This document shows positions 1-43,032 of a DNA stretch of 43,032 nt, piece by piece. Within the stretch, counting starts at the first letter, position 1; every line of letters starts with the position of its first letter. The stretch is taken from assembly GCA_021462855.1 (NCBI GenBank), contig JAJTXQ010000047.1, positions 1-43,032 on the forward strand, in the 5' to 3' direction. Origin of the DNA: Dehalococcoidia bacterium. GTDB lineage: Bacteria > Chloroflexota > Dehalococcoidia > DSTF01 > JACRBR01. The notes under the pieces were generated by a model. That model saw only the letters and a list, made by a program, of their open reading frames with translations. It ran no database searches and was not told the origin of the DNA. The position numbers and the translations under genes are program-made.

Positions 1-69
1 CCGCTGAACGATGGCGGCTACGACCCGGTGCCGGAGCGCCGATCGAGCCACGGCCATGCCGGTGCGTGA

Positions 70-85
70 TGTTTCACGTGAAACA
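70..85. promoter_or_regulatory. parS: parS centromere site 1
   Basis: The 16-bp palindrome TGTTTCACGTGAAACA matches the Bacillus-type parS consensus at every position. It lies directly before the ATG chosen for the beta-propeller lipoprotein, and parA and parB are in the same gene cluster about 4 kb downstream. ParB is expected to load here and spread as a CTP-dependent clamp. Confidence 0.95.
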
Positions 86-1447
86 ATGACCGAACTCCCC
101 GCACGCACTGTTTCACGTGAAACATCGGCCCGCCGCGCGCGATGGCTTGTGCCCGCGCTCGCCGCCGTCGCCCTGCTGGCCGTCGCCTGCGCGAGCCCGC
201 CCGGCCCGCGCGGCTGGGCCGGCGCCCGTCCCGTGCGTGTCGACTCGCAGGACATCATCCTCGCGGCGCACAAGAACAAGCTGTCCGCGCTCCCGAAGGA
301 CTCCAGCAACGCGATGTGGCAGTTCCCGCCGCCGGACCGCGATACCTACCTCGTCAGCCAGCTTGCCCGCGACGCCCTCATCGACCTCATCGACGGCCTG
401 GATGTCGATGAGGCGGCGAAGGACGACCTGAAGCAGCGCGCGAGCGACCTCGCTGTCCAGGGCCCGACTGCCGGCGCCCTGAAGGACGCCATCGACGCCA
501 CCGGCGCCGACGCGGACGCGCGCGAGCAGATCAAAGACGCCATCGATCTCGCCACGAAGGAGGAGAAGCGCGCCCTCACGAAGGTCCGCGCGCTCTACGG
601 CGACATCGGCGTGTCGCCGGACGGCCAGACGGCATTCGTGCCTGCCTACGGCGGCTACGTCTTCGCTCTCGACACCACGGACGGCGAGACACGCTGGGTC
701 ATCAACACCAATTCCGTGCTCATCGGCGGTGTCGCGGTCAGCGACGATGGCGCGACGGTGTACTTCGGCACGCAGGACCGTCGCATCTACGCCGTCGACG
801 CGGAGACGGCGGCGAAGCGCTGGGAGTTCAAGACCGGCGGCGAGGTCTGGGCAACGCCCGCCGTCACGTCCGACGCCATCTACGCCACGTCGTTTGACGG
901 CTCTGTCTACCGCCTCGATGAGGACGGCAAACAGCGCTGGCGCTTCGATGCCGGATCCGGCATTGCATCGACACCATTAATCGATGGAGATGCGCTCTAC
1001 GTCGGCGCATTCAACAAGAAGCTCTACTCCATCAACGCCGGCGACGGCTCGCGGAACTGGTCGTTCAGCGCCTCCAACTGGTTCTGGGGTGACGCGCTCA
1101 TCGACGACGGCGTTGTATACGCGGGAAACCTCGACGGCACCGTGTACGCCATCGACGCCGCGACCGGCGAGAAGAAATGGGACCGCGCCGCTGGCGCGCC
1201 GGTGCGCAGCACGCCCGTCATCGCGCACGATGCGCTCATCGTGGCGGCGCGCGACGGCTCCGTCCGCAAACTCGCCCTGGCCGATGGCATGCCGCAGGGC
1301 ACGACGCTCGAGCTCGGGGTCACGGTCGAGGCCGACCTCGCGCGCGATGACGCGCAGAACGTGTACATGATCCCGCGCAGCGCGAACCTGTTCGTGATCG
1401 AGGCCGAAGGCGACCTCGCGTCCAGCACGTTCCCGCTTCCGCGGTAA
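86..1447 (+). CDS. PQQ-like beta-propeller lipoprotein (BamB-like)
   Basis: A secreted lipoprotein of 453 aa from the ATG at 86. The N-terminus is basic (ARRAR), followed by a hydrophobic stretch and a lipobox-like AVAC, so it is probably anchored outside the membrane. Residues about 60-180 are helical and charged. From about residue 190 there are at least five blades of the PQQ/BamB type, with the repeated pattern YAVDA.TG...W and VYAG..DG..YAID. Such propellers are usually scaffolds or protein-binding platforms. It is the first gene of the yidC-khpB-pfkB-parAB cluster and ends 9 bp before yidC. The frame stays open upstream to position 11, but that start would put two parS sites inside the gene and a long basic tail before the signal. 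No catalytic PQQ-dehydrogenase residues were recognised. Function is unknown. Confidence 0.8.
   Translation: MTELPARTVSRETSARRARWLVPALAAVALLAVACASPPGPRGWAGARPVRVDSQDIILAAHKNKLSALPKDSSNAMWQFPPPDRDTYLVSQLARDALIDLIDGLDVDEAAKDDLKQRASDLAVQGPTAGALKDAIDATGADADAREQIKDAIDLATKEEKRALTKVRALYGDIGVSPDGQTAFVPAYGGYVFALDTTDGETRWVINTNSVLIGGVAVSDDGATVYFGTQDRRIYAVDAETAAKRWEFKTGGEVWATPAVTSDAIYATSFDGSVYRLDEDGKQRWRFDAGSGIASTPLIDGDALYVGAFNKKLYSINAGDGSRNWSFSASNWFWGDALIDDGVVYAGNLDGTVYAIDAATGEKKWDRAAGAPVRSTPVIAHDALIVAARDGSVRKLALADGMPQGTTLELGVTVEADLARDDAQNVYMIPRSANLFVIEAEGDLASSTFPLPR
109..124. promoter_or_regulatory. parS: parS centromere site 2
   Basis: A second perfect copy of TGTTTCACGTGAAACA lies 39 bp from the first, centre to centre. 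It falls inside the predicted signal-peptide coding region of the lipoprotein gene, where it encodes residues around Val-Ser-Arg-Glu-Thr. No third copy was found in the window. Confidence 0.95.
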
Positions 1448-1456
1448 GGGGCATCG

Positions 1457-2410
1457 ATGGACCTGATCATCGACCTGTTCGACCTCCTGCTCGTCGACCC
1501 GATGACGAACGTGCTGATCGCGCTGGCGTATGTCTTCAGCGGCAACTTCGGCGTCGCCATCATCGTGTTCACCCTCATCATGAAATTCGTGACGTGGCCG
1601 CTCCCCGCCAGCCAGTACAAGGCGAGCAAGGCCATGCAGGAGATCCAGCCGAAGGTGCAGGAGCTCCAGAAGAAGTACAAGGGCAAGGACCCCAAGAAGC
1701 TCAACCAGGAGATGATGGCGCTCTACCGCGAGCACGGCGTCAACCCGCTCGGGTGCCTCTTGCCGATGCTCGTGCAAATGCCGATCTGGATCGCGCTGTA
1801 CCAGGTCATCCGCGTCACGCTGGGCGAGACGCCGGAAAGCCTGGTGACGCTCTCGCAGCGCATCTACCCGATCGGGTTCGTGCAGGCGGCGATCCCGCTC
1901 GAGAACCACTTCCTGTACTGGAACCTCGGCCAGCCCGACACGTCGCTCGTCCTGCCATTCCTCGTCGCCGCGACGATGTACATCCAGCAGAAGATGATCA
2001 CGCCGGCGCCCTCGCAGACGCTGAACAAGCAGCAGCTGCAGCAGCAGCAGACACAGCAGATGATGACGTGGATGTTGCCGCTGATGTTCGGATTCTGGAG
2101 CCTTAACGTGCCGTCCGGACTGGCGCTGTACTGGTTCATCTCGAACCTCTCCGGGCTCGTGCTCCAGTACTTCTACATGGGCAGGACGGTGAACTGGCGC
2201 AACCTGCTGACGTTTGGTCCGCCGTCCCAGGCGCCTGCGGCGCGTGGCGCGAACCGGCCGCAGCCAAAGCGGGCGGCGGAGCCCGAACCCGAGCCGGAGT
2301 TCGATGACGAACCCGAAGAGACCACCGATGAGTCAACCGGCGCCGTGACTGTCACGACGCCGCAGCATGTTCGAAGGAAGCGCCATGGCCGACGTCGAGG
2401 CAAGCGGTAA
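1457..2410 (+). CDS. yidC: Membrane protein insertase YidC/Oxa1 family
   Basis: YidC inserts and folds membrane proteins, alone or with SecYEG. This 317-aa protein has the short Gram-positive/Oxa1 layout without a large periplasmic domain. Hallmarks are the first core helix (FGVAIIVFTLIMKFVTWPL), the cytoplasmic hairpin with EIQPKVQELQKKYKGKDPKKLNQE, then YREHGVNPLGCLLPMLVQMPIW and a late helix with VPSGLALYWFISNLSGLVLQY. The charged groove residue that is Arg in B. subtilis SpoIIIJ and E. coli YidC aligns with Lys43 here. The C-terminus is Pro/Glu-rich and ends in a strongly basic tail, as expected for ribosome contact. An AAGGGG element lies just before the ATG. Its end overlaps the start of khpB by 26 bp. 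Confidence 0.95.
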   Translation: MDLIIDLFDLLLVDPMTNVLIALAYVFSGNFGVAIIVFTLIMKFVTWPLPASQYKASKAMQEIQPKVQELQKKYKGKDPKKLNQEMMALYREHGVNPLGCLLPMLVQMPIWIALYQVIRVTLGETPESLVTLSQRIYPIGFVQAAIPLENHFLYWNLGQPDTSLVLPFLVAATMYIQQKMITPAPSQTLNKQQLQQQQTQQMMTWMLPLMFGFWSLNVPSGLALYWFISNLSGLVLQYFYMGRTVNWRNLLTFGPPSQAPAARGANRPQPKRAAEPEPEPEFDDEPEETTDESTGAVTVTTPQHVRRKRHGRRRGKR

Positions 2411-3182
2411 GACGGTAGACGAAGCGATCGAGAAGGCGCTCGAAGAGCTCGGCGCCACGCGCGATGAGGTCGAGATCGAGGTGCTCGAGGAGCCGCGCAG
2501 CGGCGTGCTCGGCGTCGGCGGGCACGAGGCGCGCGTGCGCGTCCGGTGGCTCGATGATGACGACGACGAAGATGATGACGGCGATGAAGAGGAGAAGGAC
2601 GCGGACGACGACGCTGCCGGACAGGACGAAGACGCGGGCGACGACGCCGGCAACGCGGCTGCCGATGGCGACGACGGCGAGGACGCCGAGGACGCCGAGG
2701 ACGAGGCCGAGTACGCCGCCCAGATGCTCGATGCGCTGCTGGAGATGATGGGCGTCCGCGCGGACGTGTCGATCCGCGACGCCGAGACGCCGGGCGATGG
2801 CCTCGGGATGGCGGTGGCTGTCCTCGACATCGAAGGCGACGACCTGGGACTGCTGATCGGGCGGCGCGGCGAGACGCTCGCCTCGCTGCAATACCTGGTG
2901 AACCTCATGGTCAGCCATCAGCTCGGCGAGCAGTTCTTCTTCACGATCGATGTCGAGGGCTACCGGCGCCGGCGCGAGCAGACGCTCAACTCGATCGCCC
3001 GGCGCACCGCGGAGCAGGTGAAGCGCACCAGGCGGCCGGCCACGCTCGACCCGATGCCCGCGAACGAGCGCCGGATCATCCACCTTGCGTTGGCCGAGGA
3101 CCGGTACGTGACGACCGAGAGCATCGGCGACGGCGATGAACGCAAGGTATCGATCACGCTGAAGTCGCCGCAGCAGCGGTGA
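2385..3182 (+). CDS. khpB: RNA-binding protein KhpB (Jag/EloR), Jag_N-KH-R3H
   Basis: KhpB/Jag is a cytoplasmic RNA-binding protein that in firmicutes pairs with KhpA and affects cell elongation. Domains over 265 aa: Jag_N at 1-52 (ASGKTVDEAIEKALEELG...GVLGVGG), a very acidic Asp/Glu/Ala linker at about 56-110, a KH domain with the GxxG-type loop IGRRG at 158-162, and an R3H domain with R229..H233 near the C-terminus. The start at 2385 is chosen because AAGGAAG lies just upstream. An ATG at 2367 would add six residues. It overlaps yidC by 26 bp, so the two are probably translationally coupled. The yidC-jag order is widely conserved near bacterial origins. Confidence 0.93.
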   Translation: MADVEASGKTVDEAIEKALEELGATRDEVEIEVLEEPRSGVLGVGGHEARVRVRWLDDDDDEDDDGDEEEKDADDDAAGQDEDAGDDAGNAAADGDDGEDAEDAEDEAEYAAQMLDALLEMMGVRADVSIRDAETPGDGLGMAVAVLDIEGDDLGLLIGRRGETLASLQYLVNLMVSHQLGEQFFFTIDVEGYRRRREQTLNSIARRTAEQVKRTRRPATLDPMPANERRIIHLALAEDRYVTTESIGDGDERKVSITLKSPQQR

Positions 3183-3202
3183 CGCCGTCCGCCGCCGCGC
3201 GT

Positions 3203-3208
3203 TACGAT
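3203..3208 (+). promoter_or_regulatory. Internal -10 element before the PfkB-parAB genes
   Basis: TACGAT lies seven bases before the ATG at 3216, and no Shine-Dalgarno sequence is present. A weak GTGACG lies 18 bp further upstream. The arrangement fits an internal leaderless promoter that would drive pfkB-parA-parB independently of yidC-khpB. Confidence 0.4.
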
Positions 3209-3215
3209 GCCCCGG

Positions 3216-4067
3216 ATGACGCGCCCGCCTGACTTCGTCACGATCGGCCACGCGGTGCGGGATCTCGTGCCCGGGGGCTGGCGGCTCGGCGGGACGGTGA
3301 CGTTCGCCGCGGTGCAGGCGCACCGCCTGGGACTGCGGGTGGGCGTGGTCACGCGCGCATCGGCGGATGTGGATGTCGCGGCTGAGCTTCCGTTCGCGAC
3401 GGTGGTGCAGGGAGCGTCGCCTGTGACGACGTGCTTCGAGAACGTGTATGAGCGCGGCCACCGCAGGCAGCGGGTGCGCGAGCACGCGGCGCCGATCGCG
3501 GTCGCCGACGTGCCTGACGCCTGGCGCGAGGCGCCGATCATCCTCGTCGGGCCGGTGTTTGGCGAGGTGGACGCCGCGCTCGCGGCGTCGTTGCAGGAGC
3601 AATCAGTGGTCGGCGTGTCGGCGCAGGGTTGGCTGCGCGCCGCCGACGAAGAGGGAAATGTCGTCCGCGCGCCGTGGACCGGTGCGCCGTTCTGGGCCGG
3701 CGCCGACGCCGTCTTCGTGTCGGACGAGGATCTCGCGGACGGCGAGCACCAGCTCGATGACTGGGCGCGCGACGTGGCGGTGATCGGCATGACGGAGTCG
3801 TACCGCGGAGCGCGCATGTGGTCCGGCGGCGCGTGGCGGCGGATGGAGGCGTTTCCGGGCGACGAGGTCGACCCGACGGGCGCGGGCGACACGTTCGCCA
3901 CCGCGTTCCTGGTGCGGTGGCGCGAGACGGGCGACGTCGGGGAGGCGGCGCGGTTCGGCGCCGCGGCGGCGAGCCTGTCGATCGCCGGCGTTGCATGCGA
4001 ATCGACGCCCGACCGCGCGCAGATCGAGCAGCGGATGCGCGCGCACCCGGAGGTGGCGCTGCGATGA
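3216..4067 (+). CDS. PfkB-family carbohydrate kinase
   Basis: A ribokinase/PfkB-family sugar or nucleoside kinase of 283 aa from the ATG at 3216; an ATG at 3207 overlaps the putative -10 box and is less likely. The C-terminal PfkB signature is clear at DPTGAGDTFATAFL, which holds the anion hole and the catalytic Asp of the GAGD motif. The N-terminal half is shorter and less typical: the GG pair of signature 1 appears as RLGGTVTFAAVQAHRLG. The substrate cannot be read from sequence. It ends in an ATGA overlap with parA, so it is co-translated with the partition genes. A kinase between khpB and parA has no obvious link to segregation. Confidence 0.85.
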   Translation: MTRPPDFVTIGHAVRDLVPGGWRLGGTVTFAAVQAHRLGLRVGVVTRASADVDVAAELPFATVVQGASPVTTCFENVYERGHRRQRVREHAAPIAVADVPDAWREAPIILVGPVFGEVDAALAASLQEQSVVGVSAQGWLRAADEEGNVVRAPWTGAPFWAGADAVFVSDEDLADGEHQLDDWARDVAVIGMTESYRGARMWSGGAWRRMEAFPGDEVDPTGAGDTFATAFLVRWRETGDVGEAARFGAAAASLSIAGVACESTPDRAQIEQRMRAHPEVALR

Positions 4068-4837
4068 CGGCGACGGTGATCGCGCTCGCGAACCAGAAAG
4101 GCGGCGTCGGCAAGACAACGACGGCGATCAACCTCGGCGCGTCGCTGGCGCGCGCGGGGCGCACGGTGTTGATCTTCGACTTCGACCCGCAGGCGAACTC
4201 CAGCGCCGGCCTCGGCATCCGCACGACCGGGTTCAGCACGTACGACGCCGTGATCGGCGATGTAGGTGTGCGGGAAATGGTCGTAGGGACAACGATCGAG
4301 GGCCTGTCGCTCGCGCCCGCGACGCCCGCGCTCGCCGGCGCGGAAGTCGAGCTCGTGCCGATGATGGCGCGGGAGTTCCGCCTGAAGCGCGCGCTCGAGC
4401 CGCTGCGCGCGTTGTACGACTACATCCTCATCGACTGCCCGCCATCGCTGGGGCTGCTGACCGTCAACGCGCTGGCGGCGGCCGATGAAGTGATCGTGCC
4501 GGTGCAGTGCGAGTACCTGGCGCTGGAAGGGCTCGGCCAGCTGACGTCGACGCTCGAGCTCGTGCGCCGCAACCTGAACCCGCAGCTGCGCCTGCGCGGC
4601 CTGCTGCTGACGATGTTCGACGCGCGCACGAACCTGTCCCAGCAAGTGGCCGATGAAGTGCGGCGCCACTTTGCCAACACGTTCCGGACGGTCATCCCGC
4701 GGAGCGTGCGCCTGAGCGAGGCGCCGAGCCACGGCCTGCCGATCGCACGCTATGACCCGTCGTCGCGGGCGAGCCGGGCCTACGACGAACTCGCCGAAGA
4801 ACTGATTGCCGGCACGCGCACGGAGGTCCCCGCATGA
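4064..4837 (+). CDS. parA: Chromosome partitioning ATPase ParA (Soj)
   Basis: ParA is the DNA-binding ATPase that moves ParB-parS complexes. The 257-aa protein begins with the deviant Walker A motif KGGVGKT at residues 12-18 (signature lysines K12 and K17). It continues with FDFDPQANSSAGLG (Walker A prime) and DYILIDCPPSLGLLTVNAL (Walker B), and then PVQCEYLALEGL and the conserved RSVRLSEAPSHGLPI. The length is normal for a chromosomal Soj protein without an N-terminal HTH. The longer open frame upstream only reads through pfkB; the ATG at 4064 overlaps the pfkB stop as ATGA. Its own stop overlaps the parB start in the same way. Together with parS it forms a complete ParABS system. Confidence 0.97.
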   Translation: MTATVIALANQKGGVGKTTTAINLGASLARAGRTVLIFDFDPQANSSAGLGIRTTGFSTYDAVIGDVGVREMVVGTTIEGLSLAPATPALAGAEVELVPMMAREFRLKRALEPLRALYDYILIDCPPSLGLLTVNALAAADEVIVPVQCEYLALEGLGQLTSTLELVRRNLNPQLRLRGLLLTMFDARTNLSQQVADEVRRHFANTFRTVIPRSVRLSEAPSHGLPIARYDPSSRASRAYDELAEELIAGTRTEVPA

Positions 4838-5715
4838 GCACCCAGCGTCCAGCCCTCGGCCGCGGCCTGTCCGCGCTCATCCCGCAAGCAGGCGCCGGCG
4901 GCGCGGTCGAGTCGGTCGACATCGACCTCGTCGCGCCGAACCCGCAGCAGCCGCGCATCCGCTTCGACCGCGGGGCGCTCGACGAGCTTGCGGCGAGCAT
5001 CCGCGAACACGGGGTGCTGCAGCCGATCATCGTGACGCGCACCGGCGACCAGAACGGGCCGATGACGTATCAGCTCGTCGCCGGCGAGCGGCGCCTGCAG
5101 GCCGCGCGCATCGCCGGCCTCACGCGCATCCCGGTGCTGATCAAGGAAGCGGCTGGCACCGAGCTGCTCGAGCTGGCGCTCGTCGAGAATATCCAGCGCG
5201 AAGACTTGAACCCGATCGAGGAGGCGCTTGCCTACCGGCGGCTCTCGGAGGAGTTCGGGCACACGCAGGAGGAGATCGCCAAGCGCGTCGGCCGTGGCCG
5301 CGTCGCCGTCGCGAACGCGATGCGGCTGCTCGGGCTCGAGGAGGACATCCGCGCGAGCATCGCCTCCGGGCAGATCAGCGAGGGGCACGCGCGCGCGCTG
5401 CTGGCGATCGACGACGGCGCGCTGCGGCTCGATGCCTGGCGACGGATCGTCGCCGACGCGTTGACCGTGCGCCAGGCCGAGGAGATCGCGCGGCAGTTGC
5501 GCGCGACTGCGGCGCCGCCGCGCGCGAAGCCGGACGGCCGCGCTGCGCGGCACGCCGACCCGCACCTGCAGGCGGCGGAGGGGCGGCTGCGCCAGGCGCT
5601 CGGCGCGAAGGTGTCGATCACGAAGAGCCGTCGTGCCGGCGGGCGCATCGTCATCAGCTACCACAGTGACGACGAGCTGACGGGCATTCTCGACCGCATC
5701 GCCCGCGAGGGATGA
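4834..5715 (+). CDS. parB: Chromosome partitioning protein ParB (Spo0J)
   Basis: ParB is the CTP-dependent clamp that binds parS. Over 293 aa it shows the N-terminal RGLSALIP box, the box NPQQPR, the CTP-binding motif GERRLQAARIAG at 84-95 (usual form GERRxRAA), and ENIQREDLNPIEEA at 118-131. A helix-turn-helix covers about 143-165 (TQEEIAKRVGRGRVAVANAMRLL), and a C-terminal dimerisation region follows a basic linker. The start overlaps the parA stop as ATGA. Two perfect cognate parS sites lie at 70-124. The next gene is convergent, so parB ends the operon. Confidence 0.97.
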   Translation: MSTQRPALGRGLSALIPQAGAGGAVESVDIDLVAPNPQQPRIRFDRGALDELAASIREHGVLQPIIVTRTGDQNGPMTYQLVAGERRLQAARIAGLTRIPVLIKEAAGTELLELALVENIQREDLNPIEEALAYRRLSEEFGHTQEEIAKRVGRGRVAVANAMRLLGLEEDIRASIASGQISEGHARALLAIDDGALRLDAWRRIVADALTVRQAEEIARQLRATAAPPRAKPDGRAARHADPHLQAAEGRLRQALGAKVSITKSRRAGGRIVISYHSDDELTGILDRIAREG

Positions 5716-5803
5716 TCCGCGCGCGTCGCGATGGTCTGCGAGCTAACGTGGCACGCGCAACAATGGTGGTGACAACGAGGCGCGCGTGAGCCGCCGGCAA
5801 CGC

Positions 5804-6211
5804 TTACGCCGCGAGCGCGCGATCGACGGCGGCGTTCGCCTCCTCCACGGCGGCGCGGAAGTCCTTCGCATCGACGCGGCGGGTACGCACCACGGTGTGC
5901 GTGACGAAGTTCGCCGCGAGGTCGACGTACGTCTCGAGGATTGACACCGCGACACCGAGCCGCGCGGGGGCGAAAGCGCCACCCTCGGAGGCGGCGGCCG
6001 GACGCAGCTGCGCCACGCGCGCCAGCCCGAAACGCAGCCGGTCGACGTGCTTGCGCGCCTCGCGCATCTCCGATGCGCCGAGCGTCGTCACCGCCTCGAG
6101 CGCGACGATCAGCCGCCCCGCGTGTCTCTCGACGCTCAGCGCGAAGGCCGCGTCGCCGTGGATGCGTTCGGCCCGCGCCGGTGCTTCGTCATTCGTCGCG
6201 CGCTCGTGCAT
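5804..6211 (-). CDS. Small helical protein of unknown function
   Basis: A 135-aa protein not recognised as any family. It is rich in Ala, Arg and Glu and appears almost wholly helical, for example GASEMREARKHVDRLRFGLARVAQL and AAVEEANAAVDRALAA. No signal peptide or membrane segment is seen. The start at 6211 is supported by GAGGGAG seven bases upstream, whereas the longer frame to 6262 has no ribosome-binding site. It converges on parB and diverges from the PAC2 gene. Codon use is like its neighbours, so it is probably a real gene. Confidence 0.6.
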   Translation of the reverse strand: MHERATNDEAPARAERIHGDAAFALSVERHAGRLIVALEAVTTLGASEMREARKHVDRLRFGLARVAQLRPAAASEGGAFAPARLGVAVSILETYVDLAANFVTHTVVRTRRVDAKDFRAAVEEANAAVDRALAA

Positions 6212-6345
6212 GTCGCTCCCTCTCGCTCGTCCCGCCACGGGACGCGCACGATCATGCGGCAAGGCGGCAGTGCGCGCGAATAGGGATTCCCCGCACAGCG
6301 TGCGTTACGGACGCGCATGTTCCCGGCAGCGCCCGCCGGGAGGCG

Positions 6346-6375
6346 TTGGACAGCGCCGCCACCGCCGTCTAGGCT
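6346..6375 (+). promoter_or_regulatory. Putative promoter of the PAC2 gene
   Basis: TTGGAC at 6346-6351 and TAGGCT at 6370-6375 are separated by 18 bp. The -10 ends six bases before the ATG at 6382, and no Shine-Dalgarno sequence lies between, which fits a leaderless mRNA. Confidence 0.45.
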
Positions 6376-6381
6376 GGGTGG

Positions 6382-7257
6382 ATGGAGACCATCTTCAAAC
6401 CCGAGATCGATGCGCCGAACATCATCGCTTCGTTCCAGGGGTGGAACGACGCGGGACAGGCGGCGACGACGGCGGTGCGCTACCTGGTCGACGCATGGCA
6501 GGCAAAACCGTTCGCGCACATTGACCCGGAGGACTACTTCAGCTTCACCGACACGCGCCCGCAGATTAAGATCGTCGAGGGCAGCCAGCGCGAGCTGACG
6601 TTCGCAAAGAATGAGTTCTACGCGTTTGGCGGCAGCAGCGCGTCGCCCTCCGCGGTGTTGATGGCCGGCACGGAGCCGAACCTGCGCTGGCGCTCGTTCT
6701 GCACCGAGATCATCGACCTGGCGAAGTCGATGCATGCGCGGCGGATCGTCACGCTCGGTTCGCTGATCACCGATGCGGTGCACACGCGCCCGGTGCCGCT
6801 CACCGGCTGGTCGAGCGAGCCGCAGATGCAGGAGAAGCTGGTCGGCCGCGGCATCACGCGCTCGAGTTACGAGGGGCCGACGGGGATCGTCGGCACGCTG
6901 CACAGCTTCTGCCTGGACCGCAACATGCCGACGGCGAGCCTCTGGGCGGCGACGCCGTTCTACCTGGGCTCCACGCCGAACCCGAAGAGCGCACTCGCCC
7001 TGCTCGAGACGCTCGACGATGCGCTCGGTCTCGGCATCAACCTGAACGAGTTGCGCGGCGTGGCGGGGGAGTTCGAGCGCCAGGTGTCGATGGCGGTGCG
7101 CGACAACGACGAGGTGCGCGAGCAGATCCGCGCGCTCGAGGAGCGCTACGACGCGAACCAGGGCCAGCAGCCCGCGCCCGGCGGCGAACTTCCGCCCCAC
7201 GGCGCGATCATCGCCGACCTCGAGGATTTCCTCCGCAAGCAGCGCGGCGAGGAGTAG
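6382..7257 (+). CDS. PAC2-family (proteasome assembly chaperone-like) protein
   Basis: A 291-aa PAC2/DUF75-family protein. Recognisable elements are the N-terminal IIASFQGWNDAGQAATTAVRYL, HIDPEDYFSFTDTRPQI, the central VTLGSLITDAVHTRPVPLTG, the block GPTGIVGTLHSFCLDRNMPTASLWAATPFYLG, and a helical C-terminal part ending in DLEDFLRKQ. In archaea and eukaryotes PAC2-like proteins help assemble proteasomes, while in bacteria the role is largely unknown; related proteins are common in Actinobacteria and Chloroflexota. No proteasome gene is present in the window. It appears to be transcribed alone. Confidence 0.85.
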   Translation: METIFKPEIDAPNIIASFQGWNDAGQAATTAVRYLVDAWQAKPFAHIDPEDYFSFTDTRPQIKIVEGSQRELTFAKNEFYAFGGSSASPSAVLMAGTEPNLRWRSFCTEIIDLAKSMHARRIVTLGSLITDAVHTRPVPLTGWSSEPQMQEKLVGRGITRSSYEGPTGIVGTLHSFCLDRNMPTASLWAATPFYLGSTPNPKSALALLETLDDALGLGINLNELRGVAGEFERQVSMAVRDNDEVREQIRALEERYDANQGQQPAPGGELPPHGAIIADLEDFLRKQRGEE

Positions 7258-7433
7258 GCGCGCGCCGCGCGCCGTACCGCGAGGCCAGCTTCAGGAATGC
7301 CAGTCCGGCAAGGTAGCCGTCAAGCAGGCGAGCCCGCGCCGCCACGGGGCGCGGAGCCGGTGGGGCGCGCAACATGGGGCGCCGGCGCGCCGAACTAGGC
7401 ATTCCCGAGCGCGGCCGGCGGCGGCCGAAGCTC

Positions 7434-7439
7434 TATACT
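7434..7439 (+). promoter_or_regulatory. -10 element of the HcyMT-MTHFR gene
   Basis: TATACT lies seven bases before the ATG at 7447. There is no Shine-Dalgarno sequence and no clear -35 hexamer at the normal distance. This would give a leaderless transcript and leaves no room for a leader riboswitch. Confidence 0.55.
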
Positions 7440-7446
7440 ACGCGGC

Positions 7447-9288
7447 ATGAAGCACCCGTTCATCGCGGCGGTGGAGGAGCGCATCCTGCTTGCGGATGGC
7501 GCGATGGGCACGCTGCTGCAATCGCGCGGCGTCGCCGCGTCGGCCTGCGCGGACGCGGTGATCCTTGAGCAGCCGGACCTGGTCCGCCGCGCGCACGAGG
7601 AGTACATCGCCGCGGGCGCCGACATCATCGAAACCAACACGTTCGGCGCAAACCGCTTCCGGCTTGCCCGCCACGGGCTCGAAGCGAAGGTGCGCGACAT
7701 CAACTTCCGCGCCGCGCGGGTCGCCCGCGATGCGCGCGAAATCCGCGGGTTGCCGGTCTTTGTCGCCGGCGCGATCGGCCCGACGGGACGCATGCTGGCC
7801 GGCGTCGGCGACATCCGCCCCGGCGATGTGCGCGAGGCGCTGCGCGAGCAGTGCGAGGCGCTGCTCGAGGGCGGCGTCGACCTGATCATCCTCGAGACGT
7901 TCCCGGACATCCAGGAGCTCCGCGAGGCGATCCTGGCGGTGAAGGCGGCGTGTGACCTGCCGATCGTCGCGCAGATGACGTTCGGGCGCGACGGTCGCAC
8001 GCTCGGCGGCGAGCCGCCGGATGTCGTGGCGAACGTCGCCAGCTCGCTCGGCGCCGATGTCGCGGGCGTGAACTGCAGCCTCGGCCCGCAGTCGGCGCTC
8101 GAGGTGGTCGAGCAGATGTCGGCGAACACGTCGATCCGCGTGTCGGCGATGCCGAACGCCGGCCTGCCGCGCTTCATGGACGGGCGGCTGATGTATCCGT
8201 CGCCGCCGGAGTACTTCGCCGAGTACGCGCGCAAGCTGGCCGAGGCCGGCGCGAACATCATCGGCGGCTGCTGCGGCACGACGCCGGAGCACATCGCACG
8301 CATGCGCGAGACGCTCGACCAGGAGTGGAACCGACGCGCCCGCGCCGCGCGCGTCAGCGTCGCCGCGCCGCCGGCGCCGGCGCAGGAAGCCGCCGAGGGC
8401 GCGCCGCGCTCGTTGCGCGAAAAGCTGCGCACCGGCGAGTTCGTCGTCAGCGTCGAGCTCGACCCGCCACGCGGCCTCAACCCGCGCAAGGCGCTCGAGG
8501 GCGCGGCGCACCTCAAGCAGCTCGGCGCCGACACGATCAACATCGGCGACAGCCCGATGGCGCGCGTGCGCATGAGCGCGATCGCGCTCGCCGTGCTGAT
8601 GCAGCAGCGCGTCGGCATCGAGACGATCGTGCATTTCACCACGCGCGACCGGAACCTGATGGCGATCCAGAGCGACCTGCTCGGCGCGCACGCGCTCGGC
8701 ATCCGTAACGTGATCGCGCTCACGGGCGACCCGCCCTCGACCGGCGATTACGCGCGCGCGACTGGCGTGTGGGACGTCGACTCGATCGGCTTCATCCGCA
8801 TCCTCAAGATGCTGAACAGCGGCACGGACTGGGCGGGCAACTCGATCGGCAAAGGCACCGACTTCCTCGTCGCCTGCGCGGCGAACCCGACCGCGGACAG
8901 CGTCGATGTCGAGGTCGACCGCGTGCGCCGCAAGATCGACGCCGGCGCCGACCTGCTGATGACGCAGCAGATCTACAGCGCCGAGATCCTGGAGTCGTTC
9001 CTCGAACGGCTCGGGCCGATCGATGTGCCGGTGCTCGTCGGCGTGATGCCGCTGCAGAGCTCACGCCACGCGGAGTTCATCCACAACGAGCTCGCCGGCG
9101 TGTTCGTGCCCGACGCGGTGCGCGAGCGCATGCGGTTGGCGGGCGAGAACGGCATCGCCGAAGGCATCGCGCAGGCGCGCGAGCTGCTGGAGGATTGCCG
9201 GAAGTTCGTGCAGGGCGTGTACCTCGTGCCGTCCTTCGGCCGCGTCGAGGTCGTGGGCGAGCTGGTGACGCTGGCGAAGCAGCGCTAG
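7447..9288 (+). CDS. Bifunctional homocysteine S-methyltransferase / methylenetetrahydrofolate reductase
   Basis: A 613-aa fusion like B. subtilis YitJ. Residues 1-310 are a homocysteine methyltransferase barrel with LADGAMGTLLQSRG at the start and the zinc ligands Cys210 (VNCSLGP) and Cys275-Cys276 (GGCCGTTPEH). A Pro/Ala linker at about 310-330 leads into an FAD-dependent MTHFR barrel at 335-612 (FVVSVELDPPRGLNP, IVHFTTRDRNLMAIQSDLLG, VIALTGDPPS, GADLLMTQQIYSAEILESF). It would reduce 5,10-methylene-THF and use a methyl donor to make methionine. The methyl donor for the first domain cannot be told from sequence. The cobalamin-binding modules of MetH are absent from this protein. It converges on greA with 29 bp between the stops. 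Confidence 0.93.
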   Translation: MKHPFIAAVEERILLADGAMGTLLQSRGVAASACADAVILEQPDLVRRAHEEYIAAGADIIETNTFGANRFRLARHGLEAKVRDINFRAARVARDAREIRGLPVFVAGAIGPTGRMLAGVGDIRPGDVREALREQCEALLEGGVDLIILETFPDIQELREAILAVKAACDLPIVAQMTFGRDGRTLGGEPPDVVANVASSLGADVAGVNCSLGPQSALEVVEQMSANTSIRVSAMPNAGLPRFMDGRLMYPSPPEYFAEYARKLAEAGANIIGGCCGTTPEHIARMRETLDQEWNRRARAARVSVAAPPAPAQEAAEGAPRSLREKLRTGEFVVSVELDPPRGLNPRKALEGAAHLKQLGADTINIGDSPMARVRMSAIALAVLMQQRVGIETIVHFTTRDRNLMAIQSDLLGAHALGIRNVIALTGDPPSTGDYARATGVWDVDSIGFIRILKMLNSGTDWAGNSIGKGTDFLVACAANPTADSVDVEVDRVRRKIDAGADLLMTQQIYSAEILESFLERLGPIDVPVLVGVMPLQSSRHAEFIHNELAGVFVPDAVRERMRLAGENGIAEGIAQARELLEDCRKFVQGVYLVPSFGRVEVVGELVTLAKQR

Positions 9289-9317
9289 CGGTCAACGCCG
9301 CCCGGTCGCGTGCCGCG

Positions 9318-9794
9318 CTAGCTGATCTTCGTGATCTTCAGGGTGATGATGCCCTTCGGCGCGTTCACCTGCACCTCGTCGTGCAACTTCTTGCCGATGA
9401 GCGCGCGGCCAACCGGGGACTCGTGGCTGATCTTGCCCTCGCGCGGGTCGGTCTCCGCCGGGCCGACGACGGTGTACTCCTTGACCTTGCCGTCTTCGCT
9501 GCTACGCACCTTTACGGTGCTGCCGAGCACGACGATCTTCGACTTGTGCGCGCCGTCCTCGTCGATCACGGCGGCGTTGGTGAGCAGGCTCTGCAACTGC
9601 TGGATGCGACCCTCGACCATCGCCTGTTCGTTCTTGGCGTCCTCGTACTCGGCGTCGTTCGGCGTGCTCATGAGCTCTTTCGCGAGCCGGATCTTCTCGG
9701 CGATTTCCGGCCGGCGCTCGGTCTCGAGGTAGTGCAGCTCTTCCTGGATCTTGTGCAGGCCGTCCTTCGTGATCGGCTGAGGCTTGTCGGTCAT
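9318..9794 (-). CDS. greA: Transcription elongation factor GreA
   Basis: GreA rescues backtracked RNA polymerase by stimulating transcript cleavage through the secondary channel. The 158-aa length is normal. The N-terminal coiled coil begins ITKDGLHKIQEELHYLETERRPEIAEKI and carries the acidic tip STPNDAEYEDAKNEQA. The C-terminal FKBP-like domain contains VVGPAETDPREGKISHESPVGRALIGKK and ends in ITLKITKI. The start at 9794 has a strong AAGGAGAG ribosome-binding site; the longer frame to 9977 would read through the promoter and leader terminator. The gene is preceded by a 5' leader of about 140 nt with an intrinsic terminator. Confidence 0.97.
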   Translation of the reverse strand: MTDKPQPITKDGLHKIQEELHYLETERRPEIAEKIRLAKELMSTPNDAEYEDAKNEQAMVEGRIQQLQSLLTNAAVIDEDGAHKSKIVVLGSTVKVRSSEDGKVKEYTVVGPAETDPREGKISHESPVGRALIGKKLHDEVQVNAPKGIITLKITKIS

Positions 9795-9898
9795 GCGGTC
9801 TCTCCTTCCGAGCGCGCGCGCTGGCGGGGTCGTGCGAGCGGGCGGCGGATGCTCCTGCCGGGCGGCGCTCGCTGGTTCGTTATCGGCGGATCGCGTCG

Positions 9899-9925
9899 AA
9901 AAAAAAGCTGAGGCCGGTGCCTCAG
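9899..9925 (-). terminator. Intrinsic terminator inside the greA 5' leader (attenuator)
   Basis: Read on the - strand, CTGAGGC-ACCG-GCCTCAG is a perfect 7-bp stem with a 4-nt loop, followed by C and eight T residues. It lies only about 18 nt downstream of the greA -10 box and about 105 nt before the greA ATG. The upstream neighbour is divergent, so the only transcripts this terminator can stop are those started at the greA promoter. The expected product is an RNA of roughly 35-40 nt. Confidence 0.85.
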
Positions 9926-9942
9926 GCGCGAGTACGCGGCAG

Positions 9943-9971
9943 AGTATACCCGCGCACCCCGAGGCTGTAAA
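9943..9971 (-). promoter_or_regulatory. Consensus-like housekeeping promoter of greA
   Basis: On the - strand TTTACA (9966-9971), a 17-bp spacer and TATACT (9943-9948) match the primary sigma factor consensus well. The start site should lie near 9936, just before the leader terminator. Confidence 0.8.
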
Positions 9972-10053
9972 GTTCACATTCGCGGCATTTCCGGGCGATC
10001 GCGAACCTGCGTCCGGCGGCCTCCGGCATGCCCGGAGCCGCCCCGGGGCTCCG

Positions 10054-10062
10054 TGCTAGAAT
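10054..10062 (+). promoter_or_regulatory. Extended -10 element of the GH18-like gene
   Basis: TGCTAGAAT is an extended -10 (TG-n-TAGAAT) without a good -35. The inverted repeat CGGAGCC/GGCTCCG at 10033-10053 occupies the -35 region and could be an operator. The leader to the ATG at 10240 is about 170 nt. Confidence 0.5.
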
Positions 10063-10239
10063 GGCGCGCGCCAAAGGTTGCCCCAGCATCCCGCGACCGA
10101 CACACTTTGCGGGGCCGGCGCCCGAACCGCCAACCCTCACCAATACGGCGCCCTTCCCCCAGCGACGGTGAAGGCCGCGGCTGAGTGCAACATCCCCTCG
10201 CGTCTGCGCGCGATGCGCGGCGCGGGCCGAGGTCCGACG

Positions 10240-11907
10240 ATGGCAGGCGAGCGACAGGGTCCATTCGACCGCATCCTGAAACCGCGCGATGGCGGCGCCG
10301 CGGATGGCGGCGCGCCCGACCGGGCCGTGATGTACGTCGGCGGCACGATCCTCGGCCTTGCGTTGCTGCTGCTGATCCTCGTCCTGCCCCCGATCTCCAT
10401 CCTGAGCCGCGGCGATGGCGACGGCGGCATCCCCAGCACGCCCGGCGACGCCAGCACGTACACGTCGAATGTCCGCAGCGGCATGCCGAAGCTGCCTGCC
10501 GGCCTCGTGGCGGCGAGCGCGCACTTCGACCTCGCCGCGCCCGCCGACCAGCGCGGCGCCTCGGCGGTGACGGTGCCGCTCAAGGAGAAGCAGACCGACG
10601 TCCACAGCCTCGGCATGTACTCCTATATCGACGGCAAGTGGGAACGGCTCGCCGATGTGACGCTCGCCGCCGGCGGGGCTGCAGCGCGCGCCGACGTCGA
10701 TGCGCTGCCTGGCAACGTGGCAGTGCTGCGCCGCAGCAAGGCGACGCTGCAGGTGGCGGGCATCATCGGCGCGGGCGCGCAGGTCGACCCGCGCGCGGAG
10801 AACGCGATCACGGTGCTCCACCCGCTGGCGTTCCTGCCCGCTGACAACGGCGAAGTCGTCGGCGTGCGCCCGGCGGTGCCGCCCGCGGGGTACCGCGTCG
10901 TGCCGGGCGTGGTCGCGCCGAACGCCGAGGTCGTCGATAACATCCTGCGTTCGACCGACATCCGCAACTCGCACGCGAACGCGCTCGCACAGACCGTCAT
11001 CCAGGGCAACTATGCCGGCATCAACATCGACTACCCCGCCGTCAACCCGGCGCTGAAGGAGGAGTACAGCGCGTTCGTCGAGACGCTCGCCAACGCGTTG
11101 CACGAGTACGGGCACACGCTCACCCTCACGCTGCCGATGCCGCGCTCGCAGGATGGCGCGATCGATACCGGCGCGTACGACTGGGAGCGGCTCGGCACGC
11201 TCGCCGACTCGCTGATCATGGGCGGTGAAATGGACCAGGAGCTGTACTTCCAGAACATGCAGCCGGCGCTGGACTACGCCGTAGCGAACGTCGACCGCAG
11301 CAAGCTCTCGCTGACGATCACGTCGCAGGCGATCGAGCGCGGCGGCGACGGCCTGCGCACGCTGCCGCTTGCGGACGCCTTCTCGCTCGCCAGCGCCGTC
11401 GGGATCGCGTCGGAGGGCGAGATCACGGCGGGCACCCCGGTGCAGCTCGTCGCCCAGAACCTCGCGGTGTCGGAAGGCGCAAGCGGCATGCACTGGGACG
11501 ACGTCGCGCGTGCGGTGACGTTCTCCTACCCCGGCCGCGGCGGCAAGCGCACGGTGTGGCTGCCCAACGCGTTCAGCGCGGCGTTCCGCCTGGAGCTGGC
11601 ACAGCGTTACGACCTGGGCGGTGTCGCGGTCACGAGCGCGGCCGAGAACGAGGGCGACGTCTGGTCCGCCGTGCGCCAGCTGTCCGATACCGGCGACATC
11701 ACGCTGTCGAAGCCGAACGGCGACCTGCTCGCGCCGTCGTGGTCGGCGGCGAACGGCAGCATCTCGCCGTCGAGCGGTGACACGACGACGTGGACGGCGC
11801 CGGCCGAGCCCGGGACGTACGACGTCACGCTGATCATCAGCGACGGCGTCGCGCGCGCGGGCCAGCGCATCTCCATCGACGTCGGCGCGGCGCCACCGCC
11901 GCCCTAG
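10240..11907 (+). CDS. Membrane-anchored GH18-like protein lacking the catalytic Glu, with PKD-like C-terminal domain
   Basis: A 555-aa protein with one N-terminal membrane segment (about 32-54) and the remainder probably extracellular. The middle (about 90-470) resembles the glycoside hydrolase 18 barrel of spore-cortex lytic enzymes (SleL/YaaH): NYAGINIDYPAVNP at 258-270 sits where active members have GxNIDFE. The catalytic Glu position is Pro266, so hydrolysis is unlikely and glycan binding is more plausible. The segment at about 488-548 (SWSAANGSISPSS...GTYDVTLIISDG) looks like a PKD/Ig-type beta domain. The start at 10240 follows CGAGG at a suitable distance; the frame stays open to 10078. 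It ends 1 bp before rsmD, so the two are probably co-transcribed. Confidence 0.75.
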   Translation: MAGERQGPFDRILKPRDGGAADGGAPDRAVMYVGGTILGLALLLLILVLPPISILSRGDGDGGIPSTPGDASTYTSNVRSGMPKLPAGLVAASAHFDLAAPADQRGASAVTVPLKEKQTDVHSLGMYSYIDGKWERLADVTLAAGGAAARADVDALPGNVAVLRRSKATLQVAGIIGAGAQVDPRAENAITVLHPLAFLPADNGEVVGVRPAVPPAGYRVVPGVVAPNAEVVDNILRSTDIRNSHANALAQTVIQGNYAGINIDYPAVNPALKEEYSAFVETLANALHEYGHTLTLTLPMPRSQDGAIDTGAYDWERLGTLADSLIMGGEMDQELYFQNMQPALDYAVANVDRSKLSLTITSQAIERGGDGLRTLPLADAFSLASAVGIASEGEITAGTPVQLVAQNLAVSEGASGMHWDDVARAVTFSYPGRGGKRTVWLPNAFSAAFRLELAQRYDLGGVAVTSAAENEGDVWSAVRQLSDTGDITLSKPNGDLLAPSWSAANGSISPSSGDTTTWTAPAEPGTYDVTLIISDGVARAGQRISIDVGAAPPPP

Positions 11908-11908
11908 C

Positions 11909-12481
11909 GTGCGTGTCATCGGCGGCAGCGTGCGCGGGCGCAACCTCAAGAGCCCGCCCCGGCCGCGCCAGGCCGGCCGTCCCGGCATCCGCCCTACCTC
12001 CGACATGATCCGCGGGGTCATCTTCGACATGCTCGATGCGATGGGCGCGGACTACGCGCGCGTGCTGGATCTGTACGCCGGCAGCGGCGCGCTCGGGATC
12101 GAGGCGCTGAGCCGCGGCGACGGTGAAGCGGACTTCGTCGATGCCGACACGACGGCCGTGGCGACCGTGCGGGCCAACCTGGACCTCACCGGGTTCGCCG
12201 GCCGCGCGCGCGTGCACGGGTTCGACGCGAAGATGGCGCCGTCAAGGCTGCGCGGCGCCTACACCCTCGTCCTCGCCGATCCGCCGTATTACGATGAGGG
12301 CGCGTTTGCGGCCGCCCAGGCGGTCGCGGCGTCGCCGCTCGTCACGCCGGAGAGCGTCGTGGTGGTGGAGCATCACCGGCGCGAGACGGCGCCGGAGCGG
12401 CTCGGAGCGCTGCCGCTGTACCGGTCGAGGAGGCACGGCGACACCGTGGTGTCGATCTACGCGGACAAGGAGGCGACGTGA
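11909..12481 (+). CDS. rsmD: 16S rRNA (guanine966-N2)-methyltransferase RsmD
   Basis: A SAM-dependent methyltransferase that modifies G966 of 16S rRNA during 30S assembly. The 190-aa length is typical. It begins MRVIGGSVRGRNLKSP, followed by RPTSDMIRGVIFDML, the SAM-binding motif DLYAGSGALGIEALSRG, and the catalytic motif LVLADPPYYDEG (DPPY). The start is GTG at 11909, one base after the previous stop, with no distinct Shine-Dalgarno, which suggests coupling. The stop overlaps the GTG start of coaD. The rsmD-coaD pair is a common bacterial arrangement. Confidence 0.95.
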   Translation: MRVIGGSVRGRNLKSPPRPRQAGRPGIRPTSDMIRGVIFDMLDAMGADYARVLDLYAGSGALGIEALSRGDGEADFVDADTTAVATVRANLDLTGFAGRARVHGFDAKMAPSRLRGAYTLVLADPPYYDEGAFAAAQAVAASPLVTPESVVVVEHHRRETAPERLGALPLYRSRRHGDTVVSIYADKEAT

Positions 12482-12969
12482 CCATCGCGCTGTTCCCCGG
12501 GCGGTTCGATCCCGTGACCAACGGCCACCGCGACATCGCGCGGCGCGCGGCGCGGCTGTTCGAGCGCGTGATCGTCGCGCCGGTCGACCTGCGGCAGAAC
12601 TACCTCTTCAGCACCGACGAACGGGTGGCGCTCTTCCGCGAGGCCGTCGCCGACACCCCGCACATCGAGGTCCGCCCGTACAGCGGGCTGACGGTCGACT
12701 TCGCCAAGCAGGTCGGCGCGACGGTGGTCGTCCGGTCGATGCGCGCCGTCACCGACTTCGAAGCCGAGTTCGATATGGCGCTGATGAACAAGAAGATGGC
12801 GCCGGAGATCGAATCGATCTACCTGATGGCCTCGCTCGAGCACCTGTTCATCAGCGGGACGCGCATCCGCGAGGTGTCGGCGCTGGGGTATGATGTGAGC
12901 GACCTGGTGCCGCCCCACGTCTGGACGGCGCTCAAGGCGAAGTACGCGGAGCGGGATCGCTCCGGCTGA
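12478..12969 (+). CDS. coaD: Phosphopantetheine adenylyltransferase CoaD
   Basis: CoaD adenylates 4'-phosphopantetheine to dephospho-CoA, the penultimate step of coenzyme A synthesis. The 163-aa protein has the nucleotidyltransferase motif FPGRFDPVTNGHRDI (TxGH form), the substrate loop VVRSMRAVTDFEAEFDMALMNKKM, and the late motif YLMASLEHLFISGTRIREV. The usual ISSS/ISST is ISGT here. It starts at GTG 12478, overlapping the rsmD stop as GTGA. The following coiled-coil gene starts about 60 bp later and may share its transcript. Confidence 0.96.
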   Translation: MTIALFPGRFDPVTNGHRDIARRAARLFERVIVAPVDLRQNYLFSTDERVALFREAVADTPHIEVRPYSGLTVDFAKQVGATVVVRSMRAVTDFEAEFDMALMNKKMAPEIESIYLMASLEHLFISGTRIREVSALGYDVSDLVPPHVWTALKAKYAERDRSG

Positions 12970-13030
12970 ACGCGGTGGAGCCAGCGCGACGCGCCCACAG
13001 GGCGCCGGCCGCGCCACAGGGAGGTGCGCC

Positions 13031-13564
13031 ATCGATTCCCTACACCTGATCGACCGGCTGGAGGAGATGGTCGCCGAGGGCCGGCGGATGCCCATCGGCG
13101 CGGGCGTCGTCGTCGACCGGCGGCGGCTGCTCGACCTTGTCGACCAGATGCGCGCAGCGCTCCCGAATGAGATCCGCGAAGCCGAGGACATCCTCAAGCG
13201 GCGCGATGAGGTGGTCGGCCGCGCCGAGGAGGAGGCGCAGATCAAGCTGCGCCGCGCGCAGGAGCAGATCGATGACCTGCTCGAGCACGACAGCATCGTC
13301 CGCGCAGCGCAGGAGCGCGCTGACATGCTGCAGCGCGAGGCCGAAGCGCGCTGCGACCGCATGCTGATCGATGCCGAGAACCAGGCGAAGTCGCGCATGG
13401 CCGAGGCCGAGAAGCTGTCCAACGAGCAGATGGATGAGGCCGACCGCTACGCGGTGGAAATGCTGCAGCGCCTCGACGGCCAGCTACAGGTGTTCGCGAA
13501 GAACGTCCGGGCCGCGCTCGACTCCCTCGAAACGCGCCCCGCTGAAACCGCCGAGGTGCGGTAA
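13031..13564 (+). CDS. Conserved coiled-coil protein, probable AUC start
   Basis: A cytoplasmic coiled-coil protein of 177 aa from the proposed start. The N-terminal segment (DSLHLIDRLEEMVAEGRRMPIGAGVVVDRRRLLDLVDQMRAALPNEI) matches a family I remember from Chloroflexota, whose members begin MD..YLIDRLEE. The remainder is a long charged coiled coil rich in Glu/Arg/Gln, similar to ATP synthase subunit b or DivIVA-like proteins; the function is unknown. No ATG, GTG or TTG exists in frame upstream of ATG 13067. Codon 13031 is ATC, exactly where the family Met belongs, and CAGGGAGG ends seven bases before it. The ATG at 13067 would remove the conserved N-terminus. A G-to-C error or mutation of the start codon is possible. 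Confidence 0.8.
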   Translation: MDSLHLIDRLEEMVAEGRRMPIGAGVVVDRRRLLDLVDQMRAALPNEIREAEDILKRRDEVVGRAEEEAQIKLRRAQEQIDDLLEHDSIVRAAQERADMLQREAEARCDRMLIDAENQAKSRMAEAEKLSNEQMDEADRYAVEMLQRLDGQLQVFAKNVRAALDSLETRPAETAEVR

Positions 13565-13658
13565 CGGGGCACGCCCGGCACGCCCTTCCCGCGCACACAC
13601 CATCGCCGGACCCTGCTCACGCTGATCTAGCTGCGCGCGGTGACGTGCGCCCTGGCCG

Positions 13659-15377
13659 TTAGTTTCCGAACGGCGCGGGCGGGGCGACCGGCGGCTGCGG
13701 CTGGATCGGGTGCTGGCACGTCGAGCCGTCGCGCCCGAACACCTTCTGCAGGTCCTTGATGTCGATGTCCAGGTCGTGGACGTTTGGCTCCAGGTCGTAC
13801 CACTTGCTGTACAGCAGGCTGCCGAAGTACGACGCGTAGCGGAACGCGATCATCTGCTGGTCTACGACATCGACGTGGCAGTCGAGGTTCAGGTCGCCCT
13901 CGAGGATGCGTACGGTGACCGCCAGGTCGCCGCAGACGGGCGTCAGGCCACCGTTCACCGATCCGATCACCGGATGACCAAAGACATCGACCAGCTCGCA
14001 GCCGTTGTCCTTCAGGACGGTGACCACACCGTTGTCGTTGCCCGGGAAGATGTCGTTCGTCAGGTCGGGATGCGGGATCAACGTCAGCCGCGCGAGGTCG
14101 AAGTCACCGGTCGGGCCCGGAGGCAGCGGGCCGGTGGTGGCGCAGCCGAAGCGCACGAGGTTCTCGAACACGAGCGAGAACGCGCACGTTGCCGGCCCGC
14201 GCGATGCGCCCGCGCCGCCCGGCGAGAACACGATGTCCTGCGGGTTCACGGACTGGATGACGAAGTTGTCGTACTCCACCTGGAACTCGTACGCCCCGAG
14301 CCCATCCTCCAGCCCGTCGGCGTTGGCGTCGCCGGTGCGCACGTTAAGCGCGCGCTCGATGACGATGAGCTTGCCCTCGTTGTTGCCGGCGCACGGGCCG
14401 GTCGCGCACAGGAACAGGTTCGCCGCGGGAATGAGCAGGTCAACGTTCTCGCTGTTGCCCTGCGGCACCTTGATCACCCCCGGCGTCGCCGTGCCCGAAG
14501 GCGTGGAGGTTGGGCTGCCGGTGGGCGTGCTCGTGACCACGATCTCGGTGGCGGTGCTGGTGGCGGTGGCCGTGCTCGTCTCGGTGGCGGTGCTGGTCGG
14601 CGTCGGCGTGCTGGTCTCGGTGGCGGTGCTGGTGGCCGTGGCCGTGCTGGTTTCGGTAGCGGTGCTGGTCGGCGTCGCCGTCGCGGTGTCCTCGGGCGTG
14701 CTCGTGCCCGTGGGCGTGGCGGTTGCGGTGGCGGACGGCGTCTCCGTCGCCGTGGCCGTCGATGTCGGCGTGGGCGTCGGTGAGATCATCTTCGTCACGG
14801 ACACCGCGTTGGCGTCGAAGCAGTATGTCTGGATGAGCGGGTCGCGGACCGAGGGGCCGGCGATGCAGTCCTCGTCGCGATCGTGCTTGTTGCCGATCAC
14901 CCGCACGCGGGCGATAAGCAGGCCGCCGCTGAGGTCCGCGCTGTCCGCGGAATACGGCACCGTCGAGGGGCACTCGATCGATGCGCCGGAGGCGAGCGCC
15001 GGGATGGTGCAGGCGTAGGTGTAGCTGTCGCCGATCGGCGGCAGGTCGACGAAGACATCGATGTCGAACGCGGTGCAACCGACGGTTGCGCCGCCGGGGT
15101 ATGCCGCGCCGAGGCGATACGGCATGCTCTGTCCCTGCGGCACGGGCTGCGAGACGGCGGGGTCGATGCGGATGGTCGCTGCCGCGACGCCGACCGTCGG
15201 ATCGCACGTCGACGGCTCGATGCTGGCGAACGCCGGTGTGCCGGACTCGTTGCCCGGGCGGAACAGCAGGATGGCAGTCGCGACGGTGGCGAGGGTGAGC
15301 GCCAGCCCGAGGGCGGCCGTCGCCGGCAGGCGTCCGCGCTCCCCGTGCCTGGAGAGCGCCATCCGCATCCAGTTCAT
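13659..15377 (-). CDS. Surface protein with Thr-rich stalk, cohesin-like and dockerin-like domains
   Basis: A 572-aa cell-surface protein. Residues 18-40 are a hydrophobic signal or anchor ([23 protein letters not shown]), and about 50-195 form a Cys-containing beta domain. Residues 199-300 are a Thr/Ser/Pro/Ala/Glu low-complexity stalk. Residues about 336-450 resemble a cohesin domain ([19 protein letters not shown]...[12 protein letters not shown]). Residues 494-554 resemble a type I dockerin with two calcium loops ([19 protein letters not shown] and [21 protein letters not shown]), followed by a Pro-rich tail. Carrying both partners suggests self-assembly or a scaffold role. The ATG at 15377 has CGGGAGT upstream; the open frame to 15554 runs through the leader RNA. 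No enzymatic domain was recognised. Confidence 0.8.
14478..14783 (-). repeat. Tandem repeat encoding a Thr/Ser/Ala-rich stalk
   Basis: The DNA repeats short GTGGC/GTGCTGGT-like units that encode [20 protein letters not shown]. The clearest period is 24 codons (72 bp), seen twice, built from smaller Ser-Thr-Ala-Thr-Glu-Thr blocks. The repeat stays in frame, so it is a coding minisatellite that can change stalk length by slippage or recombination. Confidence 0.8.
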
Positions 15378-15660
15378 ACGTACTCCCGTCTCGGCGGGGC
15401 CGGGAGCGTCCCGGCCAGGGTTCTTCCCGCGGGCTACGCGCCCGTACACATCAGAACTACTTGACAGCCCGTTCGTATCACGCCATCCCGCAGACATGCC
15501 GGTGCCCGCCGGGCGCGATTCCGGCCCCGGAAGCAGGCGCGTGCATGCCTGCAACGGAAGCCAGCGCGCCTCCGTGCGTGCGTGGATCGGGGAGCCATGC
15601 GGGGCTGGCGTAGCCCGCCTCTCAGGCGGTCAGGCCGGCGGGAGTGGCCTGATGGGTGAC
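15378..15660 (-). ncRNA. Structured 5' leader of the cohesin/dockerin gene (candidate cis-regulatory RNA)
   Basis: The intergenic stretch 15378-15710 contains no convincing gene. On the - strand the expected transcript starts near 15660 and runs about 283 nt to the ATG. It can form several perfect hairpins: TCAGGCC/GGCCTGA (15630-15652), AGGCGG/CCGCCT type (15615-15629), GGGCT/AGCCC (15602-15616, sharing two bases with the previous one) and GGCCGGGA/TCCCGGCC (15398-15416) just before the ribosome-binding site. It does not match the conserved cores of c-di-GMP, cobalamin or fluoride riboswitches as I know them. Function is unknown. Confidence 0.4.
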
Positions 15661-15666
15661 GGCCGT

Positions 15667-15695
15667 ATTGTCCGCGAGGCGTGGCTTATTGTCAA
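15667..15695 (-). promoter_or_regulatory. Consensus-like promoter of the cohesin/dockerin gene
   Basis: On the - strand a perfect TTGACA (15690-15695), a 17-bp spacer and GACAAT (15667-15672) form a strong primary-sigma promoter. It lies in the gap after the fucosidase stop codon, so the gene can be transcribed independently. Confidence 0.75.
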
Positions 15696-15710
15696 TCAAA
15701 TGGGCGGTGG

Positions 15711-16967
15711 TCAGGCGCCGGGAGCTTCCGCGAAATCCAGTGCCAGGACGGTCGCGTGCGAGTCGATCGCAGTCTGCGGGACCGTGATCGTCGCCTCGCC
15801 GATCGGGTCGGGGTTGAACTGCGCGTCAAGGATCGCGCACCGCGTCCGGAACCGAAGCTCCTCGCCCGACGACAGCACCCGCGCCGACCGCAGCCGCTTG
15901 ATGCGGATCCCGCGGACCGTGACGGTGTCGTACGGCCGCAGGAGCAGGTGCACGTAGTAACGGTCGCCGCGCCGCGTGGAGGGCGCGTAGCACTGCCAGG
16001 CCTCGAACCCCGGCTGTGTGCCGGTGATGCTTTCGCCGTTGCGCGCCATCCAGGCGCCCACCGCATCGAGCCGCTCGATGGCCTCGGGTTGCAGCGTGCC
16101 GTCGCCCGTCGGGCCGACGTTCAGGAGCAGGTTGCCGCCGCGTCCGGCGACCTCGCACAACGTGTGGATGATCGCGCGGGCGGACTTCCACCTCGTGTCA
16201 CGCGGGTTGTACCCCCAGCTCTCGTTCATCGTCATGCACGCCTCCCAGCGCTCCGCGGGCGGCGTGGCGGGGATGAACTGCTCCGGCGTTGCGTAGTCGC
16301 CGGCGCCGGGCAGGCGGTCGTTGATGATGATGCCCGGCTGCAGCTCGCGGATCATCGCCGCGAGCTCGCCTGCGCGCCACTGGTCGGCGCTGCGCTCCCA
16401 TCCGCCGTCGAACCACATGAGGTCGATCTTCCCGTAGTCCGTGAGCAGCTCGCGCACCTGCGCGAACAGGAACTCGCTGAACCGCCCCCACTGCTCCGCC
16501 GACGGGCGGGGCCACGTCCCCGGGTCATAGGGACGATGCTCGTCGCGGAACGGCGGGTAATCCGGGTGGTGCCAGTCGATGAGCGAGAAGTACACGCCGG
16601 TGTGCAACCCCTCGGCCCGAAGCGCGTCGAGGAACTCGCGCGCGACATCGCGCCCGAACGGTGTGTTGGCGATGCCGTAGTCCGACTGCCGCGTGTGGTA
16701 CATGGCGAAGCCGTCGTGGTGCTTGGCGGTGATGACGGCGTAGCGCATGCCGGCTTCGCGCGCGCGCCGGGCAAGGGCCCTCGCGTCCCACGCTCGGGGG
16801 TCGAACGTGCGCGCGAGCGCGTGGTAGCCGTCGACGGACAGCGCATCCTCGGCGGGCAACGCGAACATGCCGCCGACAAGCGGCCACGACACCTCGAGAC
16901 CGCGCTGGCTGCAGTGCGACCAATGGACGAACATGCCGAACCGGGCGTCATCGAACCACGAAGTCAT
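15711..16967 (-). CDS. Alpha-L-fucosidase, glycoside hydrolase family 29
   Basis: A 418-aa retaining fucosidase. The GH29 barrel signatures are DARFGMFVHWSHCSQ near the start, YAVITAKHHDGFAMYHTRQSDY at 76-97, and IDLMWFDGGW at 181-190, where Asp187 aligns with the nucleophile. GRGGNLLLNVGPTGDGTLQPEAIERLDAVGAWM, typical of the end of the catalytic domain, follows. A C-terminal beta domain comes after it. No signal peptide is visible from this start, so it is probably cytoplasmic. The start at 16967 is preceded by a -10 element rather than a ribosome-binding site; the frame extends to 17078 but would overlap addA. Substrates are fucosylated glycans; the exact linkage is unknown. Confidence 0.92.
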   Translation of the reverse strand: MTSWFDDARFGMFVHWSHCSQRGLEVSWPLVGGMFALPAEDALSVDGYHALARTFDPRAWDARALARRAREAGMRYAVITAKHHDGFAMYHTRQSDYGIANTPFGRDVAREFLDALRAEGLHTGVYFSLIDWHHPDYPPFRDEHRPYDPGTWPRPSAEQWGRFSEFLFAQVRELLTDYGKIDLMWFDGGWERSADQWRAGELAAMIRELQPGIIINDRLPGAGDYATPEQFIPATPPAERWEACMTMNESWGYNPRDTRWKSARAIIHTLCEVAGRGGNLLLNVGPTGDGTLQPEAIERLDAVGAWMARNGESITGTQPGFEAWQCYAPSTRRGDRYYVHLLLRPYDTVTVRGIRIKRLRSARVLSSGEELRFRTRCAILDAQFNPDPIGEATITVPQTAIDSHATVLALDFAEAPGA

Positions 16968-16973
16968 GTGCGG

Positions 16974-17002
16974 AGGATACGCGCGCGCCGCGTCAGTGTC
17001 AC
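16974..17002 (-). promoter_or_regulatory. Putative promoter of the fucosidase gene
   Basis: On the - strand GTGACA (16997-17002), a 17-bp spacer and TATCCT (16974-16979) lie six bases before the ATG at 16967. The -35 overlaps the last codons of addA. No Shine-Dalgarno sequence is present, so the mRNA is probably leaderless. Confidence 0.5.
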
Positions 17003-20000
17003 CTTTGCGACGGCGACGGCTCCGCGTCTGCCGGCGGCCGGCGCAGCAGCGCGTCCGCTTCTGCCATGAACGCCTCATCGCAAGCGAATGCGGCTTCGAC
17101 GCCCGGGCTTGCGAAGATGAAGACCACTTCCTTCACCGGCAGGCCCGTCGCCTGGCGCGCGGCCCACGCGTACACGAGCGCCTGGTTGCGGTACGTGGCG
17201 GCCCGCGCCGGTGTCTCGCGCTCGCTGATGCCGTCCGTCTTGAAGTCGGCGATGACGATCGCGCCGTCCTCGATCCACATCAGGTCGATTCGGCCCTCGG
17301 CGAGGCCGCCGGCGGCGCCCGGCGGCAGGGCGACGGTGAACGGCGCTTCCTGCAGCATCCGCTCGGACGCGAGCGCGCGGCCGGCCGCGGCGCTGCCGAG
17401 GGCGCGTTGCGCCGTTGCCGCGATCTCCGCCTCGCGGTCGGCCAGCCCCGTCTCGATCGCGACGGCGCGGGCGATGGCATCGACGTCCGCGGCGGCGCGC
17501 AGCTCGATGCGTTCGAGCACGAGGTGCACCGCGCTGCCGAAATCCGCCGCGCGTCCGCGCCGCACGTCGTCGCCGCCGGCGGATTCGCGCTCCCATTCGG
17601 GTTTCAGCGCGCTCGCCGTCTGCACCGGGAGCGGACGGTTCGCCGCGGCGATGAGCGCGGCGCGTTCGGTGAGCCAGCGGTCGCGTCCGGCGGCGACGTC
17701 CGCGGCCGCGCTGTCATCGGCCGTTGCCGGCGCGCGCAGCCAGACGGGCAGGTCGCCTTCGACCGCTGGCAGGTCGCTTGTGTCGAGCCTGTTCTGCGTG
17801 TTGACGAGCGCCCCGCGCATGACGTCGCTGAGCGACGCGTTCGTCCGCGCCCGGCGGCCGGAGGTCTCGACGAACGGCACGATCAGGCGGTCTTTTGCGC
17901 GCGTCGCTGCCACGTACAGCTTCCGAAGCTCTTCGGCCTCGCTGTGCAGCCGCTCGCCGGCCTCGGCGTCGCCGAACCCGGCCGAGATGAAACCCTTCTT
18001 GCGTTCGCCAAGCTGCACGTACAGCCGGCTGGTCTCTCGGTCGGCGATCACGCGCGTGCGGTCGGGGCGCTCGGTGTCCATGTTGGCGAACGCGACGATC
18101 GGGAATTCGAGCCCCTTCGACGCGTGGATGGTGATGATGCGCACGACGTCGTCGGTCTCCTCGCTGATCGGCGCGTCGGTCTCCTCGCTCGTGCGGTCGG
18201 TGTTCACCTTGAGCCAGCGCACGAATGCGCGAAGGCCGCCGCCGGTGGCATCGCCGAACGCCCGCGCCTGGTCGATGACCTTCAGCAGGTTCGCCGCGCC
18301 CTGCTCGCCCTGTGGCTGCAGCATCGCGAACTCGACGAGACGGGCGGACTCGAGGGCGCCGCGGACGAGCTCGGGCAGCGGCGTGTCATGGCGCCGCGCC
18401 GCCAGCTCCCGCAGGACGCGGAGCGACTCAGCCACCGCGCCTTCCGCGCCGGGCGCCACGCGCGGTGCGTCGAACCGGCCGCCGCCGGCGCGGTAGATGA
18501 GCAGGTCCTCGTCGGAACAACCGAAGCCGGACGAGCGCAGCGCGGCGATGGTCGCGACGCCGTCGCCGGGGTCATCGATCGCGCGCAGGATGGCGATGAG
18601 CTCGCGCACTTCCTGGCGCTGGAAGAACGTGCGTCCGCCCTCGTGCCGGTACGGGACGCCGGCGCGCGCGAAGGCGTCTTCGTAGATCTCGAGCCCCGCG
18701 CGCCCGGGGATGATCACGACGACGTCGCCGTAGGTCGCCGGCCGCGCCGCGGTGACGTCTCCCTCGCGCACACGCCACGCGCCGGATTGGACGCTCGCGC
18801 GGATCAGCGACGCGAGGACCTCGCCCTCCGCGCGGCGCACGTCGTCGGCGCGCGGACCCGCTGGCGTGGCGCTGATCACATCGACAGCGTCGGGCGCGGT
18901 GAAGCGCGGGTGCGCGACGAGCGCTTCGTACGGCGGCTGGACGCCGGGCTGTCCGCGGATCAACGAATCGAACGTCGCGTTGACCCAGCCGATCACGCCG
19001 CTGACGCTGCGGAAGTTCTGGGTAATGAGGCGCGGCGCGCCGCCGAACATGTTGCGTTTCACGTCGTCATACATCGCGATGTCCGCGCGTCGGAAGCGGT
19101 AGATCGACTGCTTGGGGTCGCCGACGACGAACAGGCTCCCCGGCCGGAGCGCCGCCTGCCGCCAGTCGCCGGTCACGCGGCCTTCGGCGCAGAGGCGCAC
19201 GATCAGTTCGACCTGCACCGGGTCCGTGTCCTGGAACTCGTCGACGAGGATGTGCCGGTACCGCTGGGCGAAGTACGCGCGCACCTCGTCGTTGCCGCGC
19301 AGCAGGTCGCGCGCCCAGACGAGCAGGTCGTGGAAGTCGGCCTTGCCCCCCTCGCGCCGCACGCGCGCGTACCGGTCGACGAAGCCGTGCAGCCAGTCGA
19401 CGAGCGCGCCGGTCGCCGCCGCGCGCCATTCGCCCACGGCGCCGTCGACGATCTCGCCGAACTTCTTGATATGGCCCTTGACGGCGTCGCAGTCCCGGGC
19501 GTTCCGCCAGTTCGCCCGGTTCCCGGTCTTTTTCCCGTCCTGCCTCGGGCGCGAACAGAGCGCGCGCTTGACCGCATCGTCGCGCCCGAGCAGCGGCCGC
19601 AGGCTCTCGACGTAGTTGATGATCGCCGGTATCTGCACGTACGCGCCGTCGCTGTCGTCGTTCATCACGGAACTGGTGAAGGGGCGCAGCTCCGTGGCGA
19701 TCCGTTCGAGGTTCGAGAGCACCGTGCGCGGATCCTGCGTGATGATGCGGTCGCGCGCGAGCGGCAGCATCTCGCGGTAGCCGTTGAGGGCTCGCGCAGC
19801 GTCGCGCACGGCCCCGGGCTGGAGCCCGAGGTTCAGCGCATCGAACAGCGCCGGCGGCGGCGCGTCGTTCGCGAGCTCGGCCGCGAGCCATTCGTCGTAG
19901 GCCGCTTCGAACGCGAGTTGCGCCGGCAGCTCATCGAGCACCTCGAACCCCGGGTCGAGGCCGGCCTCGAGCGGCCGCTCGCGCAGCATCGATGAGGCGA

Positions 20001-20331
20001 ACGCGTGGATCGTCTCCATGTGCGCCTGGTTGAGCCCGCGCAGCGCCCGCTCGATGCGCTCGCGTTCGGCGTGCCCCGCGGTCTCCCGCGCATCCTCGAG
20101 TCCCTGGCGCACGCGCCCCGCGAGCTCCGCCGCCGCTTTCTCGGTGAACGTGATGACCGCGAGGTGCTGCACCTCGGCGTGTCCGCTCGCGAGCATATGC
20201 ACGATGCGGTCGACCAGCACCGTCGTCTTGCCGGTGCCGGCGCCCGCCTCGACACACATGTTCACGCCGACGTCTTCGCGGATGCGGTCGCGTTCCGCCT
20301 GGTCCGCGGGTTCGAAGATCTGCGCCGTCAT
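16999..20331 (-). CDS. addA: AddA-like UvrD/Rep-family helicase-nuclease
   Basis: A 1110-aa superfamily 1A helicase with a C-terminal RecB-type nuclease, probably the motor subunit of an AddAB-like double-strand-break resection enzyme. Motifs: Walker A GAGTGKT at 30-36, FTEKAAAEL, DEFQDTDPVQ (motif II, about 364), VVGDPKQSIYRFR, QNFRS, VRIITIHASKGLEFPIVAF and YVAATRAKDRLIV. The nuclease motif is GRIDLMW...VIADFKTD near residue 1030, followed by YRNQALVYAW. The start at 20331 overlaps the stop of the upstream gene as ATGA. The open frame to 20442 has no support. Confidence 0.9.
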   Translation of the reverse strand: MTAQIFEPADQAERDRIREDVGVNMCVEAGAGTGKTTVLVDRIVHMLASGHAEVQHLAVITFTEKAAAELAGRVRQGLEDARETAGHAERERIERALRGLNQAHMETIHAFASSMLRERPLEAGLDPGFEVLDELPAQLAFEAAYDEWLAAELANDAPPPALFDALNLGLQPGAVRDAARALNGYREMLPLARDRIITQDPRTVLSNLERIATELRPFTSSVMNDDSDGAYVQIPAIINYVESLRPLLGRDDAVKRALCSRPRQDGKKTGNRANWRNARDCDAVKGHIKKFGEIVDGAVGEWRAAATGALVDWLHGFVDRYARVRREGGKADFHDLLVWARDLLRGNDEVRAYFAQRYRHILVDEFQDTDPVQVELIVRLCAEGRVTGDWRQAALRPGSLFVVGDPKQSIYRFRRADIAMYDDVKRNMFGGAPRLITQNFRSVSGVIGWVNATFDSLIRGQPGVQPPYEALVAHPRFTAPDAVDVISATPAGPRADDVRRAEGEVLASLIRASVQSGAWRVREGDVTAARPATYGDVVVIIPGRAGLEIYEDAFARAGVPYRHEGGRTFFQRQEVRELIAILRAIDDPGDGVATIAALRSSGFGCSDEDLLIYRAGGGRFDAPRVAPGAEGAVAESLRVLRELAARRHDTPLPELVRGALESARLVEFAMLQPQGEQGAANLLKVIDQARAFGDATGGGLRAFVRWLKVNTDRTSEETDAPISEETDDVVRIITIHASKGLEFPIVAFANMDTERPDRTRVIADRETSRLYVQLGERKKGFISAGFGDAEAGERLHSEAEELRKLYVAATRAKDRLIVPFVETSGRRARTNASLSDVMRGALVNTQNRLDTSDLPAVEGDLPVWLRAPATADDSAAADVAAGRDRWLTERAALIAAANRPLPVQTASALKPEWERESAGGDDVRRGRAADFGSAVHLVLERIELRAAADVDAIARAVAIETGLADREAEIAATAQRALGSAAAGRALASERMLQEAPFTVALPPGAAGGLAEGRIDLMWIEDGAIVIADFKTDGISERETPARAATYRNQALVYAWAARQATGLPVKEVVFIFASPGVEAAFACDEAFMAEADALLRRPPADAEPSPSQR

Positions 20332-23300
20332 TGGATCTCCCCGAGCGCGCGGTACGCGGCGCCTGCCGGCGCATCGGACTTGCGCGCCGCGATCTTCGTG
20401 ATGCGCGCGTCGCAGACGTCCTTGTAGTCGCAGATCCGGCACTTCGCATTGGCGTCGGGGTTCGGCGCAAAGTAGCCGCCGTCGACGCCGGAGGCGATCG
20501 TCGCGAGCACCTGCTCGAACCGCGGACGGAGGGCTTCGAAATCGATGCGCGCCCTGGGATGGCGCTTGTAGCCACCGTTGCGCGTCATGAACCAGTACTG
20601 CGACTCGCCGGATGCGACCGGCATCCCGAGCAGCTCCGCGGCGGCGAGCAGGTACACCGGCAGCTGGAGCGCCTCGCCGCCCTTCAGCACGCCCTTCGCG
20701 CTGTCCGATTTCCCCGTCTTGTAGTCGATGACGCGGAAACGCGTGCGCGCGGCGTCCCAGTCGATGCGGTCGATGCGCCCCTGTACGCGCACCTCGCGGC
20801 CGCCGGCGGTGAGGAGGAGCGGCTCGTCCGACGACAGCGGTTCGGCGTCGGTCCCGCCGCGCCCCGGGCCGAAGCGCGCTTCGAACGCGCCAGGGATCAG
20901 CCCCGTGTTGGCGATGTCTTCGGCTTCCCTGTCGTACCAGTTCACGAGGTCTTCAAAGATCGACTGGCGGTCGATTTCCCACAGCAGCGGGCGCCCCGTC
21001 AGCCCGCGCGCACGGCGGTCCTCGCCGCACTTCTCCGCGATGTCGAGCAGCAGGTCGAGGTGCGCGCTGCGGCGCGTGGCAGAAGGCGGGTCGTCGCGGC
21101 CGAGCGCGCGGAGGAACCGCTCGGCGATCTCGTGGATCAGCGACCCGCGTTCGAGGTGGTCGATCCGCTCGATCGACTCGGGCTCCTTGTTGGGGTCGAC
21201 GCCCAGCGCGTACCGCAGGAAGTACTGGTACGGGCATCTGGCCCACATCTCCAGGCGGCTTGCCGAGACGGCGTCGCCGCGCGCGAACGCGCTGCGCCTG
21301 AGCGCCGCATCGAGGGCGCCGGGCGAGCTCATCAGCCCGTCGTACGCCGTGAGCGACGATGACCAGCGACCGTCGCGGGCGCGCATGGCGCGGCCGAACG
21401 AGGGCGCGGCGCGGGCGATGGCTTCGAGCGCATGCGGCGCGCCGGTGGAGTTCGCGGCATGGATCAGTCCGCGGTCGTACTCGGCGGGCGACAGCGACGC
21501 TTCGATCGGGTCGGATGTGAGCCGCCCGGCGCGGAGGCGCCGGACGGCGCCCGAGGATTCCAGCTCGTCGAGGCGCATGCGGCGCCCTTCTATCGCATCG
21601 GCGATGCTGCGGAAGAAGTACGACGGCAGGTGCCTGGCGCTGCGCCCGGCATCGGCGCGCGCGAACGAGACGACGAGGCGCTCCTGCGCCGCCTGCACGC
21701 CGGTCCAGAACCCGAGCGTCTCCTCGTCGGGCTCCGTGCGGAGCGGCAGCGCGCCCGCGCCGGTGTCGTTGATCGCGCGCCGCTCGTGTTCGAGGAGCAA
21801 CGGGTCCGGGCGCGGCGGCGGCGGCCACGCGCGCTCGGCGACGCCGAGCATGTACACCGCCCGGAACCGCAGGTGCCGCAGCGATGACGCGTCGATGACG
21901 GCGACGCCGTGGCGCCCGAACAGGCGCACGGGCTCGCCGAGCACGCGCGACGCGTCGCGCGCGTCCAGGTCCTCGCGGACGGCGCGGCAGAATTCGTCGA
22001 ACGTCACGCGGTCGCGCACGGCCGCCAGCAGCCGCAGGTCGGCGAGCGCGTCGATGATCGGCTCGCAGCCTTCGGCGTAGTCGCGCGCGACCTCGCGCAG
22101 GAACGCCAGGTGCTCGTCCCACGTCGCCTCATCCGGATGGCGCGCGATCGCCGCGTGCAGGTCATCGATGAACCGTGCGAGCGTTTCGATGTGTGTCGCC
22201 ACGCCGGCGAGCCAGGCGAACCGCTCGTCGCGCGCGTCTTCGCGCTTCTTCGCCGCGAGCCGCTGCAAGCCCGCCCGCCACTGGTCGATGCCTTCGATGA
22301 TGCCGGCGTCGCGCGTGTGCGCTTCCCATTCCGATGGACGCACGCGGTCGTATCGCGCGGTCAACTCGCGCGAGAGGCGCGTCTCCGTGAGGAACTCCAT
22401 CCCCCGCGCGCGCGGGAACGAGTCGCGCGCCGCGGCGAGCTCGAGGAGCGCGATCACGCGGCGGCCGAGCGGGTGCGCCGACAGCATCCGGCCGTCGTGG
22501 ATGTACGTATCGATCCCCGCTTCCTTGAAGATCTCCTCCACCAGGGCGCGGTACGGGTCGCGGTTGCGGTAGACGACCGCCATCTCGTGAAATCGCATGC
22601 CCTCGCGCGCCCAGCCGAGGCAGGCGCGGGCGGCCTCCCAGACCTCGCGCACCGTGTCCGGCGCGCTGACGAGCGGCACGGGCGCAACGGCGGGCGCTGC
22701 CGGCGGCCCGAAGAGGCTGGCCGCGAGCGGCGCCAGCGCGTCGTCTCCGCGCGAGGCCAGGGTCCGCTCGCCGGCGCCGAGCGCGCGCATGCGTTCGCGG
22801 AACGGCTCGTGCGCGCCATCGATAGGTAGCCCGGACGAGGGCAGGAACACGGCGACGGGCGATGTGCGCGCAACCTGCTCGATGAGCCGCGCCTGCACTT
22901 CCGTGGGCGACCACAGCCCGTAGACGAGCAGCGGCCCGTCGAGTGTGGCCTGCGACGCGGCGTCATACGCATCGGCGACGCCGCTGAACCGCTCGCCGCG
23001 GCGGTGCGCGTACTCCGCATACAGGCGCGCCAGTTCCGCGCCCTTCGCCGAACCGGGCATCGCGCGTTCGACCGCGCTCGCGAACGCGGAAGCGCCAAAC
23101 CCGCCCAGCTCGAGGTCGCGGAACAGGCTCCGCAGCGCGCGCACGAACCCGTCTCGCGTGGCGACGGGGGCGAGGTCGCCGCGCGCGCCGGCGGCCACAT
23201 CGCGGATGAGCATGCGCTCGACGCCGGGCGTGATGCGCGTGCGCGTATCGCCGCCGCCGCCGCGCGAGAGCGTCAGCGCCAGTTCGTGAGGGCGCACGAA

Positions 23301-23486
23301 CGCCACGTTGAGCAGCGGCACACCGCGCAGCGCGAGCGCCCGCCGAAGGTACGGCCGCAGCAGCACACTGCCGATGAGCACGGTGATGGGCCCGAGCGGA
23401 TCTTCGCGGCGCGCGCCGGCGACCGACGCGGCGAGCGCATCCTCGAGTTCCGGCAGCGGGCCGAGCGTGAGTGTCAGGGGCGCCAT
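20328..23486 (-). CDS. addB: AddB-like PD-(D/E)XK nuclease with Fe-S cluster cysteines
   Basis: A 1052-aa partner of AddA. The C-terminal nuclease has RFRVIDYKTGKS (D-x-K catalytic motif, about residue 919) followed by QLPVYLLAAAELLG. The AddB-type iron-sulphur signature is present: a Cys in WARCPYQYFLRYALG (about 750) and CRICDYKDVC (C-x2-C-x5-C, about 1015). The N-terminal helicase-like half has no recognisable Walker A: where the P-loop is expected it reads IGSVLLRPYLRRALALRG. It is therefore probably a non-motor scaffold. The start at 23486 has TATACT seven bases upstream and no ribosome-binding site. It overlaps addA by 4 bp, forming a two-gene operon. A Chi-like sequence specificity cannot be read. 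Confidence 0.85.
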   Translation of the reverse strand: MAPLTLTLGPLPELEDALAASVAGARREDPLGPITVLIGSVLLRPYLRRALALRGVPLLNVAFVRPHELALTLSRGGGGDTRTRITPGVERMLIRDVAAGARGDLAPVATRDGFVRALRSLFRDLELGGFGASAFASAVERAMPGSAKGAELARLYAEYAHRRGERFSGVADAYDAASQATLDGPLLVYGLWSPTEVQARLIEQVARTSPVAVFLPSSGLPIDGAHEPFRERMRALGAGERTLASRGDDALAPLAASLFGPPAAPAVAPVPLVSAPDTVREVWEAARACLGWAREGMRFHEMAVVYRNRDPYRALVEEIFKEAGIDTYIHDGRMLSAHPLGRRVIALLELAAARDSFPRARGMEFLTETRLSRELTARYDRVRPSEWEAHTRDAGIIEGIDQWRAGLQRLAAKKREDARDERFAWLAGVATHIETLARFIDDLHAAIARHPDEATWDEHLAFLREVARDYAEGCEPIIDALADLRLLAAVRDRVTFDEFCRAVREDLDARDASRVLGEPVRLFGRHGVAVIDASSLRHLRFRAVYMLGVAERAWPPPPRPDPLLLEHERRAINDTGAGALPLRTEPDEETLGFWTGVQAAQERLVVSFARADAGRSARHLPSYFFRSIADAIEGRRMRLDELESSGAVRRLRAGRLTSDPIEASLSPAEYDRGLIHAANSTGAPHALEAIARAAPSFGRAMRARDGRWSSSLTAYDGLMSSPGALDAALRRSAFARGDAVSASRLEMWARCPYQYFLRYALGVDPNKEPESIERIDHLERGSLIHEIAERFLRALGRDDPPSATRRSAHLDLLLDIAEKCGEDRRARGLTGRPLLWEIDRQSIFEDLVNWYDREAEDIANTGLIPGAFEARFGPGRGGTDAEPLSSDEPLLLTAGGREVRVQGRIDRIDWDAARTRFRVIDYKTGKSDSAKGVLKGGEALQLPVYLLAAAELLGMPVASGESQYWFMTRNGGYKRHPRARIDFEALRPRFEQVLATIASGVDGGYFAPNPDANAKCRICDYKDVCDARITKIAARKSDAPAGAAYRALGEIQ

Positions 23487-23493
23487 TGAGGCA

Positions 23494-23499
23494 AGTATA
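23494..23499 (-). promoter_or_regulatory. -10 element of the addB-addA operon
   Basis: TATACT on the - strand lies seven bases before the ATG at 23486, with no Shine-Dalgarno. AGCACC occupies the -35 position with a 17-bp spacer, resembling GGCACC at the same place upstream of the membrane-protein gene starting at 37162. Confidence 0.5.
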
Positions 23500-23561
23500 G
23501 GCTCGCCTTCGCGACAGGTGCTGTCGCTCCGGCGGAGCGCTTCATCGCTCGCCACCAGCTG

Positions 23562-23570
23562 TGAGACAAT
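23562..23570 (+). promoter_or_regulatory. Extended -10 element of the Ddn-like gene
   Basis: TGAGACAAT (TG-n-GACAAT) lies 31 bases before the ATG at 23602. A GGGGAGGG ribosome-binding site follows, so this unit has a normal short leader. The -35 is weak. Confidence 0.4.
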
Positions 23571-23601
23571 GCGCTGCGGCGCATCGCCGGGGAGGGATTC
23601 C

Positions 23602-24042
23602 ATGACCGTCACCCAGAAGCCGGACTTCTTTACGAAGCGGGTGTTCAACCCGCTGCTCAACTTGCTGATGCGGGCCGGCCTGTCGTTTCGCGGCTCGCAA
23701 ATCCTGACCGTGCGCGGCCGAAAGACCGGCAAGCGATACCGCACGCCCGTGAACCCGCTGTCGTGGAACGGCGACCGCTACCTCGTCGCGCCGCGCGGCA
23801 CGACGGGATGGGTGCGGAATATCCGCGCGTCCGGCGAGGGCGAACTGCGGCTCGGCCGGCGGAACGAGCGCATCCACGTCGAGGAGGTGCCGGACGGCGC
23901 GAAGGTGGCGTTGCTGCGCGAGTACCTGCGTCACTGGCGCTGGGAGACGGGCAAGTTCTTCGGCCTTCCGGCCGACCCGGCGGATGAAGACATCGCCGGC
24001 GTCGCGCCGAATCACCCGGTGTTCAGGATCACCGGGGGTTAG
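23602..24042 (+). CDS. Ddn-family F420(H2)-dependent oxidoreductase-like protein
   Basis: A 146-aa protein of the deazaflavin-dependent nitroreductase/quinone reductase family (Rv3547/Ddn type), a split-barrel FMN/F420-binding fold. It shows the amphipathic N-terminal helix (FFTKRVFNPLLNLLMRAGL), the family motif LTVRGRKTGKRYRTPVNPL, then WNGDRYLVAPRGTTGWVRNIRASGEGEL, where the conserved GxxxWxxN pattern contacts the deazaflavin. The likely activity is F420H2-dependent reduction of quinones or similar acceptors; the substrate is unknown. The start at 23602 follows GGGGAGGG. The longer frame reads through the divergent addB start. Its TAG stop overlaps the TAA stop of the convergent ligase/TPR gene within TTAG. 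Confidence 0.87.
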   Translation: MTVTQKPDFFTKRVFNPLLNLLMRAGLSFRGSQILTVRGRKTGKRYRTPVNPLSWNGDRYLVAPRGTTGWVRNIRASGEGELRLGRRNERIHVEEVPDGAKVALLREYLRHWRWETGKFFGLPADPADEDIAGVAPNHPVFRITGG

Positions 24043-26669
24043 CGCGGCGTCCGCGACTCCTGCTGCCAGCGCAACAGCGTGTTCTTCATGCTCTGGTAAT
24101 GCCGCGGGACGGCGGTCTGCCAGTCGCCGGGGATCATGGCGTACAGCGGCGAGAGCCGGGCGTAGCGCAGGCGGTAGTACAGGATCGAGATCACGTCGTT
24201 CTGCACGCTCGTGCCGGAGCTGCCGAGCAACTCGGCCAGCCGGTTGACGATATCCGGCGGCACCTGCCCCTGCGGGTACGTGTTGCCGAGCAGCATGATC
24301 GATTCCGCGTCCTCGAGCTGGCCGCCGACGACCCACTGCCGCTTCGCCTCGTCGATGTCGCCGCGGGCGGCGTACCAGCGCCCGATCTCGGTGCGCGCCG
24401 GCGCGAAGTCGGGCTGGCGGTTCACCGCGTAGTCCAGGTGGATGAACGCTTCGTCGTCCTTGCCCTGCGCCTCGAGGATCTTCGCCAGCGCCACGCGGAT
24501 CACCAGGTCGTTCGGGATAGAGACGACGAGGAGCTTGCACCCGTCCTCGGCGGCTTCGATGCCGTCGAGCGATGACGCGGCGTCCTGCCGGTGCGCGTCG
24601 GCGAGATACGCGCCGAACGTGCACTGGTTCGCCCCGAGCGACGACTCGGCGAGGATCGCCGTGAAACGCTCCTTTCGCCACGGCGTGGCCCAGTACGTCG
24701 AATCGGCGAGGCCCGCGTCCATGGAGATCACCTGCGCGTAGGTGCTGATCGCGTCCTCTTCGTACCCCATGTTCTCGTATACCTCGCCCACCGCGAGCAC
24801 TGGCGGCACGTGGTGCACCGAGAGGCGCGTGATCTGCGCCTCGCGGGCGGCGTCCTCGTCGCGGCCGGCGAGCTGGTATGCACGCGCCAGGTTCGCCCGC
24901 GCGAGCACGCTGCGCGGGTCGAGCTTCGCCGCCTGTTCGAGGTGGACGACCGCGGCGTCGATCAGCGCGCGGTCCGCCTTGCCGCCGCTGTCGTACAGCG
25001 TCGCCTGCATCTGCCCGAGCGCCATCTGGTAGACCATCATGCTCGAATCGGCGTTCACCGCATCCTGCATCCGGGCGACGGCGCTGCTATCGCCGCGGTT
25101 CCACGCGTCGAGCGCCTTGTAGTAGTCGTAGTGCGCGCGGTCAATCCGCCACCAGGCGATGAACGGCACGAAGATCATCGCCAGCAACGCCGCGCGCGCG
25201 GCAAGCGGGCCGTAGCGACGGACCGGCTCCGGGATGCGCAGCCGCGGCTCCCGCGCGGCGGCCGTGGCCGCGCCCTCGCGCTCGCGGTAGTTGCGGACGA
25301 TGATCGCGCCGACGAGAGCGAGGGCGATCGCCGGTGCTTTCCAGGTGTTGCCCGCGTCGAGCTGGTTGTGCAGCGAGAAGCCGATGAGCGCGCCGGCGCA
25401 GGCCACCGCCGTCAGCCGCTGATCGAGCGAACCCTCGCGCCACGTGCGAAACAGCGTGTAGACGATCGCCAGCGCCAACCCGGCAAGCGCCACCAGCCCG
25501 ATGATGCCGATATCGTCGGCGGCCTGCAGGAAGCCGTTGTGCGCGTGCTGCGTGTGGACGAGGAACTTGCCCTTGTACTGCGGGTAGAGCATGCCGAAGG
25601 TGTTCGGCCCGGCGCCAAACAGCGCGTTGTCGCCGAAGATGTCGAAGCCGGCGCGCCATGCGTCTTCGCGCGGGGACAGCGACGAGCGGAACAGCCAGCC
25701 GGGCCGCGTCGCCGACGACGACAGGTACGCGAGCGTGCCGCCCGCCGCGAGGACGATGGCGCCGCCCAGCGCGGCGATCGCGGTCGGGCTGATGTCGCGC
25801 GGGAGGTAGTTGTCCCACGACGCGCGGAAGCCCTGCTGCTCGCGCTGGTACGCCAGCGACGTCAGCCATGCGACGACGACCGTGAACATCCCGCCGCCCG
25901 CGACGCCGATCCAGGCGCCGCGCGACAGCGTCAGGAACACCGCCCAGCCGCCGCAGAACAGGCCGAGCCACCCGAGTCCGCGGTCCCACCGGTCGGGCGC
26001 GCGCAAGGCGGCCAGCGCGAAGAACGGGATGATCAGCGTCAGCACCATCGCCAGCACGTTCGGGTGGTCGCTGACGTCGTGGACGCGCGGGACCGTCGGC
26101 GGGAAGATGTTTGACCCGCTCAGGCCCTCGACCTCGCGTGCGAAGTCGAGGTAGTTCGCGTAGTCGTTGCCGACGATCCACATCGCGTACGCCGATATCG
26201 CGACGCCGACCAGCATCAGTGCGCGGCGCAGCGAGGCCGCCGTGAGGAACGGCGCGTCGGACAGCGCGTAGAACGCGATCAGGGCGCCGCTGAGTTGCAG
26301 CGTGGACTCCAGGCTCGCCCGCCAGTTGACCGAGGCGTACGTGGCGAGGGCGTACGCCGCGATCACGCCGAGCACCGCGAAGTCAAACGGCGTGCCGCCG
26401 GGCAGCCGGCGCATGGCAGCGAGACAGAGCAGGTAGACGACGGCCAGCCCGGCGAACAGCAGGTGCATGGTCAGCGTGCGTGGGAAGACGTGCAGCGTCA
26501 GCTGCGGCATGCCGGTGAAGATGAAGTAGCCAACCCACGAGCCCACGAGCGCCATCGCCGCGTAGCCGCGCGCGTCTGCCCAGGTGATGACGTCGTCGTC
26601 GCGCGCCGCGGCCGGACGCGTGCGAGGGATGTCGCTCAACGCCCCACCGCGCGCCGCGCCACCGCGCAT
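24039..26669 (-). CDS. O-antigen ligase/polymerase-like membrane protein with TPR repeats
   Basis: An 876-aa protein (866 aa if TTG 26639 is used). The N-terminal half has about 12 membrane segments and the Wzy_C signatures LTLSRGAWIGV and GAGPNTFGMLYPQYKGKFLVHTQHAHNGFLQAADDIGIIGL, with the His pair typical of O-antigen ligase-type transferases. From about residue 500 the protein is soluble, with TPR-like helices (VVHLEQAAKLDPRSVLARANLARAYQLAG; VALAKILEAQGKDDEAFIHLDYAVNRQPD). In a lipopolysaccharide-free organism such proteins probably ligate or polymerise other surface glycans, or glycosylate proteins. ATG 26669 lacks a ribosome-binding site; TTG 26639 follows GGTGGGG and overlaps the stop of a possible upstream ORF. 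Confidence 0.85.
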   Translation of the reverse strand: MRGGAARGGALSDIPRTRPAAARDDDVITWADARGYAAMALVGSWVGYFIFTGMPQLTLHVFPRTLTMHLLFAGLAVVYLLCLAAMRRLPGGTPFDFAVLGVIAAYALATYASVNWRASLESTLQLSGALIAFYALSDAPFLTAASLRRALMLVGVAISAYAMWIVGNDYANYLDFAREVEGLSGSNIFPPTVPRVHDVSDHPNVLAMVLTLIIPFFALAALRAPDRWDRGLGWLGLFCGGWAVFLTLSRGAWIGVAGGGMFTVVVAWLTSLAYQREQQGFRASWDNYLPRDISPTAIAALGGAIVLAAGGTLAYLSSSATRPGWLFRSSLSPREDAWRAGFDIFGDNALFGAGPNTFGMLYPQYKGKFLVHTQHAHNGFLQAADDIGIIGLVALAGLALAIVYTLFRTWREGSLDQRLTAVACAGALIGFSLHNQLDAGNTWKAPAIALALVGAIIVRNYREREGAATAAAREPRLRIPEPVRRYGPLAARAALLAMIFVPFIAWWRIDRAHYDYYKALDAWNRGDSSAVARMQDAVNADSSMMVYQMALGQMQATLYDSGGKADRALIDAAVVHLEQAAKLDPRSVLARANLARAYQLAGRDEDAAREAQITRLSVHHVPPVLAVGEVYENMGYEEDAISTYAQVISMDAGLADSTYWATPWRKERFTAILAESSLGANQCTFGAYLADAHRQDAASSLDGIEAAEDGCKLLVVSIPNDLVIRVALAKILEAQGKDDEAFIHLDYAVNRQPDFAPARTEIGRWYAARGDIDEAKRQWVVGGQLEDAESIMLLGNTYPQGQVPPDIVNRLAELLGSSGTSVQNDVISILYYRLRYARLSPLYAMIPGDWQTAVPRHYQSMKNTLLRWQQESRTPR

Positions 26670-26683
26670 TGCCGCATCCGCAT
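26636..26683 (-). CDS. Possible 15-codon leader ORF upstream of the ligase/TPR gene
   Basis: On the - strand an ATG at 26683 follows a strong GGGAGGG and opens a short frame reading MRMRQCAVARRAVGR. Its TGA stop overlaps a TTG that is in frame with the main gene (TTGA at 26636-26639). This could couple translation. Very short ORFs arise by chance in G+C-rich DNA, so this is tentative. Confidence 0.25.
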   Translation of the reverse strand: MRMRQCAVARRAVGR

Positions 26684-26720
26684 GCTCTCGCGTCCCTCCC
26701 GGCAGATTCGAAACCGGCGA

Positions 26721-26729
26721 ATTGTATCA
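26721..26729 (-). promoter_or_regulatory. Extended -10 element of the ligase/TPR gene
   Basis: TGATACAAT on the - strand (TG-n-TACAAT) is a near-consensus extended -10. The start site should lie near 26714, before the GGGAGGG ribosome-binding site at about 26694-26700. Confidence 0.6.
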
Positions 26730-26754
26730 CGCTGCCCGTCCTTCACCGCCCCGT

Positions 26755-26760
26755 TATGAT
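26755..26760 (+). promoter_or_regulatory. -10 element of the DUF192 lipoprotein gene
   Basis: TATGAT ends six bases before the ATG at 26767, with no Shine-Dalgarno sequence. It is divergent from the ligase/TPR promoter 26 bp away. A leaderless mRNA is expected. Confidence 0.55.
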
Positions 26761-26766
26761 TGCCGG

Positions 26767-27267
26767 ATGGAGCAACACGCCTTGCGCGCGCGCGCCTTCT
26801 CCGCGCTCGCGTTCGCGCTGGTAACAGCGCTGCTGGTTGCGTCGTGCGGCGGTGGCGACGATTCGGGCGCTGCGCCTACTTCAGCCAACGGCATGCCGGT
26901 CATCGAACTGCGCGCGCCGGATGGCGCACTTCGCGTCGAGGTCGCGCGGACGGTGGACGAGCGTGCGCTTGGGCTGAGCAATCGTGACCGGCTCGACGAT
27001 GGCGCTGGCATGCTGTTCGACCTGGGCGAGACGCGCCGGGCGACGTTCGTGATGCGCGACATGCGCTTTGCGCTCGATATGGTGTGGATCGATGCCGGCC
27101 GCCGCGTCGCCGGCGTTACCGCCAATGCGCAGCCCGCCCCGCCCGGCAGCATGGGACCGCCGTACGGGTCTCCCGGCGAGGTCCGCTACGTGCTCGAGGT
27201 CACCGCCGGCGTTGCGGGCGAGCTTGGCATCGCCGAAGGCGCGGAACTGGACTTCACGCTGCCGTAG
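26767..27267 (+). CDS. DUF192-family lipoprotein
   Basis: A 166-aa lipoprotein. The signal has a basic start (RARAF), a hydrophobic core and the lipobox-like VASC at about 23-26, followed by a GGGDDSG linker. The rest is a DUF192 (COG1430) domain: IELRAPDGALRVEVARTVDERALGLSNRDRL, GMLFDLGETRRATFVMRDMRFALDMVWID, and PPYGSPGEVRYVLEVTAG. DUF192 is a small beta fold of unknown biochemical role found in extracellular proteins of many bacteria and archaea. The ORF is open upstream, but ATG 26767 matches both the signal peptide and the -10 element. An SDR gene follows after 65 bp. Confidence 0.87.
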   Translation: MEQHALRARAFSALAFALVTALLVASCGGGDDSGAAPTSANGMPVIELRAPDGALRVEVARTVDERALGLSNRDRLDDGAGMLFDLGETRRATFVMRDMRFALDMVWIDAGRRVAGVTANAQPAPPGSMGPPYGSPGEVRYVLEVTAGVAGELGIAEGAELDFTLP

Positions 27268-27332
27268 GCCGCCGCTACTCCAAGGGCCGCCCGTGTGCGA
27301 AAGTGTCGCCGCATTCCCGGAGGAGGTTCGGC

Positions 27333-28055
27333 ATGACTGACAGGCTGAGTGGCAAGACCGCGCTCGTCACCGGCGCCGGTCTGGGCATCGGGCGGGCGAT
27401 CGCAGTGCGCTTCGCGGCCGAGGGCGCGAACGTCATGGTGTCCGACATCGACGACCGCGCGGCGCAGTCCGTCGCGGCGGAGATCGGCGCGCGCGCGGCG
27501 ACCAATCACTGCGACACCGCAGATGAGTCGCAGGTCCAGGCGGCGATCGAGGAGACGAAGGCGCGCTTCGGCGGGATCGACATCATCGTCAACAACGCGG
27601 GCATCGGCGGCGGCGCCGACTGGGACCGCACGATCGCGGTCAACCTGAGCGGCGTGTACTACGGCCTGAAGCACGGCGTTGCCGCGCTGCCACGCGGCGG
27701 CTCGATCATCAACATGTCGTCGATGCTCGGGCTGATCAGTGTGCCGCTGCCGCCGGCCGATGCCTACACCGCCGCCAAGCACGGCGTCGTCGGCCTCACG
27801 CGGCACTTCGCGACGAACGCCGGCGCGCGCGGCATCCGCGTCAACTCGATCAACCCCGGCTGGATCAAGACGGCGATGACCGACCCGTTGATGGCCGCGC
27901 CCGAGTTCCATCAGTACATGAACCAGCACTCCGCGCTCGGGCGCATGGGCGAGCCCGAGGAAGTGGCGAGCGTCGCGCTGTTCCTCGCCTCCGACGAGGC
28001 GTCGTTTGTCACCGGCGCGACGTTCGTCGTCGATGGCGGCTGGACCGCGCGCTGA
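27333..28055 (+). CDS. Short-chain dehydrogenase/reductase (classical SDR)
   Basis: A 240-aa NAD(P)-dependent oxidoreductase. It has the cofactor motif TGAGLGIG, the acidic residue after beta-2 (MVSDIDDR) favouring NAD, the NNAG motif, the catalytic Ser in NMSSMLG, and the catalytic pair Y..AK in [10 protein letters not shown]. The C-terminal [14 protein letters not shown], the [37 protein letters not shown] block and overall length are typical of the FabG-like group. The substrate is unknown. The start at 27333 has a strong GGAGGAGG. A GNAT gene follows two bases after its stop. Confidence 0.9.
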
Positions 28056-28057
28056 CG

Positions 28058-28549
28058 GTGCAGGTTGAGATCTTCGCCGCTGCGCCAGAAGAAGAGGCGA
28101 CGCTCGCGAACCTGATGCAGCTGTACCTTCACGACTTCACCGACTTCGCCGAGTGGGACGTGGGGAGCGACGGCCGCTTCAGCGCCGACGACCTCCACGG
28201 CTGCTGGACCGATCCGCGGCGGCACCCGTACTTCGTCGTCGTCGACGGCAAGCTCGCCGGGTTCGCGATCGTCGATGACGGGAGCGCGGTCAGCGACGCT
28301 CCGGATGTCACCGATATGGCGGAGTTCTTCGTCATGCGCCGCTACCGGCGCCGCGGTGTCGGGCGCACGGTGGCGCACCGCCTCTTCGCCCTGCACCCCG
28401 GCCGGTGGGAAGTGCGCGAGATGGCCGGCAACCTGGGCGCGCGGGCGTTCTGGCGCGCCGTGATCGGCGAGTTCACGCGTGGCGCGTACACCGAATCGCC
28501 CGGCCGCGCCGGCGGCACGATGCAGTCGTTCATGGCGCCCGGCGCATGA
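28058..28549 (+). CDS. GNAT-family N-acetyltransferase
   Basis: A 163-aa acetyltransferase-like protein. The start is GTG 28058, directly after the SDR stop, indicating coupled translation. The GNAT core is visible as YFVVVDGKLAGFAIVDD, MAEFFVMRRYRRRGVGRTVAHRLF (motif A, with the RRxGVG acetyl-CoA pyrophosphate loop) and WEVREMAGNLGARAFWRAVIG. The N-terminal part (ANLMQLYLHDFTDF) is characteristic of a subset of these enzymes. The acceptor is unknown. It lies in the SDR-GNAT-CoA-transferase run. Confidence 0.88.
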   Translation: MQVEIFAAAPEEEATLANLMQLYLHDFTDFAEWDVGSDGRFSADDLHGCWTDPRRHPYFVVVDGKLAGFAIVDDGSAVSDAPDVTDMAEFFVMRRYRRRGVGRTVAHRLFALHPGRWEVREMAGNLGARAFWRAVIGEFTRGAYTESPGRAGGTMQSFMAPGA

Positions 28550-28553
28550 CGCC

Positions 28554-30986
28554 ATGCTGAGTCCGTACCGCGTCCTTGACCTCAGCGACGAACGCGGCGC
28601 GCTCTGCGGCCAGATCCTCGCCGACCTGGGCGCCGATGTGATCAAGGTGGAGCCGCCCGGCGGCTCGCGCGAACGCGCGATGGCGCCGTTCGCCGGCGAT
28701 GCGCGCGGGCACGACCGCTCGCTCGTGTTCTGGGCCTGCAACCGCGCCAAGCGCGGCATCACGCTCGACATCGATGCGCCGGGTGGTCGCGACGAGCTGC
28801 TGCGTCTCGTCGCCACGGCGGACTTCCTCATCGAGTCGCACGCGCCGGGATACCTCGCAACCCGCGGGCTCGGGTACGACGACCTCGCCGCCGCCAACCC
28901 GGCGCTGATCTGCGTCTCGATCACGCCGTTCGGGCAGACGGGCCCGAAGGCGCGCTATGCCGCGACCGAGCTGACCGTGCTCGCGGCCGGCGGCCTGATG
29001 GCGCTTCAGGGCGACGACGACCGCGCGCCCGTGCGTTGCAGCGTCCCGCAGGGCTGGTCGCACGCGGCGGCAGAGGCGGCAGGCGCGGCGCTGCTCGCGC
29101 TGCGTGAGCGCGCCCGGAGCGGCCTCGGGCAGCACGTCGACGTGTCGGCGCAGCAGGCGGTCATGCAGGCGACATTCTCATCGCAGCTGGCGCCGCCGAA
29201 TGGCGCGCGCCCGGCGACGCGCTATGCCGGCGGCCTGCGCGATGGCCGCCGCATCCAGCGCTACGTGTGGGATGCGAAGGACGGGCACGTCTCGATCACG
29301 TTTCTCTTCGGCACGGCGATCGGGCCGATGACGCGCCGGCTCATGGACTACGTGCACGACGAGGGGTTCTGCGATGAGGCGACGCGCGACAAGGACTGGG
29401 TGAACTACTCCGCGCTCCTCCGTTCGGGCGAGGAGACGCTCGAGGAGTACGAGCGTGTGAAGGCGTGCGTCAACGCGATGACGCGCACGAAGACGAAAGC
29501 CGAGCTCTTCGCGGCGGCGCGCGAACGCAACCTGCTCATCGCGCCGGCCGAGGGCGCCGATGAGGTGTGCGCGAGCGACCAGCTCGAGGCGCGCGACTAC
29601 TGGCGCGGCGTCGCGCATGGCGGCATCGAGGGGCCGGTGCGCTACCCTGGCCCGTTCGCGCGCTTCAGCGCCACGCCGATCATCTACCGCCGGCCGCCGC
29701 CATCACCCGGCGAGCACAACGCGGAGGTGCGCGCCGAGCGCCGGCCGCCGCCGCCGCGCGGGCGCACGGCGCCCGATGCGCTGCCGCTCGCGGGCCTGAA
29801 GGTGCTGGACTTCATGTGGGTGATGGCCGGACCGGCCGCCACCCGCGTGCTCGCCGACTACGGCGCAACCGTCGTGCACGTCGAAACGGCGCGGCGCATC
29901 GACACCGCGCGCACGCTCGCGCCGATGATGCGCGGCGAGCCGAGTCCCGAGAAGAGCGGGCTGTACCAGAACATCAACGCGGGCAAGCTCGGCGTGGCGC
30001 TCGATATGAGCACGGACGCCGGGCGCGAGGTCGCGCGTGACCTCGTGCGCTGGGCCGACGCCATCACCGAGTCGTACTCGCCGCGCGCGATGCGCCGGTG
30101 GGGGCTCGACTACGAGAACGTGCGCGCGCTCAACCCGCGCGCCGTCATGCTCAGCAGCTGCCTGATGGGTCAGACCGGGCCCCTCGCGGACTTCGCGGGG
30201 TTTGGCAACCTGGCGGCGGCGCTCTCCGGCTTCTACAAGCTCGTCGGCTGGCCCGACCGCGCTCCGGCCGGGCCGTTCGGCGCGTACACCGATACCGTCG
30301 CGCCGCGCTTCACCGTGGCCGCGCTGCTCGCGGCGCTCGACCACCGCGACCGCACCGGCGAAGGGCAGTACATCGACCAGTCGCAGGTCGAGTCGGCGCT
30401 GCATTTCCTGTCGCCCGCGTTGCTCGACTACACCGTGAACGGCCGCGTAGAGACGCGCGCCGGCAACAGGGACCCGAACATGGCGCCGCACGGCGTGTAT
30501 CCATGCGCCGGAGACGACACGTGGATCGCCATCGCCGTTACCGGTGGCGCCACATGGCGCGCGCTGTGCGAGGCGATCGGCCGCCGGGACGCGGCCAGCG
30601 AACAGCGATACGCGACGCTCGCCGGGCGGCTCGCCGCGCACGATGAGATCGACGTGATGATCGAGGCGTGGACGAGCGGGCAGGAGCGCTACGCCGCGGA
30701 GCGCGCGCTGCAGGCAGCCGGCGTCGCATCGAGCGTGGTGCAGAACGGCCGGGAGATGTGGGAGGACGAGCACCTGCGCGCGCGCGGCGCGTTCGTGCAG
30801 GCGCCGCACCACCTGCACGGCAGCGTGACGGTCGAGGGACCGCGCGCCCGGCTGTCCCGCACGCCCGGCGCCGTCCGCGCGGGCGCGCCGACGATGGGCG
30901 AGCACACGCTGCACGTGTTGCGCGACTTCCTCGGCTATGCGCCGGACCGGATCGAGGAGCTGGCGCTGGCCGGCGTGCTCGAATGA
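28554..30986 (+). CDS. Fused tandem family III CoA-transferase (two CaiB/BaiF domains)
   Basis: An 810-aa protein made of two family III CoA-transferase domains, where normal members are about 400 aa and work as interlocked dimers. Domain 1 (about 1-385) has YRVLDLSDERGALCGQILADLGADVIKVEPP and GLGQHVDVSAQQA. Domain 2 (about 413-800) has GLKVLDFMWVMAGPAATRVLADYGATVVHVE and TGEGQYIDQSQVESAL. The catalytic Asp is present in domain 2 (Asp580 in GAYTD), but its place in domain 1 is Trp168 (VPQGW), so only one half should be catalytic. A Pro/Arg-rich linker joins them. The likely reaction is transfer of CoA between organic acids; the substrate is unknown. The start ATG at 28554 lies just after the GNAT stop. 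Confidence 0.88.
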   Translation: MLSPYRVLDLSDERGALCGQILADLGADVIKVEPPGGSRERAMAPFAGDARGHDRSLVFWACNRAKRGITLDIDAPGGRDELLRLVATADFLIESHAPGYLATRGLGYDDLAAANPALICVSITPFGQTGPKARYAATELTVLAAGGLMALQGDDDRAPVRCSVPQGWSHAAAEAAGAALLALRERARSGLGQHVDVSAQQAVMQATFSSQLAPPNGARPATRYAGGLRDGRRIQRYVWDAKDGHVSITFLFGTAIGPMTRRLMDYVHDEGFCDEATRDKDWVNYSALLRSGEETLEEYERVKACVNAMTRTKTKAELFAAARERNLLIAPAEGADEVCASDQLEARDYWRGVAHGGIEGPVRYPGPFARFSATPIIYRRPPPSPGEHNAEVRAERRPPPPRGRTAPDALPLAGLKVLDFMWVMAGPAATRVLADYGATVVHVETARRIDTARTLAPMMRGEPSPEKSGLYQNINAGKLGVALDMSTDAGREVARDLVRWADAITESYSPRAMRRWGLDYENVRALNPRAVMLSSCLMGQTGPLADFAGFGNLAAALSGFYKLVGWPDRAPAGPFGAYTDTVAPRFTVAALLAALDHRDRTGEGQYIDQSQVESALHFLSPALLDYTVNGRVETRAGNRDPNMAPHGVYPCAGDDTWIAIAVTGGATWRALCEAIGRRDAASEQRYATLAGRLAAHDEIDVMIEAWTSGQERYAAERALQAAGVASSVVQNGREMWEDEHLRARGAFVQAPHHLHGSVTVEGPRARLSRTPGAVRAGAPTMGEHTLHVLRDFLGYAPDRIEELALAGVLE

Positions 30987-31003
30987 CCGCACGGGCGGTC
31001 TGG

Positions 31004-31009
31004 TACGAT
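31004..31009 (+). promoter_or_regulatory. -10 element of the lipoprotein-amidohydrolase-ThpR operon
   Basis: TACGAT ends nine bases before the ATG at 31019 with no Shine-Dalgarno sequence. It lies 17 bp after the CoA-transferase stop. This suggests a leaderless or near-leaderless start for the three-gene unit. Confidence 0.4.
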
Positions 31010-31018
31010 CGCTCCACC

Positions 31019-31741
31019 ATGTCACGCACGCTTGCTGCCGGGCTGATCCTGCTCGCCGCGCTGCTCGCCGCGTGCAACGGCGATGGCGACGGCGCGCCGC
31101 CCACCCCGACGCCGGAGCCGACCATCGACGCGGCGCAGGCCGGGCGCCTGCTGGATTCGATGGTGCTGCGCCAGGACGACATCGGCGCGGAGTACGAACG
31201 CGCCCTCGACCGCACGACGACGAACGAACAAGCGGCGCTGCTGCGACCGGATACCGCGAACGCGCGGCAGCAGTTCCAGGCGTGGGGACGCGTGCTCGGC
31301 CGCGATGTGCAGTACAACGCGCCGGCATCGGCCGAGCTGCTGTTCCAGAACAAGACGGCGCGGCTGAACAACTCGGCCACGCTCTACACGACGGCGGACG
31401 GCGCGTCAGCATCGCTCGCGTTCGTGCGCGCCTTGCCCGAGGAAGCCGTCGCGGCGTTCATTCAGCAGCCGGGCGAAGGCGGCGGCACGCTGAGCGAGAC
31501 GCGCGTGGAGAAGGACATCGCCTTCAGCGCCGTGGGCGACGAGTCCTTCGCCTGGCGGATCACCGGCAAGTTCACCTTTCCGGACGGGTTCACCGTGAAC
31601 TACGTCGCCGACGCGCTGTTCCTGCGCGTGGACCGCGTGGCGGGCAGCGTGATCACGATCGCGCTGGGGCAGCCGCCGGACCGCGCGCAGCTCGAAGCGC
31701 TTGCCGGGACGTTCGTCGAGAACGTGCGGGCGGCGCGATGA
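31019..31741 (+). CDS. Lipoprotein of unknown function
   Basis: A 240-aa lipoprotein. The signal MSRTLAAGLILLAALLAAC ends in a good lipobox (LAAC). A Pro/Thr linker follows (APPTPTPEPT), and then a mixed alpha/beta domain starting IDAAQAGRLLDSMVLRQDDIG. The later part (TLYTTADGASASLAFVRALPEEAV, and GDESFAWRITGKFTF...YVADALFLRVDRVAGSVITIAL) resembles sensor- or substrate-binding lipoproteins of actinobacterial type, but no family is recognised. It ends in an ATGA overlap with the amidohydrolase, so the two are translated together. Confidence 0.8.
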   Translation: MSRTLAAGLILLAALLAACNGDGDGAPPTPTPEPTIDAAQAGRLLDSMVLRQDDIGAEYERALDRTTTNEQAALLRPDTANARQQFQAWGRVLGRDVQYNAPASAELLFQNKTARLNNSATLYTTADGASASLAFVRALPEEAVAAFIQQPGEGGGTLSETRVEKDIAFSAVGDESFAWRITGKFTFPDGFTVNYVADALFLRVDRVAGSVITIALGQPPDRAQLEALAGTFVENVRAAR

Positions 31742-32625
31742 TCGTCGACGCGCACACGCACGTCTTCCCGCCGGCCGTGCGCGACCGGCGCGAGGCGCTG
31801 CTGGCGAGCGAGCCGTCGTTTGCCGCGCTGTATTCCCGGCCGGAGGCGAAGCTGGCGACCGCCGGCGAAGTGCTGGCGTCGATGGACCAGGCGGGCGTCG
31901 ACCGCAGCGTCATCTGCAACTTCGCGTGGGACGACGCCGGCCTGATCGACGAGACGAACGAGTACATCCTCGCGGCGGCGGCGAAGTCCGGCGGGCGGCT
32001 GTTGCCGTTCGTATCGCTGTCGCTCACCGGCGCGTCGCGCCACGGCGGCGTCGACGCCGAGGAAGCGGTCGGTCGCCGCGCCGAGGATCCTCGGACGGTT
32101 GTGCGCGGCCTGGCGGCCGCCGGCGCGCGTGGCATCGGCGAGCTGCGGCCGGTGTCGAGCGGCTACAACCTCGCCGACAGCGACGAGGCGGACCTGCTGT
32201 CATGGGCGGCCGCGGCGTACGACCTTGCGCTGCTCTTTCATGTGAGCGAGCCGGTCGGCCACGCGTACGCCGGCAAGCAGGGACTGCCGATCGAGCAGTT
32301 GTACGCGTTCGCGCAGCAGGCCGCCGGCGCCACGATCATCGCCGCGCACTGGGGCGGCGGGTTGCCGTTCTACGCGCTCATGCCCGAAGTGCGCGAGGCG
32401 CTCTCCAACACGTGGTTCGATACCGCGGCGAGCCACCTGCTGTACGACGCCGCGATCTATCGCCACGCCGTGGATATCGTCGGCGCCGGGAAGATCCTCT
32501 GGGCGAGCGACTTTCCGCTGACGGCGCAGGACGCGGCGCTGCGCCGGCTGCGCGAGGCGGGCCTGCACGACGACGAGTTCACGGCGATCGCCGGCGGCAA
32601 CGCGGCCGCGCTGTTCGGACTGTGA
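31738..32625 (+). CDS. Amidohydrolase family 2 (metal-dependent hydrolase)
   Basis: A 295-aa TIM-barrel hydrolase of the amidohydrolase-2/ACMSD-like group. It has the N-terminal metal motif DAHTHVFPP (HxH), a conserved His in LALLFHVSEPVGH, IIAAHWGGGLPF, and the C-terminal metal or catalytic Asp in ILWASDFPL. Such enzymes hydrolyse or decarboxylate small acids; the substrate is unknown. The start ATG overlaps the lipoprotein stop, and its stop overlaps the GTG start of thpR, making a tightly coupled three-gene operon. No signal peptide is seen. Confidence 0.87.
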   Translation: MIVDAHTHVFPPAVRDRREALLASEPSFAALYSRPEAKLATAGEVLASMDQAGVDRSVICNFAWDDAGLIDETNEYILAAAAKSGGRLLPFVSLSLTGASRHGGVDAEEAVGRRAEDPRTVVRGLAAAGARGIGELRPVSSGYNLADSDEADLLSWAAAAYDLALLFHVSEPVGHAYAGKQGLPIEQLYAFAQQAAGATIIAAHWGGGLPFYALMPEVREALSNTWFDTAASHLLYDAAIYRHAVDIVGAGKILWASDFPLTAQDAALRRLREAGLHDDEFTAIAGGNAAALFGL

Positions 32626-33224
32626 CGCCGCACGACGGACGCTCGCTCCGCCTCTTCATCGCCGCGGAGCTGCCCGATGCGACGCGCGCCGCGCTCGCCG
32701 CGGCGATCGACGCGCTGCGTCGCTTCGATCGCGAGCGCGTCGTGCGCTGGGTGCGCCCCGAAGGCATCCACGTGACGTTGAAGTTCCTCGGCAGCGTGCC
32801 GCCGGCGCGCGTCGACGAGATCCGCGATGCGCTTGCCCGCGCCGCCGATGGCGCCGCGCCGTTCTCGCTGCGACCGGAGGGCGTCGGGTCGTTCGGCGGC
32901 CGGCGCAACCTGCGCGTCGTCTGGGCCGGCGTAGGCGGCGATCGCGACGCGCTCGGGGCGCTCGAGGCGCGCGTCCAATCATCGATCGCCGCGCTCGGCT
33001 TTCCGCCGGAGCAGCGCCCGTTCAACCCGCACCTCACGCTCGGCCGTGTGCGCGATGACGCGCCGCAGGAGGCGCGCGGGGTCCTCCACGACGCGCTCGC
33101 GCGGTTCGATGCGCCGCCGTTCGCCCCGTTCGACGTGGCGCACGTGAGCCTCATGCGGTCGACGCTTGCGCCCGGCGGCGCCGTGTACGATGCCATCGCC
33201 ACGTTTCCGCTCGCTGCCGGATAA
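32622..33224 (+). CDS. thpR: RNA 2',3'-cyclic phosphodiesterase ThpR (LigT-like)
   Basis: A 200-aa 2H-phosphoesterase that opens 2',3'-cyclic phosphate RNA ends, also called 2'-5' RNA ligase. The two catalytic HxT motifs are HVTLKFLG and HLTLGRV. The N-terminal RLFIAAELPDATRAAL and the central FSLRPEGVGSFGGRRNLRVVWAGV are typical. The GTG start at 32622 overlaps the amidohydrolase stop as GTGA. The longer open frame upstream is only read-through of the amidohydrolase. Confidence 0.93.
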   Translation: MTPHDGRSLRLFIAAELPDATRAALAAAIDALRRFDRERVVRWVRPEGIHVTLKFLGSVPPARVDEIRDALARAADGAAPFSLRPEGVGSFGGRRNLRVVWAGVGGDRDALGALEARVQSSIAALGFPPEQRPFNPHLTLGRVRDDAPQEARGVLHDALARFDAPPFAPFDVAHVSLMRSTLAPGGAVYDAIATFPLAAG

Positions 33225-33244
33225 CCCGCGCCGCTCCGGGCGGC

Positions 33245-33276
33245 GCATCGATCCAGCACGCATCGATCGCTACGAT
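33245..33276 (+). promoter_or_regulatory. Putative promoter with GCATCGATC direct repeat
   Basis: GCATCGATC occurs at 33245-33253 and again at 33260-33268, a 15-bp period, just before a TACGAT -10 element at 33271-33276. An AGAGGAAG ribosome-binding site follows before the ATG at 33319. The repeats may be an operator. Confidence 0.35.
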
Positions 33277-33318
33277 CTCCGGTACGCAGGGGAAGCCTCG
33301 GAGCAGAGAGGAAGCCAG

Positions 33319-34338
33319 ATGACGGCGACGCGACGGACGCTATGCTTGCTGGTTGCGGTTGCGGCGCTGATGCCGGTGGCGGCATGCGGCGGGTCCGATG
33401 CGCGCGCGCCCGTGCCGGCGACGCCGCTCGATCGCCTCATCGCCGCGTACGGTGATGCGGATGTCGATCCGTCGCCCGGCGCATGGGCGGCGCTGGTCGC
33501 GGACCCGCAGCATGGCAGCCAACCCGTGGTGGTGCTCGAGTTCGTCCGCCTGCGCGACGGCGACGGCGCCCGGAGCGCCTACGACGCATGGCTCGCGGCG
33601 CTGGCGCCTTCGGTTGCCGCGGCGGGAGGCGAGATACTGAGCGTGAACGACACGCTCATGCCCGGCCTGGAGGCGCCCGCCGGCTACGACGGCGGCGTTT
33701 CGTGGATCGGCGCATTCCCCTCCATCGATGCATACGTTACGGCGATGCTCGACGAGCGCGCGACCGACGCCGCCGCGCGGCGCCGCGATGCGGTCGCCGA
33801 GGCGCAGGTGCTCGTCGGCCCGGACCTGCTGCCGGACCAGATCAAGCAGCTTCCTCCGCAGGGGCCGGCGTCGGACTACCCCAGCGATCACGTGACGGGG
33901 CGCACCGCCGACGCCATCGTGGCCGACCTGCTGGCTATCTACCCGTCAGGCGGCGCTGATCCGACCGAGGCGACGCTCCGGGCGATGATCGGCTACGACG
34001 GCTTCGCCCGCCAGCGCGTCCACTTCATCAACCTCTACCGGTTCAACGAAGCGCCGGAGGGTGGGCGCGGCGCGCTCGGCGAGTACAACGCCGCGGCGTT
34101 CCCGACCGTGCTGGCGCACGGTGGCCGGCCGAAGGCGCTTGTCGACGTGACGCATCATCTCGCCGGGCCGGTGCAATGGGACCGGTTCATTTTCGTCGCC
34201 TGGCCGAGCCTCGCCGTCTTCACGGACGTAAGGCTCGACCCGAAGTACGTAGAGGCACAGAAGGACCGCGTGGCTTCTGGCGCGGAGTACGGCAACCTCA
34301 TCACCATTGCCCGCGCGGATGAAGGAGCAGGCCAATGA
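33319..34338 (+). CDS. Lipoprotein with two DUF1330-like domains
   Basis: A 339-aa lipoprotein with signal MTATRRTLCLLVAVAALMPV and lipobox VAAC. The rest holds two ferredoxin-like alpha+beta-barrel domains of DUF1330/EthD type. The first (about 68-170) has VVVLEFVRLRDGDGARSAYDAWLAAL...GGEILSVND and SIDAYVTAMLD. The second (about 233-334) has VHFINLYRFNEAPEG, EYNAAAFPTVLAHGGRPKALVDV and WDRFIFVAWPSLAVFTDVRLDPKYVEAQ. DUF1330 proteins are usually small, cytoplasmic and single-domain, so a duplicated exported form is unusual. It has an AGAGGAAG site and ends in an ATGA overlap with an SDR gene. Confidence 0.8.
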   Translation: MTATRRTLCLLVAVAALMPVAACGGSDARAPVPATPLDRLIAAYGDADVDPSPGAWAALVADPQHGSQPVVVLEFVRLRDGDGARSAYDAWLAALAPSVAAAGGEILSVNDTLMPGLEAPAGYDGGVSWIGAFPSIDAYVTAMLDERATDAAARRRDAVAEAQVLVGPDLLPDQIKQLPPQGPASDYPSDHVTGRTADAIVADLLAIYPSGGADPTEATLRAMIGYDGFARQRVHFINLYRFNEAPEGGRGALGEYNAAAFPTVLAHGGRPKALVDVTHHLAGPVQWDRFIFVAWPSLAVFTDVRLDPKYVEAQKDRVASGAEYGNLITIARADEGAGQ

Positions 34339-35078
34339 CCACGCAACGGAGGGTGGCCGTCGTCACGGGCGCGAGCAGCGGCATCGGCGCGGCGACGGCG
34401 GCGCGGCTCGCCGCCGAGGGGTTCGACGTGATCGCCGGGGCGCGACGCATCGATCGCCTGCGAGACGTGGTCGCACCGTTCGGCGGCCGCGCCGTCGCGC
34501 TCGATGTGCGCGATCGCGCCAGCGTCGAGGCGTTCGCTGCGCAGGTGGAGCGCTGCGACGTGCTCGTGAACAACGCCGGCGGCGCGTACGGACTGGAGCC
34601 CGTCGCGGGGGCCGACGATGAGCACTGGCGCACGATGTGGGAGACGAACGTGCTCGGGCTGATGTTCGTGACGCGCGCGCTGCTGCCCCTGCTCGAGGGA
34701 TCGGGTGGCGGGCACATCGTGAACATTGGTTCGATCGCGGCGTTCGAGGCCTACGCCGGCGGAGCGGGGTACACGTCGGTGAAGCACGGCGTGCGCGCGA
34801 TCACGAGGACGCTTCGGCTGGAGCTGCTCGGCAAGCGCATCCGCGTGACGGAGATCGATCCGGGCCTGGTCGAGACCGAGTTCAGCGTCGTGCGGCTCGG
34901 CAGCGAGGAGCGCGCCGCGAAGGTGTACGAGGGGATGACGCCGCTGACGGGCGGCGACATCGCCGATTGCGTGGCGTGGGCGGTGACGCGGCCGTGGCAC
35001 GTGAACATCGATGAGATGGTGGTGCGCCCCGTCGCCCAGGCGACCGCCCGCGATGTCGCACGAGGCGCCGGGCTGTAG
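34335..35078 (+). CDS. Short-chain dehydrogenase/reductase (YdfG-like)
   Basis: A 247-aa classical SDR. It carries the cofactor motif TGASSGIG, the basic residues after beta-2 (GARRIDRL) favouring NADP, NNAGGAYG, the catalytic Ser in NIGSIAAFEAY and the pair YTSVKHG. The C-terminal part (VTEIDPGLVETEFS...DIADCVAWAVTRPWHVNIDEMVVRPVAQ) matches the YdfG/serine-3-dehydrogenase-like group. It overlaps the DUF1330-like lipoprotein by 4 bp, so the two are co-translated, perhaps acting on related metabolites on either side of the membrane. The substrate is unknown. Confidence 0.92.
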   Translation: MTTQRRVAVVTGASSGIGAATAARLAAEGFDVIAGARRIDRLRDVVAPFGGRAVALDVRDRASVEAFAAQVERCDVLVNNAGGAYGLEPVAGADDEHWRTMWETNVLGLMFVTRALLPLLEGSGGGHIVNIGSIAAFEAYAGGAGYTSVKHGVRAITRTLRLELLGKRIRVTEIDPGLVETEFSVVRLGSEERAAKVYEGMTPLTGGDIADCVAWAVTRPWHVNIDEMVVRPVAQATARDVARGAGL

Positions 35079-35146
35079 CGCGGCCGCTTGTCCCCCGCCT
35101 CCCGCGGTGGCACGATACGCGCGGCGGGCGAGCGAGGGAGAACCGC

Positions 35147-35680
35147 ATGACCACGGGCACAGACACCAACGCCGCGCCGGCGCCGCGCCTGCCGTTCCCG
35201 CTCCAGGCCGATGAGCGCGTGCTCGCGCTCGTGCGCCGCCACTGGATCCACCTTTGGCCGCGGATCACCTTCTACGCGATCATCGCGGTTGTCCCGCTGG
35301 CGCTCGTGGGGTGGTTCTTCCGCGACACCGGCATCGCCTGGATCGTCGCGCTGGTGTGGGCGGCGTTCTGGGCGGTGCGCGCGCTGCTGGCGTGGTACCA
35401 GTTTCATCACGACATCTGGGTCGTGACCAACCAGCGCATCGTCGACTCGATCCGCACGACGCCGTTCAGCCTGAAAATCTCGACGGCCGACCTCGTGAAC
35501 ATCCAGGACATGTCGATCGATCGCTCGGGCATCGTCCGGACGGTGCTCGACTTCGGCGACATCATCTGCCAGACGGCGGCCGATAACCAGCAGTTCCGGC
35601 TGAGCGGCATCGCCGACCCGCGGGCGATCCAGGCGCTGGTCGACCGCGAGCGCGACCGCGAGCGCACGCGCGGGCGGTAG
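35147..35680 (+). CDS. PH-domain (bPH2/YdbS-like) membrane protein
   Basis: A 177-aa integral membrane protein. After a polar N-terminus (ERVLALVRRHWIHLWPR) there are two membrane helices (about 38-55 and 61-85). A bacterial PH-like domain follows: WVVTNQRIVDSIRTTPFSLKISTADLVNIQDMSIDRSGI...VLDFGDIICQTAADNQQFRLSGIADPRAIQALVDRERDRER. The motif VTNQR(I)...I.....VQ is typical of bPH2. Its function is unknown; related proteins may organise membrane complexes. The start has GAGGGAGA upstream. It is followed by a convergent glycosyltransferase. Confidence 0.87.
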   Translation: MTTGTDTNAAPAPRLPFPLQADERVLALVRRHWIHLWPRITFYAIIAVVPLALVGWFFRDTGIAWIVALVWAAFWAVRALLAWYQFHHDIWVVTNQRIVDSIRTTPFSLKISTADLVNIQDMSIDRSGIVRTVLDFGDIICQTAADNQQFRLSGIADPRAIQALVDRERDRERTRGR

Positions 35681-35736
35681 CCGGCGCTATCGCTGGCGCA
35701 CGGCGGCGAAGCGCGTGATCCGCGGCGGTGTCGCCG

Positions 35737-36474
35737 TCACGCTTCGCGCTTGTGGATGAACCGCAGCCGCACGAGGTCGCGCGCGATCTGCCAGGCTTGC
35801 GACGGCCGCACCCGCAGCCGTGACCCTTCGACGTGTTGCCAGCGCACGGGCACCGACTCGATGCGGTACCCCAGCTGCCGCGCGACGTACAGCACCTCCG
35901 CGTCGAAGATCCAGCCGGCGAGTCGCTGCCGCGCGAAGATGCGCTGCGCCGCGTCGCGCGTGAACCCCTTCATCGGGCACTGCGTGTCGCCGATGTCCGG
36001 CAGCACGCGCATGGTCATGCGCATCATCGTGAACGCGCGGCCAACGATGCGGCGCTGCGCGGGCTGACTCGCCCGCATGTCGGACCCGTCGTGCTGGATG
36101 CGCGTGCCGATGACGACCGGCGCGCCCGCCTCCAGCCGTTCGAGGAGGCGCAGCGATTCCTCGGGAGGCGTCGCCAGGTCGGCGTCCATGAAGAACACGC
36201 AGTCGCCCGCCGCGGCGAGGCAGCCGGTGCGGATCGCCGCGCCCTTGCCCTGGTTGCGCTCGTGGCGCAGCAGCCGCAGTTCCACGTTCGCCGGCAGCGC
36301 CGCCATCCGCCCTTCGACGATCTGCGGCGTGGCGTCGCTGCTGCCGTCGTCGGCGACCACGATCTCGCTCGCGAACGGCTGCGCGCCGAGGAACGCGATC
36401 ACGCGGTCGAGGCTGGCGGGCAGGCGGTCCTCCTCGTTGTACGCCGGCATGACGAAGGACACCCGCGGCGCCAT
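35737..36474 (-). CDS. Family 2 glycosyltransferase (dolichyl/polyprenyl-phosphate sugar synthase-like)
   Basis: A 245-aa GT-A glycosyltransferase close to dolichyl-phosphate glucosyl- and mannosyltransferases. Motifs: VSFVMPAYNEEDRLPASL, VVADDGSSDATPQIV, RHERNQGKGAAIRTGC and the DxD metal site FMDADLATPPEE (Asp97, Asp99). DTQCPMKGFTRDAAQRIF and VLYVARQLGYRIESVPVRWQHVEGSRLR follow. No membrane segment is seen, so it is peripheral. It would transfer a sugar from a nucleotide donor to a lipid phosphate for surface glycan synthesis. A GAGGAG lies nine bases before the ATG. It follows a membrane-protein gene on the same strand with 34 bp between. Confidence 0.91.
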   Translation of the reverse strand: MAPRVSFVMPAYNEEDRLPASLDRVIAFLGAQPFASEIVVADDGSSDATPQIVEGRMAALPANVELRLLRHERNQGKGAAIRTGCLAAAGDCVFFMDADLATPPEESLRLLERLEAGAPVVIGTRIQHDGSDMRASQPAQRRIVGRAFTMMRMTMRVLPDIGDTQCPMKGFTRDAAQRIFARQRLAGWIFDAEVLYVARQLGYRIESVPVRWQHVEGSRLRVRPSQAWQIARDLVRLRFIHKREA

Positions 36475-36508
36475 CAGCGTTCGCTCCTCGTGGCCGGAGT
36501 GGCGAGCA

Positions 36509-37162
36509 TCACGGCGCGTCCACGTCCGCTTCCTCCGCCGCGTCGCCGTCCTCGCGGTAGCGGCGCACGACCTCGGGCGCGACGAGCGGCTTGCCGGTCA
36601 TCGTCGCGATCGCCTGCGCGAGCTCGCGCACGTCGGCCAGCCCCTCGCGCAGCAGCGCGCGCGGCACGACGGTGTCGCCCACGCTCAGCCGCTTGCCGCT
36701 TTCCTTCACGAGCACCACCTCGAGCTGCGCCACGTCCTCGAGTTCGCCGCGGCGCCGTTCCCGCAGCCGGTCCTCGATGCGGATGTGGTCGATCTTCCAG
36801 AACGGCACGAGCTCAGTCGTGCCCACGCCCATGCCCAGGAATCCTTGCTGCCACAGCCCCGACTGCTTGTGCCGGTCAAACACCACGTTGGCTCCCCCCA
36901 CCGCGTACACGAACCCGATGCCCGCGAGCGGCATGCTGATCACCGAGACGAGCAGCAGCAGCACGACGACCGCGAACGGCAGCGCATCGAGCCAGAGGAG
37001 TATCGACACGAAGCAGGCGATGCCCAAGAGCAGCCCGAACAACGGGAAGAGCGCGGCGGCAAGCGCCGGGCGCACGTTCACGCGGTCCGGCTCAATGAAC
37101 GCGACGCGGCGGTTCAGGTAGATGATCCGCCTCGCCGGCTTCGGCGGGGGTGCTGCAGCCAT
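36509..37162 (-). CDS. Membrane protein of unknown function with two TM helices
   Basis: A 217-aa protein. After KPARRIIYLNRRVAFIEPDRVNVRP there are two close membrane helices (about 31-78: LAAALFPLFGLLLGIACFVSILL and FAVVVLLLLVSVISMPLAGIGFVY). A soluble region then holds GGANVVFDRHKQSGLWQQGFLGMGVGTTELVPFWKIDHI, a helical segment with LREGLADVRELAQAIATMTGKP and an acidic tail. The soluble part is reminiscent of PH-like or regulatory domains of small bacterial membrane proteins, but no family is assigned. The start at 37162 has TATACT seven bases upstream and no ribosome-binding site; 37207 is the outer limit of the frame. Confidence 0.75.
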   Translation of the reverse strand: MAAAPPPKPARRIIYLNRRVAFIEPDRVNVRPALAAALFPLFGLLLGIACFVSILLWLDALPFAVVVLLLLVSVISMPLAGIGFVYAVGGANVVFDRHKQSGLWQQGFLGMGVGTTELVPFWKIDHIRIEDRLRERRRGELEDVAQLEVVLVKESGKRLSVGDTVVPRALLREGLADVRELAQAIATMTGKPLVAPEVVRRYREDGDAAEEADVDAP

Positions 37163-37169
37163 CGCGCGA

Positions 37170-37175
37170 AGTATA
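37170..37175 (-). promoter_or_regulatory. -10 element of the two-TM membrane-protein gene
   Basis: TATACT on the - strand ends seven bases before the ATG at 37162 with no Shine-Dalgarno. GGCACC occupies the -35 position with a 17-bp spacer. Confidence 0.5.
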
Positions 37176-37246
37176 TGTGCGGGGGCGGCGCAGGTGCCCG
37201 CACCCACGCGGGCGGCGGTGCGTGCCCCGTCCGGTGACCCCTTGCG

Positions 37247-37663
37247 TCACTCGCCGAGGATGGCGACGTCGACCTCGCGCGTGCGCGGCTCATACAGCTC
37301 GACGAGGTACACGTGCTGCCACGTGCCGACATCGACGCGCCCCGCTCGCACGGGCACCCACGTCGACTCGCCGAACAGCATCGCCGTCGCCAGGTGGGCG
37401 ACCGCGTTCTCCGGCCCTTCCTCGATGTGGCGGTAGCGCGTCGATGTGGGGAACGTCGCGTAGACCGCGTCGCGCATGTCCTCGTGCAGCCGCGGGTCGG
37501 GCTCGTTGCACGTGATCGCCGCCGTCGTGTGCCGCGACCGCACGAGCGCGATGCCCTCGCGAACGCCGGAGCGTGCCACCGCCTCGCCGATCGCCTGCGT
37601 GATCTCGACGAACTCGCCGATGCCGCTTGTGCGCACGCGCAGCCGTTCGAGCTTCACTTGCAT
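37247..37663 (-). CDS. YjbQ/UPF0047 family protein
   Basis: A 138-aa YjbQ-family protein, often annotated as secondary thiamine-phosphate synthase because E. coli YjbQ can complement thiE weakly. Typical features are the full-length single domain and the conserved block ALVRSRHTTAAITCNEPDPRLHEDM, RHIEEGPENAVAHLATAMLFGESTWVPVRAGRVDVGTWQHVYLVELYEPR with the conserved His and Trp, and a short C-terminus. The real role is uncertain. TATACT ends six bases before the ATG and there is no ribosome-binding site. Confidence 0.92.
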   Translation of the reverse strand: MQVKLERLRVRTSGIGEFVEITQAIGEAVARSGVREGIALVRSRHTTAAITCNEPDPRLHEDMRDAVYATFPTSTRYRHIEEGPENAVAHLATAMLFGESTWVPVRAGRVDVGTWQHVYLVELYEPRTREVDVAILGE

Positions 37664-37669
37664 GGCAGG

Positions 37670-37675
37670 AGTATA
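37670..37675 (-). promoter_or_regulatory. -10 element of the yjbQ-like gene
   Basis: TATACT on the - strand ends six bases before the ATG at 37663, in the 20-bp gap after the lysS stop. No Shine-Dalgarno is present, so the mRNA is probably leaderless. Confidence 0.55.
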
Positions 37676-37683
37676 GGCGCGCG

Positions 37684-39165
37684 CTACTCGCGCCGGCGGA
37701 GTTGCGGAAAGAGGATCACCTCGCGGATCGTCGTCTGCCCCGTCAGGATCATGACGATGCGGTCGATCCCCATGCCGAAGCCGCCGGTCGGCGGCATGCC
37801 GTGCTCGATCGCCAGCAGGAAGTCCTCGTCGAGCATCTCCACGTCCTCCAGCCCGGCGGCCTGCATGCGCGCCTGCTGCTCGAAGCGCTCGCGCTGGTCG
37901 ACGGGGTCGTTGAGCTCGCTGTACGCGTTGCCCACCTCGAACCCGGCGATGAACGGCTCGAAGCGTTCGACGAGGCCCGGCGCATCGGGCTTGCTCTTGG
38001 CGAGCGGCGAAATCTCCTTCGGGTAGTCGAGCAGGAACGTCGGCTGGATCAGGTGCGGCTCGACGTAGTGCGACACCGCCTCATCGAGCAGCTTGCCCCA
38101 CGACCAGCCCGGGTCGACCTCGAGCTTGCGCCGCTGGATCTCTTCGAGCAGCTTCTCGCGCGTGCGGTACTCCTCGAAGTCGATGCCGGCGTGCTCGATC
38201 AGCGCCTCGCGCATGGTGATACGGCGCCACGGCGGCGACAGGTCGATCTCGTGCTCGCCGTAGCGCACCACGGTCCTGCCGAGCACCTCCTGCGCCACGT
38301 TCGCGACGATGCTCTCGTAGCGGCGGGCGATGTCGTGGTAGTCGGCATACGCCTCGTACGCCTCCATCATCGTGAATTCGGGGTTGTGTTTCTTCGACAC
38401 GCCCTCGTTCCGGAAGATGCGTCCGATCTCGTACACGCGGTCGTAGCCGCCGACGATCAGCCGCTTGAGGTGCAGTTCGAGCGAGATGCGCAGGTAGAAC
38501 TCCTGGTCGAGCGCGCGGTGGTGCGTGATGAACGGCGTCGCGGCGGCGCCGCCGGCCTCCGGCTGTAGCACCGGCGTCTCCACCTCGATGTACCCGTGCC
38601 CGTCCATGTACCGCCGGATCGCCGCGATCACCTCGGCGCGCGTGCGGAAGATGTCGCGGACCTCTGCGTTGCCGAGCAGGTCGAGGTAGCGCTGGCGGTA
38701 GCGCGTCTCCGTGTCTTCGAGCCCATGCCACTTCTCGGGCGGCGGGCGCAGCGCCTTCGCGATGAGCGCGACCGCGCGCACGTCGACCGTGACCTCGCCG
38801 GTGCGCGTGCGCATGAGCGGGCCTTCGGCCGCCGCGAAGTCGCCCAGGTCGAAGTCGGCGAGCGCGGCCCACGCGTCCGCGCCGACCGTGTCGCGCTTGA
38901 TGTAGCACTGGATGCGGCCATCGCCGTCGCGCAGGTCAAGGAACGCCGCCTTGCCCATATCGCGCATGGCGGTGACCCGCCCGGTGACGGCGACCGCCGG
39001 CGCCTCGCCCGGCGCGCCGTCCTGCTCCCATGCCTCGAACGCGGCGGCGGCGGCGGCGCTGCTGTGGGTGCGCCGGACGCGCGGCGGATAGGGGTCGGCG
39101 CCGCTCGCACGGATGCGCGCGAGCTTCTCGCGCCGCTGCTGGATCAGCTCATCTTCGCCCGGCAT
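37684..39165 (-). CDS. lysS: Lysyl-tRNA synthetase, class II
   Basis: LysS charges tRNA-Lys in the cytoplasm. The 493-aa length is normal. The N-terminal OB-fold anticodon domain includes VAVTGRVTAMRDMGKAAFLDLRDGDGRIQCYIKRD. The class II core shows RYRQRYLDLL, motif 1 (YIEVETPVLQPEAGGAAATPFITHH), RISLELHLKRLIVGGYDRVYEIGRIFRNEGV (motif 2), HNPEFTMMEAYEAYADY, and motif 3 GMPPTGGFGMGIDRIVMILTGQ. It looks complete and functional. The start at 39165 has TACAGT six bases upstream and no ribosome-binding site. Confidence 0.97.
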   Translation of the reverse strand: MPGEDELIQQRREKLARIRASGADPYPPRVRRTHSSAAAAAAFEAWEQDGAPGEAPAVAVTGRVTAMRDMGKAAFLDLRDGDGRIQCYIKRDTVGADAWAALADFDLGDFAAAEGPLMRTRTGEVTVDVRAVALIAKALRPPPEKWHGLEDTETRYRQRYLDLLGNAEVRDIFRTRAEVIAAIRRYMDGHGYIEVETPVLQPEAGGAAATPFITHHRALDQEFYLRISLELHLKRLIVGGYDRVYEIGRIFRNEGVSKKHNPEFTMMEAYEAYADYHDIARRYESIVANVAQEVLGRTVVRYGEHEIDLSPPWRRITMREALIEHAGIDFEEYRTREKLLEEIQRRKLEVDPGWSWGKLLDEAVSHYVEPHLIQPTFLLDYPKEISPLAKSKPDAPGLVERFEPFIAGFEVGNAYSELNDPVDQRERFEQQARMQAAGLEDVEMLDEDFLLAIEHGMPPTGGFGMGIDRIVMILTGQTTIREVILFPQLRRRE

Positions 39166-39171
39166 GGCCGT

Positions 39172-39177
39172 ACTGTA
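39172..39177 (-). promoter_or_regulatory. -10 element of lysS
   Basis: TACAGT on the - strand ends six bases before the lysS ATG, with no Shine-Dalgarno sequence. A leaderless mRNA is expected for this housekeeping gene. Confidence 0.5.
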
Positions 39178-39214
39178 TCGCCTCGCGCGCGCTCGGCGGA
39201 GGCGCGCCAGCCGG

Positions 39215-39601
39215 CTACGCGCCGCCGGCGATCGCCATCGTCAGCAGCAGTACCGTGTCCCGCGAGGCGCGCAGGTCGTGCTGCACGCCCGGCGCGAGCG
39301 ACACGAGCGTGCCGGCGGCGAGCACGACTTCCCGGTCGCCGGCCGTGAGCCGGGCGCGGCCGCTGAGCGCGTGCACCGTCAGTTCGCCCTCGACGAGGTG
39401 CTTCTGCAGTTCACCGCCTGCCTTCAGGGCGCTGAGCGTCACGCGCAGGTCGCCCTGTTTCACGAGCGTCTTCGCCGCGCGGCGCGCCGCCGAGGATGCC
39501 GCCTTTTCGAGCAGCGCCGCCGACTCGCGCTTCAGGTCGAGCGCGAGCACCGTCCCGGCGATCGTGTGCGTCTGAAGATACGTGTGCTTCTGTGCGGGCA
39601 T
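39215..39601 (-). CDS. Cupin-domain protein
   Basis: A 128-aa small protein. The C-terminal half is a cupin beta barrel: LKAGGELQKHLVEGELTVHALSGRARLTAGDREVVLAAGTLVSLAPGVQHDLRA, with His68 and His108 as likely metal ligands. The N-terminal part is helical (LDLKRESAALLEKAASSAARRAAKTLVKQG). Such proteins may act as stress- or redox-associated binding proteins; the ligand is unknown. The start at 39601 has a strong AAGGAGAG. The very long open frame continuing to 42064 is antisense to the AOR gene and is not real. It is divergent from the AOR gene. Confidence 0.85.
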   Translation of the reverse strand: MPAQKHTYLQTHTIAGTVLALDLKRESAALLEKAASSAARRAAKTLVKQGDLRVTLSALKAGGELQKHLVEGELTVHALSGRARLTAGDREVVLAAGTLVSLAPGVQHDLRASRDTVLLLTMAIAGGA

Positions 39602-39732
39602 GTCGCTCTCCTTGCTATCGGTGCGCATCCAGCATCGCCCATGCATGTGATCGTGGCAAACGGACGGCCTGCCCGAACCGGGGCGAATCGCGCTCAGGCA
39701 CGGGTATGGCGCATTAGCGAAGAGTATTGTTC

Positions 39733-39738
39733 TATAAT
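39733..39738 (+). promoter_or_regulatory. Perfect -10 box of the AOR gene
   Basis: TATAAT is a perfect -10 hexamer in a local A+T-rich patch. No -35 hexamer is seen at 16-18 bp, so an activator may be needed. The start site should lie near 39745, giving a leader of about 97 nt. Confidence 0.6.
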
Positions 39739-39746
39739 CGGTGGCT

Positions 39747-39841
39747 GCCGCAGGTTTCTGCCCGCGGCTTCCCCATCCCGCGGATGCGGGGCAACGCGTG
39801 CGGCGTCGGCCGCGCGCGGTTACAGACAGTAAGGAGCCCCC
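39747..39841 (+). ncRNA. Structured 5' leader of the AOR gene (candidate cis-regulatory RNA)
   Basis: The leader can fold into three consecutive hairpins: GCCGC/GCGGC (39747-39768), CCCCATCC/GGAT-gc-GGGG (39771-39791) and GCGTGCGGC/GCCGCGCGC with one G-U pair (39796-39817). The sequence TAAGGAG and the ATG follow. A tungsten or molybdenum cofactor-sensing RNA would be logical before an AOR gene, but I did not find the known Moco/Tuco motif sequence. Confidence 0.35.
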
Positions 39842-41863
39842 ATGCTGAACGGCGCGATCAACGGCAAGATGCTCAACGTCCGGCTCAACGCCGGCACGGT
39901 CGAGGTCGAGCAGGTCCCCGAGGAGTTGTACCGCAAGTATCTCGGCGGCTATGGCATCGGCGCGCGCCTGATGTTCGACCGCATCCCGGCGGGCGCCGAC
40001 CCGCTCGGCCCGGACAACATCCTCGGCCTGTTCCCCGGGCTGCTCACCGGCACGCCGCTCTTCGGCATCCGCTACCAGGCCGTCGGCAAGTCGCCGAAGA
40101 CGGGCGGCTGGGGCGACGCCAACGCCGGCGGTGACTTCGGCCCGTTCCTCAAGAACGCCGGCTGGGACGGCATCATGCTCTACGAGAAGTCCCCGAAGCC
40201 GGTGTACCTCTATATAGAGGATGAGAAGGCAGAGATCCGCGACGCCGCCGACCTGTGGGGCATGCAGGCGATCGATGTCGAGGCAAAGCTCAAGGAACGA
40301 CACGGCAAGAAAGCCAGCGTCGCCTGCATCGGCCCGGCCGGCGAGAAGCTCTCGTTCATGGCCGGCATCTGCAACGAGCGCGGGCGGCTCGCCGCGCGCA
40401 GCGGCCTCGGCGCGGTGATGGGCTCGAAGAACGTGAAGGCCGTCGTCGTCAACGCGTCGAAGAGCATCATCGGCTCGAGCCCGGAGATCATGAAACAGGT
40501 GCGGGCGTCGCTCGACGGCTTCGCCAAGCCGCTCGCGAACTTCTTCCGCACCTACGGCACGACCGGCATCACCAACACCTCTGCCATGTCGGGCGATGCG
40601 CCGGTGAAGAACTGGGGCGGCGTCGGCATGGTCGACTTCCCGCAGGGCATGCAGCTCTCCGGCGACAACTTCAACCGCCGCATGGAAAAGAAGTACGCGT
40701 GCTGGCACTGCCCCGTCGCCTGCGGCGGCGAGTCGCACGCCTGGGACGACCAGGAGAACCAGGCGAAGATCCGCATCGCGAAGCGCGAGACGCAGATCAA
40801 CGAGCTCAAGTCCACGCTCGCGTCGGCCGCCGATGACCAGAAGCAGGGCATCGAGGCGCAGATCGCGAAGCTCACGAACGACAACAAGGTCGACGGCGAG
40901 ATCAAGGACGACCCCCGCTTCCCCTACCCGAAGCACACCCACCGCGCCGAGTACGAGGCCACGACCGCCTTCGGCACGATGATGGTCGCCGCCGACATCA
41001 ACGCGCTGCAGTACGCCAACCACCTGTGCAACCAGTACGGGCTCGATGTCATCTCCGCCGGCTCGACCATCGCCTTCGCGATGGAATGCTTCGAGCACGG
41101 CCTGATCACGAAGGAAGACACCGACGGCATCGACCTGCGCTGGGGCAACAGCGACGCCATCATCGCCGCGCTGCACAAGCTCGGCACGAAGGACGGCGCC
41201 TTCGGCGAGCTCTTTGGCGATGGCGTGCGTCCCGCCGCGCAGAAGCTCGGCCCGAAGTCGCTCGAGTTCGCGATGGAGGTTGGCGGCGAAGAGCTGCCGA
41301 TGCACGACCCGAAGCTGCAGCCGGAGTACTTCACCACCTACAAGCTCGACCCCACGCCGGCTCGCCACACGCAGTACGAGGGCGCGACGCGGCCGGGCTG
41401 GAACCTGCCGCCGGGCGTGCAGGACCGGTCGGTCGCCGCGGGCCGCGGCGGCCACCACAAGGGCCGCTCCGAGTACATGCACGTCGTCAACGCCGCCGGC
41501 ATGTGCATGTTCGTCATGATGGCCGCGCCGAACGACCGCATCGCCGAGTGGATCAACACCGAGACCGGCTGGGACACCTCGCTCGACGAGATGAAGGAAG
41601 TCGGCGAGCGCATCGCCAACCTGCGCATGGCATTCAACGTGCGCGAGGGCGACCTCGTGACGAAGCGGCGCGTGCCGGGGCGGCTGTGGGGCGCGGAGGC
41701 GCTGCAGGCCGGCCCGCACAAGGACGTCACGCTCGACATCAATACACTCGAGCAGGAGTTCCTCGCCGCATGCGACTGGGACGCCGACACCGCCGTGCCA
41801 AGCAAGCGCAAGCTCGAATCCCTCGGCCTGTCCGATGTCGCGGAGAAGATCGGCGCGAAGTAG
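39842..41863 (+). CDS. Tungsten/molybdenum aldehyde:ferredoxin oxidoreductase family (AOR) with coiled-coil insertion
   Basis: A 673-aa bis-pterin tungsto- or molybdoenzyme that oxidises aldehydes to acids, or a related substrate, using a [4Fe-4S] cluster; normal AORs are about 600-625 aa. The N-terminal domain has VPEELYRKYLGGYGIGARLMFDRIP and NILGLFPGLLTGTP. The middle has VACIGPAGEKLSFMAGI and RSGLGAVMGSKNVKAVVV. The cluster ligands are Cys287, Cys290 and Cys294 (CWHCPVAC), with a probable fourth at Cys555 (NAAGMCMF). Between them residues about 302-366 form a charged coiled coil (IRIAKRETQINELKSTLASA) followed by a linker, which is an insertion relative to usual AORs. No ferredoxin-like partner or MoaD gene is adjacent. 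TAAGGAG precedes the start. The substrate and metal are unknown. Confidence 0.93.
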   Translation: MLNGAINGKMLNVRLNAGTVEVEQVPEELYRKYLGGYGIGARLMFDRIPAGADPLGPDNILGLFPGLLTGTPLFGIRYQAVGKSPKTGGWGDANAGGDFGPFLKNAGWDGIMLYEKSPKPVYLYIEDEKAEIRDAADLWGMQAIDVEAKLKERHGKKASVACIGPAGEKLSFMAGICNERGRLAARSGLGAVMGSKNVKAVVVNASKSIIGSSPEIMKQVRASLDGFAKPLANFFRTYGTTGITNTSAMSGDAPVKNWGGVGMVDFPQGMQLSGDNFNRRMEKKYACWHCPVACGGESHAWDDQENQAKIRIAKRETQINELKSTLASAADDQKQGIEAQIAKLTNDNKVDGEIKDDPRFPYPKHTHRAEYEATTAFGTMMVAADINALQYANHLCNQYGLDVISAGSTIAFAMECFEHGLITKEDTDGIDLRWGNSDAIIAALHKLGTKDGAFGELFGDGVRPAAQKLGPKSLEFAMEVGGEELPMHDPKLQPEYFTTYKLDPTPARHTQYEGATRPGWNLPPGVQDRSVAAGRGGHHKGRSEYMHVVNAAGMCMFVMMAAPNDRIAEWINTETGWDTSLDEMKEVGERIANLRMAFNVREGDLVTKRRVPGRLWGAEALQAGPHKDVTLDINTLEQEFLAACDWDADTAVPSKRKLESLGLSDVAEKIGAK

Positions 41864-41887
41864 CGCGCGCCCCAGCTCCGCCGCGAT

Positions 41888-41918
41888 CGAGAGGCGTCCG
41901 CCTGGCGGACGCCTCTCG
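41888..41918 (+). terminator. 14-bp perfect hairpin after the AOR gene
   Basis: CGAGAGGCGTCCGC pairs without mismatch to GCGGACGCCTCTCG around a 3-nt loop, 25 bp after the AOR stop. The downstream tract is TGTTGTG rather than a run of T, so it may be a terminator of low U content or a 3' stability element. It separates the AOR and NirK genes. Confidence 0.65.
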
Positions 41919-42080
41919 TGTTGTGCGCCATGCGCGGCGCGGCGGCACGGCCAATTCCTGCGCACATCGCGCGAATCTGCGGATCGCATGCGGCTGTCAC
42001 GGGTTTGCAACGTCGCATGGCGCCGGTCACATGGGCCGCGCCCGCGGGCTGCGTGATCCTGCACGCGGAGGTGCTACCGA

Positions 42081-43032
42081 ATGACCACGTACCACGACCC
42101 GCTCAGCCGCCGCCGGTTCCTGGGATTCGCCGGAGCGGCCGCGCTCGCCGCCACCGCCGTCGCATGCTCGGACGACAACAGCCAGCCCAACGCCGCCGGC
42201 GCCGCGGGCGCGGCCAGCGCCGGCGACAGCCACGCCGCCACGGGCGCGGCGCCGGCCAGCGGCCGGCCCCAGCCCACCGGCGAACTGGCGGCGATCTACG
42301 ACGCCGCGCTGCCGCCGGTGCACACCGGACCGCTCGTCACCGAGGCGGTCGACGCGCAGGTCGAGGTCGCCGGCGGCATCAAGCTCAACGCGTGGTCATA
42401 CGACGGCGCGGTGCCCGGCCGTGTCGTCCACCTGCGCCAGGGCGATGGCGTCGACTTCACGTTCCGCAACAGCGGCTCGATGGGCCACTCCATCGACTTC
42501 CACGCGGCGCAGACCCCGGCCGACGTGAACTACCGGACGATCGCCCCCGGCCGGGAGCTGAAGTTCACGTGGACGGCGAACTTTCCCGGCGTGTTCATGT
42601 ACCACTGCGGCACGGGCCCGGTGATCGAGCACCTCGCCAACGGCATGTACGGCGCCGTCGTCGTCGACCCCGCCGAAGGGGTCGCGCCGGCGCGCGAATA
42701 CGTGCTCGTGCAGAGCGAGTTCTACCTCAAGGACGCCGGCGACGGCGCGTGGACGTTCGACATGGAGCGCGCCGCCGCCGTGCAGCCCGACGTCGTGGCG
42801 TTCAACGGCGCGGCCCGCCAGTACGAGCAGCAGCCGCTCGCCGCCGCGCCCGGCGAGCTCGTCCGCCTGTACGTCGTCAACGCCGGGCCGACGCTGTTCT
42901 CCGCGTTCCACGTCATCGGCGCGATGTTCGACGCCGTCTACGCCGACGGCAATCCACGGAACGCCATGCGCGGCGTGTCGACGTGGACCATCCCGCCGGG
43001 CGGCGGCGCCACCTTCGAGATGACCTTCCCGG
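42081..43032 (+). CDS. Copper-containing nitrite reductase-like protein (NirK/AniA type), 3' end cut off
   Basis: A partial gene of 317+ aa that reduces nitrite to nitric oxide if active. The start has a Tat motif (SRRRFLGF) and a lipobox-like AVAC (Cys29), so it is probably an exported lipoprotein. The first cupredoxin domain has the type 1 copper ligands His136, Cys176, His184 and Met189, and the type 2 ligands His141 and His175. Asp139 in SIDFH is the likely catalytic Asp. The second domain begins near 205 and has SAFHVIGAMFD, where His277 aligns with the catalytic His. The final type 2 His would lie beyond the window. The motif HLANGMYG resembles AniA. Other multicopper oxidases are less likely because of the SIDFH context. 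GGAGGTG lies eight bases before the ATG. Confidence 0.88.
   Translation, partial: MTTYHDPLSRRRFLGFAGAAALAATAVACSDDNSQPNAAGAAGAASAGDSHAATGAAPASGRPQPTGELAAIYDAALPPVHTGPLVTEAVDAQVEVAGGIKLNAWSYDGAVPGRVVHLRQGDGVDFTFRNSGSMGHSIDFHAAQTPADVNYRTIAPGRELKFTWTANFPGVFMYHCGTGPVIEHLANGMYGAVVVDPAEGVAPAREYVLVQSEFYLKDAGDGAWTFDMERAAAVQPDVVAFNGAARQYEQQPLAAAPGELVRLYVVNAGPTLFSAFHVIGAMFDAVYADGNPRNAMRGVSTWTIPPGGGATFEMTFP

Follow-up and report, generated by a model that had tools for sequence, protein, structure and literature searches.

Introduction

GreA is an RNA-polymerase rescue factor, and in Escherichia coli it raises termination in vivo in its own leader, GraL, by a route that is not known; a GreA variant carrying D41A is unable to repress greA (PMC6829880). 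That work leaves open which factor drives termination at GraL and whether cleavage is used directly. Naville & Gautheret (2010, PMC2965389) have also predicted premature terminators ahead of greA/rnk in Bacilli and Clostridia. Here we analyzed a 43,032-nt stretch of DNA from a Dehalococcoidia bacterium (contig JAJTXQ010000047.1; hereafter, the window), in which an initial annotation, made from the letters alone, had proposed a GraL-like layout ahead of greA, outside the Proteobacteria. The layout is indeed there; it is not the first of its kind, given the attenuators predicted for Bacilli and Clostridia. As a kind, greA attenuators are known or predicted in Enterobacteria, Bacilli and Clostridia, and what is new is the Chloroflexota element only. 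In the literature that we searched, we found no description of a phylum-wide element with a conserved stem, of its separation from GreA catalysis, or of the contrast with a Gre paralog.

Results

The protein encoded in the window scores as a GreA equivalog (NF001263, 163.8 bits against a cut-off of 145), and Pfam agrees. A longer frame of 219 aa, which would start at a GTG at 9977 and run through the leader, was rejected because homology to GreA starts at the ATG at 9794. Across the phylum lysS adjoins greA in 39 of 60 loci examined; in the window the two genes are 28 kb apart. By eye, genes for yidC, a jag-like protein, a carbohydrate-kinase-like protein, parA and parB stand in a row on the plus strand (1457-5715), the usual surroundings of a replication origin, with greA about 4 kb further on, and the minus strand (13659-15554) encodes a large protein, predicted to be exported, that combines long Thr/Pro/Ala/Glu repeats with a C-terminal part resembling a dockerin.

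The annotated promoter (TTTACA, 17 bp, TATACT; 9971-9943, minus strand) is present, as are the perfect 7-bp stem, the 4-nt loop and the eight T residues behind it (9925-9899), and the distance from there to the greA ATG is 105 nt, as had been estimated (Table 1). This is the sole promoter-like site within 3 kb (0.2 expected), and the 3.0-Mb host genome contains a single copy of TTTACA-N16-18-TATAMT. The stem begins 17 nt after the -10 hexamer, and termination is predicted at about +38 in the window and at 35-70 nt in the class. As had also been argued, the terminator can act on the greA transcript only, since the neighboring gene (from 10078, plus strand) is divergent. The possibility that the hairpin terminates a neighboring gene was rejected on this ground and because, in relatives whose upstream gene is co-directional (L014-L017), that gene has its own, separate terminator-like hairpin ahead of the greA promoter.

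Table 1. Positions of the features discussed (window numbering unless another locus is named)
Feature	Position	Strand	Remarks
-35 hexamer TTTACA	9966..9971	-	Identical hexamer in 50/54 class leaders that pass the strict test
-10 hexamer TATACT	9943..9948	-	17-bp spacer from -35
Expected transcription start	near 9936	-	Predicted from the promoter
Terminator hairpin CTGAGGC-ACCG-GCCTCAG	9908..9925	-	7 bp, 4-nt loop; conserved stem core CTGAG/CTCAG
Hairpin parts	CTGAGGC 9925-9919; loop ACCG 9918-9915; GCCTCAG 9914-9908	-	7/7 pairs
U-tract CTTTTTTTT	9899..9907	-	C 9907, T8 9906-9899; expected 3' end of short RNA
Predicted short leader RNA, ~38 nt	9899..9936	-	Predicted from promoter and terminator
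Match of covariance model R1	9894-9931	-	32.2 bits
Shine-Dalgarno GGAAGGAG of greA	9802..9809	-	
greA start codon ATG	9794-9792	-	
greA, 158 aa	9318..9794	-	Pfam, NCBIfam; S/N at equivalents of E. coli D41/E44
Gre fusion paralog	L001 1246-2118 (host contig C6)	-	Others: L344-L363

In the full window leader the terminator stem is predicted to pair with a probability of 0.96-1.0, and folding of the read-through leader predicts, for the window sequence, that the U-tract can pair with the greA Shine-Dalgarno sequence. The predicted ~38-nt RNA folds at -12.2 kcal/mol (z of -1.84 relative to shuffled versions of itself). This energy is only moderately unusual and says little on its own, and conservation was therefore taken as the test. 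A known riboswitch or other RNA family was rejected as an explanation, as an Rfam search of the window leader gave zero family matches, including to the enterobacterial greA leader.

Of 60 relatives, 58 gave Gre-family matches. The upstream regions of the greA orthologues share one arrangement in almost every member of the family and order and in much of the class (Dehalococcoidia): TTTACA and TATAMT lie 17-18 bp apart, and after a gap that ranges from a few nucleotides to a few dozen come a hairpin with the base (G)ACTGAG...CTCAGT(C) and a U-tract. Under a strict test (promoter at least 10/12, with a strong terminator within 60 nt), this layout was present in 54 of 105 class leaders and in none of 525 shuffles, in 31 of 70 leaders of other Chloroflexota and in none of 350 shuffles, and in none of 671 windows taken elsewhere in these loci. 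For the class this is a conservative figure, because 60 of the 105 leaders were chosen for having been missed by the covariance model R1 described below. When a strong terminator anywhere within the final 170 nt was counted, 76/105 class leaders had one, compared with 14/525 shuffled sequences. Together, conservation and the shuffle and other-window controls rule out a chance hairpin. Chloroflexus-type genomes carry the stem AACTGAGAG...CTCTCAGTT behind TTTACA-17-TATAAT; we take G398 to be Chloroflexus aurantiacus, G440 Roseiflexus and G391 Herpetosiphon. Some lineages swap the stem (GACTGTGGGC/GCCCGCAGTC; GCGGGCTTGCCG/CGGTGAGTCCGC) and still have a terminator-like hairpin. The hairpin is not essential, since a minority of leaders lack it although greA is present (for example L009, from the same family, and L245, L246, L248 and L251). 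The sequence ahead of the stem is not conserved among leaders, and its length varies: the gap between the -10 hexamer and the stem is at most 12 nt, and as little as 2 nt, in 28 of 85 leaders, and up to 56 nt in the others. A gap of 12 nt or less means that the stem begins within about six nucleotides of the expected transcription start.

Pairing within the stem was examined in an alignment of 33 hairpins, where 95.8% of the cells in nine pairs hold standard pairs, double changes number 11 cells compared with 2.6 in shuffles, and pairing drops to 25-53% when the structure is slid; the loop and the 5' part vary between relatives. Among 76 leaders from the class and the phylum, pair 5 is GC in 29, AT in 27 and GT in 16, pair -2 is GC in 32, GT in 18 and AT in 14, and pair 6 is GC in 52 and CG in 12. 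Thus, pairs above and below the stem core vary with compensation, many of them as G-U; the near-fixed pairs of the core were not counted as evidence, since these 76 leaders were selected by that core. The consensus stem ACTGAGgg...ccCTCAGT, followed by a U-tract, lies ahead of greA across the class and in other Chloroflexota. Both the stem conservation and the compensatory changes that the initial annotation had named as a check are therefore found in relatives. A G+C-rich hairpin and U-tract between promoter and start codon, conserved through compensatory changes, are what define an intrinsic attenuator, and the greA leader has them all.

When the host genome was searched with R1, the top match was the window leader (32.2 bits) and the next scored 23.5 bits (E 0.05). 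Across 294 class genomes R1 gave 88 matches, 72 of which sit 11-81 nt upstream of greA on the same strand, and these counts are lower bounds because the scan scores only some candidates per genome (the host leader itself was missed). Several further matches precede greA genes that are too divergent for our greA list.

For the most part, the hairpin and greA occur together: of 14 class genomes that have no canonical greA, 13 have a lysS without such a hairpin, and in several of these 13 lysS still has a TTTAC(A/T)..TATAAT-like promoter. The remaining genome (G034) has the full promoter and hairpin module directly before lysS (L179 1501-1541). The same element was also considered for the genes of a Gre fusion paralog and was rejected, the strict layout being present at 0 of 21 of them.

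In the window GreA, S and N stand at the positions aligned with D41 and E44 of the E. coli catalytic tip. Among 43 GreA proteins of the class (L003-L045), 38 have neither tip acid and two have D/D (L022 and L024); tips are of the STQNNAEY type as opposed to GDLKENAEY, in proteins that still score as GreA. Chloroflexus-type GreA, behind the same leader, keeps D/E. The second Gre gene encodes about 290 aa, of which the N-terminal ~130 aa have no Pfam match and are followed by GreA; these fusion paralogs keep D/E in 21 of 21 cases. To the eye, their N-terminal part resembles the SAM-like domain of tyrosine recombinases. In a tree, class GreA groups with its counterparts from other Chloroflexota and a separate clade (100/99) holds the fusion paralogs, which removes the concern that the two had been confused; the D/D forms fall beside the rest of the class with modest support. 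Based on the tip residues and the tree placement, the leader predates and has outlived the loss of the catalytic acids. Judged from these alignments, the 'GreA' annotation in this class probably hides a protein without cleavage activity.

Outside the Chloroflexota, 18 of 53 greA leaders have the strict layout, with other stems. Negativicutes and Clostridia leaders (L075, L097, L105, L118; L074, L078, L126) have recurring stems near the promoter, AGTGTCAAG/CTTGACACT and GCACTGC/GCAGTGC. R1 has weak matches ahead of greA in one record of the Armatimonadetes (23 bits) and one of the Bacillota (17 bits), so the stem may predate the phylum. The stem before greA in an Armatimonadetes and a Bacillota genome (L087 1062-1105 and L128 1106-1131) is the same CTGAGGG...CCCTCAG, and L087 has an apparent second terminator nearer greA. 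The initial annotation had left a choice between a convergent and an ancient origin. From the shared promoter and stem, the promoter and hairpin module looks old within the Chloroflexota; to E. coli GraL there is no detectable sequence relation.

Discussion

These observations, which establish the sequence layout, its conservation, the covariation of the stem and the association with greA, provide the basis for a model in which the element is probably a promoter-proximal intrinsic attenuator, an old promoter and hairpin module of the greA(-lysS) unit, with read-through set at RNA polymerase. Polymerase would start near 9936 and transcribe into the hairpin within about 12 nt; part of the polymerases would be released at the U-tract with a ~38-nt RNA and the rest would continue into greA, so that termination in vivo would be partial. 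Read-through could be set by pausing or backtracking at the U-tract, by NusA/NusG or by Gre-type secondary-channel factors. In the 28 of 85 leaders with gaps of 12 nt or less, an aptamer, a leader peptide or an upstream antiterminator cannot fit; because a third of members leave no space for a sensor, and by comparison with E. coli, we infer that control, if any, acts on RNA polymerase itself. In leaders with gaps of up to 56 nt, more could fit.

How such control would be exerted depends on the Gre proteins. The initial annotation had suggested autoregulation by GreA, and self-regulation of the GraL type, in which the GreA encoded by this gene raises termination in its leader as in E. coli, would fit the likeness of layout (short 5' part, terminator, greA), the near-complete loss of the hairpin where greA is gone (13/14) and the retention of D41/E44 in the GreA proteins of other classes that share the leader. 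However, the GraL system has a cleavage-competent GreA (D41, E44) encoded by the regulated gene; in the window these positions are S/N, the leader has been kept although 38/43 class proteins also lack both acids, and GreA D41A does not repress in E. coli (PMC6829880). The window GreA cannot run a loop that depends on cleavage, and the suggestion is weakened to the point that we regard it as unlikely. Any control that requires cleavage would, in this organism, come from the Gre fusion paralog and not from the greA product. This leaves three options: action of the paralog, a role of GreA that does not involve cleavage, and a fixed brake. That the paralog controls termination ahead of a non-cleaving GreA, itself likely a competitor for the secondary channel, such that self-feedback has turned into a balance of active and silent Gre proteins, is a speculation that we hold doubtful. 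A fixed brake, by which the hairpin would remove a constant share of transcripts and keep greA low despite a strong promoter without regulation, seems possible, though we do not favor it. The elements are very short with no visible sensor, the promoter that accompanies the terminator is near consensus, and a minority of lineages have retained greA but not the hairpin, all of which fit a fixed brake; but a weaker promoter would be a simpler route to a fixed rate, and phylum-wide conservation of the CTGAG/CTCAG stem goes beyond the needs of a bare terminator.

Two further readings assign the conserved stem a different role. The short RNA could be the main product, acting in trans on other mRNAs: a defined ~38-nt RNA is predicted, its stem is conserved, and GraL of E. 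coli reportedly acts in trans (PMC6829880). Nevertheless, the loop and 5' part vary between relatives, leaving no conserved pairing region visible, and we consider a trans-acting role very unlikely. The dyad might instead work as DNA, as an operator that a dimeric repressor binds immediately downstream of the promoter; an inverted repeat with conserved half-sites would suggest this. Against it, the half-sites lie from 3 to more than 20 nt apart, the repeat often contains G-T mismatches, which would be G-U pairs in RNA, and it is followed by a T-tract. Both the G-U pairs and the variability of the loop point to RNA, and the operator was set aside as the least credible of the readings.

The leader hairpin, kept over very long evolutionary time, is an RNA element that spans the phylum and had no annotation, and it stands where a core transcription gene begins. 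The phylum also offers a natural experiment, with the same leader before GreA proteins with and without catalytic residues, and a comparison of Chloroflexus-type genomes (catalytic GreA) with Dehalococcoidia (non-catalytic GreA and a catalytic paralog) makes the GraL question testable.

Among known systems, attenuators of the riboswitch, T-box and leader-peptide types likewise place an intrinsic terminator in the 5' leader and attenuate transcription; the Chloroflexota element differs in having no Rfam match and, in a third of members, only 2-12 nt before the stem. The greA attenuators of Bacilli and Clostridia (PMC2965389) share a premature terminator ahead of greA, and for each of them an antiterminator was reported, whereas none is evident here. 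The stem of E. coli GraL (RF01769, 'Enterobacteria greA leader') is unrelated in sequence and structure: RF01769, which scores 127.5 bits on E. coli as a positive control, has no match with an E of 1 or below in window positions 9780-9990, R1 has none at the E. coli greA locus, and E. coli GreA has the catalytic tip that the window GreA lacks. What the two leaders have in common is their arrangement, in which a terminator stands in greA's own leader shortly behind the promoter, the greA start lies well downstream and a short RNA is expected.
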